64,000 nt of DNA. Origin: Microbacterium sp. CBA3102 (lineage in GTDB: Bacteria > Actinomycetota > Actinomycetes > Actinomycetales > Microbacteriaceae). Below the pieces are notes generated by a model that saw only the letters and a list, made by a program, of their open reading frames with translations, made no database searches and had not been told where the DNA came from. Position 1 is the stretch's first letter. Each line of letters begins with the position of its first letter. Of the stretch, positions 1-64,000 are shown one piece after another. The DNA lies in NCBI RefSeq assembly GCF_007954505.1, contig NZ_CP042412.1, positions 3,472,001-3,536,000 of the forward strand, read 5' to 3'. Both the position numbers and the translations under genes were made by a program.

Positions 1-146
1 TAGGAGCGAACGAACAGGCGGCCATCCACGGCGACCGCCCAGATGCCGACCGTCTTCGGCGTCGTGCCGTCTGCGAGCTGCGCGGAGAGGTCGAACATCT
101 CCGGCGCGGCGATGCGTGCCAGCTCCTCGGGGTTCCAGGTCGTCAT
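1..146 (-). CDS. DUF2255 family protein (3' end beyond window)
   Basis: The N-terminal 48 residues of a protein read leftwards off the window edge. It begins MTTWNPEEL and contains WAVAVDGRLFVRSY, the pattern of small DUF2255 proteins (flavin-reductase-like split-barrel fold, no established reaction). The ATG is preceded by an AGGAGG-type ribosome binding site about 6 bases upstream, which fixes the start. The C-terminal part is outside the window. The gene is downstream of, and co-oriented with, the TetR gene at 218-820, so the two may be co-transcribed. The family call rests on about 50 residues only. Confidence 0.6.
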   Translation of the reverse strand, partial: MTTWNPEELARIAAPEMFDLSAQLADGTTPKTVGIWAVAVDGRLFVRS

Positions 147-217
147 GAGTCCTCCTCGAGATCGGTGGGTGAGGCAGAGTGCATGCTACGTCAGATCGAG
201 GAGGATCTCACGATCGC

Positions 218-820
218 TCACCGGGTGAGCCGTGCACGCAGGGAGTCGATGAGAAGACCGACGCCGAGCTCGAACGTGCGATCCGATCGCGCACTCCCCT
301 GTTCGGCTCCGTCGATGAGCCGACTGAGAGTGCGCGTCTCGCCCTCGGGCTGCCAGATCTCGTCGGGTGAGGCGAGGTCGAGACCGAAGCCGATCGCGAA
401 GGCGTCGAGCACGGCGATGACCGAGAGCACCTCATCTTCGGGAAATCCCCCGTCGACGAGCACCGATGCCAGGTCGTCGTACACGGCGATCACCGCGGGG
501 CTCGTGATCGTCTTGCCGACCAGCAGGGGCACGAGCTGCGGATGATCCGCGTACATCCGGCGTTGCGTGCGGAGCATCACGTGCAGGAACTCGGGCCAGG
601 GCTCACCCCGCCACTCGACGCGGTATTCCTCCACGAGCCTGCCGCGCATGAGCTCGAGGATCTCATCCATGCCGTCCGCGTGGTTGTACAACGAGGACGG
701 CCGCACGCCCAACTCGCGCGCGATCGCGTTGACCCCGAACGGCTTCCCCGCCTTCGCGAGCGCCAGCCCGGCGGATCCGATGATCTCCGGAGAGAGCAGC
801 GGGGACGAAGGCCTGGGCAT
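218..820 (-). CDS. TetR family transcriptional regulator
   Basis: A 200-residue DNA-binding repressor. Residues about 10-55 form the TetR helix-turn-helix, with the recognition segment GVRPSSLYNHADGMDEI. The rest is the helical ligand-binding domain, with no recognisable ligand. The frame is open to 904, but the start at 820 (MPRPSSP) is preferred: a GGAGAAAG Shine-Dalgarno lies about 10 bases upstream, and upstream residues do not look like a TetR N-terminus. It is divergent from the MFS gene at 1002, and the gap contains a -10 box and a repeated operator-like element. Control of itself and of the MFS/amidohydrolase pair is inferred from this arrangement. Confidence 0.85.
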   Translation of the reverse strand: MPRPSSPLLSPEIIGSAGLALAKAGKPFGVNAIARELGVRPSSLYNHADGMDEILELMRGRLVEEYRVEWRGEPWPEFLHVMLRTQRRMYADHPQLVPLLVGKTITSPAVIAVYDDLASVLVDGGFPEDEVLSVIAVLDAFAIGFGLDLASPDEIWQPEGETRTLSRLIDGAEQGSARSDRTFELGVGLLIDSLRARLTR

Positions 821-887
821 GGTGGGCTCGCTTTCTCCGGAAGACCGGACATGAAGATCGGGGTTCCGCACGAACCCTCTCCTGTGC

Positions 888-926
888 ATAATAGTGAACA
901 CCATTCGTTGACGAACACCATTCGTT
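888..926. promoter_or_regulatory. Divergent TetR/MFS promoter with tandem operator-like repeats
   Basis: A 14-base element, GAACACCATTCGTT, occurs twice in direct orientation at 896-909 and 913-926. The second copy lies within the imperfect palindrome ACGAA-N5-TTCGT at 911-925. A good -10 for the leftward TetR gene (TATTAT on the - strand) occupies 888-893, so a repressor bound at the repeats would overlap it. Assignment to the TetR protein is inferred from position. Confidence 0.55.
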
Positions 927-1001
927 TATGAAGTCGTGCCCACCGACGCACGCCCTCTGCCCTCCCTCGCGCACAATGCCGTGCCCTCCCCTTGGAGCCT
1001 C

Positions 1002-2237
1002 ATGACCACTCTCGACCTCCGCACCCGGATCCCCCTCCGTCTCCCCACCGCCACCGCCACCTTCGCCATCGGGATCGCGGGATACCTCGGGGTCAACCTG
1101 TCGCCGTACATGATCTCCGCCGCCCAGAGCGGCCTCGGAATCGACGTCCTCTCCGCGAGCTGGCTGGTCACCGCGACCCTCCTACTCACCGCGGTCACCG
1201 GATTGGCCATCGCCCCGCTGTGCGCCGGGATTCACCGTCGGACCGTGGCACGCGCCGGCCTCAGCCTCGCCGTGATCGGCTTCGCGACCGCCGCGCTCGC
1301 CCCCGCGGCCATACTCCCGGGCCTGCTCCTGGGAGGAGCAGGAGCCGGCGGTGCCGTCGCCGCTTCCGGCGCCGCCCTCGCCGCCTTCCGGAACCCGGAC
1401 CGGGTCGCCGGCTTCAACGGGCTCGCCAATCGCGGTGTCATCACCGTGGTGCTCGCCGTGATCCCCCTCATCGGGCTCGCACCGATCGACGTCTTCGGCA
1501 CGCTGGCCCTGTTCAACCTGATCGGCCTGGTCGCTTCAGTGTGGCTCCCCGCCGCACCGGTCGTCGCTCCACAGGCGGGAGCAGCCGTCGCCGAGGCGAT
1601 GCCGATCGAGATCCCGCCGACCGGGACGGTTCGTGTCTCCCCGGCCCGCTCGCGGAAAGTCACGATCGCGGGCTTCGGGCTCCTCATCACGTTCGCGCTG
1701 TGGGCGGTGAGTGAGGACTCGCTCTGGGCCATGGCCGGGGTGATGGGCGCGGAACAAGCAGCCCTGACACCGGAAGGCCTCGGGATCGCACTCAGCGGCG
1801 CGACCGCGGGCGGACTCCTCGGTTCGGTCCTGCTCATGATCGTCGGTGCCCGTTTCGGGCGCGCCGTCCCTCTCGTAATCCTGCTGATCGCCGGTGGAGT
1901 CCTGAAGATCTGCGAAGGCTTCGTGACCGACCCGACCACCTTCATCGTCGTCTTCATCGCCTGGAACTCCGTGTATGCCATCGCGTTCATGTACTTCGTC
2001 TCGACCTCGGCCGCACTGGATGCCGACGGCCGTTGGTCGGGCCCGCTGCTGGCCGTTTACCTCGTCGGATCAGCGCTCACGCCGGTGATCGGCGCAGCGC
2101 TCGTCGGCGCCCTCGGCTACCAGGGCTTCGCCGTCGCACTCGGGATCGCGAGTTTCGTCCTGGCCATCCCCACCGGAGCCATCGCCCTGGTCTCGACCCG
2201 CTTGGAACGCCTCACCGCACAGGAGAACGACGCATGA
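1002..2237 (+). CDS. MFS transporter
   Basis: A 411-residue integral membrane protein with about 12 hydrophobic segments and the length of a major facilitator superfamily carrier. An example is the run from LLTAVTGLAIAPLCAG into the basic IHRRTVARAG, a loop 2-3 type motif. The frame is open from a GTG at 936, but ATG at 1002 has a GGAG-like site about 5 bases upstream and starts just before the first helix. The stop overlaps the ATG of the amidohydrolase by four bases (ATGA), so the two are translationally coupled. The transporter probably moves a substrate or product of that enzyme. It is divergent from the TetR gene, its likely regulator. The substrate cannot be told from sequence. Confidence 0.85.
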   Translation: MTTLDLRTRIPLRLPTATATFAIGIAGYLGVNLSPYMISAAQSGLGIDVLSASWLVTATLLLTAVTGLAIAPLCAGIHRRTVARAGLSLAVIGFATAALAPAAILPGLLLGGAGAGGAVAASGAALAAFRNPDRVAGFNGLANRGVITVVLAVIPLIGLAPIDVFGTLALFNLIGLVASVWLPAAPVVAPQAGAAVAEAMPIEIPPTGTVRVSPARSRKVTIAGFGLLITFALWAVSEDSLWAMAGVMGAEQAALTPEGLGIALSGATAGGLLGSVLLMIVGARFGRAVPLVILLIAGGVLKICEGFVTDPTTFIVVFIAWNSVYAIAFMYFVSTSAALDADGRWSGPLLAVYLVGSALTPVIGAALVGALGYQGFAVALGIASFVLAIPTGAIALVSTRLERLTAQENDA

Positions 2238-3853
2238 CCCGCACCCTCTACCGCAACGGCCGGATCTTCACCGGAGACGAATCACGATGGGCCGACGCAG
2301 TCGTCGTCGACGGCGACGTGTTCGTCCACGTCGGATCCGACACCGACGCGCCCGCCGCGGACACGGTGGTGGACCTGGAAGGTCGCACCGTGCTCCCCGG
2401 ATTCACGGACGCGCACACCCACCTGCTGATGATGGGCGAAGCTCTCGGACAGGTGGGGCTCACGGATGCCACCTCTCTCGAGGAGATACAGCGCCGACTT
2501 CGCGGGGCTCGCGAGGCGGCATCCGGCGTGCTTCGCGGGCGCGGCTGGCTCTTCGATGCGATCCCGGACGGAGAGCCGACCGCCGCGATGATCGACGCGG
2601 CCGTCGCCGACATCCCAGTCTACCTCGACGCGAACGACTACCACTCATGCTGGGTGAACACGGCGGCTCTCGCGGAGCTGGGGATCACGCGGGACACACC
2701 CGATCCCCTCGGCGGACGCATCGCCCGCGACGCATCCGGTGAGCCGACCGGAATGCTCTATGAGACCGCCGCACAGTTGCACGCCTGGGCGCACCGCGAC
2801 GCGAACACGACCGACGCGCAGCGCGATGCGGCGGTCCGGCGAGTCGTGTCCGCCTACATCGCCGCCGGTGTGACGGGGGCGGTGGACATGGCCTTCGATG
2901 AGCTCGGACTCGCCGCACTCGCACGCGCCGCTGAGCGCGGCGAACTGCCTCTGCGTGTCGCCGCGCACTGGTTCGTCGCGAACACCGGCGACGACGCCGC
3001 GAACCTCGCGCAGGTCGAGCAGGCCGCCGTGCACGCCTCGACGCCGGCGGCGGGGGCACGCGTGCTCGGCATCAAGCTCGTCCTCGACGGCACCATCGAT
3101 GCCTGTACGGCAGCCATGGGCGCGCCGTACGCGGACGGCACCAACGCGGGGCCGATCTGGCCCGCCGAGCGCCTGTTCCCGGTCGTCGCGGCGGCGGATG
3201 CGGCCGGGTTGCAGATCGCCATGCACGCGATCGGGGACGCCGCGAGCACGCTCGCCCTCGACGCGATCGAGCACGCGATCGCGACCAACGGTGAACGACC
3301 GCGCCGACACCGCATCGAACACCTCGAGTACGCAGCGCCGGGAACGGCGGAACGGATGGCGCGCCTCGGCGTCACCGCCTCCATGCAGCCTGTGCACGCC
3401 GACCCGGCGATCTTCGGGAACTGGGCGGCACAGCTCGGAGACGAGCGCGTCGACCGTGCGTTCGCCTGGTCGGAGTACGAGCAGGCGGGTGCGCTCCTCG
3501 CCTTCTCCACCGATGCGCCGACCGCTCCGCATCAGGCGCTCCCGAACATGTTCGTCGCGTCGACCCGAGCGTCCGCGCTGGTGCCCGGTATGGCAGGCGT
3601 GCACCCGGAGCAGGCGCTCCCGCTCGAACGGGCGATCGCGCATGCCACGCGAGATGCGGCGACGTCGATGGGCGACGGAAGCTGGCGCGGACGTATCGCC
3701 CCCGGATCCGCGGCCGATTTCGTGGTCCTGGACGCCGATCCGTTCAGCGGAGATCTCGAGACGCTGCTGAGGGCCCGGGTCGTGCAGACCGTGATCGCGG
3801 GACGCACGGTCTTCGCCGCGTCGTCTCCGCCCGCGCGACGCGAGAACTCGTGA
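2234..3853 (+). CDS. Amidohydrolase family protein (YtcJ-like metal-dependent hydrolase)
   Basis: A 539-residue cytosolic enzyme of the amidohydrolase superfamily. It has the N-terminal composite beta-domain ([10 protein letters not shown]), then the metal-binding GFTDAHTHL motif near residue 62 and internal AMHAIGDAA and HRIEHLEY metal/active-site histidine motifs. Near the end are TDAPT and the [15 protein letters not shown] return to the beta-domain. Length and motif order match YtcJ-type hydrolases (amidohydro_3), which cleave N-acyl or cyclic C-N bonds; the substrate is unknown. The start at 2234 overlaps the MFS stop (ATGA). A longer in-frame extension to 2033 lies inside the MFS gene and is rejected. 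It is probably co-regulated by the divergent TetR. Confidence 0.88.
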
Positions 3854-3932
3854 TCCTCACCTGACGGGCGCGCCGCCTATCCCGGGTCGCCGACGTGCCC
3901 CGGAGCGGCCACGCCCTTGACCGTACGCGCCG

Positions 3933-4514
3933 TCAGTGCACGAGAGCCTTTAGAACGACGAAGACGAGCCCGAAGGATGCGGTTCCGAGGGCGCCGAGGA
4001 CGCGGACGAAGAAGGGACTCCCCCGGCGGAGGAAGGCGACATAGCCGAGGAAGGCGAGGATCACGACTCCCGACCAGAGCGCGAGGTCGTTCGCGAGCCC
4101 GTCGGGGATCACCCGCGTCGTTCCCGCGAGCAGGATGACGGCCGGGACGGTCGCGGAACTGAGCATGCCGAGGGAGTGCTTCACGGACGCGGCGAACGCT
4201 GCTCGCACGCCGACCGCTTCCCCCTGCTCACGTTCCGCACGGTCGCTGACCCTCGCCACCGTTCCGGCGTAGACGTGGGCTCCCCAGAACACGAGGACGG
4301 TGACCGCGACGGTCAGGAGCACCGCGAACGACGTCTCGCCGTGCGCGGACGACACCGCGACGAGGCCGCTGACCAGAATCGTGCCGTACACGGCCGCTTC
4401 GGTCCCGAACCCCGACCTCAACGCTCGGTGGACCCGGAGGATCCCGTCGTCGGCAGCCGATCGCCGCGTCTTCCTCTCGTCTGTCACACCGAACACCCTC
4501 TCAACGTTCGGCAC
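3933..4514 (-). CDS. Hypothetical membrane protein
   Basis: A 193-residue protein with four likely transmembrane segments (VYGTILVSGLVAVSSA, SFAVLLTVAVTVLVFWG, ALWSGVVILAFLGYVAF, ALGTASFGLVFVVLKAL) after a basic N-terminal tail. The family was not recognised. It follows the HerA-like ATPase, and its GTG start at 4514 lies inside the last codons of that gene (14-base overlap), indicating coupled expression. Alternative GTG starts at 4496 and 4487 are closer to a GAGAGGG Shine-Dalgarno and are equally possible, removing 6 or 9 residues. The function is unknown. Confidence 0.65.
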   Translation of the reverse strand: MPNVERVFGVTDERKTRRSAADDGILRVHRALRSGFGTEAAVYGTILVSGLVAVSSAHGETSFAVLLTVAVTVLVFWGAHVYAGTVARVSDRAEREQGEAVGVRAAFAASVKHSLGMLSSATVPAVILLAGTTRVIPDGLANDLALWSGVVILAFLGYVAFLRRGSPFFVRVLGALGTASFGLVFVVLKALVH

Positions 4515-5592
4515 GCAGCGGTACCTTCACGTCTCCTCCGGCTTCCTCCGTGATCCGCGCCCCCATCTGCACGAATGTCGGCGCCGAGATGAACCCGCCC
4601 GCGAAGAGGGCCTGCCCCTGCACGAACTCCGCGGAGCGCCGGATGGCGTCCTCCGAGGCGAACCCGAACACGTCGGCCAGTTCCGCGAGGTCACGGGGCG
4701 CGTTGACACGCATGAGCGCCAGGTTGTCACACTGCGAGAGCACGTTGGGATGGATCTTCGTCGGCCGTTGCGTGGAGAGCAGCAGCCACAGCCCGAACTT
4801 CCGCCCCTCGGCGGCGATCTGCACGAGCTGTTCGGTGAGGGCCCGCTCGACCGCGGTCTCAGGGTTGGGTGAGCAGAGGTTGTGCGCCTCGTCGATCACG
4901 ATCAGCACGGGGCGCCGCTCTTCACGTCGCGCCCAGAGATGTTCGAGCACCGCGAGGGCGGCGACCTTGGGTTCCGCCGGGTGCTCGAAGCCGCCGAGGT
5001 CGAGGACCGTGACACGCGGCCTGTCATCGACGACGTCGACGACGGAATTCGCACCGCGAGACCACAGGTTCCACTCGAGCACCTGCAGATTCTCGATACG
5101 TTTCGCGAGCCTCACTTTGGCAGGGTCGGCCGACGCGAGCAGGTCCGGCACCATGCCGCGCCCGTCCAGGCTCTCGGCGTCCTGCTCCAGATGGATCAGG
5201 GCGTTGTACTCGTCCGCGTCCGCGATCGGGTCCATCTGCAGCACCGCCGCTTTCGAGGCCGCCGAGAGATCGACGAACCGCGCGTGCAGTCGTTCCCCCT
5301 CCCCTGCCCCGGAACGGAACACACGGATGTCCGATGCCGCGACTCTGGCCGCATCCGCCTCGTTCGCCGTGAGGCGCGTCTCCTGCAACCGGGTGAAGTC
5401 CCCGTTCGGGTCGAAGACGACCATCGGCAGCTCGGTCTCCAGAAGGAGCTGCTCGAGCACCACGCCGAGCGCGTAGGTCTTGCCGCTTCCGCTCTGACCG
5501 ACCCAGAACGTGTGTCGGTTGAAACGCCTTGCATCCAGCGCGACTTTGGCGTTGGGATCGCCGAGAGCAGTTCCGATCGTGAGGGTGGTCAT
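4501..5592 (-). CDS. HerA/DUF87-like P-loop ATPase
   Basis: A 363-residue ATPase of the HerA-FtsK superfamily. Walker A is GQSGSGKTYALG at residues 32-43. Next comes VVFDPNGDF, typical of HerA/DUF87 proteins, and Walker B is VLIVIDEAHN near residue 230. The LSTQRPTKIHPNVLSQC sensor-type segment follows. Known relatives are DNA-pumping or remodelling ATPases, often paired with NurA-type nucleases. No nuclease is adjacent here, only a membrane protein that overlaps its 3' end. It could therefore act as an orphan DNA translocase. The start at 5592 begins MTTLTIGTALG and fits family N-termini. Confidence 0.75.
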   Translation of the reverse strand: MTTLTIGTALGDPNAKVALDARRFNRHTFWVGQSGSGKTYALGVVLEQLLLETELPMVVFDPNGDFTRLQETRLTANEADAARVAASDIRVFRSGAGEGERLHARFVDLSAASKAAVLQMDPIADADEYNALIHLEQDAESLDGRGMVPDLLASADPAKVRLAKRIENLQVLEWNLWSRGANSVVDVVDDRPRVTVLDLGGFEHPAEPKVAALAVLEHLWARREERRPVLIVIDEAHNLCSPNPETAVERALTEQLVQIAAEGRKFGLWLLLSTQRPTKIHPNVLSQCDNLALMRVNAPRDLAELADVFGFASEDAIRRSAEFVQGQALFAGGFISAPTFVQMGARITEEAGGDVKVPLRAER

Positions 5593-5712
5593 CGTTCCGG
5601 TGGGCCTTTCGTTCGAGATGCTGTGGCGATCCGATCGGATGCGATCGCTTCACCGAGGCGGTGATCGACATCTTCCTTGATCGAGCGCCCGTTCACCAGT
5701 GCAGAGGTGCTC

Positions 5713-6075
5713 TCACGCCATCGCGAAGCCCGGTGCCCAGGCCACCACCGCGTATGACACGAACGGCGCGGACGCGAGGAGGACCACTCCGACGACGAGC
5801 ACACCCCGCGCGCGACGGAGCAACGCCGGGACGAGGGCGAGGAGGTAGACGGCGATGACGATCACGGTCATCACCAGCGCGCTCCCCTGACGGTGAGACA
5901 GGAAGCAGTTGCTCGTCGGCGGATCCACCGCGGCGCAGACGAGGGGCCCCACGGGCACGGCCACGAGCCAGATGAACGCGATGGTTCCGAGGGTGAGCAC
6001 CGTGGCGAGAAGCATCAGCACCCACGGAAGCCGCCGGCGCACCGGGCGCTGCACAGCGGAGGCGGACGTCATCAT
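5713..6075 (-). CDS. Small hypothetical membrane protein
   Basis: A 120-residue protein with three predicted membrane helices (WVLMLLATVLTLGTIAFIWL, ALVMTVIVIAVYLLALVPAL, VLVVGVVLLASAPFVSYAVV). Two cysteines lie in the loop between helices 1 and 2 (VCAAVDPPTSNCF), which could form an extracytoplasmic disulfide. Two adjacent ATGs (6075 and 6072) are possible starts. The family was not recognised. Flanking genes give no functional clue, and the 120 bases between it and the ATPase gene show nothing notable. Confidence 0.6.
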   Translation of the reverse strand: MMTSASAVQRPVRRRLPWVLMLLATVLTLGTIAFIWLVAVPVGPLVCAAVDPPTSNCFLSHRQGSALVMTVIVIAVYLLALVPALLRRARGVLVVGVVLLASAPFVSYAVVAWAPGFAMA

Positions 6076-6123
6076 GAGCCCAGCGTACGGAAATCGCCAC
6101 GGTGCCGTGCACCTCGCCGGGAG

Positions 6124-6870
6124 CTACAGGGATCGGAGGCCGCGGCGGATGATCCTCGCGGTGCTCGTCTCCACGCTCTCGGCCGTCCAGCGCTCTCCGA
6201 GGGCGGTCGCCCAGTCCGGTCGGGTCTTGGCGGCGTCGTTGATCCAGTTCGCGACCGAGTCCTGCACGTAGCGCGAGGGATCGGCTCGCAACGGTTCGAG
6301 AATCGCCTCTCCGAGTTGCGGATCGGCTTTCAACGCGGGGATGTGCTTCGCCCACACGCCTCGGGGCCGCAACGTCTCGCAGGCGAACCTCCGAACCCGC
6401 TCCGACGCATGGTCGGTGAGCGCCGCGAGTGCCGGGATACTCGCGGCGAGATCTGCCGCGAGCGGGACGCGTACCGTCATCCAGGCCCACTCGCGCACAC
6501 CGAAATGCGGGTCGCCTGCAGCCGGCAGCACGAGTCCGATCAGGTCCGCCGGTGCCTGCGCGCTCGGTGCGGCGGTGAGCGCGAACCAGCCCCAACCGCG
6601 CACGGTGTCAGAGACGTGCTCGGTCAGTGCGGTGCACGCCTCTGCGCCGAGCTGCCCATGAAGGGCCACGCCGATGGCCTGCATCCGGGCGAGGATACCG
6701 AGCGGTTGCGCCTCTCGCACCGCCGCGCGCAACGCCTCGGGCGCAGCGGGCAGCACATGATCGAGCAGCTCGCCGTGATCGATGGTGAGGATCTCGGCGA
6801 GCGTGCGCGACTCCGCACGGCCGGACTGAACGGCGTGGGCGTTCGCGGCCCCGCGGCTGGCGACGGTCAC
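6124..6870 (-). CDS. DNA alkylation repair protein (AlkD-like HEAT repeats)
   Basis: A 248-residue all-helical protein with the HEAT-like repeats of the AlkC/AlkD DNA glycosylase family, which excise N3- and N7-alkylpurines. The diagnostic C-terminal block includes ASERVRRFACETLRPRGVW, then LRADPSRYVQDSVANWINDA near residues 195-215. The start is GTG at 6870 and overlaps the MarR stop by four bases (GTGA), so the two genes are coupled. Expression is thus tied to the MarR regulator and the palindrome in front of it. The family is clear; the exact lesion specificity is not. Confidence 0.8.
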   Translation of the reverse strand: MTVASRGAANAHAVQSGRAESRTLAEILTIDHGELLDHVLPAAPEALRAAVREAQPLGILARMQAIGVALHGQLGAEACTALTEHVSDTVRGWGWFALTAAPSAQAPADLIGLVLPAAGDPHFGVREWAWMTVRVPLAADLAASIPALAALTDHASERVRRFACETLRPRGVWAKHIPALKADPQLGEAILEPLRADPSRYVQDSVANWINDAAKTRPDWATALGERWTAESVETSTARIIRRGLRSL

Positions 6871-7346
6871 GGGGTTTCGTCCAGGCGCCGCTGAATCGCG
6901 GCGAGAGCAGCCGACGTCGCACGTTCCTGATCCGCAGAGACATCCACCGCGATGACCGTCAGCCAGTCACGGTAGATCGGGCTGAGTTCGGCCACGAGCG
7001 CTTCGCCGGCCGAGGTAGTCCGGAGGCTGAGTGAGCGGCGGTCCCCGCTCACGGCCGCCCGTTCCAGCAGGGCGGATTTTTCCAGGGCATCGGTGAGACC
7101 GGTGACGGTGGCCCTGGTCACCCCCAGTTGTTCCGCCACCTGCCCGGGCGCGATGCCGGGAGTATCGCTCACTGCCAGGAGCACCGCGAGGCGACCCTCC
7201 GACAGCCCGTACCGGGCAAGGATCTCCGCACAGGCGGCGTCGATCTTGCGTGCCGTGGTCAACAGCCCCAAGATGAGCTCCGCGCCAGGCCCGCTGCCCG
7301 CCCGTGATCGCAGAAGCTCGTGTTTCAGATCGAGAATCTCATTCAT
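6867..7346 (-). CDS. MarR family transcriptional regulator
   Basis: A 159-residue winged-helix regulator. The MarR domain spans about residues 25-130, with the recognition helix in PGQVAEQLGVTRATVTGLTD, followed by the wing (SGDRRSLSLRTTSAGEA). It is the first gene of a two-gene unit with the alkylation-repair gene. A perfect 8-base inverted repeat directly precedes the start and encloses the -10 sequence, the usual layout of MarR autorepression. The -10 sits so close to the ATG that the mRNA would be leaderless or nearly so. The inducing ligand is unknown. Confidence 0.85.
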   Translation of the reverse strand: MNEILDLKHELLRSRAGSGPGAELILGLLTTARKIDAACAEILARYGLSEGRLAVLLAVSDTPGIAPGQVAEQLGVTRATVTGLTDALEKSALLERAAVSGDRRSLSLRTTSAGEALVAELSPIYRDWLTVIAVDVSADQERATSAALAAIQRRLDETP

Positions 7347-7371
7347 TAGCCGCCATATTATCAGGCGGCTA
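7347..7371. promoter_or_regulatory. MarR operator and promoter
   Basis: A perfect inverted repeat, TAGCCGCC-N9-GGCGGCTA, starts one base upstream of the MarR start codon. The spacer contains GATAAT on the - strand, a good -10 box. Binding of a MarR dimer would block RNA polymerase. Autoregulation is inferred from position and symmetry. Confidence 0.65.
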
Positions 7372-7378
7372 CATCGTA

Positions 7379-7411
7379 GCGGCCGGCCCCCACTGAACGA
7401 GGGCCGGCCGC
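7379..7411 (-). terminator. Stem-loop after the VOC gene
   Basis: An 11-base perfect GC-rich stem (GCGGCCGGCCC / GGGCCGGCCGC) with an 11-base loop lies 8 bases after the stop of the leftward VOC gene. There is no U-run on the - strand. It is therefore a strong hairpin of the kind common at actinobacterial 3' ends, not a canonical intrinsic terminator. Confidence 0.55.
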
Positions 7412-7418
7412 GGCCCGA

Positions 7419-7886
7419 TCAGGCGCCGCGTGCGGGCTGCACGTCGATCACCCAGGTCACGCCGAACCGGTCGGTGAGCATTCCGAAGCCCGGGCTCCAC
7501 GGCGACGCGGCGAGGGGCTCGACGACGTCCGCGCCGGCTGCGAGCGCGTTCCAGATCCCGGTGACCTCATCGAGCGTCTCGCCGCGCACAGACTGGAAGA
7601 ACGTGCGATCGGTCACCGTGACGCCGTTCTCACGACGTGTGCTCCCGGCGGTGCGCGACGTGTCAGTGGTGTCCTGCCCAGGGATGTCGTAGGCCATGAC
7701 GCGGAACCCGTGGTCGTTCGCGACCTGGCCGAAGAGGATCTTGTCCGCACCAGGGGCATCTGCCGGCATGCCGAGGTCACCGTAGGTCGCCGCGACGACG
7801 GTGCCCCCGAACACGGACTGATAGAAGTCGAGCGCCTGACGCGCCGTACCGGGGAAGTTGAGGTGGGTGGTCGTGGTGATGCTCAT
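7419..7886 (-). CDS. VOC family protein (PhnB-like)
   Basis: A 155-residue protein with paired beta-alpha-beta-beta-beta modules of the glyoxalase/PhnB superfamily. It opens THLNFPGTARQALDFYQSVF, has FGQVANDHGFRVMAYD in the middle and ends SPWSPGFGMLTDRFGVTW. PhnB-like proteins resemble metal-dependent dioxygenases and isomerases but mostly have no assigned reaction. The gene is divergent from a WYL-domain regulator, with a long palindrome between them, so the regulator probably controls it. It ends just before a GC-rich stem-loop. Confidence 0.82.
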   Translation of the reverse strand: MSITTTTHLNFPGTARQALDFYQSVFGGTVVAATYGDLGMPADAPGADKILFGQVANDHGFRVMAYDIPGQDTTDTSRTAGSTRRENGVTVTDRTFFQSVRGETLDEVTGIWNALAAGADVVEPLAASPWSPGFGMLTDRFGVTWVIDVQPARGA

Positions 7887-7942
7887 CTGCGTGTCCTTCT
7901 TCTGCGTTGGTCACGGCGGGATGCCGTGACCCCACACTGCAA

Positions 7943-7982
7943 GAAGTAGAGGACAGGATGAGTCCTCTACTTCGCGGATACT
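7943..7982. promoter_or_regulatory. Palindromic operator between VOC and WYL genes
   Basis: A perfect 12-base inverted repeat (GAAGTAGAGGAC and its complement) with a 7-base spacer spans 7943-7973. A -10-like GATACT follows at 7977-7982, only 6 bases before the ATG of the WYL gene, implying a leaderless transcript. The palindrome overlaps where the -35 of that promoter would be. It is the expected site of the WYL regulator. Confidence 0.65.
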
Positions 7983-7988
7983 GGAATC

Positions 7989-8996
7989 ATGTCGGGAACG
8001 TCTTCACGCATGCTCGCGCTGCTCTCGTTGCTGCAGTCGCGCCGGGACTGGCCGGGACACGTGCTCGCGGAGCGGCTGGAGGTGACGACGCGCACCGTCC
8101 GCCGAGACGTCGACCGGCTACGGGACCTCGGATATTCGATCGCCGCGATCAAGGGGCCTGACGGTGGCTACCGGCTCGCGGCCGGAGCAGAACTTCCACC
8201 GCTGCTGTTCGACGATGAGCAAGCGGTGGCGATCGCCGTGGCTCTGCAGAGTTCCCCGTCCACCGGAGTCGATCTCGACGAGGCCGCGGCGCGCGCACTG
8301 GCGACCGTGCGACAGGTGATGCCGTCGAGGTTGCGCCACCGGATCGACGGCATCCGCTTCACCGACACCGCAGCCGAGTCGCGGGTCGACCCGCAGGTGC
8401 TCGAAGCGGTCAGCGCTGCTGTCCAGGAGCAGAGGACTCTCCGCTTCGACTACGGTGAGTCGACCGATCGCCCGCCTCGCCGCGTGGAGCCTCACTCGGT
8501 CCTGGCGCGGAACGCTCGCTGGTATCTCATCGCCTGGGACCTCGATGTGTCCGACTGGCGCATCTTCCGGCTCGACAGGATGGTCCCGAAGTTCGCCGGA
8601 GGCACACCCTTCGCACCGCGCGCTCTGCCGACCGGAGACGCTCTCACCTTCCTCGCAGCGCGCTCCAAAGGCTCGGTCAGCGAGGACGTCTGGCCCTGCC
8701 AGGGAGAGTTCCTCCTGCACCTCCCCGCCGCCGACGCCGCGCCCTGGCTCGGCGACGCCGAGATGGAACAGGTCTCCTCCTCCGAGTGCCGCATCCGGGT
8801 CGGATCCTGGTCCTGGGCAGGACTGCTGTCGTGGATCCTGCGATTCGACGCCCCTTTCACCATCCTCGGACCCGAAGAGTTCCTCGATGCCGCCGACGGA
8901 CTCGCCGCCCGCATCACCGGCTCGATACCGTCAGTGCCGATTCGGGGAGGAGCGCACCACGCCGTAGGTCTCCCGACAGCGGCACGACATCGGTAG
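7989..8996 (+). CDS. HTH/WYL-domain transcriptional regulator (YafY-like)
   Basis: A 335-residue regulator. The N-terminal winged helix (RRDWPGHVLAERLEVTTRTV then RRDVDRLRDLGY, residues about 15-55) is the DeoR-like HTH_11 type. The middle and C-terminus form a WYL domain: VEPHSVLARNARWYLIAWD near residue 170, then the WRIFRLDRM motif, and a WCX-type tail. WYL proteins sense ligands or nucleic acids and often repress a neighbouring gene; here that is the divergent VOC gene. The -10 box lies 6 bases before the ATG, so translation is probably leaderless. Confidence 0.87.
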   Translation: MSGTSSRMLALLSLLQSRRDWPGHVLAERLEVTTRTVRRDVDRLRDLGYSIAAIKGPDGGYRLAAGAELPPLLFDDEQAVAIAVALQSSPSTGVDLDEAAARALATVRQVMPSRLRHRIDGIRFTDTAAESRVDPQVLEAVSAAVQEQRTLRFDYGESTDRPPRRVEPHSVLARNARWYLIAWDLDVSDWRIFRLDRMVPKFAGGTPFAPRALPTGDALTFLAARSKGSVSEDVWPCQGEFLLHLPAADAAPWLGDAEMEQVSSSECRIRVGSWSWAGLLSWILRFDAPFTILGPEEFLDAADGLAARITGSIPSVPIRGGAHHAVGLPTAARHR

Positions 8997-9006
8997 CCTG
9001 TTGCGG

Positions 9007-9489
9007 GTGCCCACGCCTCTCGCCACAGACCGTCGCGGCAACGTCCTCACCGACTTGTCGATCGCGTCGATCGCGCACCTTGACGAGGCCGCCGAGCGCA
9101 CGCCCTGCCCGCTCTCACTCGTCGTCCTCGTCGACGAAACGAGGGGCACGGTCCTCTTCGGGTGCAATCGCTGGCGGCAGGAATACGAACTCCCCGGCGG
9201 AATGGTCGGCGAAGGCGAGACCTATCACGACGCGGCGCAACGTGAGCTCGAAGAAGAGTCAGGTATCCGCACCGACACGCTCGAACTACTCGGATACGCT
9301 CGATTCTCGCTCGCAGACCCGGCGCGTGACGAACTCGGCGCGATCTACGTCGCCAGCGCGACAAACCAATCCCCCCAGGACAGCGCTGAGCTCGACGCCT
9401 TCATCTGGAGGAGACCCCTGAGCGCTTCTACACTCGCGATCTCCCCGCTCGACGATGCCATCGCAGATTGGGCTTTGAGAGTTCGCTGA
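9007..9489 (+). CDS. NUDIX hydrolase
   Basis: A protein of about 160 residues with a complete NUDIX box, GGMVGEGETYHDAAQ followed by RELEEESGI. It carries all the metal-binding glutamates needed to hydrolyse a nucleoside diphosphate linked to another moiety. The substrate is not evident. The GTG at 9007 lies about 8 bases after TAGCCT, a -10-like box, which suggests a leaderless start. A TTG at 9001, in frame, is the alternative. It begins 10 bases after the WYL gene and is in the same direction, so read-through is possible. Confidence 0.8.
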   Translation: MPTPLATDRRGNVLTDLSIASIAHLDEAAERTPCPLSLVVLVDETRGTVLFGCNRWRQEYELPGGMVGEGETYHDAAQRELEEESGIRTDTLELLGYARFSLADPARDELGAIYVASATNQSPQDSAELDAFIWRRPLSASTLAISPLDDAIADWALRVR

Positions 9490-9642
9490 AAACGGCGCCG
9501 CTCAAGTGGTTCGTGTCGAGCTGCACGTCAGATCCGAACTGGTCGGTGACAACTGCAGCGCGAACCCGGACTATGGCTCGACGTGGTCTCCGACGGAGAT
9601 CCTCGACGGCAGAGCGATCGCATGACCACTCCCCTGAGACCC

Positions 9643-10221
9643 TCAGCCGATGCCGAGGATCCCCTTCGCCACGCCGACGGCCGCGGGCCCGTCGAGGGCA
9701 GGGCGGTCTCCCCACTGTCCACCGGTGATGTCGATGTTGATGCCGGGCACGCGGACGGATGTGACGGTGACCGCGGCCACAGCCGTTTCACCGTCGAGAC
9801 CGTAGGCGATGCCTCCCGCCGCGTCGAGCGCACCGTCAGGGATGAGCGTCAAACCGGCCTGCTCGATGATGTCGGGATCTTCCACCTCACTGGTCTCGCT
9901 GGGAACGACCATGACCTCGACGGACGCGAGATCTCCGAGGTCTTCGGGGGCTTCCCACTGACAGTACGCACCGTATTCGTCCACCGCGTTGGAATCCAAC
10001 GGCACAAGACCTTCGATGTACGGGGCGACATGGGTCGCGACCGTGTCGCAGCTGCCGATCCGGTCGAAGACGTCGGCGACATCGGGGCCACCGTCGACGC
10101 TGATCGTCTCGTCCCCCATAGTCGTATCTTCTCCGGGCGGTTCCGGATCCTGCGCAGAGCAGGCGCTCAGGAGAAGAGCGGAGGTGAGCACGAACGGGAT
10201 CAAGACCGAAGAGCGATTCAC
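9643..10221 (-). CDS. Secreted lipoprotein, DUF3558-like (hypothetical)
   Basis: A 192-residue protein with a lipoprotein signal: hydrophobic VLIPFVLTSALLLSACS with lipobox LLSAC near residue 18, then an acidic Pro/Glu linker. The exported part begins near VADVFDRIGSCDTV and has cysteines in DTVATHV- and GAYCQW-type positions, reminiscent of DUF3558 lipoproteins. It should be anchored on the outer face of the membrane. The GTG at 10221 is chosen because TACGGT (a -10-like box) ends 7 bases upstream, giving a leaderless mRNA; GTG at 10230 is possible. The frame continues open into the GNAT gene, but that part is antisense noise. Confidence 0.65.
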   Translation of the reverse strand: MNRSSVLIPFVLTSALLLSACSAQDPEPPGEDTTMGDETISVDGGPDVADVFDRIGSCDTVATHVAPYIEGLVPLDSNAVDEYGAYCQWEAPEDLGDLASVEVMVVPSETSEVEDPDIIEQAGLTLIPDGALDAAGGIAYGLDGETAVAAVTVTSVRVPGINIDITGGQWGDRPALDGPAAVGVAKGILGIG

Positions 10222-10262
10222 CCGAAACACCGTAGCAACGCCGACCACCCGGAGCGCAAGCG

Positions 10263-10859
10263 CTACGAAGCCACGGCCTTCAGACTCATCGACACGTAGG
10301 CGGAGAACCCGGCACGTCCGGCGAACCGCACTCGACGGCTGCTCGACTCCGTGAAGCCGAACTTTCGATAGAGCCCGAGCGCGGGCGCATTCGTGTCTTT
10401 GATGTCGCGGAGCACGAACTCGTCGTAGGGCAACTGCAACAGGTGACTCATCAGGGCCGTGGCGACTCCCTTGCCCTGGTGCTGCGGCGCGGTGGTCACG
10501 AAGCCGATCTCCGCCAGGCCGGGGCGTGCCCCCTCGTACGCGCCGAGGAACTGGCTCCGGACGATGAAGGAGCACACGAGGCCGCGCAGTCCACCGAGCG
10601 TGCGCTGGATCTCTCGACGGTCAGGGTCGAAGCACTCCTGCTGCCCCTCGGTGACCGAGGCGATCGCGGCGGGCTCTCCGTCGACCAGCGCCACGAAGAA
10701 GCGGTCGAGGAGGATCATGTGCGCGAACGCATCCGCGAGGACCCGTGGATCCTTCGAGAAGAACTCGAAGTCCTCGGCGAACCCCTGGACGAGGACCTCG
10801 GTGATGCGCCGGCGATACGCCTCCCCCAGCGCGTCACCGCGTTCGACTGTGATCGTCAT
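10263..10859 (-). CDS. GNAT family N-acetyltransferase
   Basis: A 198-residue enzyme with the GNAT core. Motif A is AEIGFVTTAPQHQGKGVATA near residues 115-135, with the Q/R-x-x-G-x-G/A acetyl-CoA pyrophosphate loop as QGKGVA. The ALGLYRKFGF segment of motif B follows. It transfers an acetyl group from acetyl-CoA to an unknown amine. It starts in the last codon of a TetR gene (ATGA overlap), so the two are coupled and the acetyltransferase is probably under that repressor. Detoxification of a ligand sensed by the TetR protein is a plausible but unproven role. Confidence 0.82.
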   Translation of the reverse strand: MTITVERGDALGEAYRRRITEVLVQGFAEDFEFFSKDPRVLADAFAHMILLDRFFVALVDGEPAAIASVTEGQQECFDPDRREIQRTLGGLRGLVCSFIVRSQFLGAYEGARPGLAEIGFVTTAPQHQGKGVATALMSHLLQLPYDEFVLRDIKDTNAPALGLYRKFGFTESSSRRVRFAGRAGFSAYVSMSLKAVAS

Positions 10860-11464
10860 GAAGCGTCCTTTCTCATCAGCAGGCGGAGCACCAGGTCGAT
10901 GCCCGCCTCGGTCATCGCAGTCGGGATGACCGTTCGCATGCCGGCGATGCCCGAGAGCATCGCGAAGTAGTAGGCGGTCAGCTGCGCCGGATCGCCGTCA
11001 TCGAACTGTCCAGCCGCCTGCCCCCGACGTACGACGGCTTCGAAGGCATCCCAGAGCGGCCGCTGGGTGCGTGCCAGTCGTTCCGCAGTACCGGCCGGGG
11101 TGTCGGAGATGAATCCCTGGTTGATGACCAGGAAGAACTCGGCCTCGCCGTTCCCGTTCATCAGATCGGTCACGAACACGCGGGTGAACTCACGCACCAG
11201 GACGACCGGGTCGGCATCGGCGGAGAGCATCGCGGACGCTGCGACCAGACCGGATGACGCCTGCTCGAGCAAGGCGTCGAACAGCGCCTCTTTGCTGGCG
11301 TAGTGGCGATAGATCGAGCCGGCGCTGAGGCCGGCCTCGTCGGCGATGTCTTTGATGCTCGATGCGGCGAACCCGCGCCTCGCGAAGACGCGCACGGCTG
11401 CGGTCTCGATCCGCTCGCGTGTGGCCACGCGCAGCGCGGCGTTCTGCTCCGGCGATCTCACCAT
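10856..11464 (-). CDS. TetR family transcriptional regulator
   Basis: A 202-residue repressor with a strong TetR helix-turn-helix (FARRGFAASSIKDIADEAGL then SAGSIYRHYASKEALFDALL). The C-terminal ligand domain is less conserved. The ATG at 11464 is preferred over GTG 11470 because AAGGGG lies about 7 bases upstream of the ATG but directly abuts the GTG. A 6-6-6 palindrome lies upstream at 11479-11496. It overlaps the following GNAT gene by four bases and likely regulates this two-gene unit. Confidence 0.85.
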   Translation of the reverse strand: MVRSPEQNAALRVATRERIETAAVRVFARRGFAASSIKDIADEAGLSAGSIYRHYASKEALFDALLEQASSGLVAASAMLSADADPVVLVREFTRVFVTDLMNGNGEAEFFLVINQGFISDTPAGTAERLARTQRPLWDAFEAVVRRGQAAGQFDDGDPAQLTAYYFAMLSGIAGMRTVIPTAMTEAGIDLVLRLLMRKDAS

Positions 11465-11478
11465 GGTCACCCCTTTGA

Positions 11479-11496
11479 AATGAATTTATCTTCATT
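11479..11496. promoter_or_regulatory. Palindromic operator upstream of TetR
   Basis: The inverted repeat AATGAA-TTTATC-TTCATT lies 15 bases upstream of the TetR start, in a short AT-rich stretch that stands out from the GC-rich surroundings. Its position fits an autoregulatory TetR operator; no binding evidence exists. Confidence 0.5.
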
Positions 11497-11568
11497 ATAT
11501 GGCGTGCGGTGAGAAGATCGCGCTCGATCCGGTATCGCGCGTGCCGCGACTGGCTCGGCGACGGAGAT

Positions 11569-13926
11569 CTATCCCGGCCAGCGCCAGTCGGCGATCGCCG
11601 GCTCGTCCTCGCCGTGTTCGCGGGTGTAGGCGCGCGCCTCGACCCGTCGGTTGTGCAGCTCCTGGCGGAGAGTCGCGTGGCGCTCGGCCGCGCCAGGCAC
11701 CCGGTCGAGAACGTCGATCACCAGCTGGAAGCGATCGAGATCGTTGAGCAGCACCATGTCGAAGGGTGTCGTCGTGGTGCCCTTCTCCTTGTAGCCGCGC
11801 ACGTGAAGGTTCGCATGGTTGTTCCGCTTGTAGGTCAGCCTGTGGATGAGCCACGGATAGCCGTGGAAGGCGAAGATGATCGGCCGGTCAGTCGTGAACA
11901 GCCCGTCGAAGTCGGCATCCGAGAGCCCGTGCGGGTGAGCGTCCTCGGACTGCAGCCGCATCAGGTCGACGACGTTGATGACGCGGGTCGCGATCTCGGG
12001 GGCCCGCTCGCGCAGGATCGCCGTGGCGGCGAGCATCTCCTCGGTCGGCACGTCCCCCGCCGCCGCGAGGACGACTTCGGGCTCCTCACCGTCCGATTCG
12101 GTGCCTGCCCACGGGAGGGTGCCGAGTCCGCGGGAACAGTGCAGGATCGCTTCGTCCATCGTCATCCACTGCGGGCTGTCCTGCTTGCCTGCCACGACGA
12201 CATTGACGTAGTCGACGCTGCGCAGACAGTGGTCGTAAGTGCTCAACAGCGTGTTCGCGTCGAAGGGAAGGTATACCCGGACGATGTCGGAACTCTTGTT
12301 GACGACGAGGTCCAGGAATCCGGGGTCCTGGTGCGTGAAGCCATTGTGATCCTGTCGCCACACGTGGCTCGACAGCAAGTAGTTGAGCGAGGCGATCGAC
12401 GCGCGCCACGGCACCTGCGTCGACGCCTCGAGCCACTTCGCGTGTTGATTGAACATCGAGTCGACGATGTGGATGAACGCCTCATAGCTGTTGAACAGGC
12501 CGTGCCTTCCCGTGAGCAGGTAGCCCTCCAGCCACCCCTGGCACTGATGCTCGCTGAGCACCTCCATGACCCGGCCCGCACGCGCAAGGTGCTCGTCGAG
12601 GTCGAGGATCTGCGCGTTCCACTGCTTGTCGGTCGCTTCGTAGACCGCGGGTGCCAGCCGATTGGACGCGGTCTCGTCCGGACCGAACAGCCGGAACGTG
12701 CGCGGGTTGCGCCGGATCACCTCGGCCAGGTAGCGGGCGAGAACCGCGGTGGCCTGCGCGTCCGCTGCGCCGGGCGACTCGACCTCGACCGCGAACCCGC
12801 GGAAGTCCGGGAGGTCGAGGTCCTGCCGCAGCAGACCACCGTTCGCATGAGGCGTCGCTGACATGCGGTGATCACCGCCCGGGGCGAGAGCGACGGTGTC
12901 GGGCAGCGGTGCACCCGAGTCGTCGAACAGCTCGTCGGGCCGATACGACCGCAGCCAATCCTCGAGTTGCCGCAGGTGCTCCTCGGTGTCCCGCGCGGAG
13001 GGTAGCGGAACCTGGTGTGCGCGCCACGTGCCCTCGACGGGGAGCCCGTCGACCTCCACCGGACCGGTCCACCCCTTGGGGGACCGCAGGACGAGCATCG
13101 GCCAGACGGGGCGGTCGGCCGCAGCCCCTTCGCGAGCTGTCCGTTGAATCGCGGCGATGCGATCCAACGCGGTCTCGAGTGCGTCGCCGAACCGACGGTG
13201 CACATCCTCCGCCGCATCCGTCGCCTCGAAGGACACGATGATCGGGTCATGGCCGTATCCGCGCATCAGATTGACGAGTTCCTCTTCGGGGATGCGCGCC
13301 AGCAGCGTGGGATTGGCGATCTTCCAGCCGTTCAGGTGCAGGATCGGTAGCACTGCACCGTCCGAAACCGGGTTGAGGAATTTGTTCCCGTGCCACCCGG
13401 TGGCGAGCGGACCCGTCTCGGCTTCACCGTCGCCGACGACGCAGAAGACCGTCAGGTCGGGGTTGTCGAAGGCGGCGCCGTACGCGTGGCTGAGCGAGTA
13501 GCCGAGCTCGCCGCCCTCATGGATCGACCCGGGCGTCTCGGGTGCCGCGTGGCTCGGGATGCCTCCGGGCGCGGAGAACTGGCGGAAGAGTCGGGTCATC
13601 CCGGTCACGTCACGGGTCACGGAGGGATAGCGCTCGGTGTATGTCCCGTCGAGCCAGGCGTTGGCGACCATCCCCGGGCCTCCGTGGCCCGGTCCTGCGA
13701 TGTACAGGGCGGAGAGATCGCGCTCGCGGATCAGCCGATTCGCGTGGGCATAGATCAGATTGAGCCCGGGAACGGTCCCGAAATGGCCGAGCAGGCGTGG
13801 CTTGACATCGTCGACCGCGAGCTCGCGGCGGAGCAGCGGGTTGTCACGAAGATAGATCTGTCCCACGCTGAGATAGTTGGCAGCACGCCACCACGCGTCG
13901 AGTTGCCGGATCTGTTCTTCTCTCAT
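11569..13926 (-). CDS. xfp: Xylulose-5-phosphate/fructose-6-phosphate phosphoketolase
   Basis: A 785-residue thiamine-diphosphate enzyme that phosphorolytically cleaves xylulose-5-P (and usually fructose-6-P) to acetyl phosphate plus glyceraldehyde-3-P or erythrose-4-P. Length and motifs are those of the bacterial Xfp family. The N-terminal domain has [17 protein letters not shown] near residue 75, [20 protein letters not shown] near 140, and the TPP motif [19 protein letters not shown]. Further on are [15 protein letters not shown], and a C-terminal domain ending in [10 protein letters not shown] and [15 protein letters not shown]. An SD-like GGAAGGGAAG lies upstream of the ATG. No acetate kinase or phosphotransacetylase gene is adjacent. 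Confidence 0.95.
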
Positions 13927-14183
13927 TCGGGCATCTTCCCTTCCTCGGGACTCGCGTCTGATCGGGTGCGGACGGGGACCTCCACCAACAGTTCGTCGTC
14001 GACGAGCTCGAGAAGCGAGATCAGCACGAACTCACGGGCGTGGGCAGAGCAGATTGTTCGGTTCGATCGCCGAAACGCCACGGTACGAGGCGTGCCCTCG
14101 CGCCACGAAGGGGGTTGACAGCGGTCGCGCGGCGATGCCGAGACCCGCATCGGCCCGCCCGACCAACGGATGCGGTCTGACAC
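13923..14183 (-). CDS. Doubtful small ORF upstream of phosphoketolase
   Basis: An 86-codon frame ending in an ATGA overlap with the phosphoketolase start. Only its C-terminal half ([20 protein letters not shown] and the acidic tail ending EEGKMPE) has protein-like composition; the N-terminal half is Arg/Ser/Pro-rich noise. It has no convincing ribosome binding site and no recognised family. It may be a short translationally coupled ORF, or simply the 5' untranslated region of xfp. Confidence 0.2.
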
Positions 14184-14210
14184 GTCCGAAGAATGAGCGC
14201 AGAGAATCAG

Positions 14211-14726
14211 CTAGGCGGTACCCGATCGCTCGCGCTCCGCGAGATACGCCGCGGTGAGATCGTCGAGCACGCCAGCGGCGCCGTCGGCGCGCGGGAGCCC
14301 CAGGTGCACTTCACGGAGCTCATCCATGAACGTGTCCCAGAGCGCGGGGCCCCCGTTCTCGAGCAGTTCTGCTCGGATGGCGAGCTCGGGAGAGGCAGGA
14401 AGGTGTCGTCGACCCCACGCGCCAAGGTGGGCGAACACCGGCACGAGCTGGATCGACGGCTCGGTCAGGCTGTAGAGGAGCTTCTGCTTGTGGGACGGAT
14501 CCGCGGCACGCGAGAGCATCCCCAGGTCGACGAGTCGAGCGAGCCGGTTCGCGAGGATGTTACTGGCGATGTGCTCTTCCGAGTTCGCCAGCAGTTCGCC
14601 GTAGTGGCGGCGATTGCCGAACATGATGTCGCGCAGCACGAGAAGCGACCACTTGTCGCCGAAGACCTCGAGCGAGAGGTTGATCGGGCATCCGGATCGG
14701 TGCGTGTCCACTTTGCGTCCCCTCAC
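14211..14726 (-). CDS. HxlR family transcriptional regulator
   Basis: A 171-residue winged-helix regulator. The HxlR signature is near the N-terminus: SGCPINLSLEVFGDKWSLLV followed by LRDIMFGNRRHYGELL, with the conserved cysteine of many HxlR redox/aldehyde sensors. Next come ILANRLARLVDLGM and YSLTEPSIQLVPVF. The C-terminal 50 residues are longer than in minimal HxlR proteins. It is divergent from the DHFR-like gene at 14884 and the two share an AT-rich intergenic region with inverted repeats. Control of that gene is inferred. Confidence 0.87.
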   Translation of the reverse strand: MRGRKVDTHRSGCPINLSLEVFGDKWSLLVLRDIMFGNRRHYGELLANSEEHIASNILANRLARLVDLGMLSRAADPSHKQKLLYSLTEPSIQLVPVFAHLGAWGRRHLPASPELAIRAELLENGGPALWDTFMDELREVHLGLPRADGAAGVLDDLTAAYLAERERSGTA

Positions 14727-14729
14727 GAA

Positions 14730-14752
14730 ACCACTTGCAATATACCAGTGGT
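14730..14752. promoter_or_regulatory. Inverted repeat in HxlR intergenic region
   Basis: The sequence ACCACT-N11-AGTGGT begins 4 bases upstream of the HxlR start codon, with TATACC in its spacer. It is a reasonable autoregulatory operator, but the arms are short. Confidence 0.4.
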
Positions 14753-14801
14753 CATGCCTACGCTCAAACCAATTGCCCTACACAAGTAGTTTGGAGCTCA
14801 C

Positions 14802-14879
14802 ATGACTCTCGTGCTCAGTGACATGGCGAATGCCGCCGACGGGTTCGCACCGAAGCATCTCGACGACCGGAACGGATGA
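14802..14879 (+). CDS. 25-residue ORF upstream of DHFR-like gene
   Basis: An ATG-initiated frame, MTLVLSDMANAADGFAPKHL plus five residues, preceded by TTGGAG at a 5-base spacing, a better ribosome binding site than that of the following gene. Its stop lies 4 bases before the DHFR-like ATG. It could be a leader peptide that couples translation, or the remnant of a decayed gene. No family is recognisable. Confidence 0.3.
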   Translation: MTLVLSDMANAADGFAPKHLDDRNG

Positions 14880-14883
14880 AGCC

Positions 14884-15447
14884 ATGGGCAAAGTCGCGTG
14901 GGGGTTCACCAGCTCGGTCGACGGCTTCATCGCCGGTCCGGGGCACGACATGAGCTGGATGTCAGCCGCAGAGCCGGCCCCCGAGGGGATGACAGCGGGC
15001 ATGGCCGGCGACGTCGGAGTGATCATCTCGGGGAGAGCCGGCTATGACGCCGCGAAGGCTCAGCGCGACGAGCGCGACGAGATGACCGCCGAAGCGTACG
15101 GTGGCGCATGGTCAGGAACAGAATTCGTCCTCACGCACCGACCCGACGAGATCGCCGACGATCCGACGATCATCCCGCTCGACGTCGACATCGTCGAGGC
15201 CGTCCGCCGTGCCAAAGTCATCGCCGATGGCAAGGATGTGCAGATCATCAGCGCGGACATCGCCCGCCAAGCGCTCGAGCACGACCTCATCGATGAGCTG
15301 CAGGTCTTCGTCGCCCCGCTGTTCCTCGGCGACGGCATCCGGATCTTCGACGTCCCCGGCGGCCGACGCTACGACTGGGAACTCGTCGAGACGTACGAGG
15401 GTGCAGAGAGGAGCTTCGGCCGGAGGTATCGACCCCGGCGCGACTAG
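14884..15447 (+). CDS. Dihydrofolate reductase family protein (RibD C-terminal-like)
   Basis: A 187-residue NADPH-dependent reductase-like protein. The N-terminus GKVAWGFTSSVDGFIAGPGH is typical of the RibD C-terminal/DHFR-like family (the SLDG-type motif appears as SVDGF). It is followed by GVIISGRAGYD, ADGKDVQIISADIARQAL near residue 120 and DELQVFVAPLFLGDG. Such proteins are often paired with HxlR or similar regulators; the substrate is unknown. The ATG at 14884 begins at the conserved N-terminus, and an upstream in-frame extension to 14818 lacks family similarity. It is followed by a bidirectional terminator shared with the tRNA remnant. Confidence 0.85.
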   Translation: MGKVAWGFTSSVDGFIAGPGHDMSWMSAAEPAPEGMTAGMAGDVGVIISGRAGYDAAKAQRDERDEMTAEAYGGAWSGTEFVLTHRPDEIADDPTIIPLDVDIVEAVRRAKVIADGKDVQIISADIARQALEHDLIDELQVFVAPLFLGDGIRIFDVPGGRRYDWELVETYEGAERSFGRRYRPRRD

Positions 15448-15511
15448 GACGTTTCTCGACGGGCAGGAGAACGCCGACCGCGACGCGCGCGACACTCCGA
15501 CGGAAACGACG

Positions 15512-15544
15512 AAGCCCTGGTGGAAGTTCCTCCCACCAGGGCTT
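15512..15544. terminator. Bidirectional terminator (original tRNA-Pro terminator)
   Basis: A 12-base perfect stem (AAGCCCTGGTGG and its complement) with a 9-base loop and CTTTT on the + side. It ends the DHFR-like transcript and originally ended the tRNA-Pro transcript from the other strand. A close copy lies at 55163-55196. Confidence 0.8.
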
Positions 15545-15549
15545 TTCGG

Positions 15550-15591
15550 TCGGGCTGACAGGATTTGAACCTGCGACCCCTTGACCCCCAG
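15550..15591 (-). pseudogene. 3' half of the original host tRNA-Pro (disrupted)
   Basis: On the - strand this carries the anticodon loop, T-arm and 3' acceptor strand CAGCCCG plus discriminator A. Homology to tRNA stops at 15591 inside the anticodon stem-loop, where element sequence begins. Its acceptor strand pairs perfectly with CGGGCTG of the orphan 5' half at 55314-55355. It does not pair perfectly with CGGGATG of the intact tRNA at 55201-55274. So it is one half of the original gene split by the element. Confidence 0.85.
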
Positions 15592-15697
15592 GTGGTAGGC
15601 GTGGGGCTCATATCCCACCTGAACTGGGGTTTTGCTTTTCAGGAGCATGCTCTGCGCGTCACGTTTTGCAGGGTTTGCAGGCTGTTGGTCACCTGAT

Positions 15698-15709
15698 TGG
15701 TCCACTTCG
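15698..15709 (+). other. Candidate integrase arm-type site, left end
   Basis: TGGTCCACTTCG lies 107 bases inside the left core. The identical sequence occurs at 55088-55099, and close variants occur three more times near the right end. Such repeats flanking the core of a tyrosine-integrase element are typical arm-type binding sites. The role is inferred from repetition and position. Confidence 0.5.
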
Positions 15710-15728
15710 CTGCGGGACCGAACCTGCA

Positions 15729-16814
15729 CTATGCGCTGGCCGACGACGCCGACTCAAGGCGCTCTTTGATCAGTTCCGGGTCGAGATCGGGCACACCTAT
15801 GCGCCCTCGGAAGTGACTGTGCTGAACAAGAAGTGCTTCTGAGAAGGGGCTCACGAGAGAAGCGACCGCATCCATCGCCTCAAGCGCATCCGCTGTGACG
15901 GACCGGACGTTCTCAAGGTCGATTACGAGGTCCGGAATGTCTCGAAACGCAGGAAGGTAGTGGTATCTACCCTGTGTTGCCATCAAGACATCCTTGCGAA
16001 GTTCTCCCCATTTTCCCGAGGACTTCGTCGCCACCCAGTCCAGATACTTCTTGTGTGTCTTGAGCTGTCCCGCGCGAGCTAGGAGGACTAACTCGAACTT
16101 CTTCTGCTCGAAATCACACGCCGGCGTCAAGACCACCCACCAATCACCATCAGGCGCCCGGAGCACGTCCCCTGGGGCACGCATGTCCGATGCGGGCGGG
16201 TAGATGTAGCGATGGCTTGGATGGGCGGTGAATGAATGCTCGCGGTCTTCGTCCAGAATGCGCGCAAGCCTGCTGATGAGCACCTGCGCGACCGTGGCCG
16301 GGTCTACGCCATCCGTGTATTCCGACCAATGCGGGCCGAGCTCGGTCCACATGTGCTTCGTGAGCACGGACGTCACATGATTCTCGATGTCGGCGATCGT
16401 GTCGACTGTACGACTGGTGATGGCCGCCTCGACAGCAGCCGGCAGCTTTTCGATGTCGCCCTTGCCGAGCACAGCGACAAGCGGTGCAATGGCCTCTTCT
16501 TCGACCTTCTCGGGAAGAGCGGTCCAGAAAATGACCGGAGCGAATCTCGCTTCCCTGATCTCACGGAACACCGTGTGCCCGACGGTCTCGTCAACCGGAG
16601 TCAAGTTCGTGGCATCGCGTCGGACATCGAGGACGACCACATCGCTTCCACCGTCCTTAACGATGTTGAAGCCCTTCTCGAAGTCGGTCTCGATCGAAAC
16701 CTCGACGTCGATATCCGGGTTCTGCTCGAACACGTCGACGATCTCACGCTGGGCGTCTGCCGCCATCTGAGGGTTGTCGTCGATGATGAGCACGCGCCAT
16801 GTCTTTCCAGTCAT
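15729..16814 (-). CDS. Receiver-domain protein with uncharacterised C-terminal domain
   Basis: A 361-residue protein. Residues 1-125 form a two-component receiver domain: acidic pair D12/D13 (VLIIDDNPQ), phospho-acceptor D63 in VVVLDVRRD, the switch-type WT of VIFWTALPE and the lysine of VLGKGD. The remaining 235 residues are not a DNA-binding output domain that I recognise. They contain GDWWVVLTPACDFEQKKFEL (near residue 230), the YHYLPAF segment and a charged C-terminal helix. It is the last gene of a three-gene operon and its ATG overlaps the kinase stop (TGATG). The likely input is phosphorylation by the upstream kinase-like protein. Output could be an effector or a regulatory partner. 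Confidence 0.75.
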   Translation of the reverse strand: MTGKTWRVLIIDDNPQMAADAQREIVDVFEQNPDIDVEVSIETDFEKGFNIVKDGGSDVVVLDVRRDATNLTPVDETVGHTVFREIREARFAPVIFWTALPEKVEEEAIAPLVAVLGKGDIEKLPAAVEAAITSRTVDTIADIENHVTSVLTKHMWTELGPHWSEYTDGVDPATVAQVLISRLARILDEDREHSFTAHPSHRYIYPPASDMRAPGDVLRAPDGDWWVVLTPACDFEQKKFELVLLARAGQLKTHKKYLDWVATKSSGKWGELRKDVLMATQGRYHYLPAFRDIPDLVIDLENVRSVTADALEAMDAVASLVSPFSEALLVQHSHFRGRIGVPDLDPELIKERLESASSASA

Positions 16815-19087
16815 CAGACGCGCCTCCTGAACGTGGCCTCGAACGTCGCTCCGCCGAGGGGACCTTCTTGGACGAGAGCCAGCTCGCCACCATAGATGTC
16901 TTCGACCATGTTCCCCACGATGCTCAAGCCAAGGCCGACACCGTCTGGTTTGGTCGAGAAGTAGGGGTCGAAGATGCGGTGGCGAAGATCGTCGGCCACG
17001 CCTGGGCCGGAGTCGCTGACGATCAGCGTGAGCGACGAGTCGGCGTTGTTGCGGGCGTCCACCCTGACTCTGCGCTCTGCGTCTCGTGGCTGCGTAGAGA
17101 CCCAGTAGATCGCGTTCTGGATCAGATTGACGAGCACGAGCAGTGCCTCCGCCTCATCGAGTCGAGTTGAGATGTCCGCATCCCCGGCCGCGAGACTCAC
17201 ACCGCGGTCGTCCGCCTCAACTTGCATGATCGAGATCGCCTTCTCGATCAGCTCGCGAGTCCGTACTTCCTTTGGACGTCCCCGCTTGCGCCCGCCGAAG
17301 GGCTCGATCTGGTTGAACAGCGCCGCCAGTATGTCCGCTTGGTCTGCGGTCTCCCCCATCGACTTCTGAGCGATAGCGATCTTTTCGACGGCTGACAGAG
17401 TCGTCTTTCCCAGGTCGCGTTTGCCGAAGCGCGAGATGTTCTTCAAGCGCGTCACGACGGTTCGCCCGTCGTGAAGGATTCGATCAACGAGCGATCCCAG
17501 CGTCGCAAGACGCGAGTACCGGGATAGGACTTGCTGCACCTCGACGACGCCTTCCTGGATGTCACGGTTCTTGTCGTCGATCAGCCCGATCAAACGGGAG
17601 TCCCCGGGATAGTTCGCTGCGAGTGCGGCACGAATCTCACCCAGATCGAACCGCTCGAACAAGCCGCCCTTCTTGTCGGGCTGCGATTTTTCGGGATGGC
17701 GTGCCTCGTAGCGACGACGCTCCAGCTCGTTGAGCGCCGCCCGCACGAGCGTTTGGAGATCGGAGTATGCCGCGCCGGCGAGGAAACCTTCGCGGTTGGA
17801 CTGGTCCTTGAGCCCTTGATTGGCATCGGCGCCGATGAACACGTGGCCGACGATCTGATTGTTCGAGAGTCGGAGGGTCGGACTTTGGACTCGTCTGAGG
17901 TCAAGGCCGAGCCAGTCGTCGCCGCTCTCGCCAAAGGGCAGGACGCGGAAACCGTCTCGGTAGATGCTGACGCCGGCGACATCGTCGAGAGTCTCCCGGA
18001 AGCCTTTTAGGTCTTTCGGCGTTGGCGGCGGCCCGTCCGGGCTCGACGCTGTCAGCGTCCGCTGGATCGCGTCCTTGTCTCGGTCCCAGACGTTGATCTC
18101 AAACTCGAACGGTCCGGCTTGCGGGGCACGCTTGTCGTTGTTCCAGAGCGTCTTCTCGCCGAGGTCGTCGTCAACCGCCGGTTCCTGCTGGACGTAGCGA
18201 AGGGTTGCAACCCCGTTGGCGTCGACCGACCCGCTCAGCCGGTAGTGCGGTGTCCTCAGGTCGCTGGACGGATCGATCGGACCCGCAAAGCCCTGTAGCG
18301 ACTCGGGGACATCCTCAAGCTCTACGAGAATCTGGAAGTCGGGTTGCGCTGCCTTCTGGCCTTCTTCGGAGCCATCCGCCTCGACCGCGTCGATTGTCAC
18401 GGCATGGTCGGTGGGACGTGGACGGATCAGCCGAGTCAATGCTGTGCGGAGCTCGATAAAATCTTCCGCATTCCAGGGATGAGTGAGCTTCTCGATCCGG
18501 AGGAGCGTCCCTCGACCGTGTGTCCAGGTCTCGCTGCCGGACTCGGAGAAGACAGAGGCGGCTGGGCCGTCCTCCGAAAAGATGTCAGGGTCGCTGATCT
18601 CCCAGGCCACCTCGATCTCGTCAAGATAGGCATCCTCTCGATCGAACTGTGACCAGTCGATGAGGAGGTTGATCTCGCGGGCATCGGCTTTCCGTGTGAC
18701 CAGCAGAAGCTCGTCGCCGAGCCTCGCGGCCGCCAATCGCCCGATACCTTTTTCGCCGAGGACTCGGCGTCCGCCGTCGCTCTTGGGCTTGCGTCGTTTC
18801 GTGTCGGTGGCGATGTCGAGCCAGGATCGTTGAAGTGTGGGCACGTCCATCCCGTGCCCGTCGTCCCACACTTCGATGCGGCCTTCTCCGCTTTCCAGCG
18901 GACCTTCGAATCGGATGAGGACCGTGGTGGCATCCGCATCGTAAGAGTTCTTGACAAGTTCGATTAGAGCGACCTTGTCGCTGCTGATGAGGTCATTGCC
19001 GAGGGTGCGGAGCAGGCGTGCGCGGGGCCTCAGCGCGCCCCTTCCGTCAGGAGCGTCGCTGGTTGCTTGTGAGGCGTCGTCGTTCAT
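16814..19087 (-). CDS. Dual GHKL ATPase: MORC/Hsp90-like domain fused to histidine-kinase-like module
   Basis: A 757-residue protein. The N-terminal GHKL ATPase resembles MORC/Hsp90/MutL: E43-x3-N47 in ALIELVKNSYDADA, then WDDGHGM (residues 74-80) and GEKGIGRLAAARLG near 110. A middle region carries VSIYRDGFRVLPFG and LRLSNNQIVGHVFI, typical of the transducer (S5-like) part. After it comes a helical segment with LVDRILHDGR (H539, a possible DHp phospho-acceptor). A second GHKL domain of histidine-kinase type follows: NLIQNA near 654-659, DSGPGV near 692, FDPYFSTKP near 706 and GVGLGLSI near 716. No membrane segment or PAS domain is present, so it should be cytosolic. It overlaps the methyltransferase (ATGA) and the receiver gene (TGATG). 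Confidence 0.78.
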   Translation of the reverse strand: MNDDASQATSDAPDGRGALRPRARLLRTLGNDLISSDKVALIELVKNSYDADATTVLIRFEGPLESGEGRIEVWDDGHGMDVPTLQRSWLDIATDTKRRKPKSDGGRRVLGEKGIGRLAAARLGDELLLVTRKADAREINLLIDWSQFDREDAYLDEIEVAWEISDPDIFSEDGPAASVFSESGSETWTHGRGTLLRIEKLTHPWNAEDFIELRTALTRLIRPRPTDHAVTIDAVEADGSEEGQKAAQPDFQILVELEDVPESLQGFAGPIDPSSDLRTPHYRLSGSVDANGVATLRYVQQEPAVDDDLGEKTLWNNDKRAPQAGPFEFEINVWDRDKDAIQRTLTASSPDGPPPTPKDLKGFRETLDDVAGVSIYRDGFRVLPFGESGDDWLGLDLRRVQSPTLRLSNNQIVGHVFIGADANQGLKDQSNREGFLAGAAYSDLQTLVRAALNELERRRYEARHPEKSQPDKKGGLFERFDLGEIRAALAANYPGDSRLIGLIDDKNRDIQEGVVEVQQVLSRYSRLATLGSLVDRILHDGRTVVTRLKNISRFGKRDLGKTTLSAVEKIAIAQKSMGETADQADILAALFNQIEPFGGRKRGRPKEVRTRELIEKAISIMQVEADDRGVSLAAGDADISTRLDEAEALLVLVNLIQNAIYWVSTQPRDAERRVRVDARNNADSSLTLIVSDSGPGVADDLRHRIFDPYFSTKPDGVGLGLSIVGNMVEDIYGGELALVQEGPLGGATFEATFRRRV

Positions 19088-20898
19088 AAGGCCGCCTTCG
19101 TTCTGGTACCCGTGCTCGGCGTGGCTTTGATGAGCGCGCGGGCTTCGGACACGGTGATGAAACGCAGCGCGCTCATTCTGAGCGCGGCGTCAGGACCGCT
19201 GGACACAAGCTGAGCGAGAGCGACCTTGATGTCAGTGTGGAGGCCGGTCTGGGCCTCAGGCAGGTCCATGAGCATAGCGACGACGTTCTTCACGCGTTCG
19301 TTGACGATCAGTTCGTTCCCTCCTCTGAGGAGGGAGAAGAGCTTGCGTTGCGCCGTTCCCAGCGAGGCGGCCACCAGCGGGGTCCAGTCCACGGCTCCCG
19401 GCCCGCGCAGCAGCTCGCGAAGCGACTGCTTCTTCGTCTTGCTCAGCGCGTGTACGTCGATGTGCTGGAGCGACGCAATGGAGAGGTCCTGCACTCCTTG
19501 GAGCGGAAGCATGATGGAAGCGGCGGACTCCTTCGGGAGGCGATGGAGGTCAAGCAACGCGACGACGGCCGCAGAAGCGGCAGTCATCTTGGGTCCGGGA
19601 TAGAGCCACCACGTGGACTCGCGCTGCTGTCGTCCCCACGCGGTGAGTCGATCGCGCATCGCGGGCAGGGAAGCGACGTCCGTCCGCGGAAGGTCAAGCG
19701 GGAGAACCATCTCCGCGACGACGCGGCCGAGGATCGGAGGAACAGCGTTCCCGATCTGTCGGAACGCGTCGCTCCTAGTGCCCGCGAATCGGAAGTCGTC
19801 AGGGAACGTCTGGATGCGCGCGGCTTCTCTCACTGTCAGCGTCCGGTGCTCGGCCGGATGGATGTACCAGTAACCGTCCTTCGCTATGTGGGCGGTGATT
19901 GTCCTGCTCAGATCGTCCCAGGGCAGACGCTTGTACTTGTCGTTGAAGGTGTCGGACCGATAGCGCTTGAGACGATCCGGAAGGTCCGAGTAAAGCGTGG
20001 ACGACGTCATGAGCTCGAACGCTTCCCTGTCGTCTGCGCGCACGGGACGAGTCATATGGTCGTAGATGACGCCCGTCTCGGCGGAGGCACCTAGTGCCTT
20101 CGCGAGTTCACTCTTGGGCTCGCCGGAGTATGGAAGTTCCCGACCGCCAGTCGTGTCATTCAAAGACGGGAGATCCTCAATGGCATCGCGGACGGTCGGA
20201 CGATAGGGGCTGGGCGATGGCCACCCGGGAACGGCGCCGTCGCGTCGGGCTTGAAGGATGAACCTCTTGCGGTGTTGCGGCACGCCATGCCGCCAAGCAT
20301 CGAGTAGCCGGTAATCGACCATGTAGCCGGCTCGTTCAAGGATTTCCGCGATCTCTCGGATCACGATGAGGTCATCGCCGATCGCCATATCGGGGACGTT
20401 CTCCATAAGCACGGCGCGAGGCTGCAGCGCCGTCACGACGTCGATGAAAGAGCGCCATAGCTCCTTGCGGGCGTCGACTGCATCACGCACGCCATCCTCG
20501 ACAAGGCTGCGGATCTTGGCCCTGCCGGCCCTGCTGAACGGCTGGCAAGGCGGCCCGCCTGCGATGAGATCAATGCCCAACGGACGCAGCTTCTCGATCA
20601 GCGCGCCGACCTGGGCCTGATCCGACATATCGACGTCGAGCGCCTGCCCGCGAAAGTTCGCGCGGTGCGTCTCCAGAGCGGCCTTGTCATGGTCGACAGC
20701 GGTGACCACAGTCCATCCGGCTGCCTCCACGCCCGCGCCGAGGCCTCCTGCTCCCGAGAACAGGTCAATGGCAAGCGGGCGTCCAGCTTCCTTCTCGGCG
20801 GCGCACCACTCGGCGAACTTCTCGTCATCGGGGGCGTCCGGATGTCTCGAAAGGGTGAGAGGCGCTGAGCGTTCGAGCTTCACTGCATACTTCGCCAC
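19084..20898 (-). CDS. DNA (cytosine-5-)-methyltransferase with long C-terminal extension
   Basis: A 604-residue enzyme. The first 400 residues carry the ordered C5-MTase motifs: I IDLFSGAGGLGAG (residues 44-56), IV GGPPCQPFSRAG with catalytic C118, VI MENV (165-168), VIII VPQHRKRFILQ, IX VREAARIQTFPDDF and X QIGNAVPPILG. About 200 further residues (from RTDVASLPAMRDRL) are not part of a standard MTase. They are helical with no recognised family. The start is GTG at 20898 with AAGGAG about 10 bases upstream. It is the first gene of the operon with the dual-GHKL protein and the receiver protein. No classical endonuclease gene accompanies it, so the two partners may supply the restriction or sensing function. 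The target site is unknown. Confidence 0.88.
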   Translation of the reverse strand: MAKYAVKLERSAPLTLSRHPDAPDDEKFAEWCAAEKEAGRPLAIDLFSGAGGLGAGVEAAGWTVVTAVDHDKAALETHRANFRGQALDVDMSDQAQVGALIEKLRPLGIDLIAGGPPCQPFSRAGRAKIRSLVEDGVRDAVDARKELWRSFIDVVTALQPRAVLMENVPDMAIGDDLIVIREIAEILERAGYMVDYRLLDAWRHGVPQHRKRFILQARRDGAVPGWPSPSPYRPTVRDAIEDLPSLNDTTGGRELPYSGEPKSELAKALGASAETGVIYDHMTRPVRADDREAFELMTSSTLYSDLPDRLKRYRSDTFNDKYKRLPWDDLSRTITAHIAKDGYWYIHPAEHRTLTVREAARIQTFPDDFRFAGTRSDAFRQIGNAVPPILGRVVAEMVLPLDLPRTDVASLPAMRDRLTAWGRQQRESTWWLYPGPKMTAASAAVVALLDLHRLPKESAASIMLPLQGVQDLSIASLQHIDVHALSKTKKQSLRELLRGPGAVDWTPLVAASLGTAQRKLFSLLRGGNELIVNERVKNVVAMLMDLPEAQTGLHTDIKVALAQLVSSGPDAALRMSALRFITVSEARALIKATPSTGTRTKAAL

Positions 20899-21075
20899 GC
20901 GTCAGCACTCCTTCCAGACTTTGGCGTTCACCTCCAGGAGAACACGACCGATACCGTCGGGGTGGACGACGCGCCGAGCCGACACGACCCCAAGATCACT
21001 CTACTGCCCCGCCACAGACACGCGAGAAAACTCCTGGTCAGCAGCCCATCGACGCACCTGCGCCGTTAGTAGGCA

Positions 21076-21426
21076 TCACGCTGGGGTTGGGCTGCCACGT
21101 TCGAGGCTTCGCGCAACGCGGTGCGCCCGGTGGTCGCGGAGAATGGCGCGGATCAACAGGATCACGGTGATCGGGCCGTTGAGGATCAGCTTGATCGAGT
21201 TCCACGCGCACAGCAACACCACGAGGTTGAGCCAGCCAGGCCCGCCGGCCTCGATGGTCGTCACGCACCAGTAGGCAGCGAGCAGGTACGGGATCGCGAG
21301 AAGCATCACGGGGATGCCCCAGCGCAGACCTCTTCGGGTGCGAGTGGCGGCGATGAGGAGGTTGGTGGGCGCGTAGCTGAGGATGCTGTGGGTGCGGACG
21401 CTGGCCGCCCAGATGAGCCGGAACAT
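21076..21426 (-). CDS. Small membrane protein downstream of relaxase
   Basis: A 116-residue protein with two to three hydrophobic helices (GIPVMLLAIPYLLAAYW, GWLNLVVLLCAWNSIKLIL, GPITVILLIRAIL) and a basic tail. It follows the MobF relaxase, and in my recollection small membrane proteins are common beside this relaxase type in actinobacterial elements; its role is unknown. ATG at 21426 is preferred because AGGA lies 8 bases upstream. An ATG at 21432 (two residues longer) would sit almost on the ribosome binding site. A hairpin just upstream could hide that site. Confidence 0.6.
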   Translation of the reverse strand: MFRLIWAASVRTHSILSYAPTNLLIAATRTRRGLRWGIPVMLLAIPYLLAAYWCVTTIEAGGPGWLNLVVLLCAWNSIKLILNGPITVILLIRAILRDHRAHRVARSLERGSPTPA

Positions 21427-21434
21427 GGGCATAG

Positions 21435-21469
21435 TCCTTCAGGGGTTCGGCGACAAGAACCTGAAAGGA
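21435..21469 (-). promoter_or_regulatory. Hairpin that may sequester the Shine-Dalgarno
   Basis: In the - strand RNA, UCCUUUCAGGUUC (21469-21457) can pair with GAACCCCUGAAGGA (21448-21435) across an 8-base loop, with two bulged bases. The second arm contains the AGGA ribosome binding site of the small membrane protein gene. It may be a translational control element or processing site between relaxase and membrane protein. Confidence 0.4.
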
Positions 21470-21583
21470 CCGCCCGTAGCGTGCGGGGTGGCCATACCGT
21501 CGCGGGGAGCGACAGCGCCAATATAGAAATCGCCTCGTCCTCCACTGTACGACGGTGGCCTGACATCGGGAAGGGCACCGGAC

Positions 21584-24500
21584 TCACAGCGCGCGGCGGA
21601 CCGGCTCCAGTTCCGGCCTACGCTCCTCCCCCGCTCCACGTGCGAGGCCACGTGCCCGGTCGAGGGCGGCGCGGGCTCGAGCGGCGTCGATCTTCTGCGC
21701 ATCATCATCGGCTGCGGCGCCGAGCGGGGTTGGGTCGGTGATGCCGTACCTGTCGCGGTAGGCGGCGACAGTGCGAGCAAGTCGCCGCCAGGTCGCCGTG
21801 GTCTTGGCATCCTTCGGCGGTGTGCCGAGAGTCTTGGTCCAGCCGTCCTGTTCGGTGAGCGCCGCGTCCAGGAGCACGTCGGCTCGGGCCTCGATGAGGT
21901 CGCGTCGCTCGGTGAGCGCGTGGCGGAACTCGACGCTCATCGTGCCGGTGGCCTCGGGGACCAGTCCGGCGATCAGCCGCGGCGTCTTCCGGGTCCGCCC
22001 CGATCCCGCCGGCCGCTGGGTCGCGCGGGCGAGGCGGTAGTGGAGGACGGCGGCGATGTCGTCGGCGTCCCTGAACCCGCGCGCTCGCACCAGGCGCGGC
22101 AACAGATTCTCGATGTCGTGATGGTTCGCCTCAGCACGCCGCAGTTCTGCGGTGAGCGCCCCGAATGCCGGGGAATGGATCGCGGCTTCCGTCTCCTCAT
22201 CGGTGAGCCCGGAGGAGGAGACGAGCGTGACCCATCGGTCACGTTGCGCGGCGGCGGCGATGGTCTCGTACTCTGCGGCGAGCTGGCCGATGTTCGCCCA
22301 GGCGTCTTGCTCGGCGGTGATGCTCTCGTGCGCGGAGAGCTCGGCGCCGACGTGTCCGAGCACACCAAACAGCACACTTCGCGCGGTCGCTTCAATGTTG
22401 TCGCCGGGGTGCGGGCCGTCGTGGGAGTCGTCGGGCTTGTCGATGGCGACGTAAGCGATGTTCGTCTGCCGTCCGCGAGTCAGCGCGACATACAGGTTCT
22501 CCCTGGTCATGGCCGCGTCGACCAGAACGTGCGCGGTGTCGACGGTGATGCCCTGTGCCCGATGGGAGGTCACGGCGTAGCCGAGGTCGAGGTGTTCGGC
22601 GACGTAGTCGGCGGGGAGGACGACCGATCCTCCCCAGCGGGCCGTCGCGCGACGCAGCGTGAGCGACCCGTCGTCTCGGACCTCGGTGACCGTCCACCTG
22701 TCCCCGTTGCGAACCCACCCGCGTCCCGCGCGCAGGCGGCGGTCGTTGCGGCGCGTAATGACGCTGTCGCCGACCGCAGCGCGGGTGCCGTCATGGAGTT
22801 CAACTTCACGGCGCGGGTTCACGGTGCCGTCGAGGATCAGATCGGTGCGAGCACGCTGGTTGAGGGCGAGGACGGATTCGTTCGAGTCGGAGACCAGCAC
22901 CGTCGCCCGGCCAGCTTGCCGGTCGGCGCGCCAGGCGGCGTACGCGGCACCGACCATCTCCTCTGTGCCGCCGCTGTGGATGCGGCCGTGGTCGAGGTAG
23001 GTGTCCATGACCTCGTTGCGGCCATGCCGCAGGCCCAGGGAGGCGGTCTTCTCCCACTCGTTGGCGAAGCGGTGCACGTCGACCAGTTCGGGAGCGTCGT
23101 CGCGGTCGCGGACGAGCAGCGAAAACGCGCCGCCGGCATCAACGGACTGGAGTTGGGCGTAGTCGCCGACCAGCAGCACCTTGGCTCCGGCCTCGGCCGC
23201 GAGGTGGGTGATGCGGTCGAGGGACAGGGTGCCGGCGAGGGAGGCTTCGTCCACGATGACGAGCTGCCCCACACCGAACGTGTCGCCGTACGTGAGATGG
23301 TTCTGCCACCACTTCGCGGTGTTCTCGGTCTGGATGCCGAGGTCATCGGCGAGGACCTGCGCCGCGACCGCGGACGGCGCCAGCCCGACCACGCTGCCTA
23401 CGCCGTGTTCGTGCTCCCACGCCCGGCGCAGCGCGGACATGGCTGTGGTCTTGCCCGCGCCGGCAGGGCCGACGAGGACATCGACGAGCCGGCCGGAGAC
23501 AGCGACCTTCGCCAGCGCGGCGGCTTGGTCGTCACCGAGGGTGTGGCCCTTCCTGTCCGGTCGTGCCGCGATCTTCTCAACGGTGGCGAGCGGGACGGTC
23601 GGGCCGACGGTCGCGCGGGCACGCTCGAGGAGCCGGTCTTCGGCGGCCAGCAACGTCTCGGAGGAGAACACCGCCGAGTGCTTCGGCCGGAACACGCTGG
23701 TCCCGTCCGGGCGGCGAAACACGGCCGGGCTCGATGCGAGCTCGGGCGGGGTCAGCCGCAGGGATGCGGCTTCGGCGGCGTCCACGACCAGGCCGACGAT
23801 CGCTTCCCGGTCCGTGGTGGACGCGAACCTGTAGCGCATCGTCTGCCGTGCCGCCTCGGCCGTGAGGTTCCAGCGCCGCCACGTTGATCGCTTCTCGCCC
23901 ACGACATCCACGACCGACTGCCCGAGCGTGCCAATCACGTCCAATGGCATGTCATCCGCGCGCAGCAGCAGAGGCGTGTCCTTCGCCGTCACGATGCGAG
24001 CCCACGAGGTTGCGTTCTGGCCGAGGATGCGGCCCGCCCGCTCCCGCCACTCGGCCGTCAGGTCCGCGAGGGAGCGGACCTGCTTCTCCGGGCGGGTGCT
24101 GAGCGTGGCCTGCGCACGGAGCTTGATGATCGTCGCCGCAGACGGCTGCCGACCGCGCTTCTCGACGTATTCAGCGATCAGCCGATCCTTCTCGACATCG
24201 ATGTGCCGGGACCGGGACGAGAACTCCACGACCAACTCCTCCGACACCGAGGCGACCGCCCAGGCGGGGTTGCGGTCGCGGCCCATCTCGCGCGCCTCCC
24301 ACTCCACGCCGAACGCGCGGGTCAGGTGGTCGGCGAATACCGCCTCGTGCAGCTCGGAGAGCGCGACGGTGGCGGCGTGCATCGGCCGCCCGTCGAGAGA
24401 GCGCCATTTACCGTCGAGGACGGTCTGCACCTTGTTCGAGATGACGACATGCGTGTGCAAGTGCGGGTCACCCGCGCGCGAGTCGTAGTGGTCGAACGCT

Positions 24501-25129
24501 GTGGCGACCAGCCCGTGGACATCGACCTGCGCAACCGCGCCGTCGCGGCCGGTTGCACCTGCACGGGTGGCTGCAACCTCACGCTCCATGAACGCAACCA
24601 CTTCCGCAACCGCCGCATGATGCGCGTCTGCAATGAGGGCTTGCGTCCCGGCGTCTGAGACTGCCCATATCACGGACGCGGACTTCGGGACCGAGAACGT
24701 GAAGTCGTAGCCGGCAACCGCGCGCCGCGTCCCGCGCGCGACCTCCTCAGCCTGGATCGCCGCGACCGCCTCAGCCCGGGCGCTCGACCCGAGCGTCGGG
24801 TCGAGGGCCGAGACCCGCTCAACGACCCGCTCGGCCACCGGCCGGTACTCGGGGTACGCCCGACCCAAAGGTGCCCCGGTGATCGGGTCACGACCCATGC
24901 CGACCAAGAGCTGGAGCTGAGATTCGGAGACCTGATCGCCCTTGGCGATCTGCCCGCCACCGAGAGCCCCCACGCCGGAACCGAGCCAGAAACCCGGCGG
25001 GCTTCCCTCCTCGGCGTAGTAGCGCGTCAACGGCGTCGAGAGCGACCTGTCACCGTCGCCCGCAGCGACGGTGCGTAGCAGGTACTTGTAGCCGTCGCCG
25101 GCGCTCATCACGCGCATCGAAACGGTCAT
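21584..25129 (-). CDS. MobF family relaxase-helicase (TrwC/TraI-like)
   Basis: An 1181-residue conjugative relaxase. The N-terminal TrwC domain has tyrosines close to the start (GDGYKYLLRT), a core segment YDFTFSVPKSASVIWAV and the metal-binding HUH-type motif DPHLHTHVVISN near residues 221-232. The second half is a RecD-like superfamily 1 helicase: Walker A LVGPAGAGKTTAM, Walker B LVIVDEASLAG, and YAVTSHRAQGITVDTAHV as a late helicase motif. It nicks oriT, stays bound to the 5' end and unwinds the transferred strand. The start MTVSMRVMSAGDGY is chosen to match MobF N-termini; the frame is open to 25174. It is transcribed opposite to the rest of the transfer operon. Confidence 0.92.
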   Translation of the reverse strand: MTVSMRVMSAGDGYKYLLRTVAAGDGDRSLSTPLTRYYAEEGSPPGFWLGSGVGALGGGQIAKGDQVSESQLQLLVGMGRDPITGAPLGRAYPEYRPVAERVVERVSALDPTLGSSARAEAVAAIQAEEVARGTRRAVAGYDFTFSVPKSASVIWAVSDAGTQALIADAHHAAVAEVVAFMEREVAATRAGATGRDGAVAQVDVHGLVATAFDHYDSRAGDPHLHTHVVISNKVQTVLDGKWRSLDGRPMHAATVALSELHEAVFADHLTRAFGVEWEAREMGRDRNPAWAVASVSEELVVEFSSRSRHIDVEKDRLIAEYVEKRGRQPSAATIIKLRAQATLSTRPEKQVRSLADLTAEWRERAGRILGQNATSWARIVTAKDTPLLLRADDMPLDVIGTLGQSVVDVVGEKRSTWRRWNLTAEAARQTMRYRFASTTDREAIVGLVVDAAEAASLRLTPPELASSPAVFRRPDGTSVFRPKHSAVFSSETLLAAEDRLLERARATVGPTVPLATVEKIAARPDRKGHTLGDDQAAALAKVAVSGRLVDVLVGPAGAGKTTAMSALRRAWEHEHGVGSVVGLAPSAVAAQVLADDLGIQTENTAKWWQNHLTYGDTFGVGQLVIVDEASLAGTLSLDRITHLAAEAGAKVLLVGDYAQLQSVDAGGAFSLLVRDRDDAPELVDVHRFANEWEKTASLGLRHGRNEVMDTYLDHGRIHSGGTEEMVGAAYAAWRADRQAGRATVLVSDSNESVLALNQRARTDLILDGTVNPRREVELHDGTRAAVGDSVITRRNDRRLRAGRGWVRNGDRWTVTEVRDDGSLTLRRATARWGGSVVLPADYVAEHLDLGYAVTSHRAQGITVDTAHVLVDAAMTRENLYVALTRGRQTNIAYVAIDKPDDSHDGPHPGDNIEATARSVLFGVLGHVGAELSAHESITAEQDAWANIGQLAAEYETIAAAAQRDRWVTLVSSSGLTDEETEAAIHSPAFGALTAELRRAEANHHDIENLLPRLVRARGFRDADDIAAVLHYRLARATQRPAGSGRTRKTPRLIAGLVPEATGTMSVEFRHALTERRDLIEARADVLLDAALTEQDGWTKTLGTPPKDAKTTATWRRLARTVAAYRDRYGITDPTPLGAAADDDAQKIDAARARAALDRARGLARGAGEERRPELEPVRRAL

Positions 25130-25203
25130 ACTCGTAGGTGTCCGCGGCGTACCGCCTACGGGCATCGCAAACACCGCGTAACCCTCGCCGATAAACTTCG
25201 AAG

Positions 25204-26085
25204 GTGAAGACCCCGGCCGCGCGCATCGTCCTGACAGTTGTTGCTGTCGTGGTCGGTGCGTTCAGCCTGTTCTTTGCCAGCGTCGCGATATGGGGATCGT
25301 GGTGGAGGTTCCCCGCCATGCCGACCGCCGAAGAATGGTCTGCGGTTTTCGGTGCTTCAGCTCTCGTAGCGCTTGGCTTCGCTTGGTACCAGATTCGGCA
25401 GGTGGATCAGTCGAACAAGGCACTGATCGCATCGAACGAGTTGGCGCGCCAGGTCAACATCGAAGCCGTTAGGCCCCGGGTGCAGGTTGCCCTGGAAGCC
25501 GATCGATTCGTTCAGAAGGATCGCGGCGCACCAGTGAAGGGCACGCTCTACATCGCGGTGCGAAACATCGGCGTGAGTCCAGCACGCGATGTTCGACTGA
25601 GCGTGAGTCCACCGTTTACGTCGCTGGAGAAGTTCTTCAACCCCGGGATGATGGGTGAACACTTCGCTGAGATCAATAAGGCCTTCAACGGAGAGGTGCA
25701 CTTTCGAACACTCAACCCCGGCAATACCTACATATGGTTCCTCGGACGCGTGCCGGAGTTGTTCGATGGCGGCTCCGAGGTTCCGCGCCGCTGGGAGGTC
25801 GAAACCGAGTACACGGGAACGGCGTCTCCAGAACCATTCCGCGGAACGTTCGTCCTCGATCTCGACATCGAGAAGCGCATCGAGTTGCCCGTCGATCCGC
25901 TCGTGCGAATCGGCAAGGACATCGAGGTCGTCGGAAGCCATCTCAAGGCGATCAAGGGCGCTGTGCCGAAGAAGTTCGCTCTGAGCGATGATTCCATCGA
26001 GGCTCTTCGCCAGCGCAACCACGGGAGTAGGTCTTCAACACTTCGTGCGCGGCGAAGGCCTCCGTGGTTGCGGAGACGGCGTTGA
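25204..26085 (+). CDS. Hypothetical protein with two N-terminal membrane helices
   Basis: A 293-residue protein. Residues about 8-32 (IVLTVVAVVVGAFSLFFASV) and 43-62 form a helical hairpin in the membrane. The rest is a soluble beta-rich domain (LYIAVRNIGVSPARDVRLSV, then WEVETEYTGTA), resembling ligand- or protein-binding domains of unknown cytosolic function. GTG at 25204 lies shortly after TAAACT, a plausible -10, so the mRNA may be leaderless. The last 20 residues are Arg/Ser-rich and unlike the rest, which suggests a frameshift or decayed 3' end near 26025. It is cargo beside the relaxase gene. The family was not recognised. Confidence 0.55.
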   Translation: MKTPAARIVLTVVAVVVGAFSLFFASVAIWGSWWRFPAMPTAEEWSAVFGASALVALGFAWYQIRQVDQSNKALIASNELARQVNIEAVRPRVQVALEADRFVQKDRGAPVKGTLYIAVRNIGVSPARDVRLSVSPPFTSLEKFFNPGMMGEHFAEINKAFNGEVHFRTLNPGNTYIWFLGRVPELFDGGSEVPRRWEVETEYTGTASPEPFRGTFVLDLDIEKRIELPVDPLVRIGKDIEVVGSHLKAIKGAVPKKFALSDDSIEALRQRNHGSRSSTLRARRRPPWLRRRR

Positions 26086-26278
26086 CGCTGCGATAGACCA
26101 GTGCACGCGAACTCGCTAGGGACCTGCTCGGATTGCACGCGCAAGTTTCAGACTGGCGCCGGCATAGGCAGGCAGTTGCGGCTGCAATCCTCGTGGGCGG
26201 CGCGTCTGCCAGCACGTCATGCTGCAAGGCGTAGGCCTATCAGATCACTCTCGTGCTCCTTCGGAGGATGAGCCGCGC

Positions 26279-27127
26279 TCAGCGGCGAACGTGCGCTACG
26301 GACCGGAGATCGTATAACCGAAATGCTTCGTTCAGGGTCATAGTCGCCGCTGCGATGGCGGGGCCCACGTCATTGTCGAGATCACCCCGGAGGCGCACAA
26401 TCGATCCGCCTGACTCCTCGTGCACGACCTCGTTTCGGTCGAGTCGCATGACGCCGAAGTGGTACTGCGCGTGGGCAGCGGCGCTACCTGATCGCCAGAT
26501 TGCCTGCGTTGCCCCGATCAGAAGGTCGTCATCGACGCCGTGCATGTGCTGCGCCACCCAGTCGATCGCTCCCGTCTGGTGGAACCGAATCTTCGTAACG
26601 TCCTCTTGCACGCCGAGTGCAGTCGCAACCCTCTGCAAATCTGTCTGCCGATCACGCAGTTGCTCCAAAAGGCCCGTACGAGCTTTCTCGGTCTTACCCT
26701 CCGGAATCTGCATGTCGCGGAACGATGTCACCTGAACGCGAAGGTCGTCAGCGCGGAGCCTGAGCGCGCGCGCACGACGTTCTTGCCGTGTTGGCGGCGC
26801 AAGAACCCAAACTGCATTGACCGCCGCCACGAACGCTGTTCGCGCAACGGTCATGTAGGCGGTCGGGTACATCGTGCTAGTTGCCCGCATAGCATCGATT
26901 GCGAAATCCAGGTGCTCGGACGAGATGCACATCGAGTACCAGACCGGGTTATCGACGCTCAGTCCGTCGATTGAGTCGGCTGCGAGCGAGCTACCGGGCT
27001 CGGGCGATGTCGGATTCTCTGCACGCTTACGCCAGGCATCAACGACATCCGAAATGCGGCCCAGACGCCTTAGCCACTCGCTGTCCTCAGGTCGCTGAGG
27101 CTGCCGCTTGGGTCGCCGCTTCGCCAT
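26279..27127 (-). CDS. Hypothetical helical protein (ICE cargo)
   Basis: A 282-residue soluble protein, basic at the N-terminus (MAKRRPKRQPQRPEDSEW), then mostly alpha-helical. It has a segment YPTAYMTVARTAFVAAVNAV followed by a WVLAP-type motif and an Arg-rich helix (RQERRARALRLRADDLR). This pattern is reminiscent of uncharacterised actinobacterial proteins with HEPN-like or DUF5677-like helical folds, but no catalytic motif is certain. It faces the methyltransferase gene at 27345 across a 217-base intergenic region in which I see no gene. Codon use is less GC-biased than in the transfer genes, consistent with separate acquisition. Confidence 0.55.
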   Translation of the reverse strand: MAKRRPKRQPQRPEDSEWLRRLGRISDVVDAWRKRAENPTSPEPGSSLAADSIDGLSVDNPVWYSMCISSEHLDFAIDAMRATSTMYPTAYMTVARTAFVAAVNAVWVLAPPTRQERRARALRLRADDLRVQVTSFRDMQIPEGKTEKARTGLLEQLRDRQTDLQRVATALGVQEDVTKIRFHQTGAIDWVAQHMHGVDDDLLIGATQAIWRSGSAAAHAQYHFGVMRLDRNEVVHEESGGSIVRLRGDLDNDVGPAIAAATMTLNEAFRLYDLRSVAHVRR

Positions 27128-27344
27128 GATCGCACCTTATCTCCGTTCGCAGACTGGCCTTCACGACGCGCTCGACCTCGATCTGCAAGACGCGTGGTAG
27201 CTCGGGGCGGATGGTTCGGGCAATGGACGGGGCGACCGGCGCGGGAGGGGTGTGGATGCGCGGCGAGCACCTGGCAGGTGACCAGCCTGGTGCCGAGTTC
27301 GTGAGTGGACGACGGCCAGGGATAGCGAACTTGCCGGAGTCCTC

Positions 27345-28433
27345 ATGCACCAGCCAAGAGACGATCATCGTCTGCGTGTCGGGTCGCTGTTCTCCGGCTA
27401 TGGAGGCCTCGACCTCGCCGTCGAGGAAGTCTTCGACGCCCGCACGGTCTGGTTCTCTGAAATCAACGAACCTGTCGCCCGTGTCTTCGCCCACCACTGG
27501 CCCGACGCGCCGAATCTCGGAGACATCACCGCCATCGACTGGAACGCGGTCGAGACGGTCGACGTGCTCTGCGGAGGGTTCCCGTGTCAGGACGTTTCGA
27601 CGGTGGGGAAGATGGCCGGCCTCGCCCCCGGCACCCGCTCCGGCCTCTGGGCGCACATGGCAACCGCGATCGAGAAGCTGCAACCCGAGTGGGTCGTCAT
27701 CGAGAACGTCCGCGGGCTGCTCTCCGCACCCGCGATCCGCGCGGCCGCGGAAGGAGAAGGCGATGAGCAACGCAACCCCGACACCGCAATCCCCGGCGGT
27801 GCAACCCCTAGCGACCTGGAACCCGACCCGTGGCATCTGGGAGAGTCCGCAACTCGACCTCTTCGGGCAGCGGGAGCAGTGCTCGGCGACCTGGTGGACC
27901 TCCGGTATGACGCGCAATGGCTCGGTCTACCCGCTTCCGCCATCGGCGCACCCCACCCCAGGTTCCGGGTCTTCATCCTCGCCCACCGCACTGTTCCGCA
28001 CGCCGCTGGCCTCAGACGCCGCGCGGGGCGGCGAGAGCTTGCAGCAGGTCAGAGCTCGGCGCGGCACGATCGCGCTGAGTCATCAGATCATCGACCTCGC
28101 CCTCCACGGGCCGAGCGGCTACCCGCGGGCGGAGGAGCCGGAGAGCCTGTGGACGTTGATCGGGGAGCTCTTCGACGCTGGGGACGATACGCCCGAGCAG
28201 TAGCCCTGTGGGAGAAAATCACTGGCCGTGCCGCTCCGTTGCCCGCGATTCTGAGCGGTGAGGCCGGTCCGCGACCCGCGCCGGAGTTCGTGGAGTGGCT
28301 CATGGGCCTGCCGCAGGGGTGGGTTACCCATCCGAGGTACTACCTCACGAAGAATCAACAGCTCACCGCGCTCGGCAATGGTGTCCTGCCGAGGCAGGCT
28401 GTGCACGCCATTGCCTCTCTGCTTCAAGTCTGA
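27345..28433 (+). CDS. DNA (cytosine-5-)-methyltransferase, phage/ICE type
   Basis: A 362-residue enzyme with C5-MTase motifs: I VGSLFSGYGGLDLAV (residues 12-26), IV LCGGFPCQDVS with catalytic C81, VI VIENVRG (118-124), VIII GAPHPRFRVFILAHR near 215, and X LTALGNGVLPRQAVHAI at the C-terminus. The segment PEFVEWLMGLPQGWV is typical of phage and mobile-element orphan methyltransferases. The region between motifs VIII and X is Arg/Pro-rich and unconserved, and it is the region shared with a nested ORF in another frame. The ATG has GGAG 6 bases upstream. It is probably an orphan modification enzyme protecting the element from host restriction. Confidence 0.85.
   Translation: MHQPRDDHRLRVGSLFSGYGGLDLAVEEVFDARTVWFSEINEPVARVFAHHWPDAPNLGDITAIDWNAVETVDVLCGGFPCQDVSTVGKMAGLAPGTRSGLWAHMATAIEKLQPEWVVIENVRGLLSAPAIRAAAEGEGDEQRNPDTAIPGGATPSDLEPDPWHLGESATRPLRAAGAVLGDLVDLRYDAQWLGLPASAIGAPHPRFRVFILAHRTVPHAAGLRRRAGRRELAAGQSSARHDRAESSDHRPRPPRAERLPAGGGAGEPVDVDRGALRRWGRYARAVALWEKITGRAAPLPAILSGEAGPRPAPEFVEWLMGLPQGWVTHPRYYLTKNQQLTALGNGVLPRQAVHAIASLLQV
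27763..28203 (+). CDS. Nested ORF inside the methyltransferase gene
   Basis: A 146-residue frame lies wholly within the methyltransferase gene, shifted to another frame. It starts at an ATG with a strong AAGGAGAAGG Shine-Dalgarno 2-8 bases upstream. Its sequence is protein-like, not shadow-like: SPQLDLFGQREQCSATWWTS then GMTRNGSVYPLPP, LFRTPLASDAARGGESLQQV, and an acidic C-terminus (SLWTLIGELFDAGDDTPEQ). From memory it resembles SGMTRxG / LxPTPxAxD proteins found next to, or fused to, methyltransferases in actinobacteriophages. Both frames retain family-like residues over 27,800-28,000, so the stretch appears dual-coding. The function is unknown; a modification-associated accessory role is inferred. 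Confidence 0.55.
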   Translation: MSNATPTPQSPAVQPLATWNPTRGIWESPQLDLFGQREQCSATWWTSGMTRNGSVYPLPPSAHPTPGSGSSSSPTALFRTPLASDAARGGESLQQVRARRGTIALSHQIIDLALHGPSGYPRAEEPESLWTLIGELFDAGDDTPEQ

Positions 28434-28439
28434 GTGATT

Positions 28440-28483
28440 CAACCCGGGGTTGGTGGTGTGGGCTTTGCTCTGCTTCGTAGCGT
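28440..28483 (+). promoter_or_regulatory. Promoter P1 with palindromic operator
   Basis: The palindrome CAACC-CGG-GGTTG (28440-28452) lies directly after the methyltransferase gene, with a -10-like TAGCGT at 28478-28483. The same palindrome at the same 38-base distance from TAACGT recurs at 33072-33115. The shared architecture marks a common regulator. The best candidates are the element's own response regulator (32371-33027) or AraC protein (33542-34504). Confidence 0.55.
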
Positions 28484-28526
28484 CGAAGAGGTGGACGTGA
28501 CGTAACTGAGGAAGGACGGGATTTCG

Positions 28527-29447
28527 GTGACAATCTCGGTGAATGACCTGTCGAAGCGGTATGGCAGCGCGTACGCGGTGAAGGGTGTCTCGTTTGACGT
28601 GAAGCCTGGCAAGGTGACGGGATTTCTTGGGCCGAATGGGGCTGGGAAGTCAACGACGCTGCGCTCGATTGTGGGGCTGGACTATCCGACTTCAGGTTCC
28701 GCGCTGATCGGCGGGCGTCGCTATGCGGAGCTTCGCGCGCCACTTCGCGAGGTTGGGACGCTGCTGGATGCGAAGGCGGCGCATCGGTCACGTCGCGCGT
28801 ATGACCATCTCCGCTGGATTGCGGCAACGCATGGCATCTCGCGTTCGCGGATTGATGAGGTGATCGAGATCGCGGGTCTGACGTCGGTGGCGAAGAAACG
28901 TGTAGGCGGGTTCTCGCTGGGCATGGGGCAGCGGTTGGGCATCGCTGCGGCGTTGCTTGGCGATCCGGAAACGCTGATCTTGGATGAGCCGGTAAACGGG
29001 TTGGACCCCGACGGTGTGACCTGGATCAGGGAGCTTCTGCGGAGTTTCGCGGCAGAGGGGCGGACGGTGTTCCTGTCGTCGCATCTGCTGGGCGAATTGT
29101 CGCTGATTGCCGATCACATCGTCGTGATCGGCAAAGGCCAGATCATCGCAGATAAGCCGCTGGCTGAGCTTGTCGCGACGAAGCCTGTGGTTCGTGTCCG
29201 CACTCCGGACGTTTCGCGTCTGGTTGCTCTGGTCCAAGGCCCCGGTGTTACCTCCACTACCTCCGAGCATGGTGTGGTGGAGTTCGAGGGTGTCGCGGTG
29301 GAGCAGATCGCGGAGCGTGCGGCGCAGGAAGGCATCGTCATCTACGAGATGGGACAGGCCACTCGAACTCTCGAGGACGCATACAACGAGCTCACTCGGG
29401 ATGCGGTGGAGTTCGGTGCGTCTGCTGACGAAGGGTCAGGCAAGTGA
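28527..29447 (+). CDS. ABC transporter ATP-binding protein
   Basis: A 306-residue ATPase subunit. Walker A is GPNGAGKST near residue 36, the signature is GGFSLGMGQRLGIA near 127 (FSLGM in place of LSGGQ, as in many peptide and antibiotic exporters), Walker B is LILDEPVNGLD and the H-loop is SSHLL. The C-terminal 80 residues form the accessory domain seen in BcrA/CcmA-like exporters. GTG start with GAAGGACGGG upstream. It heads an operon with two ABC-2-type permeases and a two-component system, the layout of antimicrobial-peptide resistance modules. The substrate is inferred, not shown. Confidence 0.88.
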   Translation: MTISVNDLSKRYGSAYAVKGVSFDVKPGKVTGFLGPNGAGKSTTLRSIVGLDYPTSGSALIGGRRYAELRAPLREVGTLLDAKAAHRSRRAYDHLRWIAATHGISRSRIDEVIEIAGLTSVAKKRVGGFSLGMGQRLGIAAALLGDPETLILDEPVNGLDPDGVTWIRELLRSFAAEGRTVFLSSHLLGELSLIADHIVVIGKGQIIADKPLAELVATKPVVRVRTPDVSRLVALVQGPGVTSTTSEHGVVEFEGVAVEQIAERAAQEGIVIYEMGQATRTLEDAYNELTRDAVEFGASADEGSGK

Positions 29448-30256
29448 CGGTGGCTACGCATCCAACCGTCACCGCGCGAGGAGGCGCGAAGGCGACGCTG
29501 GGCCGTGTGTTTACTTCAGAGACGGTGAAGCTGAGCTCGCTCCCGGCGTACATGGTCAGTTTTGTATCAGCGCTCATCGTGCTTGTCGGGTTCGGGCTCA
29601 TGTCGGCGTGGGCAAGAATCATCCAGTCGAACGAGTTGCCGCAGATCGGAGCGTTGGAGCCTGGAGCAGTGCTCGCAGGTTTGCAGGGTGCACAACTCCT
29701 CGTTGCGCTCACGGCTGCTGTGTTCGCGACTTCTGAGTATGCGCAGCAAACAGTTCAGCCAACCTATTTGGCGACGCCGCTACGGGTGCCTGTGCTCGCA
29801 GCGAAGGCCGGGCTGATGGCAGTTGTCGGCTTGGTTGTCGGAGCAGTAGGTGGCGTGCTGGCCCTTGCGGGGGCATCCCTGGTGCTTGCTGACACCAACC
29901 TCGCTTTTGGCATCTCAGTTGACTTCGGCGCGCAGCTCGTCTTCGGGGCCGGTCTGTATCTGGCTGCGGTGGCGGTGCTCGGCTTGGCGGTCGGCACGAT
30001 CGTCCGCCACACGGTTGCAGGGCTGTTGTCGATGGTTGGGTTGCTGGGCATCGCGCCGTTGGTGCTTGGGGCGGTGCCGGTCGAGTGGATCAGAAACGCC
30101 ACTGCGTACTTGCCGTCAACTGCGGGCCTACTGATCCTGCAGCAGGACGGAGTGTCATCAGTTCTCGGACCGTGGTCGGGGCTTGGCGTCACGGACTTGT
30201 GGGCGTTGGCGGCATTGATCGGCGCGGCCGTCTTCGTCCGCCTTACGGACGCATGA
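29444..30256 (+). CDS. ABC-2 type permease subunit
   Basis: A 270-residue membrane protein with six hydrophobic helices: the first in PAYMVSFVSALIVLVGFGLM, then GAQLLVALTAAVFATSEYAQ, where the FATSEY motif is typical of these permeases. The GTG start overlaps the ATPase stop (GTGA), so the stoichiometric partner is the preceding gene. It shares architecture and several motifs (FATSE, then LATP near residue 110) with the following permease, so the two probably form a heterodimeric channel. Confidence 0.85.
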   Translation: MTVATHPTVTARGGAKATLGRVFTSETVKLSSLPAYMVSFVSALIVLVGFGLMSAWARIIQSNELPQIGALEPGAVLAGLQGAQLLVALTAAVFATSEYAQQTVQPTYLATPLRVPVLAAKAGLMAVVGLVVGAVGGVLALAGASLVLADTNLAFGISVDFGAQLVFGAGLYLAAVAVLGLAVGTIVRHTVAGLLSMVGLLGIAPLVLGAVPVEWIRNATAYLPSTAGLLILQQDGVSSVLGPWSGLGVTDLWALAALIGAAVFVRLTDA

Positions 30257-30281
30257 CTATGGAGAAGGAAGGACGATCGCT

Positions 30282-31094
30282 GTGATTGAAACTCGGGATT
30301 CTCGCCCTCCCACCGTTCCCGGGAAACCGGCGCTGGGGGCGCTCGCGGGTGAATGGATCAAGTTCTGGACGCTGCGGTCGAACCGGGTGCTCGCAGCGAT
30401 CGCCCTTCTCTTCGTGCCGCTGAATGGCGTGCTGCTCGCGGTTTCGCTGCGGCAGCGGGCAGAAGATCCAGACACGAGCTTCTTGATTCCCTCTGTGGAG
30501 CCGGCCGCCTTCGTGGATAGCGTGTTGTGGGTCCAGTTGCTTATCTCGGTCATAGCGGTGCTCTTCGCGACGTCTGAGAACGGTGGGTTTCTGGGGGTGT
30601 CTTTTCTCGCAACACCGAAAAGAGTTCCAGTCGCATTGGCAAAAGCCGCAGTCATCGCATCGGTCGTTTTCGTGATCGGTACGGTCGGCGCTCTGGCCGG
30701 CCTGCTGCTGCCATCGGTCATGCTGACCGGCACCGAAGTCACTTACCACGCCCCCGTTAGTGATGTGGTCGGGCTTGCTCTTGGCTCAGGGGCATACCTT
30801 GCGGGGATCGCGTTGGTCGCATACGGAATCGCTGTTCTGGTCAGCAACATCGTGATAGCTGTTCTTGCTCCGATCGCCTTGTTCACGATAGTTCCAGCGG
30901 TCTTGGAATGGGTTGGCGGAGACACTATCGCCACTCTCGCCGGGTACTTTCCCAGCGTTGCGGGCCGCACGGCGATCTCAGCGATGGTGAACCCTGCTGG
31001 CCTTGACGCAGCAACTGGGTTGCTTGTTCTTGGTGGGTGGGCGGTCATCGCGGTCGTAGGGGCTGCGCTGGTCTACCGCTACCGTGACGCGTGA
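30282..31094 (+). CDS. ABC-2 type permease subunit
   Basis: A 270-residue membrane protein, a paralogue of the preceding permease: six helices, ISVIAVLFATSENGGFLGVS, FLATPKRVPVALAKAA and a closing helix before YRYRDA. The GTG start at 30282 has GAAGGAAGGAC upstream. It completes an ABC exporter of one ATPase and two permeases, as in BcrAB- or CprABC-type bacteriocin and lantibiotic resistance transporters. Its stop overlaps a possible GTG start of the histidine kinase frame, so the sensor may be co-translated. Confidence 0.85.
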   Translation: MIETRDSRPPTVPGKPALGALAGEWIKFWTLRSNRVLAAIALLFVPLNGVLLAVSLRQRAEDPDTSFLIPSVEPAAFVDSVLWVQLLISVIAVLFATSENGGFLGVSFLATPKRVPVALAKAAVIASVVFVIGTVGALAGLLLPSVMLTGTEVTYHAPVSDVVGLALGSGAYLAGIALVAYGIAVLVSNIVIAVLAPIALFTIVPAVLEWVGGDTIATLAGYFPSVAGRTAISAMVNPAGLDAATGLLVLGGWAVIAVVGAALVYRYRDA

Positions 31095-31162
31095 CAATAG
31101 GAACAGACGAACACGCACTCATCCGTGGCGAAGTGCATCTTGACGTGCGGCAGGAAGGATGT

Positions 31163-32374
31163 ATGCGAGAACAGGCGAACGATTCCGAGTCGGGCATTGC
31201 GCGGGGTGTTGCCTTCGCGTCTGTTCATGCGTGGATGGCGTCGCACCCTCGTGTCGTTACCGGTGTCGTGGCGCTCCTTGCGACAGTGCCCTTCCTCATC
31301 GTCGCGCTTCTGAACGATTCTCCGAACGGTCCCTACGCACCTTTTGCCCTGGTCGCGGCCGGTGCGCTGCTTCTGTTGCGAGGACGGCGTCCGATCCTGG
31401 TTGTCAGCCTCGTCGCACTTCTGGCGGCCATTACCGATCCCCGCCTGTTCACCGTAGCGATCGCGGTTGCTGTCTACGAAGCCGCTCGTCGTCGCCGGCT
31501 CGGGGTGGGAGTCCTCGGCTACTTGATCGGCGTCGGGGTGCCGCTGATCGGTACGAGTGTGAAGATCGCGCTCAGCCTGCACACCGGCGCCGTCTCCGGC
31601 GAGACACCCCCGGTAGGGCTTGGGACGAGCATCATCGACCCGTACGTTCTGATCGGACTGGCGGCCGGTATCGTCATCCAGAACATCCAGGAACGTCGTC
31701 GCGTACAGGCCGCTCTTCTTGAACAGCAGCTTTCCCACGCCCGGGCCATGGAGAGAGCGCGGATCACGGCCGAGATGCACGACATCGTCGGGCACGCGCT
31801 CACCGTCATGGTTGCGCTCGCGAACGGGGCACGGTCGGGTTCCGCCAGCGATCCGGAACGTTCCGCGCAGGCGCTGGAGCACCTCACACAGGTCGGCGCC
31901 ACGGCGATGGAAGACATGCAGCGCACTCTTCGGATGCTCCGCAACTCGGACGCGGAACTCGACGAAGCTCTACATCGCTCCGGGTATGACTTGCCTCGGC
32001 TCGAAGAGAGCATCGAAGTGTTCCGGGCAGCGGGCCTTCCCGTCACGCTCGCCCAGTCCGGTGCGCCGATCCCGAACGATCCCCTCCTTGTCACCACGAT
32101 GCACCGCATCGTGCAGGAAGGACTCGCGAACGCTCTGCGATACGCGGTCGGAGCCACCCGCGTCGACGTCACGATACGTCACGAGCACGGTCTACTCACA
32201 ATCGACGTCGCCGATGATGGCACCACTCCGCTGCCGCCGAGCGTCGGCACTGGCCGCGGCCTGATCGGAATCGCTGAACGCGCCGCGGCGTTCGACGGCA
32301 CCAGCACTGCGGGGCCCCGCTCACCTCGCGGGTGGGAGACCCGCACCATCTTGAAGACGGGCCGAAAACCATGA
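31163..32374 (+). CDS. Sensor histidine kinase, NarL/HisKA_3 type
   Basis: A 403-residue membrane sensor. The N-terminal half contains about five membrane helices (VVTGVVALLATVPFLIVALL and following) with almost no extracytoplasmic domain, as in intramembrane-sensing kinases that respond to cell-envelope peptides. The HisKA_3 phosphorylation motif is RARITAEMHDIVGHALTVM and the ATPase domain has QEGLANALRYAVGA and GRGLIGIAERAAAFDG. ATG 31163 has AGGAAGGA 5-6 bases upstream and is preferred. A GTG at 31091, overlapping the permease stop, would add 24 residues. It is followed by its cognate regulator with ATGA overlap. Confidence 0.85.
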   Translation: MREQANDSESGIARGVAFASVHAWMASHPRVVTGVVALLATVPFLIVALLNDSPNGPYAPFALVAAGALLLLRGRRPILVVSLVALLAAITDPRLFTVAIAVAVYEAARRRRLGVGVLGYLIGVGVPLIGTSVKIALSLHTGAVSGETPPVGLGTSIIDPYVLIGLAAGIVIQNIQERRRVQAALLEQQLSHARAMERARITAEMHDIVGHALTVMVALANGARSGSASDPERSAQALEHLTQVGATAMEDMQRTLRMLRNSDAELDEALHRSGYDLPRLEESIEVFRAAGLPVTLAQSGAPIPNDPLLVTTMHRIVQEGLANALRYAVGATRVDVTIRHEHGLLTIDVADDGTTPLPPSVGTGRGLIGIAERAAAFDGTSTAGPRSPRGWETRTILKTGRKP

Positions 32375-33027
32375 TCACCGTCCTGATCGCGGATGACCAA
32401 GAACTTGCCCGGCTTGGGCACTCTCTCGTCGTCGGGAGCGCGTCAGATATGACTGTCGTCGCCGAGGCCTCCTCGGGAGAGGACGCGATTGCCACCTGCG
32501 AGGAGCGTCAGCCGGATGTCGTGCTGATGGACGTGCGCATGCCGGGCATCGGCGGAATCGCCGCGACCCGCGAGATCACCGCCACGCATCCCGCCACGAA
32601 GGTTGTCATCCTCACCTCTTTCGACCTCGATCAGTACGCTTTCGGCGCGTTGGAAGCCGGCGCCAGCGCCTTTCTTCTCAAGACCGTCACCCCCGAACGT
32701 CTCATCGACGCGATCCGCACCGTCCACCAGGGAGACGCCGTCGTAGAACCGCGCATCACACGCAAACTCATCGACCACGCCCTCGCAGAACAAGCGCGAC
32801 CGTTGCAGGAACCTCGTAGCGCACTCGATGTTCTCAGCCCTCGCGAGTACGACGTGTTCCTCGCGATCGCCACAGGTATGACCAATGCGGAGATCAGCGC
32901 ACGGCTCTTTCTCTCGCCGGCAACCGTCAAGAGCCACATCAATAAGGTGTTCGGCAAACTCGGCCTCCGCGACCGTGTACACGCGGTCATCCTCGCTCAT
33001 CGACTGGGTATCACGACCGGCCTGTAG
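32371..33027 (+). CDS. LuxR/NarL family response regulator
   Basis: A 218-residue regulator. The receiver domain has D8/D9 (LIADDQ), phospho-acceptor D54 in VVLMDVRMPG, T of ILTSFD and K of LLKTVTPE. The C-terminal LuxR helix-turn-helix is LSPREYDVFLAIATGMTNAE followed by LFLSPATVKSHINKVFGKLG. It forms a two-component pair with the overlapping kinase and is expected to bind promoters of the transporter cluster. The matching palindromes at 28440 and 33072 are likely targets, since NarL-type proteins bind short inverted repeats. Confidence 0.9.
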   Translation: MITVLIADDQELARLGHSLVVGSASDMTVVAEASSGEDAIATCEERQPDVVLMDVRMPGIGGIAATREITATHPATKVVILTSFDLDQYAFGALEAGASAFLLKTVTPERLIDAIRTVHQGDAVVEPRITRKLIDHALAEQARPLQEPRSALDVLSPREYDVFLAIATGMTNAEISARLFLSPATVKSHINKVFGKLGLRDRVHAVILAHRLGITTGL

Positions 33028-33071
33028 CCACGCCAAACTCCTTCTGGGATGCGCAGGCAGCAGGAATCATT

Positions 33072-33115
33072 CAACCCGTGGTTGGTGGCCTGGCACTGTC
33101 CGAGATTCGTAACGT
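33072..33115 (+). promoter_or_regulatory. Promoter P2 with palindromic operator
   Basis: The palindrome CAACC-CGT-GGTTG (33072-33084) is followed by -10-like TAACGT at 33110-33115, with the same spacing as in P1 (28440-28483). The flanking ATT and GGTGG bases are also shared. It drives the SdpI-like and AraC-type genes. Confidence 0.55.
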
Positions 33116-33162
33116 GGAATCGGAAGCCACAACGGTTCTCCAATATCCACGGAGGAGTCACC

Positions 33163-33534
33163 ATGCCCCAATTCATCGGTGCTGTGCTCGTGGTCCTGCT
33201 CGGCCTGCTGGTGCTGTGGTGGGCCCGAGCGAGTCAGCGCGGAACTCTTCGCCAGCAATGGATCTTCGGCTACCGCACCGCTCTCACTCTGCACGACAAG
33301 AACGCCTGGATCACCGTCCACAAAGCGACTGCCCCATACCTGTACATCGGTGGATTCGGGGCGACTGGGGCCGGTGTCGTGGCCGGCGTACTCACCGTTA
33401 CCGAGTTCGGCAACACTGCCGCTGTGCTTCTGGGAGTGGCCGTGGGTTGGGTTCTCCTCTGGGTCATCGTCTCGTTCTTCCCTGCCGCTGCCGCCGCCCG
33501 CGCCTACAAGCGAGCAACATCGGAACAGTCTTGA
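33163..33534 (+). CDS. SdpI family membrane protein
   Basis: A 123-residue membrane protein with three helices. The SdpI/YhfL signature FGYRTALTLHDKNAWITVHK follows the first helix. The archetype SdpI of Bacillus subtilis gives immunity to the SdpC toxin and signals through a repressor. Here the gene sits after an ABC exporter and two-component system, under a palindrome matching theirs, which supports a role in peptide-toxin immunity. ATG with GGAGGAG upstream fixes the start. Confidence 0.8.
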   Translation: MPQFIGAVLVVLLGLLVLWWARASQRGTLRQQWIFGYRTALTLHDKNAWITVHKATAPYLYIGGFGATGAGVVAGVLTVTEFGNTAAVLLGVAVGWVLLWVIVSFFPAAAAARAYKRATSEQS

Positions 33535-33541
33535 CATCCGC

Positions 33542-34504
33542 GTGCAAGGGGCCTTCTCTGCCTCGAAAGACAGCCGTTCTGTAGGGAGCGGAACCCAGTT
33601 CTCACCCATCGTCACCCGCACACGAACCGACTATCGTCCGATCCAACCGATCGCATTTGACTATGTGAAGTTCATCATTGTGCGGGCCGGGAGTGCTCGG
33701 CTGTTCAGCGAGTTCGGCTGTCAAAATGCCCGCCTCGGCGATGTCATCGTGCTCGCGGCCAACACCCTTTGCGGAGCTGAGCCTGAGGGTTGGGTAACGA
33801 CGACAACCGTGTATCTCGACCGTGACTATGTGATCGATCAGGTGTTCTGGCAGCACGCCGCAAAGTTCAAGGATCGGCTTGACGCTAGTAGCTTCCTCGA
33901 AACGAACTATGCCGAGCCCGCGCAGATCGTCCGGATCGGTGAGGACCGCGCCGGATTGCTGATGCCGTGGCTGGATGAACTCGCGGCCTTGAGCATTGAC
34001 GGTCTATTCGCAGAGCACTTCTATCGAGCGCAAGCTCTGCTCTCAGCTGTCCTCGATGTCATCGTTCCCTATCTTGCTATCACCGGCCAACGGGTCACGT
34101 CGACTCAGCGGAGCACGGTCGTACCGTCGGCCCCGCAGCATCGTGTGTTTCGGCCCCTTCGCCCTGAGGCACGGAGAGTCGCCGATCTCTTCGCCGCTGA
34201 AATGGATCGCCACTGGTCAGTGCCCGAGCTGGCTGACGCGGTGCACCTGTCTCCCTCGCAGCTGCGCCGGGTATTCACGGATGCGTTCGGGAAGTCGCCT
34301 ATCGCATATCTGACGATGTTGCGTGCTGAGCGGATGGCGCATCTGCTGAAAGCTACCGACTCGCCGATCTCGATCATCGCAGCGTCGGTGGGATGGGGCG
34401 ATCCTGATTTCGCGGCTCGTCAGTTCCGCCGTAGCGTCGGGGTCTCTCCGAGCGAGTATCGCCGGATCAGCCGCAAGGCCCCTCTGCCACTGCACCCCGA
34501 GTAA
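33542..34504 (+). CDS. AraC family transcriptional regulator
   Basis: A protein of about 320 residues. The N-terminal 170 residues resemble the AraC_binding_2 cupin-like domain (FIIVRAGSARLFSEFG, LGDVIVLAANTLCG). The C-terminal AraC helix-turn-helix pair is complete: WSVPELADAVHLSPSQLRRV and then ISIIAASVGWGDPDFAARQF followed by SPSEYRRI. The GTG at 33542 is the first usable start after the SdpI stop and has no clear ribosome binding site. A start inside the SdpI frame would be needed for anything longer. It is probably co-transcribed with the SdpI-like gene from P2. Confidence 0.78.
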   Translation: MQGAFSASKDSRSVGSGTQFSPIVTRTRTDYRPIQPIAFDYVKFIIVRAGSARLFSEFGCQNARLGDVIVLAANTLCGAEPEGWVTTTTVYLDRDYVIDQVFWQHAAKFKDRLDASSFLETNYAEPAQIVRIGEDRAGLLMPWLDELAALSIDGLFAEHFYRAQALLSAVLDVIVPYLAITGQRVTSTQRSTVVPSAPQHRVFRPLRPEARRVADLFAAEMDRHWSVPELADAVHLSPSQLRRVFTDAFGKSPIAYLTMLRAERMAHLLKATDSPISIIAASVGWGDPDFAARQFRRSVGVSPSEYRRISRKAPLPLHPE

Positions 34505-34732
34505 ACGCGCGTGCGTCCGGGTGAAACGACCATGATCCGATGGTCAGATCACCAGGGTCTGTCCTTCTGGGGTAGAGGTGGGCTGATACGTCGGGTTCAG
34601 TGATGCACCTGGCGGTCGCTCACTGTTCTTGTCCGTCGTCCGTCTCGATTCCTCACTGATGCCCTTGGCGCACCTTCTGGTCGCAGGGGTCACCCGCCGT
34701 GCGCGGTGTGACATGCCGGGAGGAGGAAGCCG

Positions 34733-35812
34733 ATGGCGGTAACCGAGGAGCAGCGTGCCGCACGGGATGCGAAGCTCGATGCGCTGCACGAGCGGCTGGC
34801 GGTCGCGGTCGGTCAGCTCTCGACCGGAGACGACTGGAAGCAGGCGCTGGAGTTCGCCGCGAGGTTCCGGTCGAGGAGCTTCGGGAACACGCTGCTGATC
34901 TGGGCGCAGCACCTCGATGCTTTCGACCAAGGGCGGGTGCCCTCACCGGAGCCGACCTATGTCGCCGGGTACAAGCAGTGGCAGTCCCTGGGCCGTCAGG
35001 TGGAGAAGGGCCAGCCCGGCTACATGATCTTCGCCCCGGTCACCGGCCGGTTCGCATCTTCGACACCGCAGGATGCCGCCTCGTGGCGGCGACTCGGGAG
35101 GTTCGAGAAGCCGAAGCCGGGTGAGGCGGTGCGCTCCCGGATGGTCGGCGCGAAGCCGGCGTATGTGTGGGATGTCTCCCAGACCGCGGGTGACCCGATC
35201 CCGGAGCGTCCGTCGCCGGTGCTGCTGGAAGGCGAGGCGCCGGAGGGGCTGTGGGAGGGGCTTGCGGGTCTGGTGGAGGCGGAGGGGTTCTCGGTGCTGC
35301 GGGTCGAGCACGCCGGGATGATTCACGGCGCGAACGGCTTGACCGACTACTCGAACCGGACGGTCGCGGTGCGGACTGACATGGATGCTGCCGCTCAGGT
35401 GAAGACCCTCGCGCACGAGCTCGCGCACGTGAAGCTGCATGGCCCGAACCGCCCGGATGCCACGGGCCATCGCGGGATCGGGGAGGTGGAAGCGGAGTCG
35501 GTGGCGCTGATGATCGGTGCCGCGCACGGCATGGACACCACCGCCTACACGATCCCCTACGTCTCGGGGTGGGCGGGCACGGTGAAGGACAAGGATCCGG
35601 CCGAGGTGGTGCAGGCTACCGGCGAGCGGGTGCGCAGGACGGCCGGGGCGATCCTCGACGCCCTCCCGACCGTGCAGCTCGGCGGCGGTGACCCGCCGGG
35701 CCTGACTCGTGACGCGGCCCGCGTTGACCGTGCCCCGCAGGCTGCGCGCGTCGCGCCGCCGGTGGAGCCGGTACGCGCGCGTGCGGCGGATGTCGTGGTG
35801 AGGGGCCTGTGA
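34733..35812 (+). CDS. ArdC-like antirestriction / zincin metallopeptidase-domain protein
   Basis: A 359-residue protein. The N-terminal ArdC-type single-strand-DNA-binding domain includes FAARFRSRSFGNTLLIWAQH (residues 42-60) and YVAGYKQWQSLGRQVEKGQPG. A zincin-like domain follows, with HELAH at 228-232 and a downstream glutamate in EVEAESVALMIGA. Relatives carried on conjugative plasmids protect incoming DNA from restriction; whether the peptidase is active is not known. It is the first gene of the long transfer operon, after a 228-base intergenic region with no other ORF of note, and overlaps the primase gene (TGATG). Confidence 0.85.
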   Translation: MAVTEEQRAARDAKLDALHERLAVAVGQLSTGDDWKQALEFAARFRSRSFGNTLLIWAQHLDAFDQGRVPSPEPTYVAGYKQWQSLGRQVEKGQPGYMIFAPVTGRFASSTPQDAASWRRLGRFEKPKPGEAVRSRMVGAKPAYVWDVSQTAGDPIPERPSPVLLEGEAPEGLWEGLAGLVEAEGFSVLRVEHAGMIHGANGLTDYSNRTVAVRTDMDAAAQVKTLAHELAHVKLHGPNRPDATGHRGIGEVEAESVALMIGAAHGMDTTAYTIPYVSGWAGTVKDKDPAEVVQATGERVRRTAGAILDALPTVQLGGGDPPGLTRDAARVDRAPQAARVAPPVEPVRARAADVVVRGL

Positions 35813-36726
35813 TGCGCCCGGCCGAGCTGTTCGCCCAGGTGTCCGGGGTGCCGTTGCCGGTGGCGGCGGGACGGTTCGCGGACGCGGGGGTGCCGGTGTT
35901 CCCGTGCGTGCCGAGCGGCAAGCGTCCTCTCATTGAGCGCGGCTTCCACGCCGCGACCACCGACGCCGGCCAGGTCTCGGCGTGGTGGCGGCGGTGGCCG
36001 GCGGCGAACATCGGCGTCCCCACCGGCGCTCCGTCCGGGCTGGTGGTGGTGGACGTGGATGTTCACGGCCCCGCCGATGGGCGTGCCAGTTTCGACCGTG
36101 CCGCCAGTGCGGGGATGGTCGGCGGGTGGGAGGTGCTGGTGCGCACGCCTACGGGAGGGATGCACGCCTACTATCCGGCGACGTCGGGGGTCGAGCAGCG
36201 GTCGTGGCAGGCGGGCCGGGCCGGGGTCGATTTCCGTGGCGACGGCGGCTACATCATCGTCCCGCCCTCCGCACGCACCATCGACGGCACCACTGCCTGG
36301 TATCGGGTCGCGGAGGTCGGCGCCGGTGCGGTGAGGACGGTGGACGGGAAGGCGTTGCGGGACTTCCTCGATCCTCGTCCTGAGCCCCGCGCCCGTCCCG
36401 CCTCGTGGGACCCGGTGGGGGTGGAGGATGCCGAGCGGTTGGCGCGGTGGCTGGGCCAGCAGGACACGGACCGGAACCTCAAACTGTTCTGGGCGTCGTG
36501 CCGTCTTGCCGAGGCAGGCGTCCCGATGGCTGACGCTTTGGATGCGGTGCTGTCGGCGGCGAAGTCGGATTTTGGGCCGAGGGAGATCACTGCGACCGTC
36601 CGCTCCGCCTACCGCAGCGTCCATCCCACCCCCGCCCGCCGCGAGGCCTCGCCGGAGCGGCCCGCCGATGGCTGGTTCAGTCGGGCGGTTCCCGCCCGCA
36701 CGGCCCCGAATGGTCGAGGGTTGTGA
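35812..36726 (+). CDS. Bifunctional DNA primase/polymerase (Prim-Pol)
   Basis: A 304-residue archaeo-eukaryotic-type primase. The Prim-Pol core includes AGVPVFPCVPSGKRPLI, the WWRRWPAANIGVPTG segment, catalytic acidic LVVVDVDVHG near residue 80, and then GGMHAYYPA with GVDFRGDGGYIIVPPS. The C-terminal 100 residues form the helical primase-associated region. It may prime the complementary strand after transfer or the element's plasmid-like replication. ATG at 35812 overlaps the ArdC stop by one base; a GTG at 35809 is an alternative. It overlaps the next gene the same way. Confidence 0.88.
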   Translation: MRPAELFAQVSGVPLPVAAGRFADAGVPVFPCVPSGKRPLIERGFHAATTDAGQVSAWWRRWPAANIGVPTGAPSGLVVVDVDVHGPADGRASFDRAASAGMVGGWEVLVRTPTGGMHAYYPATSGVEQRSWQAGRAGVDFRGDGGYIIVPPSARTIDGTTAWYRVAEVGAGAVRTVDGKALRDFLDPRPEPRARPASWDPVGVEDAERLARWLGQQDTDRNLKLFWASCRLAEAGVPMADALDAVLSAAKSDFGPREITATVRSAYRSVHPTPARREASPERPADGWFSRAVPARTAPNGRGL

Positions 36727-37361
36727 TGCGTAACGGGGCGGGGCGGCGGTGGGCGGCGGTGACGGCGATCGCGGGGACGGTGTTCATCGCGGCTGGCGCG
36801 TTCTGGCTGTCGTTCACCGCGCTGGCAGACCTTGCCGCTCGTTCCGGTGTCGGGCAGGGGCAGGCGTGGGCTTGGCCGCTGATCGTTGACGGCATCATCG
36901 TCGTCTCGACCGTCGCCGTCGTCGCCCTCGCAGGACAACGCTCGGCCTGGTATCCGTGGACGCTGCTGGCCGCCGGTGCCGTGGTGTCGGTGACCGCGAA
37001 CGCCATCCATGCCGTCGTCGCCGCTGACGCCGACGTGCCGGGTGTCCTGGCCGCGAGCGTGGCGGCGGTGCCGCCGCTGGTGCTGCTGGCAATCACCCAT
37101 CTCACCGTCATCCTTACCCGACCCGCCCCAGGGCCAGGGCTCGTGATCGCGTCGGAGTTGTCACCGGAGTCCGACCAGGAGACGGCGGGTGCTGCTGCGC
37201 CGCCGAGCCCCGCGGGTCGTGAGGTGGCGGTGCTGCTGCGGGAGGAGCAGGGGTGGTCGAACAAGCAGATCGCCCGCCACCTGGGCGTGCATCCGTCCAC
37301 GGTCGGACGCTGGTTCGCTCGCCCCGCCCTGACCGACCCCGACCGTGAGGAGACACCATGA
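36726..37361 (+). CDS. DUF2637 membrane protein with C-terminal HTH
   Basis: A 211-residue protein with four membrane helices (VTAIAGTVFIAAGAFWLSFT at the start) and the DUF2637 pattern WAWPLIVDGIIVVSTVAVVA. A cytosolic C-terminus follows, with a helix-turn-helix (GWSNKQIARHLGVHPSTVGR). DUF2637 proteins are related to the spread (Spd) proteins of actinobacterial conjugative elements. A membrane-anchored HTH suggests DNA or partner binding at the membrane during transfer. It sits between Prim-Pol and a hypothetical gene with overlaps on both sides. Confidence 0.8.
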   Translation: MRNGAGRRWAAVTAIAGTVFIAAGAFWLSFTALADLAARSGVGQGQAWAWPLIVDGIIVVSTVAVVALAGQRSAWYPWTLLAAGAVVSVTANAIHAVVAADADVPGVLAASVAAVPPLVLLAITHLTVILTRPAPGPGLVIASELSPESDQETAGAAAPPSPAGREVAVLLREEQGWSNKQIARHLGVHPSTVGRWFARPALTDPDREETP

Positions 37362-37816
37362 ATGACACCGTCGCCCCGCACACGAGGTCGCTGCCAGAGC
37401 CCGCCGCACTTCGCCGGGAGCATCCCGAGCCGCCGGAGACGCTGGACCGTTCCGGCGATGGGAGCGAGGTATCAGAGCTCGCCCGCCACGGCGACCCGTC
37501 CGCCGCGAAGAAGACAGCGGCGGAGGCGGCGACAGGGCGGCGCCGGTCGGGGGTGGAGTGGGTGAGTCCCTCCGATCTGCTGGCCGCCCGGCTGGGAAGG
37601 GTCGCCGGGCAGGGCATCGATTTCCAGGCAGAGCTCGCCCGACGCGCCCGTCTCGTCCCCGGCCAGGCCTACCGCGGCACTCGCACCGTGGCCCGGTCGG
37701 GTGTGCGGGTGGTGAGCGAGCGGGCGCGGAGGCTGCCGCCGGTGACCGCGTTCGGCCGAGGCGTCGGGGCGGAGCGGCACTCGTGGGTGTCGCGGTCCGG
37801 GATCGGGTTGGGGTGA
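37358..37816 (+). CDS. Hypothetical ICE protein
   Basis: A 152-residue basic soluble protein, low-complexity at the N-terminus (Pro/Glu/Arg-rich) with a better-ordered C-terminal half (EWVSPSDLLAARLGRVAGQG, IDFQAELARRARLVPG). It ends RSGIGLG, a short glycine tail like those of other element proteins here (GLGL at 48543 and 52946). The start overlaps the DUF2637 stop (ATGA). The family was not recognised; its position suggests a transfer or maintenance accessory protein. Confidence 0.7.
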   Translation: MNDTVAPHTRSLPEPAALRREHPEPPETLDRSGDGSEVSELARHGDPSAAKKTAAEAATGRRRSGVEWVSPSDLLAARLGRVAGQGIDFQAELARRARLVPGQAYRGTRTVARSGVRVVSERARRLPPVTAFGRGVGAERHSWVSRSGIGLG

Positions 37817-37819
37817 GCC

Positions 37820-38761
37820 ATGCGCGTCCTCCGTGATTTGGCGAGCACGACCGTGGGGGATGCGTGCGCACCTGCTGTGCAGGAGGTGCCGGAAATGACA
37901 CAGGCAGGCAGTCAGGAAAAGCGGGCCCGGTTCGAGGACTCGGAGGCGCTGCGCGCCCTCCTCACTAGGCTCCATGAGGCCGGGCAGGGTGCGTGGCGGC
38001 GCGACCCGGAAGCAGCCTTGCTGATGCGGCACGCGGCCGACAAATACGCCGCCCTCGCGAAGAAGCACGGCCTTGACCCGTGGGAGGCGGCATCGGCGGC
38101 GTTCGAGGCGATGCGGGGAGCTGCAACCCGGCGTGCGGAGGACCCGTGGGCGGTGGTGACCCGGGCGGTGCAGGTGACCTGTATCGGGGAGGAACGTGGC
38201 AACGGGCTGCTGTGCTCGGTGCACCAGGCACGCCGGCCACGCTATTCGGTGTTCCACGACGCGGAGCGGTTCAGCGATCGGGAGAACCCGCTGCCCGACT
38301 ACCACCCCGCGTTCCAGTTCGACCCCTTCGCCGACGACCCCGACGACGAGCCCGCCGAGGACGACGAGGTGCGGTTGGAGCGGACGATGAACGTCGGCTC
38401 GGCGGTGGAGGACACGATCGCGCTGCTGTCCTGGGTGGGATGGGACCCTGCGACCGCGAGGGCTGCGGTGGAGTACATCACCGGGCGGCTCGCGGAGGCG
38501 CCGTCGCGGGCGTCGGCGTTCGAGACGCTGCGCCGCGACCGGCAGGCCCGCGCCCTCCTGGACCTTCCCGGCAGCTCGTGGACGACGCTGCTGCGGGTCG
38601 TGCTCGGCAACCCCGACCCGGCACTGGCGCGCACCAACGCGGGCCGTGGCCTGCTGGTGCGGCTGCTGAACCGGGAACCGTTGCGGGCGCTGCTACGCGA
38701 CGACGACATCATCCTCACCGCCGGTCTCGCTGCCCCCGACACCGGGGCCGATCGGCCATGA
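37820..38761 (+). CDS. Hypothetical ICE protein preceding ParB
   Basis: A 313-residue soluble, acidic protein. A helical N-terminal half carries LLMRHAADKYAALAKKHGLD then PWEAASAAFEAMRG, a Cys-containing stretch (VQVTCIGEERGNGLLCSVHQ), an Asp/Glu-rich linker near residue 185, and a helical C-terminus with DLPGSSWTTLLRVVLGN. It overlaps the ParB-like gene by four bases, so it may be functionally paired with it. No known family was recognised. ATG 37820 follows a weak GGGGTGAG site; ATG 37895 (MTQAGSQEKRARFED) is an alternative. Confidence 0.7.
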   Translation: MRVLRDLASTTVGDACAPAVQEVPEMTQAGSQEKRARFEDSEALRALLTRLHEAGQGAWRRDPEAALLMRHAADKYAALAKKHGLDPWEAASAAFEAMRGAATRRAEDPWAVVTRAVQVTCIGEERGNGLLCSVHQARRPRYSVFHDAERFSDRENPLPDYHPAFQFDPFADDPDDEPAEDDEVRLERTMNVGSAVEDTIALLSWVGWDPATARAAVEYITGRLAEAPSRASAFETLRRDRQARALLDLPGSSWTTLLRVVLGNPDPALARTNAGRGLLVRLLNREPLRALLRDDDIILTAGLAAPDTGADRP

Positions 38762-39849
38762 GTACCCCGCCGGCCGGGCATATCGAGCTGGAGCGCGCCG
38801 TGGACTCCATCGGTGTCGGGCGCCGGCACCGGCAGGACTATGGTGACCTGGCCCCGCTGGTCGAGTCGATCCGCCGCAACGGACTTCTCCAGCCGATCAC
38901 CATCACCCTCGATGGGCATCTGATCTGCGGAGCCCGACGGCTCGCCGCGATCAAGCTGCTCGGGTGGAAGACGGTGAATGTGTGGGTGCGGTCCGGGGTC
39001 TCGGACCGGCTCGGGCAGCTCCTGGCGGAGCAGGACGACAACCTGCTGCACAAGCCGCTGACCCAGTTCGAGGCCGCCGCCCTCTACCGCGAACTCAAGA
39101 CGCTGCTCGCCGAAGACGCCGCCCGCAGGCAGGAAGCATCCCGATTCCACACCGCAGCCGATGCGGGAGAGGACGGCGACGTTAAGTTAACGGCACCGTG
39201 GGACACCACCCCCGGCGAGGCCGCGGTGCAGGCCGCGTTGATGGTCACCGGCCGCGACTCCCACACCACGCTGGAGCGCATCGGCCGCCTCGAAGACCTC
39301 GCCGCCGACCCCTCCCAGCCCGAGGCGGTGCGGCAGCGCGCGGCGGCGGAGGTCGAGCGGATCAAGGCCGGCGGGAGCGTCTACCCCGCCCACTTGCGCG
39401 TCAACGCCGAACTCTCCCTCGCCGAGCTCGACCAGCTCGCCTCAGACCCCGCCCAACCGGACGAGGCGCGCGAGCAGGCCCGCACCGAGGCCGCGCAGGT
39501 ACGTGCCGCCGTGGAGCGGGAAGCGCGGGCGGTGGAGCTGGAGCAGTTGGCGAAGGACGCGCTCGCCCGCGTCAAAGCCGCGAAGGCCACGGGACGCAAA
39601 CCCGTGAAGCGGCCGGCACTGTCGGCCGTGGAGGCGGGTGAGGCGGTGCCGTTCCCGCTGACCATGTTCGTCGCGACCTGGGACGACATGGCCGGCTGGT
39701 GGCTCCACCACGACCCCGAACAGGTCGGCCCGGCACTGTCTGAGGAGCAATGGTCCCGGTTCGAGGAGACCATCGCCGGGACGGTCGCGTTCGCTGACAC
39801 CGCCCGCGCCGCGCGGGCCGAGGCGGAGCGCGCCGAGCACATCGCCTGA
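38758..39849 (+). CDS. ParB/RepB/Spo0J-like partition nuclease-domain protein
   Basis: A 363-residue protein. The N-terminal ParB domain is clear: VESIRRNGLLQPITITLDG, then HLICGARRLAAIKLLGW (the GxRR motif) and LAEQDDNLLHKPLTQFEAAA. The rest is a long Ala/Glu/Arg-rich helical region, probably coiled coil, with a C-terminal WDDMAGWWLHHDPEQ segment. ParB-like proteins act in partition or as CTP-dependent DNA clamps. No ParA gene is adjacent, so it may serve element maintenance or regulation instead. Confidence 0.82.
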   Translation: MSTPPAGHIELERAVDSIGVGRRHRQDYGDLAPLVESIRRNGLLQPITITLDGHLICGARRLAAIKLLGWKTVNVWVRSGVSDRLGQLLAEQDDNLLHKPLTQFEAAALYRELKTLLAEDAARRQEASRFHTAADAGEDGDVKLTAPWDTTPGEAAVQAALMVTGRDSHTTLERIGRLEDLAADPSQPEAVRQRAAAEVERIKAGGSVYPAHLRVNAELSLAELDQLASDPAQPDEAREQARTEAAQVRAAVEREARAVELEQLAKDALARVKAAKATGRKPVKRPALSAVEAGEAVPFPLTMFVATWDDMAGWWLHHDPEQVGPALSEEQWSRFEETIAGTVAFADTARAARAEAERAEHIA

Positions 39850-39919
39850 CCCGCGCTCTGGGACGGGTGTGTGCACCTTCCTGGCGACCACTCCTCGCTG
39901 TCGCCTCCTGGGAGGACCT

Positions 39920-40618
39920 ATGGACCCCGCCGCTTCCGACGATCGTAGTCGTCGCCGTCTGCTGATCGCTGCCATCGCCGGTGGCCTGGTGCTGCTCCTG
40001 CTGGTGGGCGTCGGCGTCTACGGGCTGCTGCGCGGCCCGGCATCCCGCACCGACACCACCCCCGCCGGGCCGCCGGTCCCGTCCGCGACCTCGACACCGG
40101 CCGGGCCGGACGGGCAGGGGCCGGTCGCGGTGCCGCAGACAGGTGGCCCGGAGGCGTTCGCCCGCTCGGTCGCGGTGGCGCTGTTCACCTGGGACACCAC
40201 CAGCGGCTACCAGGCGGTGGACTACGCCCAGATGCTTGCCGATGTCGCCGCCGACGAGGAAGCGGACGCCCTCGCGGGGGATGTGCGCGCCTACCTGCCG
40301 AACCCGCAGGCGTGGGCGCAGCTTCGCCAGTACCAGACCCGTCAATGGCTCACTATCGACACTGCGGTGATCCCGACGGCGTGGGAGACCGCCGTCGCAC
40401 AGGCCGCGCCGGGACAGATTCCCGATGGTGCCGTCGCCTACACGATCGAGGGAACCCGGCATCGGGACGGCACCTGGGGCACCGAGCCGGTGGAGGCGTC
40501 CCGGCCGGTGACGTTAACTGTGTTCATCGTCTGCACCCCCACGGTCACGAACCGTGGGATCACCGGCACGCGATGTGAGCTGCTGCGCCTGTCCCAACTC
40601 GACAGCCCCCTCCGCTGA
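39920..40618 (+). CDS. TcpC/VirB8-like conjugal transfer protein
   Basis: A 232-residue protein with one N-terminal membrane helix (LLIAAIAGGLVLLLLVGVGV), a Pro/Thr linker, and an exported domain of about 150 residues with NTF2-like alternating helix-strand pattern (FARSVAVALFTWDTTSGYQA, then VAYTIEGTRHRDGTW and VTLTVFIVCTPTV). This topology matches TcpC/VirB8-type scaffold proteins of Gram-positive type IV secretion. GGAGGACCT precedes the ATG at 39920; the frame is open from 39869. Confidence 0.65.
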   Translation: MDPAASDDRSRRRLLIAAIAGGLVLLLLVGVGVYGLLRGPASRTDTTPAGPPVPSATSTPAGPDGQGPVAVPQTGGPEAFARSVAVALFTWDTTSGYQAVDYAQMLADVAADEEADALAGDVRAYLPNPQAWAQLRQYQTRQWLTIDTAVIPTAWETAVAQAAPGQIPDGAVAYTIEGTRHRDGTWGTEPVEASRPVTLTVFIVCTPTVTNRGITGTRCELLRLSQLDSPLR

Positions 40619-40624
40619 GAGCAG

Positions 40625-41806
40625 GTGACCGTCGTGTTGAAGAAGCTCGCCGCCCTCGCGGTCGCCCTGCTGTTCCTGGGACCCTCTGTCGTCCTTGTCG
40701 GGGTCGCGGCCGTGGTGAATCCGGCGATGACCGCCTGCGCGCCCGGGTCGCTGCTCGTGGGGCCGATCCCGGACTCGCTGACCGCCACCACTCGCAACGG
40801 CGAGACGGTCACGCTGAACCGACAACAGCTCACCCATGCCGCCACGATCATCACCACCGGTTCCCAGACCGCCGGAGTCGGCCGTCCCGGCGTCGTGATC
40901 GCGTTGATGGCCGCGCTCACGGAGTCGCATCTGCGGATGCTGGCGAACACGGGCGCCTACCCCGAGTCCGGGAACTACCCGAACGACGGCAACGGCTCCG
41001 ACCACGACTCCCTCGGCCTGTTCCAGATGCGCCCCGCCTCCGGGTGGGGTACCGTCGCCGAACTGATGGACCCGAACTACCAGGCACGCGCCTTCTTCGG
41101 CGGACCCACCGGACCCAACTACCCCTCACCGCGCGGACTGCTGGACATCCCCGGTTGGCAGAGCATGGACCCCGGCGAGGCCGCCCAGGCGGTCGAGGTG
41201 TCGGCGTACCCGGACCGGTACCAGAACTATCAGCCGGTCGCCGAAGCGATCCTGAGCGCTCTCACCCGCCCCGCGCCGACCGGCAACGGGGTCGGTGGTG
41301 ATCCGGTGGTGCCGGAGACCACCCGGATCGTGTTCCCCCTGCCGGAGGGAACCTGGGTGCGCACCAGCCCGTTCGGGTGGCGCACGCACCCGATCACCGG
41401 GGAACGCTCCTTCCACACCGGCAGCGATTTCGCCGCCGCCGACGGCACCCCGATCCTCGCCGCCGCAGACGGTGTCGTCGTGCTGGCGGAGTTCTCCGGC
41501 GGATACGGCGGGCTCATCGTCATCGAGCACACCGTCCAAGGGCAGCGGGTCGCGACGTACTACGCGCACATGTGGCAGCACGGCATCCACGTCACCGAAG
41601 CGCAGATGGTCACCGCCGGGCAGCACATCGGCGATGTCGGCTCCAGTGGGATGTCCACCGGCCCGCACCTGCACTTCGAGGTCTACCCCGGCGGGCGAGG
41701 CGCGGAACCCGTCGACGGGGATGCATGGCTGACCGAGCACGGTGCGGAAGGCATCAGCGGCGGCGACGCCATCCTGGCCTCCTGCACGGCAGGCGGTGGG
41801 CTCTGA
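40625..41806 (+). CDS. Cell-wall hydrolase with M23 peptidase domain
   Basis: A 393-residue exported enzyme. The N-terminal signal/membrane segment is LAALAVALLFLGPSVVLVGV. Residues about 65-210 resemble a lysozyme-like transglycosylase region (GVVIALMAALTESHLRM, then DSLGLFQMRPASGWG). Residues 240-375 are an M23 zinc endopeptidase with HTGSDFAAADGTPI and HLHFEVYPGG metal ligands. It should open peptidoglycan for assembly of the transfer channel, as VirB1/TcpG-type enzymes do. GTG at 40625 follows a GAGCAGG site. The stop overlaps the next ATG (TGATG). Confidence 0.88.
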   Translation: MTVVLKKLAALAVALLFLGPSVVLVGVAAVVNPAMTACAPGSLLVGPIPDSLTATTRNGETVTLNRQQLTHAATIITTGSQTAGVGRPGVVIALMAALTESHLRMLANTGAYPESGNYPNDGNGSDHDSLGLFQMRPASGWGTVAELMDPNYQARAFFGGPTGPNYPSPRGLLDIPGWQSMDPGEAAQAVEVSAYPDRYQNYQPVAEAILSALTRPAPTGNGVGGDPVVPETTRIVFPLPEGTWVRTSPFGWRTHPITGERSFHTGSDFAAADGTPILAAADGVVVLAEFSGGYGGLIVIEHTVQGQRVATYYAHMWQHGIHVTEAQMVTAGQHIGDVGSSGMSTGPHLHFEVYPGGRGAEPVDGDAWLTEHGAEGISGGDAILASCTAGGGL

Positions 41807-42072
41807 TGGACGTGTTCCCCGACTTCTCAGGTGTCGGCGGCGCGAGCGACCTGCGCTCCATCGTCGGCGCGCTGCTGATGTTCGTCCTCGTGATCGCAGT
41901 GCTGATGCTGATCGTCTGCGCGATCGTCTGGGCGATCGCCTCCTCCTCCGGCAACCACCAGGCCACGACCAAAGCCCGCACCGGCCTGTTCGTCGCCCTC
42001 GGCGCCGCAGCACTCGCCGGGGCCGGGGTCGCCTGGGTCAACTTCCTCCTTGACGTGGGGGCGGAGCTGTAG
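41806..42072 (+). CDS. Small membrane protein, divergent DUF6112-like paralogue
   Basis: An 88-residue protein with two membrane helices (MFVLVIAVLMLIVCAIVWAI and ALGAAALAGAGVAWVNFLL). It aligns end to end with the DUF6112 protein at 44148-44417: both have an LRxIVGAxM start, VCAIVW or VSAIVW at the end of helix 1, and VNFLL or INFFW at the end. They are probably duplicated pilin- or VirB2-like subunits of the transfer channel. An antisense gene separates the pair. The start is fixed by overlap with the M23 stop. Confidence 0.72.
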   Translation: MDVFPDFSGVGGASDLRSIVGALLMFVLVIAVLMLIVCAIVWAIASSSGNHQATTKARTGLFVALGAAALAGAGVAWVNFLLDVGAEL

Positions 42073-42150
42073 CTGCTCGTTGGTGTTGAGCCAGTCGGTG
42101 GCGGCGTCCGGCGCGGTCACAGCATCGGACCGATACGCTCCTGTTGTGTG

Positions 42151-43908
42151 TCAGCAAAGCCCCCAGCCGAGCGTTCCTAGGAATGAGCAGCTGAGCCCGA
42201 CGAGGTCCGGCGGTGACTCCTGTGTCGCCCACAACGTAACCAGCGCTACGACCACCGACACGACAGAAACCCAAATCGCAACGCGCTGAACTCGGCGTGA
42301 ATCGAGCGACGCCCCAAGGGACGCGACGGTACTCAGCACCTCGCGGTATTCCGCATCAAACTCGACCAGCTCGCGAGCAAGACGGCCTTGAATCTTCCGT
42401 TCTTGTTTGTTCAGGTTGACCGGCTTGAAGGGCTTGCGCCCCTCCGCCTTGTCCCGCTCTTTGAACCATGCTGTGTAGTCAAGATAGAAGACCGGCTCGC
42501 GGTCTCTCCACCGTCGACGGTTGTATAGCTTGATGTCCTCTTCAAGCGTCGCGAGATCAAGGCTCGTGGTGAGGGTGCGTATGCGAAGCCGTTTCAGGTC
42601 GCGATTGCTTGTACCACCGTGAAGCTCGCGAGCGTTGTCGTGAGCAATAGACGCATTGCTGCGTAGAAGGCGTAGAAACGCTGTGAGGCCCCACCTTGCC
42701 ATGAAGTCGGTCGATCGAGAACCTACGAAGTAGCCGGCAGATTCGACTCCGGAATGCCCGGTCCCTGATGTGATGCGGGCTGCCGCGTCACGATTCCCCC
42801 ATAGAGACCAGACGTTCTCCGAGGTATCCGGTGCCCAGTCTCGAGATACGGGCTCCTGCAGGAGCAGTCCCGGCAATTCCTCACTAGTCACTTGGTACGG
42901 AACATGCTCGTGCAGTCCCATCGCGCGCAATGCATCATTCTCACGGTGAGAGGGTTGTCCATCGTCGACCGCGGGCTCAGCGACGTTGAAGAAGATGACG
43001 TCGAAGAGGGGTTGAGGATGGCGAGCGCTTGCGAAAGCTCCGGGTAGCGTACGACTCATCCAACGACGGAGCTCGCGATGCACCTCGCTGCGAGCACGTT
43101 GTGTGCGGTAGTGCAGAACGGCTTTCGGCGGTTGCGAAACCGCCATTTGACCCTTCCTCCTGATCACTTCGTGCTGATGAGGTGCCCACAGTTGTTCGTT
43201 GAGTCGGGCAGACACGGACTCGTCAAGCGAGAACCCGGCCACGACGGCGGTTACCCCTTTGCCGATCGACACGCCTATCAAGCTGATGCTCTTGACGCCA
43301 GCAGGCAGCTTTGCCCGCTGCGCATCAATGGACGTGTATTCGGCCGACCTCGATGTCAGCTCCGCCATCCGCCACCATGTCCGGCCGTCGCCGCGGCGTG
43401 ATGAGGTGACCGTCTCTGTTCCGCCCGGGTCCATGCCAAGGAACCGAGCACCGTCCCAACCAGACCGTCGAATCGCCTTGTGCAGTCCGCGAACACCACT
43501 TGCCGTGAAGTACTCAACGAGCGATGCGTATGGCATCGTCACGCCCTCCCCGGAAGGCAGCTCTATCTGGTCGTAACGATAGAGCTCGTCCCCATGGCGT
43601 CGTTCGCGCGTGTGGTGCGTCTGATACAGGAAATTCGACATCTCACGGATCTTCACGCGCCAACGAGCTGGAATCCACGGGTCCACGTTTGAACGCTGAA
43701 GACCGCGTAGAAGGAGATAGGGCAGGTCGTACCAGCGAAGCCCTTTGCCGATCTCGCGAATCGCTGTCTCACTGGAGGGTTCGTCAGCGACGTCTTCGGT
43801 CCCGGTGGCCGCGGCTGCTGGGGGCCATCCTTCTGGGGGGCCTTGTGGCCGTCGCGCTCTCCGTGGCTTCATGCTCTGTCCGAATCTCTCAGTCACCGAC
43901 TTTCCCAT
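42151..43908 (-). CDS. Unrecognised 585-residue protein, antisense in the transfer operon
   Basis: A 585-residue protein that I cannot assign. The N-terminus is Arg/Pro-rich. The body is a soluble mixed alpha/beta domain (GLRWYDLPYLLLRGLQRSNV, YRYDQIELPSGEGVTM, the LIGVSIGKGVTAVVAGFSL strand pair, LFDVIFFNVAEPAVDDGQPS). A helical, charged region precedes two hydrophobic C-terminal segments (VAIWVSVVSVVVALVTLW and DLVGLSCSFLGTLGWGLC). It is the only - strand gene within the + strand transfer operon, lies between two DUF6112-like paralogues, and has visibly lower GC and different codon use. It is therefore late-acquired cargo, possibly a membrane-anchored defence or exclusion protein; that is a guess. 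Confidence 0.75.
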   Translation of the reverse strand: MGKSVTERFGQSMKPRRARRPQGPPEGWPPAAAATGTEDVADEPSSETAIREIGKGLRWYDLPYLLLRGLQRSNVDPWIPARWRVKIREMSNFLYQTHHTRERRHGDELYRYDQIELPSGEGVTMPYASLVEYFTASGVRGLHKAIRRSGWDGARFLGMDPGGTETVTSSRRGDGRTWWRMAELTSRSAEYTSIDAQRAKLPAGVKSISLIGVSIGKGVTAVVAGFSLDESVSARLNEQLWAPHQHEVIRRKGQMAVSQPPKAVLHYRTQRARSEVHRELRRWMSRTLPGAFASARHPQPLFDVIFFNVAEPAVDDGQPSHRENDALRAMGLHEHVPYQVTSEELPGLLLQEPVSRDWAPDTSENVWSLWGNRDAAARITSGTGHSGVESAGYFVGSRSTDFMARWGLTAFLRLLRSNASIAHDNARELHGGTSNRDLKRLRIRTLTTSLDLATLEEDIKLYNRRRWRDREPVFYLDYTAWFKERDKAEGRKPFKPVNLNKQERKIQGRLARELVEFDAEYREVLSTVASLGASLDSRRVQRVAIWVSVVSVVVALVTLWATQESPPDLVGLSCSFLGTLGWGLC

Positions 43909-44147
43909 AGTGCAACGGGCACGCCATCACGTGTCACCTCAACACAGCGTGAGAGTGCATGGACCCTGTTCCGCGGCCGCGTCGATTTACTCGCGCCACG
44001 CGACGCTCGCATGCCGCCCCGCCTCATCCATCGAGCCACCCCGCGATGCGAGACCACCCACAAGCGCCCTGGGCGGACGGCGAGAGAGTGAGTGCGCACC
44101 TGACTGGCAGAAGCCCACGTCCCCGTGAACAGTCAGGAGCACCCATC

Positions 44148-44417
44148 GTGATCGACATCGACCCCAACAGCTCGGGCCTTCCCGGCATCGAGCAACTGCG
44201 CATCATCGTCGGCGCGGTGATGACCGTCGGCCTCATCCTCTCCGTCCTCGCCCTGATCGTCTCGGCGATCGTGTGGGGTTTCGGCGCGAACTCCTCCAAC
44301 CCGCACCTCGCCAGCCGCGGGAAGGTCGGCGTCCTCGTCTCGTGCGGGGCGGCGATCATCTGTGGTGCCGCGGTGACGCTGATCAACTTCTTCTGGGGCG
44401 TCGGGCAGGCCGTCTGA
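44148..44417 (+). CDS. DUF6112 family membrane protein
   Basis: An 89-residue protein with two helices (VMTVGLILSVLALIVSAIVW and VGVLVSCGAAIICGAAVTLI). It has the conserved PNSSGLPGIEQLRIIVGAVM N-terminus and the FGANSSNPHLASRGK loop of DUF6112 proteins found in actinobacterial conjugative elements. It is probably a small channel or pilus subunit (VirB2-like). GTG at 44148 follows CAGGAG at 9 bases; the frame is open upstream without family similarity. A 239-base region before it contains no gene that I can support. Confidence 0.82.
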   Translation: MIDIDPNSSGLPGIEQLRIIVGAVMTVGLILSVLALIVSAIVWGFGANSSNPHLASRGKVGVLVSCGAAIICGAAVTLINFFWGVGQAV

Positions 44418-44464
44418 TGACCACCCGAACGGCACGCCGACACCTTCGGGGGTGGGTCCGGTGA
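44417..44464 (+). CDS. 15-residue linking ORF (possible coupler)
   Basis: The ORF MTTRTARRHLRGWVR starts in a TGATG overlap with the DUF6112 stop and ends in a GTGA overlap with the start of the VirB6-like gene. Its coordinates leave no untranslated gap between the two larger genes. It would keep ribosomes moving across the 40-base spacer. Whether the basic peptide itself has a function is unknown. Confidence 0.35.
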   Translation: MTTRTARRHLRGWVR

Positions 44465-45873
44465 GCATCTGCGATGTCCCGGTCATCTCCTCCGTGTGCG
44501 ACGCGGTCGGCGAGGCTACGGCGTCGCTGATCGCGGCCCCGTTCGACTGGCTCGGCCAGGCGATGGCCGGGGCGGCGGCGTGGCTGTTCGAGGCGGTCTG
44601 GTGGGTGTTCGACACCACCACTCTCGTCGATGTCACCAGCACGGAGTACGTCGGGGTCTACAACGTCCTGTTCGGCGTCGCGATCTTCGTGATGCTGGTG
44701 TTCTTCTGCCTCCAGCTCATCACCGGCCTGATCCACCGCGACCCGACCGCCCTGTCCCGTGCCGCACTCGGCTTGGCGAAGTCCGTGCTCGGGTCGTTCC
44801 TGGTAATCACGCTCACGGCGCTGCTGCTGGAAGTCACCGATCAGCTCGCGGTCGGGATCGTGCAGGCCACCGGGAACACGATGGAAGGGATGGGGACCCA
44901 GATCGGGCTCCTCGCCACCGGGCTCGCCGGGATCAACATCGCCGCACCCGGTGTCGGCGCGATCCTGACCATCTTCCTCGCCGGGCTCGCCATCTCCGCG
45001 GCCGCGATCGTGTGGTTCTCCCTCCTGATTCGCAAAGCCCTCCTGCTGGTCGCGATCGTCTTCGGCCCCATCGCCCTCGCCGGAGCGACATGGGACGCCA
45101 CCAAGGGATGGTTCGCCAAGTGGGCGGCGTTCGTGATCGCGCTGATCTTCTCCAAGCTCGTCCTCGTCGTCATCTTCCTCGTCGCCATCGGCCAGGTATC
45201 CGCCCCCATCGAGGCAGACCTTGCCTCCATCTCGGACCCCATCGCCGGGGTCGTGCTGATGTTCATCGCCGCATTCGCCCCGTACATCACCTACAAGTTC
45301 CTGTCCTTCGTCGGCTTCGACATGTACCACGCGATGTCCAGCGAGCAGGAGGCGAAGTCGGCACTGAACCGGCCCGTCCCCGTTCCCGCATCGCCGAAGG
45401 GCGACAGCGCCAAGAAGGTGCTCGACGGCGGCGGTGACACCAGCGGTAGGCCCACCGGCGGCGCCGGTGGCGGCGGATCGACGCCGCCACCCTCGGCTGC
45501 CCCGGCCGCAACGGTCGGAACCGGAACGCCCGCCGCAACCGGCGGGGCCAGTGCCGGAGCCGGTGCTGGTGCGGGGGCTGGAGCTGGGGCCAGCGCGGGT
45601 GCGGGTGCGGCGGCGGGCCCGGTCGGTGCGGCGGTCGTCGTCGGCGGCGCGGTGGTCAAGGGCGCCGCGACCGCAGGCCCGAAGGCCGGTGCCGCGGTCG
45701 GCGGTGCCGCTGAGGGTCATGCCGGGGCGGCGACCGAACAGTCATCCCCGCCGCCGGTGCCGCCCGCGCAGGCGAACCCGGCACCGACCACCCCGCCACC
45801 GTCTGCCCCGGCGGTGCCGCGGCGGTCGCAGCCGGCGCCGCCGCCGTCCTCGAAGCCGTCCGGGAAGGAATGA
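44461..45873 (+). CDS. VirB6/TrbL-like integral membrane transfer protein
   Basis: A 470-residue protein. The first 310 residues contain about seven membrane helices (including VLFGVAIFVMLVFFCLQLIT, VLGSFLVITLTALLLEV, ALLLVAIVFGPIALAGATW, FSKLVLVVIFLVAIGQV). This is the TrbL/VirB6-like core of the type IV channel. The last 160 residues are a Gly/Ala/Pro-rich low-complexity tail, probably cytosolic or wall-spanning. GTG at 44461 gives MSICDVPVISS; GTG 44452 adds three residues. It is followed at a short distance by the SCO6880-like gene. Confidence 0.85.
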   Translation: MSICDVPVISSVCDAVGEATASLIAAPFDWLGQAMAGAAAWLFEAVWWVFDTTTLVDVTSTEYVGVYNVLFGVAIFVMLVFFCLQLITGLIHRDPTALSRAALGLAKSVLGSFLVITLTALLLEVTDQLAVGIVQATGNTMEGMGTQIGLLATGLAGINIAAPGVGAILTIFLAGLAISAAAIVWFSLLIRKALLLVAIVFGPIALAGATWDATKGWFAKWAAFVIALIFSKLVLVVIFLVAIGQVSAPIEADLASISDPIAGVVLMFIAAFAPYITYKFLSFVGFDMYHAMSSEQEAKSALNRPVPVPASPKGDSAKKVLDGGGDTSGRPTGGAGGGGSTPPPSAAPAATVGTGTPAATGGASAGAGAGAGAGAGASAGAGAAAGPVGAAVVVGGAVVKGAATAGPKAGAAVGGAAEGHAGAATEQSSPPPVPPAQANPAPTTPPPSAPAVPRRSQPAPPPSSKPSGKE

Positions 45874-45877
45874 GCCA

Positions 45878-47338
45878 ATGGTCAGCCACACCACGAACGA
45901 GTACCCGCTGGGGGCGGTGCAGTTCTCCCGTCTCACCCGGCGGGGCATCCTCCTGGGGCTGTCGCTGCCGCAGCTCATCGTCCTCGGCATCGCGATCCTC
46001 ACCGTCGTCACCGCCCTCTACACCGCCGGCGGCATGGGCCTGGCCTGGACCTCCCCGGTCTGGGCCGGCGCCGCGCTGCTCGCAGTCATCCCCGCGGGCG
46101 GGCGGAAGGTCATCGAGTGGGTGCCGATCCTCACCCGCTGGGTCGCCCGCACCTATCTCGGCCAGCTCATCTACCGCCGACGCATCATCAAGCCGCGCCC
46201 GGCCGGCACTCTCGCCCTCCCGGGCGACGCGGCACCGCTGCGGGAATGGGAGGACCCGGACACGGGCGCGGCGATGATCCACGACCCCCACGCCCAGACC
46301 CTCACCGTCATCCTGGGTGTCTCCCACCCGGCATTCGTGCTCCTCGACCCCGGCGAGCAGCAACGCCGCGTCGGAGGGTGGGGGCGCGTGCTTGCCGCCG
46401 CGTGCCGGTCCGGGCGGATCGCCCGCATCCAGGTCTCGGAGCGGACTCTGCCCGACTCCGGGACGGGACTGGCGGAGTGGTGGCGCACGCACGGCACCGA
46501 TGATGGCTCCTGGGCCTCTACGACCTACGCCGAGCTCATCGACCGGGCGGGGCCTGCCGGGGAACGCCACGCGACGACGATCAGCCTCGCTCTGGACATG
46601 CGCGCCGCCAGCCGGCAGATCAGGACCGCAGGGGGCGGGATACGGGGAGCGGTGGCGGTGCTACGGCAGGAGATGACCACCCTCACCACGGCGCTGCGTG
46701 CGGCCGAGCTCACCAGCACCGGGTGGCTGACCCCGGGCGAGGTCGCTGTGATCCTCCGCGGAGCGTACGACCCGGCGGCGGCCCCCGCGCTGGAACGTCA
46801 CGGGGATCTCGGTCGCGACCTTGCCACCGCCGGCCCGGTGGCGGTCACCGAGACCTGGGACCGGCTGCGCTCCGACAGCGACTTCCATGCGGTGCTGTGG
46901 GTCACCGAATGGCCCCGCTCGCAGGTGTATCCGGGGTTCCTGGCCCCGCTCGTGCTGTCCAACGGCATCCTCCGCACGTTGTCGCTGCACTACACCCCGG
47001 TCCGGGCAGACCAGGCCGCCCGGGACCTGCGGAAGAAGAAGACCGAACTCATCAGCGACGCCGCCCAGCGCCGCAAGATCGGCCAGATCGAAGACGCCGC
47101 CTCCACCGCGGAACTCGATGACGTGCTGCAACAGGAAGCGGACCTGACCGCCGGGCACGGCGTCCTCCGCGTCTCCGGCCTCGTCTCCGTCTCCGCACCC
47201 ACCGAGGACGAACTGGACGCGGCGGTCGCGGCCGTCGAGCAGGCCGCGATCCAAGCGAGCTGCGAGACCCGCCGCCTGGTCGGCCAGCAAGCCCAGGCAT
47301 TCACCGCCGCCGCACTGCCCCTATGCCGTCCCGTCTGA
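45878..47338 (+). CDS. SCO6880 family conjugation protein
   Basis: A 486-residue protein with two N-terminal membrane helices (LSLPQLIVLGIAILTVVTAL and WAGAALLAVIPAGG) after FSRLTRRGILLGL. This is the PrgI/TcpE-like start of SCO6880-family proteins. A large soluble domain follows, with RIARIQVSERTLPDSGTGL, TTISLALDMRAASRQIR and VLWVTEWPRSQVYPGFLAPL. In related elements it precedes the VirB4-type ATPase and supplies the membrane part that VirB4 lacks. GGAAGGAATGAG lies before the ATG at 45878. Confidence 0.85.
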   Translation: MVSHTTNEYPLGAVQFSRLTRRGILLGLSLPQLIVLGIAILTVVTALYTAGGMGLAWTSPVWAGAALLAVIPAGGRKVIEWVPILTRWVARTYLGQLIYRRRIIKPRPAGTLALPGDAAPLREWEDPDTGAAMIHDPHAQTLTVILGVSHPAFVLLDPGEQQRRVGGWGRVLAAACRSGRIARIQVSERTLPDSGTGLAEWWRTHGTDDGSWASTTYAELIDRAGPAGERHATTISLALDMRAASRQIRTAGGGIRGAVAVLRQEMTTLTTALRAAELTSTGWLTPGEVAVILRGAYDPAAAPALERHGDLGRDLATAGPVAVTETWDRLRSDSDFHAVLWVTEWPRSQVYPGFLAPLVLSNGILRTLSLHYTPVRADQAARDLRKKKTELISDAAQRRKIGQIEDAASTAELDDVLQQEADLTAGHGVLRVSGLVSVSAPTEDELDAAVAAVEQAAIQASCETRRLVGQQAQAFTAAALPLCRPV

Positions 47339-47391
47339 GCGCCGGCGCACCTTCCCGGCACACATCCCCTGATCCTGTGAGGAGTCCGATC

Positions 47392-48549
47392 ATGCCGACC
47401 TTCGACAACCCCGTGGAAGACGCGATGGAGGCGTCCGCCGCGCTGCGAGGCCTCGCCCACGCGACCCGCACGTTCACCGACCCTGCCGAGACCTACCCGG
47501 TGCTCGGCGAGCTCCTGGCCGGAGTCCGGTCACTGCGTCAAGTGTTCGACCAGCTCGCCGCCGCTCACATCACCGCGCGTTCCCGCGCCCACGATGATGC
47601 TGGCGTCCAGGCCGTTGGGGCGACCGCGGCCCTCGTCGCCGCGGATGAGTTGCACCAGGCCGGCACGCTGCTGGATGCCGTGCACGATCGGGTGGATGCC
47701 GCGATGGGCCAGTCCGGGCGGATCGCCTGGCACCCCGAACCAGCACCCCTGGACCCTGCGGCACGCGCGAGCGTGGAGGCCGGGGAGCTGCGGCTGACGG
47801 TGTGGCCGGACACCCCGTTGGGTGAGCATCAGCGCTACGCCTACCGCATCGAGCACACCGCCACCGGGCAGAGCGTGGAGGGCCGGGACCTGTTCACCGG
47901 GGCCGGGGCGCCCGTCTCACCCGCACGGGCAGTGCGCGAGCTCGCGGTGTTCCTCGCAGCGGCAGCCGAGTCACGCCAGTTCGCGATCGACAATCCCGGC
48001 CAGCACGCCGACAACGAGGGCGCGTTCCCCGAGTGGGTGGCCGACGCCGCACGCCAGCACCAGGACGAGCTCGCGGCGCTGATCGACCACGACCCCGACC
48101 TGACGGAGAAGATGCCCCGTCGGTGGATCAGTGTCGTCTTCCTCCAAGGCGATGAAGCCGACAAGGTGCTCGACGTGATCGACCATGACGGCCCCGACGC
48201 CGCGATCGAGCACCTCGCCGGCTACGACTTCGGGGAGGAGACGACGCAGGCTGCGCTCGAGAACGGGTACGTCTATGACCAGCCACCGACCGGCGCCCTG
48301 GACCGCATCGCGACCAAGGACGACTACACCCTCACCTACAGCTCCTTTCTCGGCCACGTCTCCCTGCTGCGCGCCCACGACACCACCCCCGACCCGGCCC
48401 GCCGGCCCGCTGTCACTCCCGACCCTGTCCCGGTGCGGCGCACCGTCGAAGCGGAGTCGGCGCGGGCCGCGCGCCGTGCGGAGGCGACGGACTGGTTCGC
48501 CCGCAGGCCCGGCGCGGCCGTGTCTCAGGGGCGGGGGCTGGGACTGTGA
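47392..48549 (+). CDS. Hypothetical ICE protein between SCO6880-like and VirB4-like genes
   Basis: A 385-residue soluble protein. The N-terminal third is helical (AMEASAALRGLAHATRTF, then LLAGVRSLRQVFDQLAAAH and VAADELHQAGTLLDAVHDRV). A middle beta-containing part (LRLTVWPDTPLGEHQRYAYR) is followed by an acidic C-terminus with VVFLQGDEADKVLDVIDHDG and ending RGLGL. ATG at 47392 has GAGGAG at 8 bases. The stop overlaps the GTG of the VirB4-like gene. Conserved position in the transfer operon suggests a regulatory or accessory role; no family is recognised. Confidence 0.75.
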   Translation: MPTFDNPVEDAMEASAALRGLAHATRTFTDPAETYPVLGELLAGVRSLRQVFDQLAAAHITARSRAHDDAGVQAVGATAALVAADELHQAGTLLDAVHDRVDAAMGQSGRIAWHPEPAPLDPAARASVEAGELRLTVWPDTPLGEHQRYAYRIEHTATGQSVEGRDLFTGAGAPVSPARAVRELAVFLAAAAESRQFAIDNPGQHADNEGAFPEWVADAARQHQDELAALIDHDPDLTEKMPRRWISVVFLQGDEADKVLDVIDHDGPDAAIEHLAGYDFGEETTQAALENGYVYDQPPTGALDRIATKDDYTLTYSSFLGHVSLLRAHDTTPDPARRPAVTPDPVPVRRTVEAESARAARRAEATDWFARRPGAAVSQGRGLGL

Positions 48550-50093
48550 GCGGGCGGGAGGAGGGCCGTCTGCACACGGCGGTGCTGGTCGGCCCGGAGG
48601 GCGAGCGCCGCAAGCATCGCAAGGCCCGCCGGAAGGCCGCGACCCGGATCGAGACCACCGCCCGCGACACCCGGAAGGCCGACGCGAAAGCGAAGTGGGA
48701 GGCCGAGCAGGCGGAGAAACGCGCGACGACCTATCTGCCCGCCGCCGGGGAACCCGGACCCAGAGCGCTGCGGACCCCGGGACGGTTGCGGCTCCCGAAG
48801 CACCAGGACACGTCCGCCACGTTGGCCGGGCAGTACCCGTTCCTCGCCGAAGGGGGCCTCGGCTCGGCGGGGGTGTTCGTCGGCCAGGACCTCTACTCCG
48901 GCGGCAGCTTCGTGTACGACCCGTGGGTGCTGTACCAGCGGGGTCTCATCACCGCCCCCAACGTCGTGCTGGCCGGGATCGTCGGCTCCGGCAAGTCCTC
49001 CCTCGCCAAGTCCCTCTATACCCGCTCCCTGCCCTTCGGCCGCCGCGTCTACGTCCCCGGCGACCCGAAAGGCGAGCACACCGCCGTCGCCGAGGCAGTC
49101 GGCGGGCGGGCGATCGTCCTCGGCCACGGCCTGTCGAACCGGCTCAACCCGCTCGATGAGGGCCACCGGCCCTCTGCGGTGTCGGATGCGGAGTGGGCGA
49201 TGCAGGTCGCCTCCCGCCGCCGCGACCTGATCGGTGCCCTCGCCGAGACGGTGCTGGATCGGGTGTTGTCGCCGTTGGAGCACACCGCGATCGACCTCGC
49301 CCTCCGCGACGCTGTGCGCAGCGCGGAGGTGCCGATCCTGCCGATGGTGGTCGACCGCATCCTCGCCCCCAACCCCTCCGACGACCCCGACGGACGCCTC
49401 GCGGAAGACGGCCGTCTGGTCGGCCACGCGCTGCGCCGTTTGGTGGCCGGTGACCTCCAAGGGCTGTTCGATGGCCCGTCCACGGTCCGGTTCGACCCGT
49501 CCCTGCCGATGGTGTCGCTGGACCTATCGCGTGTGGCGGAGAACTCGACGCTCATCTCGGTGCTGATGACCTGCTCCTCGGCATGGATGGAGTCGGCGCT
49601 GTCGGACCCGAACGGCGGGCAACGGTGGGTGATCTACGACGAGGCCTGGCGTCTCATGGCCTACCCGTCGCTGTTGCGCCGCATGGACGCGCAGTGGCGT
49701 CTGGCGAGGCATTTCGGGATCGCGAACATGCTGATCTTCCACAAGCTCAGTGACCTCGACAATGTCGGCGACCAGGGTTCCGCGATGCGGGCGCTGGCGT
49801 CGTCGCTGTTGGCGAACGCGGAGACCCGGATCGTGTATCGGCAGGAGGCCGACCAGCTCGGTTCCACCGCCACCGCGCTCGGGCTGACCGGCACCGAGCA
49901 GAAGCTGCTCCCAGGGCTCGGCACCGGGCAGGGGCTGTGGCGGATCAAGGATCGCTCCTTCGTCGTCCAGCACCAGCTCCACCCCGCCGAGCTGGCTGCG
50001 TTCGACACCACCACCCGCATGACCTCGAAAACCCGCGGGTTCAGCAATCCCGACGCCGCTTCGGGAAGCGTGAACGATCGGCAGGAATCCTGA
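48546..50093 (+). CDS. VirB4-like conjugation ATPase
   Basis: A 515-residue cytosolic ATPase. The basic N-terminus (RRKHRKARRKAATRIE) is followed by a P-loop: Walker A AGIVGSGKSSLAKS (143-156) with VYVPGDPKGEHTAVAEAVGG after it. Walker B is RWVIYDEAWRLMA, and then come FHKLSDLDNVGDQGSAMRAL and ETRIVYRQEADQLG, all typical of VirB4/TraC/TcpF motors. It powers channel assembly and substrate transfer. GTG start overlaps the previous stop (GTGA); the stop overlaps the next ATG (TGATG). Confidence 0.9.
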   Translation: MSGREEGRLHTAVLVGPEGERRKHRKARRKAATRIETTARDTRKADAKAKWEAEQAEKRATTYLPAAGEPGPRALRTPGRLRLPKHQDTSATLAGQYPFLAEGGLGSAGVFVGQDLYSGGSFVYDPWVLYQRGLITAPNVVLAGIVGSGKSSLAKSLYTRSLPFGRRVYVPGDPKGEHTAVAEAVGGRAIVLGHGLSNRLNPLDEGHRPSAVSDAEWAMQVASRRRDLIGALAETVLDRVLSPLEHTAIDLALRDAVRSAEVPILPMVVDRILAPNPSDDPDGRLAEDGRLVGHALRRLVAGDLQGLFDGPSTVRFDPSLPMVSLDLSRVAENSTLISVLMTCSSAWMESALSDPNGGQRWVIYDEAWRLMAYPSLLRRMDAQWRLARHFGIANMLIFHKLSDLDNVGDQGSAMRALASSLLANAETRIVYRQEADQLGSTATALGLTGTEQKLLPGLGTGQGLWRIKDRSFVVQHQLHPAELAAFDTTTRMTSKTRGFSNPDAASGSVNDRQES

Positions 50094-50635
50094 TGGCCCG
50101 CCCCCGCTACAAGCGCACCGGCACCGAACCCGAACCCCGAGACGAGCCCGTCCCGGTCGTGCTCCCGCACGTCATCATGGACATCGCCGCTGACGGGCGG
50201 ATGACGGTCACCGTCGACGGGACACCCTACGAGCCGGAGCCGTTCGCCCCGGCGTGGCGGAGGGAAGACTTCGCCCGCATCTTGGACCAGCTCGCCGCCC
50301 AGCGCCGTTCGCCGTTGCGAGTCGAGGTGCGTGAGGCGGACGGCACCGTGTTCACCGACATCATCACCCCCAGCACACGCCGCCGTCCCGAGCCAGAGCC
50401 CGTCCTCGAGGCTCCGGCACGCCGGGCGATGCCGGAGCTCGTCATGCTCCACGGGGCGGGGTTCGTGCCCGGCGAGGACGTGGGGATCGCGATCGTGATC
50501 GCGCACAGCGACGCCGGCCCGGACGGCACCATGCGCGCCCTCCTCACCGCCGAGCAAGCCGCCGCGAGCCCGACCCACGAGGTTGTCCTGCTCGGCCGCG
50601 TCTCGGGAACCCTCACCATCGGACACCCCGAATGA
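50093..50635 (+). CDS. Hypothetical ICE protein before the coupling protein
   Basis: A 180-residue soluble protein. Two short repeated beta-hairpin regions (VIMDIAADGRMTVTVDGTPY, SPLRVEVREADGTVFTDIIT) precede a C-terminal strand-rich part (DVGIAIVIAHSDAGPDGTM, EVVLLGRVSGTLTIGHPE). No catalytic motif or membrane segment. It overlaps genes on both sides and lies between the VirB4-like and VirD4-like ATPases, so it may be an adaptor for one of them. Not a recognised family. Confidence 0.72.
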   Translation: MARPRYKRTGTEPEPRDEPVPVVLPHVIMDIAADGRMTVTVDGTPYEPEPFAPAWRREDFARILDQLAAQRRSPLRVEVREADGTVFTDIITPSTRRRPEPEPVLEAPARRAMPELVMLHGAGFVPGEDVGIAIVIAHSDAGPDGTMRALLTAEQAAASPTHEVVLLGRVSGTLTIGHPE

Positions 50636-52428
50636 GCACTCCACACCCCGCCGGGTCGTTCGGTGACGAGCTCAGCAACCTCGGCATCGGCATCCTCATC
50701 GCCGCCGCGGTCCTGGCCGGCATCCTGCGCGCGGCCGGGTCGGTCGCCGCGTGGATCACCGGCACCGCCCAGCCCGCAGGCGGCATCGAGACCGGCTTGG
50801 GCGTGCTGCTGAACCCCACAGACCCGGCAACCGCGCTCGACGCAGAAGGGCTGCACGCCGTGGCGTACTGGATCACCGCCGCCGTCCTGATCGTCGCGGC
50901 TGGGGTGCTCGGGTTGTGGGGGTGGCGGCTGCTGCGCGATCACGGTCGGCAGATCAAGACCGACCCGTACCGGATCGCGGGGATCGCCACCCGCGCCGAG
51001 GTCGCTCGGGCGGCCTCCGAACCCGCGCTGCTGCGCCGCGCCGGACACCTGCGCTCATCCCTGGACAAACCCACACCGGAGGATGTCGGATACCGCATCG
51101 GTGCCTCTCGCGGGCACTGCGTGTGGGCCTCGGTCGAAGACTCGATCCTGCTGCTCGGCCCGCCCCGCTCCGGGAAAGGCGCAGGGATCGTCATCAACAT
51201 GATCCTCGACGCGCCCGGCGCGGTCGTCACCACGAGCACCCGCCCGGACAACCTCACCGCCACCCTCCGCGCCCGACAGAAGATCGGCCCGGTCGCCGTG
51301 TTCGACCCGCAACACCTCGCCGAAGGCGTCCCCGCCGGGCTCAGATGGTCACCCATCCGCGGGTGCGAGGACCCACTGACGGCAATGATCCGCGCCACCG
51401 GGCTCGCTGCTGGCACCGGCCTTTCCGCGGGAGGTGTCGAGGGCGGTGGGTTCTGGGAGGGAAAGACCCGCACCGCCCTCCAAGCCCTGCTCCATGCCGC
51501 AGCCCTCGACCACCGGCCGCCCGGCGAGCTATTCCGCTGGACCCTCGACCCATCCGCCGCCGCAGACGCAGTCGCGATCCTCACCGCCGACCCCCACGCC
51601 GCTGTCGGGTGGGCGGAGTCATTGCAGGCGATGATCGACTCCGACCCCCGCACCCGCGACTCCATCTGGCAAGGCGTCTCCCTCGCCCTCGCCGCCCTCG
51701 CAGACCCCCGCATCCTCGACGCCGTGACCCCACGGGAAGGCGAGGACTTCGACCCCGAAGCGTTCCTCCGCGCACGGGGCACCCTCTACCTGCTCGCCAC
51801 CGGCGCCGGCGCCAACAACTCCGCGGCGCTGGTGGCGGCGTTCGTGGAAGACCTCGTGGAAGCCGCCCGCCGCATCGCCGCGACCAGCCCCGGCGCACGC
51901 CTCGACCCGCCTCTGTTGCTGGCGCTGGATGAGGTCGGCAACCTCGCGCCCTTGCCGTCCCTGCCGACGCTCATGGCTGAGGGCGGTGGCACCGGGATCA
52001 CGACCATGCCGGTGTTGCAGTCGCTCGCGCAGGCGCGGGAGAAGTGGTCGGAGAATGCGGCCGGCGCGATCTGGGACGCTTCCATCGTCAAGATCATCCT
52101 CGGCGGCGCATCGAACTCCAAGGACCTGCATGACCTGACCACACTCATCGGGGAACGCGACGAGGTGACCGACTCCACCACGATCGGCGACCACGGCTCC
52201 CGCTCCGCGCAACGCTCCATCCGCCGCGTGCCCGTCATGCCACCCGACACCATCAGAACCCTCCCGTTCGGCACCGCGCTCGTCCTCCTGCGCGCCGCAC
52301 CGCCCATCGTCACCCGACTGCGCCTATGGACCGACCGGCCCGACGCCAAGACGCTACGCGCCGAACGTGCCGGCATCGAGGAACTGCTGCAACGCCGACC
52401 GCTGGGGAGCCCTGACGCACCTGCCTGA
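50632..52428 (+). CDS. Type IV coupling protein (VirD4/TraG-like)
   Basis: A 598-residue ATPase with two N-terminal membrane helices (residues about 17-43 and 77-99). Walker A is LLGPPRSGKGAGIV (174-187), then DAPGAVVTTSTRPDNLTAT. Walker B is PLLLALDEVGNLAPLPSLPT, followed by the coupling-protein segment GGGTGITTMPVLQSLAQARE and IVKIILGGASNSKDL. It recruits the relaxase-DNA complex to the channel and pumps the DNA. The start overlaps the previous stop by four bases (ATGA). Confidence 0.93.
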   Translation: MSTPHPAGSFGDELSNLGIGILIAAAVLAGILRAAGSVAAWITGTAQPAGGIETGLGVLLNPTDPATALDAEGLHAVAYWITAAVLIVAAGVLGLWGWRLLRDHGRQIKTDPYRIAGIATRAEVARAASEPALLRRAGHLRSSLDKPTPEDVGYRIGASRGHCVWASVEDSILLLGPPRSGKGAGIVINMILDAPGAVVTTSTRPDNLTATLRARQKIGPVAVFDPQHLAEGVPAGLRWSPIRGCEDPLTAMIRATGLAAGTGLSAGGVEGGGFWEGKTRTALQALLHAAALDHRPPGELFRWTLDPSAAADAVAILTADPHAAVGWAESLQAMIDSDPRTRDSIWQGVSLALAALADPRILDAVTPREGEDFDPEAFLRARGTLYLLATGAGANNSAALVAAFVEDLVEAARRIAATSPGARLDPPLLLALDEVGNLAPLPSLPTLMAEGGGTGITTMPVLQSLAQAREKWSENAAGAIWDASIVKIILGGASNSKDLHDLTTLIGERDEVTDSTTIGDHGSRSAQRSIRRVPVMPPDTIRTLPFGTALVLLRAAPPIVTRLRLWTDRPDAKTLRAERAGIEELLQRRPLGSPDAPA

Positions 52429-52478
52429 CAAGAGCGGTTCTGTCATGGGGCCGCCGACGCCAGGAAGGGACGGTCGTC

Positions 52479-52952
52479 ATGGCGATCCACACGCAGGAGT
52501 CGTTCACAGGGTTCATCGCGTCGGACCCGCAGCTCAGCCACACTGGCAAGGGCGAAGCGAGGTTCTATGCCCGGGTCGGGCAGGAGCACTACCGCAAGGA
52601 GCCGGATGGCTCGTTCACGGAGCTGGAGACCACGTTCCACGACCTCGTGGCGTATCGGGCGACCGCTGAGCGGGCGCATGAGCGGTTCGCGAAGGGCGAC
52701 AGCTTCGTCGCCGAGGGCTACGCGCACCCGTACGGGTATGAGCGGGACGGGCAGACCGTGCAGGGTGAGGAGTTCGTTGCCAAGAAGATCGGCCACGATC
52801 TCGCCCGCACCAGCTACGAAGTCGACCGCAACCCGCGCGCTGCCAATACTGCGGAGCAGGAAGCCCCGACACCGACCGCGGGCAGAGAGGCCGCAGGCAA
52901 CGAGGAGCTGCGGCGCTCCTCCCCATCGGCCGCGCCGGGGCTCGGGCTGTGA
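52479..52952 (+). CDS. ssb: Single-stranded DNA-binding protein
   Basis: A 157-residue OB-fold protein: SFTGFIASDPQLSHTGKGEA then RFYARVGQEHYRKEPDG, followed by FHDLVAYRATAERAHERFAK and GDSFVAEGYAHPYGYERDG, matching the core of bacterial SSBs. The C-terminal tail ends RRSSPSAAPGLGL and lacks the acidic DDDIPF tip used by chromosomal SSBs to recruit repair proteins. It should coat incoming single-strand DNA. Start ATG 52479 with AGGAAGGG upstream. Its stop overlaps the next gene. Confidence 0.85.
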   Translation: MAIHTQESFTGFIASDPQLSHTGKGEARFYARVGQEHYRKEPDGSFTELETTFHDLVAYRATAERAHERFAKGDSFVAEGYAHPYGYERDGQTVQGEEFVAKKIGHDLARTSYEVDRNPRAANTAEQEAPTPTAGREAAGNEELRRSSPSAAPGLGL

Positions 52953-53587
52953 TCGAGGAGATGGTGATGGCCGAGATCGATGGCATCCCCGAGGCGGACG
53001 AGCCTGAGCCCGCTCCGCTGCACGACGACACCGACATGGAGGCGCCAGAGGAGGACGCCGGTGTACTCGCGGAGCCGCCGCATCCGGTGAACTGGAACCT
53101 CCTCACTGCTGAGGAGGCCGCCGGCGAGTGGGTCGAGCTGGACAAGTGGGTGACCTGGCTGCGCCACACCTACGGACTCCCCGCGTCGGTGATCCCGCCG
53201 TTCTGGCACCGTCACCCCGAACTGGTGTGGGAGCTCAGCGCCCTGCACCTGCACTGGCTCTGCGCCTACGACCCGGAGGAGAACGGGTCCGCACCGAACG
53301 GCTGGCACCGCGACTTCGCCGACGCCCGCCAACGCCTGCGCGATTGGGTTGCTGCCTGCGGCACCCGTCTGGACCGCGACCGCGCCACCCGGCAGACCGC
53401 ATGGCCGGGTGAGGCGCCCACTGAGGCGATCGAGGATGTTGTGATCCCTGATCGTGCGGCGGACTTCCGGGAGTTCGTCGAGGCTGATGTCGCCCGCCGC
53501 CAGGCCGCCGAGGACGCGTTCTACGCCAGCCTCGGCGCCGATCCAGAAACCGGCGAGGTGCCCGACGATGACGAGCCCACTCAGTGA
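52949..53587 (+). CDS. DUF4913 family protein
   Basis: A 212-residue acidic protein. After an Asp/Glu/Pro-rich N-terminus, residues 50-130 carry the DUF4913 pattern: LDKWVTWLRHTYGLPASVIP, then FWHRHPELVWELSALHLHWL and WHRDFADARQRLRDWV. These proteins are common on actinobacterial conjugative elements and have no known activity. GTG 52949 overlaps the SSB stop. The downstream excisionase-like gene begins inside its last codons. Confidence 0.8.
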   Translation: MIEEMVMAEIDGIPEADEPEPAPLHDDTDMEAPEEDAGVLAEPPHPVNWNLLTAEEAAGEWVELDKWVTWLRHTYGLPASVIPPFWHRHPELVWELSALHLHWLCAYDPEENGSAPNGWHRDFADARQRLRDWVAACGTRLDRDRATRQTAWPGEAPTEAIEDVVIPDRAADFREFVEADVARRQAAEDAFYASLGADPETGEVPDDDEPTQ

Positions 53588-53783
53588 CTGCGGCATCGGC
53601 ACCGTCGAGCCGCTGTGGTGCCCCAGGGAGGCGTCGGAGTTCCTGACCGTCTCCCAGGCCACACTGTCCCGGTGGCGGCGCGAGAAGGTCGGGCCACCGT
53701 TCCTCCAGGTCGGCGGCGTCTACCGCTACAACCCCGTCACCGTGCGCGCCTGGGTGCGCGAGCAGGAGACCACACATGGCTGA
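53568..53783 (+). CDS. xis: Excisionase-like HTH protein (MerR/HTH_17)
   Basis: A 71-residue protein with a winged-helix HTH_17 domain: EASEFLTVSQATLSRWRREK followed by the VGPPFLQVGGVYRYNPVTVR wing. It directly precedes the integrase with an 8-base overlap, the usual Xis-Int layout, and would bend DNA at the attachment site to favour excision. ATG 53568 lies within the end of the DUF4913 gene with GGCGAGGTG upstream. The call rests on size, fold and position. Confidence 0.8.
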   Translation: MTSPLSDCGIGTVEPLWCPREASEFLTVSQATLSRWRREKVGPPFLQVGGVYRYNPVTVRAWVREQETTHG

Positions 53784-54966
53784 CCCCCGCAACCATCGGA
53801 TGCCGCCAGTCGGCGTCAAGCTCACCACCGACGTCGAACGCCGCACCGAAGGCTTCCGTGCCCGCGTCCGCTGGACCGACCCCTCGACCAAGAAACGGGT
53901 CGGCCGCGTCAGCCACGTCCGCACAACGGAGGAGGTCGAGGAGTTCTTCGAGCAGATGCGCGCCGCGACCGAGACAGGCAACGACACCACCGTCACACTC
54001 GCGAGCTACGCCGCCGCGATCGGCGACAGGTGGCAGCGCGGGCTGGACCCCACCTCCACGGCTGAGCTCTACGACACCGGGCTCCGGCTCCGCGTGCTGC
54101 CCGCGCTCGGGCATATCCGGGTCGCGAAGATCACCGCCGGGATGATCGATCGCACGATCGACGGCTGGGAGGCCGAGCACTCCGCGTCCACGATCAAGAA
54201 CTCCATCGCCCCACTCGTCCGCGTCCTGGACGAAGCCGTCCGTGACGACATCATCTCGATCAACCCCGCCAAGCACCGCGCCCGCCGCAACCTCGGCAAG
54301 CACGTCACCCACACCACCGGGGCGCTCCGCCAATACGCGCTTCCCGATCTTCCGACGTTGCAGAAGCTCGCGGACTCGTGTCGGAAGGTGCACCAGTCGT
54401 ATTCCGATCACGTCATGCTCGCCGCTCTCCTCGCCGCCCGTGGCTCCGAGGTCGCAGGGCTGCGGGCCGGGGACGTGGACTGGGGCAACCGCATCGTGTG
54501 GATCAGAAGGCAGCACTACCCCGGCAAAGGCGGCCTCGTCATCAAGCAGACCAAAGGCCGCAGAGACCGCCCGGTCCCGATGGTGGACGCGCTCGAACCC
54601 GTCCTCGAACGACTCACCGACGGCAAGGAGCCTGACGATCCGCTCCTGCGCGGGCCACGCGGCGGCGTCCTCACCACCGCCACCGTCCGGGACGCGACGC
54701 ACTGGGACGACCTCGTGGCGAAGCTCGGGTTCGACAACCTCACCCGGCACGGCCTCCGGCACACCGGAGCGACCTGGATGGCCGACGCCGGCATCGCCCT
54801 TCACGTGCTCCAAGAGATCCTCGGGCACCAGTCGATCGAGACCACCAAGGGCTACCTGCACCCCGACCATCGTCACCTCGCCGAAGCCGCTCGGCAGGCC
54901 AACCAGTTCCTCTCCGCAGCCCCCACCAGAAGGGACACCACCCGCCGCACCGGACCCCGCCTGTGA
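53776..54966 (+). CDS. int: Tyrosine integrase
   Basis: A 396-residue site-specific recombinase. An N-terminal arm-binding region (RARVRWTDPSTKKRVGRVSH) and a SAM-like core-binding domain (about 72-165) precede the catalytic domain. The expected catalytic residues are present: R222 (AARGSE), K260, H325 and R328 (TRHGLRHTGATW), H351 (ILGHQS) and nucleophile Y360 (KGYLHPD). AGGAG lies 7 bases before the ATG. It ends 350 bases before the right core site, with repeated TGGTCCACTtcg sites in between as candidate arm sites. Insertion in the anticodon loop of tRNA-Pro is read from the element ends. Confidence 0.95.
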   Translation: MADPRNHRMPPVGVKLTTDVERRTEGFRARVRWTDPSTKKRVGRVSHVRTTEEVEEFFEQMRAATETGNDTTVTLASYAAAIGDRWQRGLDPTSTAELYDTGLRLRVLPALGHIRVAKITAGMIDRTIDGWEAEHSASTIKNSIAPLVRVLDEAVRDDIISINPAKHRARRNLGKHVTHTTGALRQYALPDLPTLQKLADSCRKVHQSYSDHVMLAALLAARGSEVAGLRAGDVDWGNRIVWIRRQHYPGKGGLVIKQTKGRRDRPVPMVDALEPVLERLTDGKEPDDPLLRGPRGGVLTTATVRDATHWDDLVAKLGFDNLTRHGLRHTGATWMADAGIALHVLQEILGHQSIETTKGYLHPDHRHLAEAARQANQFLSAAPTRRDTTRRTGPRL

Positions 54967-55029
54967 TCACCTCCCGACGATCGCTCCGACCCTCGCAGAT
55001 GGGGCCGGAGCATCGCGCTGTGCGGATTC

Positions 55030-55136
55030 TGGTCCACTCCACGGGCACCTTCTGGTGCACTTCGTGGGCGACGACACCGAACGAGGTTGGTCCACTTCGA
55101 CGGCGACCAGTTCGAGCGGATCAAGCGAGTGGACCA
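55030..55136. other. Cluster of candidate integrase arm-type sites, right end
   Basis: Four copies of a TGGTCCACT-based element lie between the integrase and the tRNA: 55030-55041 (TGGTCCACTCCA), 55053-55064 (TGGTGCACTTCG), 55088-55099 (TGGTCCACTTCG) and an inverted copy at 55126-55136. The left end carries one identical copy at 15698-15709. Multiple short repeats around a core are typical of attP arm sites. Confidence 0.55.
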
Positions 55137-55153
55137 GCCAGTGACCAGCGCGA

Positions 55154-55274
<121 letters not shown>

Positions 55275-55313
55275 TTGTTTAGTTTTCGTGCTGCTGCGCC
55301 GCTCTAACTCACC

Positions 55314-55355
<42 letters not shown>

Positions 55356-55387
55356 TTGTTCTGCACTCTCGCGCAGGCAACTCCCCT

Positions 55388-55393
55388 ATCTTA
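55388..55393 (-). promoter_or_regulatory. -10 box of the original tRNA-Pro promoter
   Basis: TAAGAT on the - strand lies about 32 bases before the orphan 5' half, in a locally AT-richer stretch. Transcripts from here would cross the orphan half and reach the intact tRNA gene. No clear -35 was found. Confidence 0.4.
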
Positions 55394-55462
55394 GCCGCAT
55401 CTCGACCGCCTCCGCGAACCGAGGCGTTGCGGGTGTCGGAGGTCGCGCGTACCGTCACGTGC

Positions 55463-56047
55463 ATGGCGACGATCACGACCGAGCGGGCGACCGCTCCTCG
55501 CTGGAACGATGTCCAGCACGCGCTCACGGGCGGCGGCGACGGGGCGAGCTGCCAGTGCATCTGGCCGGTGCTGACCAACAAGGAGTGGAACGCGACGACG
55601 ACGCCGCAGCGCACCGAGATGTTCCGCGCCGAGATCGACGAAGGACCACCGCCGGGGATCGTCGCGTACGTCGACGGCGAGGCTGCCGGATGGATCCGGA
55701 TCGGCCCCCGCACCCGCCAGGCACGAATCCCCCGCACCCGCATCATCGCCGCCGCGACGACGGAGCCCTTCGACGACGAGTCGGTCTGGGCGGTGACGTG
55801 CTTCGTCGTCCGGCGAGAGCATCGCGGAGCCGGACTCAACCGCATCCTGCTGGACGCCGCCGTCGAGTATGCGCGCGGATCCGGCGCCCGAGTGATCGAG
55901 GGCTACCCGGTCGACACCGGGGGCGAGAAGCAGCGCGCCAACGACCTGTTCCACGGCACGCTCGGCACATTCCTGGCCGCCGGCTTCACCGAGAGGGCGG
56001 AACTCAAGCCGGGGCGCACTCTCGTCGCGCTCGACCTCGCCGCATGA
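55463..56047 (+). CDS. GNAT family N-acetyltransferase
   Basis: A 194-residue enzyme. It has SCQCIWPVL near residue 32, WIRIGPRTRQA near 74, then the acetyl-CoA-binding region VTCFVVRREHRGAGLNRILL (RxxGxG/A as REHRGAG) and VIEGYPVD. The pattern resembles actinobacterial GNAT proteins of unknown substrate. ATG 55463 is 7 bases after TACCGT, a -10-like box, so the transcript is probably leaderless. It is the first chromosomal gene right of the element. Confidence 0.8.
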   Translation: MATITTERATAPRWNDVQHALTGGGDGASCQCIWPVLTNKEWNATTTPQRTEMFRAEIDEGPPPGIVAYVDGEAAGWIRIGPRTRQARIPRTRIIAAATTEPFDDESVWAVTCFVVRREHRGAGLNRILLDAAVEYARGSGARVIEGYPVDTGGEKQRANDLFHGTLGTFLAAGFTERAELKPGRTLVALDLAA

Positions 56048-56083
56048 GCGTGCAGCGGGCTCGCCAGCCACTAGCGTGAAAGC

Positions 56084-56539
56084 ATGACCGACGCGCACCC
56101 GACCATCGACGACCCCGAGCTCGGCGCCTTCACCCGGGCAACGTCCGAACTCACCGATGGCTCCGTACTCACCCACGACTGGTTCGTCGGCACGGTCTCG
56201 GTCGCAGGCACCGACCTCGACCTCATGCTCGAAGGAACGACTGTCGATGAGGTGACGCCGCTCCTCCCCCGTCTGCGCGAGGTCGTCGCGCGGCTCGACG
56301 CGTTGCGACGGCTCGCGACAGACGCCGTGGTCACGAACTTCAGCACCGGTGAGCCCGAGCCACACGAACTCGATGATGCCTTCGCCGACCTCGCACTCGA
56401 GACGATCGAGGCCTCCTCCGACGGAACCGTGGTCCTGCACCTGACGGACACCTGCGGCGAACACTTCCCCGAGGGCTACTGGCCCGCTGCACACCTGGGC
56501 GTCGACGACACCGTCGATCACGTCACCGTCGAATCCTGA
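56084..56539 (+). CDS. Hypothetical protein
   Basis: A 151-residue acidic cytosolic protein (IDDPELGAFTRATSELTDGS, then DLDLMLEGTTVDEVTPLLPR and VVLHLTDTCGEHFPEGYWPA). It resembles DUF2262-type proteins in overall pattern, but the match is from memory and weak. TAGCGT ends 6 bases before the ATG, so translation is probably leaderless. Its neighbours give no clue. Confidence 0.65.
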   Translation: MTDAHPTIDDPELGAFTRATSELTDGSVLTHDWFVGTVSVAGTDLDLMLEGTTVDEVTPLLPRLREVVARLDALRRLATDAVVTNFSTGEPEPHELDDAFADLALETIEASSDGTVVLHLTDTCGEHFPEGYWPAAHLGVDDTVDHVTVES

Positions 56540-56598
56540 GTGTCCGCGTGAAGACCACGAGCCCTGCGACTGCAACGCCGCGCCCCTACGATGGGGAG

Positions 56599-57267
56599 AT
56601 GCAGCGGCGGACGCCTTCCTCGTCCATCATGTGGGCGTTCCTCCCGTACGCCGCGGTCTCGCTGTTGCATGTCGTGCTCCTCGCGGTGGACCGTCCGCTC
56701 GCCAGCCCGACCAAACTCCTCCTGATGCCGCTGCTGGCGGTTCCGGTGGCACTGTCCGCGCGCTGGCTGAAGCCTCCGGCGACACTGATCCTGCTCCTCG
56801 CAGCGGTCCTGTTCTCCTGGCTCGGCGACAGTGCGGGAGCCCTCTTCCCCGGCGCACCGGAGCTGCCGCTGATGCTGCTCTTCTTCGGTATCGCGCACCT
56901 GGCATACATCCTGTTGTTCGCTAGCCACCTCGCACGCCGGCGGATGCCGTGGTGGGCGTCGGTCTACGTCGGCTGGTGGATCGCGATGATCGCGGTCGTG
57001 GGCCCGCACACGGGCGGGCTGCTGATCGCGGTCGCCGTCTACGGACTCGTGCTCGGCGGCACGGCGGCATTCGCGGCCCGCTGCCACCCGCTCATCGCGG
57101 TCGGTGGAGCGTTCTTCCTCGCCAGCGACACGCTCCTCGCATTCCGACTGTTCCTCCCCTCGGGGCTCCCGGCTTGGAGCAGCCCGGCGGTGATGCTCAC
57201 CTACACCCTCGGCCAGGGCCTCATCGTCGCCGGCGCCCTGATCGCGTTGCGGAAGCGGACCAGGTGA
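56599..57267 (+). CDS. YhhN family lysoplasmalogenase-like membrane protein
   Basis: A 222-residue protein with seven to eight membrane helices. It has the YhhN/TMEM86 pattern: AVDRPLASPTKLLLMPLLAV early, LFSWLGDSAGALFP with the conserved GD, then FFGIAHLAYILLF and FFLASDTLLAF with the second conserved SD. Family members hydrolyse the vinyl-ether bond of lysoplasmalogens. ATG 56599 lies 6 bases after TACGAT (leaderless); the frame is open from 56548. Its stop overlaps the S4-domain gene (TGATG). Confidence 0.85.
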   Translation: MQRRTPSSSIMWAFLPYAAVSLLHVVLLAVDRPLASPTKLLLMPLLAVPVALSARWLKPPATLILLLAAVLFSWLGDSAGALFPGAPELPLMLLFFGIAHLAYILLFASHLARRRMPWWASVYVGWWIAMIAVVGPHTGGLLIAVAVYGLVLGGTAAFAARCHPLIAVGGAFFLASDTLLAFRLFLPSGLPAWSSPAVMLTYTLGQGLIVAGALIALRKRTR

Positions 57268-57638
57268 TGGACGCCGCACGTGTCGACAGCTGGCTCTGGG
57301 CGATCCGTGTCTACAAGACGCGGTCGGCGGCGACCACCGCATGCCGTGCGGGGCATGTACGAGTGAACGGCGACAAGGTGAAGGCGGCGCAGCAGATCAG
57401 GGTGGGCGACGAACTGCGCATCCGAATCGCGGGATTCGACCGGATCCTCATCGTCCGCCAGCTCCTGGTCAAACGCGTCGGAGCGCCTCTCGCGGCGCTC
57501 GCCTACGAGGATAAGACACCCGAACGCGAGCCACAGGCCGCCCTCGGCCTTCGGGATCGCGGCGCGGGGCGCCCGACCAAACGCGAACGCCGCGACATCG
57601 ACAAGCTGCGCGGTCGCCACGATGACCGCCTGAACTGA
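57267..57638 (+). CDS. S4-domain RNA-binding protein (Hsp15-like)
   Basis: A 123-residue basic protein with an N-terminal S4 domain: RVDSWLWAIRVYKTRSAATT then CRAGHVRVNGDKVKAAQQIR and VGDELRIRI. The C-terminal tail is Arg/Lys-rich (GRPTKRERRDIDKLRGR). Hsp15-like proteins bind stalled 50S subunits carrying peptidyl-tRNA. ATG overlaps the preceding stop, so it is co-translated with the lysoplasmalogenase-like gene. Confidence 0.85.
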   Translation: MDAARVDSWLWAIRVYKTRSAATTACRAGHVRVNGDKVKAAQQIRVGDELRIRIAGFDRILIVRQLLVKRVGAPLAALAYEDKTPEREPQAALGLRDRGAGRPTKRERRDIDKLRGRHDDRLN

Positions 57639-57673
57639 TATCCCGGCATGCGTCGTCTCCGACACCTCGACTC

Positions 57674-57693
57674 TTTAGAACATAAGTTCTAAA
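57674..57693. promoter_or_regulatory. LexA-like SOS box upstream of HNH gene
   Basis: TTTAGAAC-ATAA-GTTCTAAA is a perfect 8-base inverted repeat. Its core GAAC-N4-GTTC is the Gram-positive LexA consensus. It ends 8 bases before the ATG and overlaps the GGAGG region, so repressor binding would block transcription of the HNH gene. Confidence 0.6.
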
Positions 57694-57701
57694 CTGGAGG
57701 C

Positions 57702-59117
57702 ATGGCGAACACGACCGATCTCGACCTCGACGAAAGGCGTCGCATCGTGGATGCGTGGGTCGCGACGAGGCGTCGGATCGCGGCGCTCGAAGCCGAAGCA
57801 GCAGAGTTGCTCGTCGAGCAGATCGCCCTCCACGACGCCGATGTCGCCGCAAGTCCGTTCCATCGCGAAGCGATCTACCGCTCTATGGTCGCGGAGTTCT
57901 CCGCGGCCGGCCATCTCTCGAAGGGTTCGGTGGAATTCGCCTTTGCCGATGCGCAGGCGTTGCAGGCCCATCTCCCCGCCGTCCGAGCCTCCTTCGCGAG
58001 TGGGGCCGTCAGCGTCCAACATGTGCGTGAGATCACGAGGGCGGGTGCCGTCGTCGCCGAAGCCATCCGCAACCGCAAGGTCGATGCCACTGTCATGGAG
58101 CTCTTCGAGGCCGCGGTTCTCGTTGTCGCCGAACAAGACACAGCTGCGCGCACGAAAGCGCATGCACGTCAGGTCGCTGCCGCCCTCGTCGGCGAGACGC
58201 TGGTCGAGAGACACCGACGTGCCGCCGAAGAACGGTGCGTGACGGTGAAGTCGCTCGACGACGGGTTGGCGCTGCTCACCGCCGTAGTCCCCGAGTGGAT
58301 CGCCACCGCGATCGCCGACAGGCTGAACCGCATGACCCGCGCGGTCGTGCGCGCCCGAGAGAACCGCGAAGTCACGCCTCTCCCCTGGTGGTTCGACGAC
58401 GACGGCGAAGGTATCGATCCCGGAGATCTCTCGCTCGACGACCCAGCGTTCGACCCGTACGACAGCGGGGTGATCCAGGGCGCCGACGGCGACATGTTCG
58501 CGACCGATCCCACGGTCGAGCATCTCCCTGTCGACACGCGGACGTGGGCGCAGACGGAAGCCGATCTCTTCACCGATCTTCTCCTGACCGCAGACCCCAG
58601 CGCCGCGCACGGAGACGGCCTCGACGGCATTCACGCTCGAGTGCAGGTCACGGTCTCGGCGACCACGCTCACTGGTGCGGACGACAACCCCGCCGAACTC
58701 GACGGCCACGGACCGCTGCATCCCGACATCGCCCGCGACCTCGCGGGTCGGAACACCGGCTGGACCCGGCTCTTCCTCGACCCGTCCGGCATGGTGGTCG
58801 AGACCGACACCTACACGCCCACCGAAGGGATGCGCCGGTTCCTCCGCGCACGCGACCGTCATTGCCGGTTCCCGGGGTGCCGCATGCCAGCCCACCGGTG
58901 CGAGATCGACCACAACCATGATCACGCCAAGGGCGGAAAGACCAGCCTCGACAACCTCGGCCACTTCTGCCGCAGCCATCACACCCTCAAGCATCCGGAC
59001 ATCCCCGACACGCATCGCTGGAACGCCCAGCAGGAGAAGGACGGCAGCGTCACCTGGCACAGTCCGCTGGGGCGTGACTACGTCGACCCGCCACCCCGAC
59101 GCGTGATGTTCGTCTGA
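57702..59117 (+). CDS. DUF222/HNH endonuclease
   Basis: A 471-residue protein. Residues 1-330 form the helical DUF222 domain (RRIAALEAEAAELLVEQIAL, the SVQHVREITRAGAVVAEAI core) with an acidic insert near 235-260. The C-terminus is an HNH nuclease: CRFPGCRMPAHRCEIDHNHD, then KTSLDNLGHFCRSHHTLKH, with zinc-binding CxxxxC...CxxHH and catalytic His. Such proteins are numerous in Microbacteriaceae and may act in DNA mobility or repair. GGAGG precedes the ATG, and a LexA-like palindrome lies just upstream, suggesting DNA-damage control. Confidence 0.9.
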   Translation: MANTTDLDLDERRRIVDAWVATRRRIAALEAEAAELLVEQIALHDADVAASPFHREAIYRSMVAEFSAAGHLSKGSVEFAFADAQALQAHLPAVRASFASGAVSVQHVREITRAGAVVAEAIRNRKVDATVMELFEAAVLVVAEQDTAARTKAHARQVAAALVGETLVERHRRAAEERCVTVKSLDDGLALLTAVVPEWIATAIADRLNRMTRAVVRARENREVTPLPWWFDDDGEGIDPGDLSLDDPAFDPYDSGVIQGADGDMFATDPTVEHLPVDTRTWAQTEADLFTDLLLTADPSAAHGDGLDGIHARVQVTVSATTLTGADDNPAELDGHGPLHPDIARDLAGRNTGWTRLFLDPSGMVVETDTYTPTEGMRRFLRARDRHCRFPGCRMPAHRCEIDHNHDHAKGGKTSLDNLGHFCRSHHTLKHPDIPDTHRWNAQQEKDGSVTWHSPLGRDYVDPPPRRVMFV

Positions 59118-59147
59118 ATGACGATGACGGAGAAGCTGGAGCAGAAG

Positions 59148-60053
59148 TCAGCCGTGCGCCGCGAGGAGTTGGAGCAGCCACCCGGCAGATCGGACCTTGA
59201 CGGCACCGGCGCGCTCAGCTCGTTCGCTGAGCTCCCGGTCGCTGGTGACCACGACGACTGTGCGCACATCAGCGACGCGTCGCTCGACTTCGGCGACGAT
59301 CGCGTCGTCACCCGCAGCCTCGGCTCGAACCACGGCGACTGTGCTCGCTTTGTCTTCGATGTCCCGCGCCTGCCCCTCGACCACCATCGAGACCTCGGGG
59401 AACCACTCGTCTCCGCCGAGATCCAGATCCTCCGCGGGGACCACCAGCGCCTCCAGCCGGAGACGAAGGCGCGTCGCCGCTCCCGCACGGTCCTTCCACC
59501 AGCCGTCGGGCACGGACCCGACGACGTTCGCGGCGTCGACCACGACCACCGGCCGCACCTGGAGCAGCGCCCGCAGCATCGGCCATGCCGCGGCGAACCC
59601 GGGGTGCAACGGTCGCTCGTCGACCTCATCGATGGGCACCCACTCGAGTGCCACGCTCTCCGGGTCGCTGATCACCGGGTCAAAGGGCACCTGCACATCG
59701 GCAATGACCGTCGTGTACGACCAGATGCGCAGATCGAGCACGCTGGTGAACCGAGGACGAACGGCACCATCAGGCACGCCCGCTTCCTCCTGCGCCTCAC
59801 GGATCGCCCCGGCGATCGCGCTCTCGCCCTCGTGCAGCGCCCCACCGGGAAGCCCCCAGGTGCCACCGAAGTGGCTCCAAGAGACGCGATGCTGCAGCAG
59901 GATGCCCCGGGCCGGGTCAAAGGCGAGAAGCCCGGCAGCGCCGAAACGCCCCCAGTATTTCTCGCCCGACGCCGCGATCACCCAGGCATCGCCCGGGTTC
60001 CGCGGCCCGTCCGGGCGACGCGGCTCGCCAGAGGCAGGAGGTACGACCGTCAC
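59148..60053 (-). CDS. NUDIX hydrolase fused to NYN/PIN-like domain
   Basis: A 301-residue fusion. Residues about 20-165 are a NUDIX domain with GGALHEGESAIAGAI and REAQEEAGV forming the box. Residues 170-301 resemble a NYN/PIN-like RNase domain: VVVVDAANVVGSVPDGWWKD (first acidic metal site), EVSMVVEGQARDI, TVAVVRAEAAGDDAIVAEV and VVVVTSDRELSERAERAGA with further acidic residues. One protein could thus cleave a nucleotide-type substrate and RNA. The partner relation between the domains is unknown. The ATG at 60053 begins MTVVPPASGEPRR. Confidence 0.8.
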   Translation of the reverse strand: MTVVPPASGEPRRPDGPRNPGDAWVIAASGEKYWGRFGAAGLLAFDPARGILLQHRVSWSHFGGTWGLPGGALHEGESAIAGAIREAQEEAGVPDGAVRPRFTSVLDLRIWSYTTVIADVQVPFDPVISDPESVALEWVPIDEVDERPLHPGFAAAWPMLRALLQVRPVVVVDAANVVGSVPDGWWKDRAGAATRLRLRLEALVVPAEDLDLGGDEWFPEVSMVVEGQARDIEDKASTVAVVRAEAAGDDAIVAEVERRVADVRTVVVVTSDRELSERAERAGAVKVRSAGWLLQLLAAHG

Positions 60054-60114
60054 CCCTTCAGCCTTTCACAGCATCGGGGACGTGGCGCCACGGCGCGACA
60101 CGCGTCGGAACAGA

Positions 60115-61635
60115 TCAGCGCTGACGCTTCTCGCGCACCCGCATGTTGATCACGATGGGCGTGCCCTCGAAGGAGTACAGCTCACGCAGGCGGCGCTGGA
60201 TGAACCGGCGGTACCCCGCGTCGAGGAACCCGGTGGTGAACAGCACGAACGTCGGCGGGCGGGTCGATGCCTGCGTCCCGAACAGGATGCGCGGCTGCTT
60301 GCCACCGCGCAGCGGGTGCGGGTGCTCGGCGACGAGCTCGGCGAGGAACGCGTTGAACTTGCCGGTCGGGATGCGCCGGTCCCAGTTCTCCAGCGAGGTC
60401 TCCAGCGCGGGGACGAGCTTGTCGAGGTGACGCCCCGTCTTCGCCGAGATGTTCACGCGCGGCGCCCAGGCGACGTGTGCGAGGTCCTGCTCGATCTCGC
60501 GCTCCAGGTAGCGGCGACGATCGGCGTTCTCGAGGTCATCGTCGTTCAGGCGATCCCACTTGTTGAACGCGAGGACGAGCGCACGGCCCGACTCGAGGAC
60601 GAGGTCGATGATGCGCACGTCCTGCTCGCTGATCGTCTCCGAGACGTCGAGCACGACGACCGCGACCTCGGCCTTCTCCAGCGCGGCAGAGGTGCGCAGC
60701 GAGGCGTAGAAGTCCGCGCCCTGCGCCATGTGCACGCGGCGGCGGATGCCGGCTGTGTCGACCAGGCGCCACATCTTCCCGCCGAGCTCCACGACCTCGT
60801 CCACCGGGTCGCGGGTCGTGCCGGCGAGGTCGTTGACGACGACGCGCTCTTCACCGGCGGCCTTGTTCAGCAGCGACGACTTGCCGACATTCGGGCGGCC
60901 GAGGATGGCCACTCGACGCGGGCCGCCGATCTCCTGCTTCGCGACGGCCGAGACCTCGGGAAGCTTCTTCAGCACGGCATCCAGCAGGTCGGCGACACCA
61001 CGCCCGTGGATGGCCGAGACGGGATACGGCTCGCCGAGCCCGAGGCTCCACAGCGGTGCCGTCTCCGGCTCCTGCCGGGCGTCATCGATCTTGTTGGCGA
61101 CGAGGAACACCGGCTTACCGCTCTTGCGCAGCAGCTTCACGACGTGCTCGTCGGTCGAGGTGGCTCCGACCATCGCGTCGACGACGAACAACACCATGTC
61201 GGCCAGGTCGATCGCGACCTCCGCCTGCATCGCGACCGAGCGGTCGATGCCACGCGCATCGGGCTCCCACCCGCCGGTGTCGACGAGCGAGAAGCGACGG
61301 TCGCCCCACTCGGCCTTGTAGGTCACGCGGTCGCGGGTCACGCCAGGTGTGTCCTCCACGACGGCCTCACGGCGTCCGAGGATGCGGTTCACGAGCGCGG
61401 ACTTGCCGACGTTCGGGCGTCCGACGATCGCCACCACGGGCAGAGCCGGGCTGTAGTGGATGCCGTCCTCGCCGAGAGTGACACCGGCGAGGAGCGCGGC
61501 GTCCTCGTCGTCCAGCTCGTAGTCGGAGAGGCCGGCGCGCAGGGTCTCCGCGCGCTGCTCGGCGAGATTCTCGTCGAGCTGGTCCATCTTCTCGGCGAGC
61601 TGGTCGGGGCCGCCTTCGTATTCGTCGTCAGCCAC
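60115..61635 (-). CDS. der: Ribosome biogenesis GTPase Der (EngA)
   Basis: A 506-residue tandem GTPase. The first G domain has [15 protein letters not shown] and [11 protein letters not shown] (G3); the second has [25 protein letters not shown] and FNKWD. The C-terminal KH-like domain ends with [13 protein letters not shown]. An acidic N-terminal extension of about 65 residues is usual in actinobacteria. Der is needed for 50S assembly. The GTG start overlaps the end of cmk by 8 bases, placing it last in the rluB-tyrA-cmk-der operon. Confidence 0.95.
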
Positions 61636-62350
61636 GGTGTGCTCCTTGGATTCGCTCGATCACCGTGAGCACGGCGTCGATGGTCTGGGGGAAATCGAGT
61701 TCCGTCGAGTCGACGACCTCGACGCCGTCCGCGGCGTTGAGGAAGTCGACGACGGCACTGTCTGAGGCATCGCGCTTGTGGAGCGCCGCGGCGACAGCAG
61801 CCGCGTTCTCGCCGGCGAGTTCGCCGGCGCGTCGAGCGGCACGCACTTCGGGTGCCGCGGTGAGCAGGATCCGCACGGGCGCATCCGGAGCGACGACGGT
61901 CGTGATGTCACGGCCTTCGACCACCACGGCGGGGTAGGCGGATTCAGCGACCAGTGCGCGGAACAGCTCGTTGACCTGCGCGCGCACCTCGGGCACGCGG
62001 GCCACGCCGCTCACCGCGGCGGAAACCCGAGAATCACGGATGGCCTCGGTGATGTCAGTGTCGCCGACGCGAACGGTGCGGTCGTCGGGGTCGAGTCCCA
62101 GACGCACGGGGAAGTCGGATGCCGCCGCGCGGACCGCCTCGGGGTCCGAGGTGTCGGCACCGCGATCGAGCACGTGCCAGGCGAGTGCGCGGTAGGCGGA
62201 GCCGGTGTCGAGGTACCCGAAGCCGAGCGTGCGCGCGACGGCCTTCGACACGCTGGACTTGCCCGAACCGGCCGGTCCGTCGATCGCGATGAACTTCGTC
62301 GCATCGGCCACGTGTGCGGGCGCCGTGGACGCGTTCGAGGTGTCAGTCAT
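61628..62350 (-). CDS. cmk: Cytidylate kinase
   Basis: A 240-residue kinase that phosphorylates CMP/dCMP. The P-loop is [19 protein letters not shown] near residues 22-40, followed by [16 protein letters not shown], the NMP-binding region [34 protein letters not shown] and [14 protein letters not shown] 62350 overlaps the end of tyrA by 8 bases; an open frame extending further upstream is antisense noise inside tyrA. Confidence 0.95.
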
Positions 62351-63479
62351 TGGTGTTCCCTGCAATCCGCCAGCCGCGTTCCTGGAGTCCGGTGATCGCC
62401 CCGTGCAGCGCGGCCGGGTCGACGCTGATCTCGGCGAGGCCGAACTGGGCCCCTGGCGAGTGCTCGAGTCGGAGGTCTTCGACGTTGACGCCCAGTTCGC
62501 CGAGCTCGCCGAACAGGCGACCCAGCTGACCGGCGGTGTCGTCGACCATGACGACGAGCGACTCGAAGCGCTGGTTCTGTCCGTGCTTTCCGGGGAGGCG
62601 GTCGACGCCGTCGTTGCCCTGGCGGATCGTCTCGGCGACCACGCGCCGCGCTCCGGGCGCGCTCGGCTCCCGCAATGCGTCCGCCACTTCTCCGAGATCG
62701 GCGGCGAGAGCATCGAGGATCTCGACGACGGGGCCGGCGTTGGCGCCGAGGATCTGCACCCACAACTCGGGAGCCGAGGCCGCGATGCGCGTCGTGTCAC
62801 GAACGCCCTGGCCTGCAAGACGGAGCGCGCCCTCCTCCGCCTCCGCGAGGCGGGCGGCGAGCAGGCTCGCGACGACCTGAGGCACGTGCGACGTGAGCGC
62901 GACCGAACGGTCATGCTCCTCCGGCGTCATCTCGAGCGGCATCGCCCCGACGTCGAGCGCGAGCGCTTCGACCAGGGCGAGGTCCGTCGCCTTCGTGTCC
63001 TCGTCGCGGCACACGACCCACGGTCGCCCGACGAACAGATCGGCGCGGGCGGAGATGGCCCCACCGCGCTCACGGCCAGCAAGCGGATGCGATCCGATGT
63101 ATCGGGTGAGGTCGACGCCCCGCGACTGCAGGGTGCGGAACGGCTCCAGCTTCACACTCGCCACGTCGGTCACCACGGCGTCCGGGAAGCGCTGGAGTTC
63201 GGCTTGGATGACGTCCGCGGTCACATCCGGCGGCACGGCGACCACGATCAGCGAGGGCGTGTCGTCCTCGGTGGCGAGGCGGCCGGCCCCGTAGTCGACG
63301 GCGAGGCGCAGCTGTGCGGGCGACGCGTCCGTCAGAACGACGTCGATGCCCTTCGACCGGAGTGCGTGGCCGACGCTCGCCCCGAGCAGACCGGCGCCGA
63401 CGACGCGGACGGTCCCGGAGAGACGAGGCGCGACGGCGCCTGCCCTCCGCGCCGTGGGCGCACTCGTGGTATCGGTCAC
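62343..63479 (-). CDS. tyrA: Prephenate dehydrogenase
   Basis: A 378-residue enzyme of tyrosine synthesis that oxidatively decarboxylates prephenate. The Rossmann fold begins [17 protein letters not shown] near residue 25; VVTDVASVK and [16 protein letters not shown] are family motifs, the latter around the substrate histidine. A C-terminal ACT-like domain ([20 protein letters not shown]) probably mediates feedback control. GTG at 63479 overlaps the rluB stop (GTGA). Confidence 0.93.
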
Positions 63480-64000
63480 TCGTTCTCCTGCTCGCCTGGC
63501 GCCTCGGCGACACCGGAATCACGGCGCGACAAGGTCAAAAGCGCGCCGAGTTCGATTTTAGTCAGTTCCCGCGTCTTCCCGACCGGGAGGGTTCCCAGGT
63601 GGAGCGGCCCGAACTGCCGGCGCACGAGTTCCGTGACCGGATGACCGACCGCGGCGAGCATCCGACGGACGATCCGGTTGCGTCCGGAGTGCAGGGTCAG
63701 CTCGACCAGGCTCGACCCGCGCGAGGTGTCCAGCAGCCGCGCCTTGTCCGCAGCGATGGGGCCGTCTTCGAGCTCGATGCCCTTGGTGAGCTTCGAGATC
63801 GTCTGGGGCAGCACCGTCCCCTCGACCTTCGCGATGTACACCTTCGTCACGCCGAACGAGGGGTGAGCGAGCACGTGGGCGAGAGCGCCGTCATTCGTGA
63901 GGATCAAGAGACCACTCGTCTCGGCGTCGAGGCGTCCGACGTTGTACAGGCGCTCCTCGAACTGCTCCGTGAAGCGGCGAAGGTCGGGCCTGCCGTTTTC
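63476..64000 (-). CDS. rluB: Pseudouridine synthase RluB-like (5' end beyond window)
   Basis: The last 174 residues of an RsuA/RluB-type enzyme that converts a uridine of 23S rRNA to pseudouridine. The catalytic motif GRLDAETSGLLILTNDG (Asp of RLD) lies near the right edge. After it come KVYIAKVEGTV, LHSGRNRIVRRMLAAVGHPV and LVRRQFGPLHLGTLPVGK. The N-terminal S4 domain and start lie past the window. It is the upstream gene of tyrA-cmk-der as far as visible. Confidence 0.92.
   Translation of the reverse strand, partial: ENGRPDLRRFTEQFEERLYNVGRLDAETSGLLILTNDGALAHVLAHPSFGVTKVYIAKVEGTVLPQTISKLTKGIELEDGPIAADKARLLDTSRGSSLVELTLHSGRNRIVRRMLAAVGHPVTELVRRQFGPLHLGTLPVGKTRELTKIELGALLTLSRRDSGVAEAPGEQENE

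Follow-up and report, generated by a model that had tools for sequence, protein, structure and literature searches.

A nested +1 frame very probably encodes the target-recognition subunit of a two-chain C5 cytosine methyltransferase in Microbacterium

Introduction

In M.EcoHK31I, the gene for the small chain is nested in another frame of the gene for the large chain. According to the accessible text of PMC3404938, this enzyme (YGGCCR) is a C5 methyltransferase of two polypeptides, the larger of which has motifs I-VIII, motif X and a predicted target-recognition domain (TRD), and the smaller of which holds motif IX only. The same text describes M.AquI (CYCGRG), a two-polypeptide C5 methyltransferase whose small chain consists of the distal variable region and motifs IX-X. 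C5 enzymes bisected between motif VIII and the TRD complement efficiently (accessible text of PMC5944983). The accessible literature on overlapping C5 methyltransferase genes, in which subscription papers are thinly covered, cites two-chain enzymes and the ShiLan element of an actinophage, and the arrangement described here is unreported in it.

Results and Discussion

The catalytic chain

The window (i.e. the whole 64,000-nucleotide stretch that was analysed) comprises positions 3472001-3536000 of the 3.89-Mb single-contig genome of Microbacterium sp. CBA3102, and all feature coordinates below are those of the window. On its forward strand, 27345..28433 encodes alpha, a C5 cytosine methyltransferase chain with motifs I-VIII followed by IX-X, which matched the Pfam profile PF00145 (E 5e-32) and the PHROG family phrog_363 (E 3.4e-67). 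The peptides GGFPCQDVS, ENVRG and GNGV are present in alpha; we take the first two to be the catalytic PCQ and ENV blocks and the third to represent motifs IX-X, with block boundaries taken from alignments. By profile, catalytic blocks and IX-X together, alpha belongs to PF00145. The pre-IX, IX and X block, delimited by profile, occupies 28176..28433 (forward strand) and overlaps the last nine codons of the nested frame, beta, discussed below.

An AF2 model of alpha (52 rows; mean pLDDT 72.6) was superposed on M.HhaI with a Z score of 21.2 and an rmsd of 3.6 over 234 of 327 residues. The catalytic and IX-X blocks mostly scored 80-96, with dips near residues 81-100 and 301-310, and pLDDT fell below 50 at 126-171 and 222-264. 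Residues 217-271 are rich in Arg, Ala, Gly and Pro and stand at the position of the recognition domain of C5 methyltransferases. Across 48 relatives, the mean majority fraction was 0.87 in motifs I-VI, 0.88 in VII-VIII, 0.53 in residues 217-271 and 0.80 in IX-X. A TRD between motifs VIII and IX was not found in the alpha chain; the conserved stretch at this place is in the beta frame. In alpha, a spacer replaces the TRD, leaving the chain without a conserved or confidently modelled recognition domain.

Relatives and geometry

Matches to beta were found in 32 of 398 family-sampled genomes (the window's own counted), in a species-genome collection, where 228 stretches matched the search pattern and 180 were confirmed, and twice in a plasmid collection. 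From the species genomes, the best 80 of the 180 confirmed relatives were used; by their titles, these come from Microbacterium, Leucobacter, Knoellia, Brevibacterium, Propionibacterium, Actinomyces, Nocardia and other genera. A total of 111 loci were examined (some genomes being in both sets), and 20 were dropped with a missing or split block. Among the 91 classifiable loci, 88 share one geometry, in which motifs I-VIII and IX-X both occupy frame f and beta is in f+1; the exceptions are L024 and L157, with IX-X in the beta frame, and L100, with IX-X in the third frame.

Stops in alpha, beta or both were present in 13 of the 88 loci (L018, L020, L107, L129, L146, L147, L149, L150, L152, L154, L155, L165 and L028), and six more start late; the alpha/beta pair is not always kept and decays in some elements. 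The annotation of plasmid NZ_CP072877.1 (L148/L173) lists beta as a hypothetical protein, with the predicted ATG as its start; alpha is absent from the gene table, which omits pseudogenes, and the motif I-VIII block is split over two frames.

Sixty-nine loci, a few with a cut C-terminal block, were scored intact, and 51 remained once near-duplicates were removed. This set was collected mainly via beta similarity and is biased towards beta conservation. A search that started from alpha matched 107 of 299 family genomes, and its 21 best loci (E 2.3e-37 or better) all have beta. Homologous methyltransferases that lack the nested frame come further down: of the nine loci that follow (E 3.3e-23 and worse), five are without trace of beta, two have a weak +1 match, one (L201) has a beta fragment, and one (L199) has the domain in frame in a single chain.

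A probable conjugative element as carrier

Of 81 loci, 70 are adjoined by a MobF/TrwC relaxase homologue that runs in the opposite direction; two or three of the matches are short. The window has a TrwC/MobF relaxase with helicase (21584-25174, reverse strand) and, on the forward strand, an ArdC N-terminal domain protein (34733-35812), an M23 peptidase (40625-41806) and a TraG/TrwB-type coupling protein (50632-52428). On this gene content, we take the window for part of a conjugative element integrated in the chromosome. Between relaxase and alpha lie about 2.2 kb with other ORFs (25175-27344); in many relatives (e.g. L092) the relaxase match ends about 300 bases before alpha, and the intervening stretch in the window is likely an insertion.

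The reverse strand also carries another C5 methyltransferase of ordinary appearance (19084-20898). It is followed by a GHKL-ATPase protein that weakly matched 'REase_II' of PADLOC (16814-19087) and by an unknown gene (15729-16814), and the three are perhaps a restriction-modification or defence unit. The alpha/beta pair would be cargo of the conjugative element, and its likeliest role would be to mark element DNA so that host restriction spares it in transfer; it may also control the relaxase gene through methylation.

A nested gene and its start signals

Beta (27763..28203, forward strand) begins with ATG, runs for 146 codons in the +1 frame wholly within 27345-28433, and has AAGGAGAAGG just 5' of the ATG. 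Its length is uninformative: a +1 ORF of at least 146 codons was present in 1258 of 2000 synonymous-codon shuffles of alpha, and length was rejected as evidence for coding. The initial annotation had described a complete second gene nested out of frame in the methyltransferase gene, and this description is upheld by conservation, not by length.

Every base of the Shine-Dalgarno core, AAGGAGA (27751..27757, forward strand), is kept in 49 of the 51 relatives, and its neighbours are variable. The glycine codon at this place is GGA in all 47 sequences that have glycine there; in single-coding parts of the gene, GGA makes up 173 of 999 glycine codons. AGGAG is kept in 45 of the 51 and the aligned ATG in 46, and some relatives without the aligned ATG carry one a few codons off. 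The ribosome-binding site and start codon are conserved beyond the needs of alpha, which argues for independent initiation of beta. Taken with the substitution pattern below, we regard beta as almost certainly a real coding gene, and its translation is predicted from these signals.

Selection in the two frames

Third codon positions of alpha coincide with second positions of beta, and first positions of alpha with third positions of beta. Four regions were compared: I, before the overlap (27372-27762); II, lying between alpha motif VI and the end of VIII and covering beta residues 1-76 (27763..27990, forward strand); III, at the alpha spacer (27991..28175, forward strand); and IV, after the overlap (28206-28420). 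The main estimates used the 211 of 1275 pairs among the 51 sequences that are 80-97% identical, with intervals from codon bootstraps. Alpha four-fold divergence was 0.322 (95% CI 0.290-0.354) in I, 0.123 (0.091-0.158) in II, 0.030 (0.014-0.049) in III and 0.577 (0.544-0.608) in IV, past the end of beta. Beta four-fold divergence reached its highest value, 0.412 (0.361-0.461), in III. The gap between I and II narrows in more distant pairs, with alpha values of 0.468 and 0.308 in the 1025 pairs of 70-80% identity, and of 0.506 and 0.373 in the 39 pairs of 50-70%, where the intervals overlap slightly.

Since the 51 sequences came mainly via beta, the analysis was repeated on loci found with alpha, 11 of the 21 being usable. 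Alpha four-fold divergence in these was 0.417, 0.291, 0.089 and 0.621 in regions I to IV, and beta four-fold divergence in III was 0.552; the intervals of I and II just overlap, and those of III and IV are clear of all others.

Substitution by codon position gave a consistent picture. Against eight close relatives, rates at alpha positions 1/2/3 were 0.109/0.060/0.319 upstream, 0.132/0.115/0.166 in 27763-27990, 0.390/0.095/0.043 in 27991-28175 and 0.280/0.220/0.573 downstream. Followed in 60-base steps, constraint switches frame at the step boundary 27972 and is back by 28212. By Fisher tests on variable columns, alpha third positions in II differ from those in I (p = 0.007) and in IV (p = 7e-9), and in III beta third positions differ from beta second positions (p = 1e-9).

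Both frames are under protein-level selection. The locus has the two marks of overlapping genes, suppressed silent divergence and frame-specific constraint in the flanks, the step from I to II being weaker in the alpha-found set. The roughly 250 bases that had been thought constrained in two frames correspond to 228 bp, in which silent substitution points to constraint in both frames and not in one only. The further claim, that the part which follows, at the place of the TRD, is conserved in the nested frame only, agrees with the alpha and beta values of region III. One feature is not accounted for by the two-chain reading proposed below: silent divergence in alpha is 0.32 ahead of the overlap and rises to 0.58 beyond it.

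Identity of the nested protein

Beta residues 5-93 matched positions 62-150 of the 329-position profile phrog_1008, a phage DNA methyltransferase family (E 5.8e-13), a partial match, and the alpha C-terminus matched another part of the same profile; comparison with phage proteins thus relates the nested protein to a family of phage methyltransferases. Among the phage matches listed, many span beta 14-90 only, over conserved alpha motifs. The single-frame relative L199 has, in its one reading frame, a match to the beta profile in the segment that separates motif VIII from IX (27.8 bits, the best of 2000 shuffles scoring 8.9). No gene overlaps this domain, so its likeness to beta does not stem from the coding needs of a second gene. 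The beta ORF of L024 and that of L157 extend into IX-X without a change of frame.

A profile of the beta-only stretch scored 126 bits on L024 and was near noise (at most 8 bits) on the other phage betas and on L045. This stretch appears too variable for distant homology, as expected of a recognition region, and the assignment of a recognition role therefore rests on position and on the N-terminal part. An AF2 model of beta alone was poor (pLDDT 46.5). Pfam gave no match for beta alone, PADLOC and NCBIfam no family for the window beta, and a PDB sequence search with the beta alignment only weak matches to unrelated proteins (best E 0.11). Part of L199, searched against 297 order-level genomes at a strict limit, gave no match, which is uninformative.

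Two other identities were considered and rejected: an HNH insertion like the ShiLan domain, there being no HNH match in Pfam or PHROG, and a mere shadow of alpha, against which stand the four-fold pattern in both sequence sets and the L199 domain. That the nested stretch is the probable target-recognition region, as initially proposed, is supported by the unconserved alpha spacer and by the L199 domain lying in frame between VIII and IX.

A two-chain enzyme and the alternatives

We consider it very likely that the locus specifies a two-chain C5 methyltransferase with beta as its recognition subunit, a proposal that draws on phrog_1008, the substitution pattern and the geometry. One C5 cytosine DNA methyltransferase would be encoded as two polypeptides in overlapping frames. 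Alpha would be the catalytic chain, with I-VIII and IX-X and a meaningless spacer at the place of the TRD. Beta, initiated within alpha at a Shine-Dalgarno and ATG of its own, would supply the TRD in trans, and the two chains would assemble into an active enzyme. The efficient complementation of C5 enzymes bisected between motif VIII and the TRD speaks for such an arrangement.

A different way to reach the same domains would be for ribosomes to shift from alpha to beta after motif VIII and back before IX, producing one conventional methyltransferase for which the nested ATG is incidental. Joined in this way, alpha 1-215, the beta-only stretch and alpha 279-362 would give the usual domain order, and single-chain relatives exist (L199, L045). 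However, two opposite shifts would be required, the start signals of beta are conserved, L024 and L157 take beta directly into IX-X, and the overlap 5' of motif VIII is also constrained in the beta frame, which a late shift would not require. We consider such frameshifting improbable.

About equally improbable is that beta is real with a separate role, e.g. acting on alpha or on the element as an inhibitor or regulator. The absence of a Pfam match and of a confident model for beta alone would be compatible with this, but L199 carries a related domain between VIII and IX and in one frame with them, the beta frame also has IX-X in three phages, L024 and L157, and alpha is without another recognition domain. 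That beta is a chance ORF, its similarity only a +1 shadow of conserved alpha motifs, has a negligible probability and is excluded for this family by the substitution pattern: the frequency of such ORFs in shuffles and the many phage matches confined to beta 14-90 are outweighed by conservation of III in the beta frame only, suppressed alpha silent sites in II, conserved start signals and the L199 domain outside any overlap.

Layouts in phages and IMG/VR loci

With alpha, 53 loci were found in IMG/VR, of which eight were unscorable. Motif IX lies in the +1 frame and X in that of alpha in 42 of the 53, and three (L045, L049, L056) show other combinations. All scored loci carry PEFVEWLM, a peptide among the search patterns, and the sample was selected by motif IX, not by its frame. 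L045 is a single-chain relative. Motifs IX-X are in the beta frame in the phages Abidatro, KBurrousTX and NiebruSaylor, in which a second methyltransferase-like gene is annotated, and in the alpha frame in Lton and Sitar, in which the beta frame is unannotated. Two IMG/VR loci (L205, L207) have recognition-like LLPTP-type repeats in the alpha frame, the beta-type N-terminal match still lying over VII-VIII in +1.

On balance, we favour a broader reading, offered as one joint proposal. These loci may belong to a large class of C5 methyltransferases, for the most part unrecognised, that phages and conjugative elements carry and that is encoded in a pair of +1-overlapping frames. Its modules (recognition, IX, X) would hop from one subunit to the other through frame-shifting indels, since neither frame is closed by stops. 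Its layouts would be IX in beta with X in alpha (the 42 IMG/VR loci), IX-X in beta (L003, L004, L007, L024, L157), IX-X in alpha and recognition in beta (the window family), recognition-like repeats in alpha (L205, L207) and one chain (L199, L045). The N-terminal part of beta would have been born by overprinting VII-VIII and, once outside the overlap, would have retained its role, as in L199.

The locus offers a clean case of two same-strand bacterial frames under protein selection, with some fifty aligned relatives, and the beta start signals can be mutated silently for the alpha frame. If the two-chain reading is true, one-frame annotation loses the half of the enzyme in charge of target choice, the sites recognised by such phage or element methyltransferases are unpredictable from the annotated gene, and domains have a route to move between subunits via single indels.

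Comparison with known systems

The actinophage ShiLan methylase gene has, as in the window, a second frame that encodes a protein inside it; the ShiLan protein is a homing insertion, whereas the second frame of the window is part of the methylase itself, and beta has no HNH family match. The PHROG families divide the window's chains in another way: alpha matches phrog_363, and beta 5-93 and the alpha C-terminus match separate parts of phrog_1008, in which beta-like and IX-X parts lie in one profile and one frame but in the window in two.

M.EcoHK31I is a C5 methyltransferase of two polypeptides, as proposed for the window, but has IX in the small chain and the TRD in the large one, whereas the window has IX in alpha and the recognition part in beta. 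Its division, in which IX is set apart in the small chain from I-VIII and X, is not that of the window, where the alpha frame holds IX as well as X. The prevailing IMG/VR layout, IX in +1 and X in alpha, is nearer M.EcoHK31I in the placement of IX and X, a comparison of layouts and not of homology. M.AquI is, like the window, divided into a catalytic and a second chain around the variable region; however, its small chain includes the distal variable region along with IX-X, and beta stops at 28203, short of IX. Abidatro, KBurrousTX and NiebruSaylor, with IX-X in the beta frame, resemble M.AquI in this respect. The window has neither the M.EcoHK31I nor the M.AquI layout, but it fits the known two-chain kind of C5 methyltransferase.
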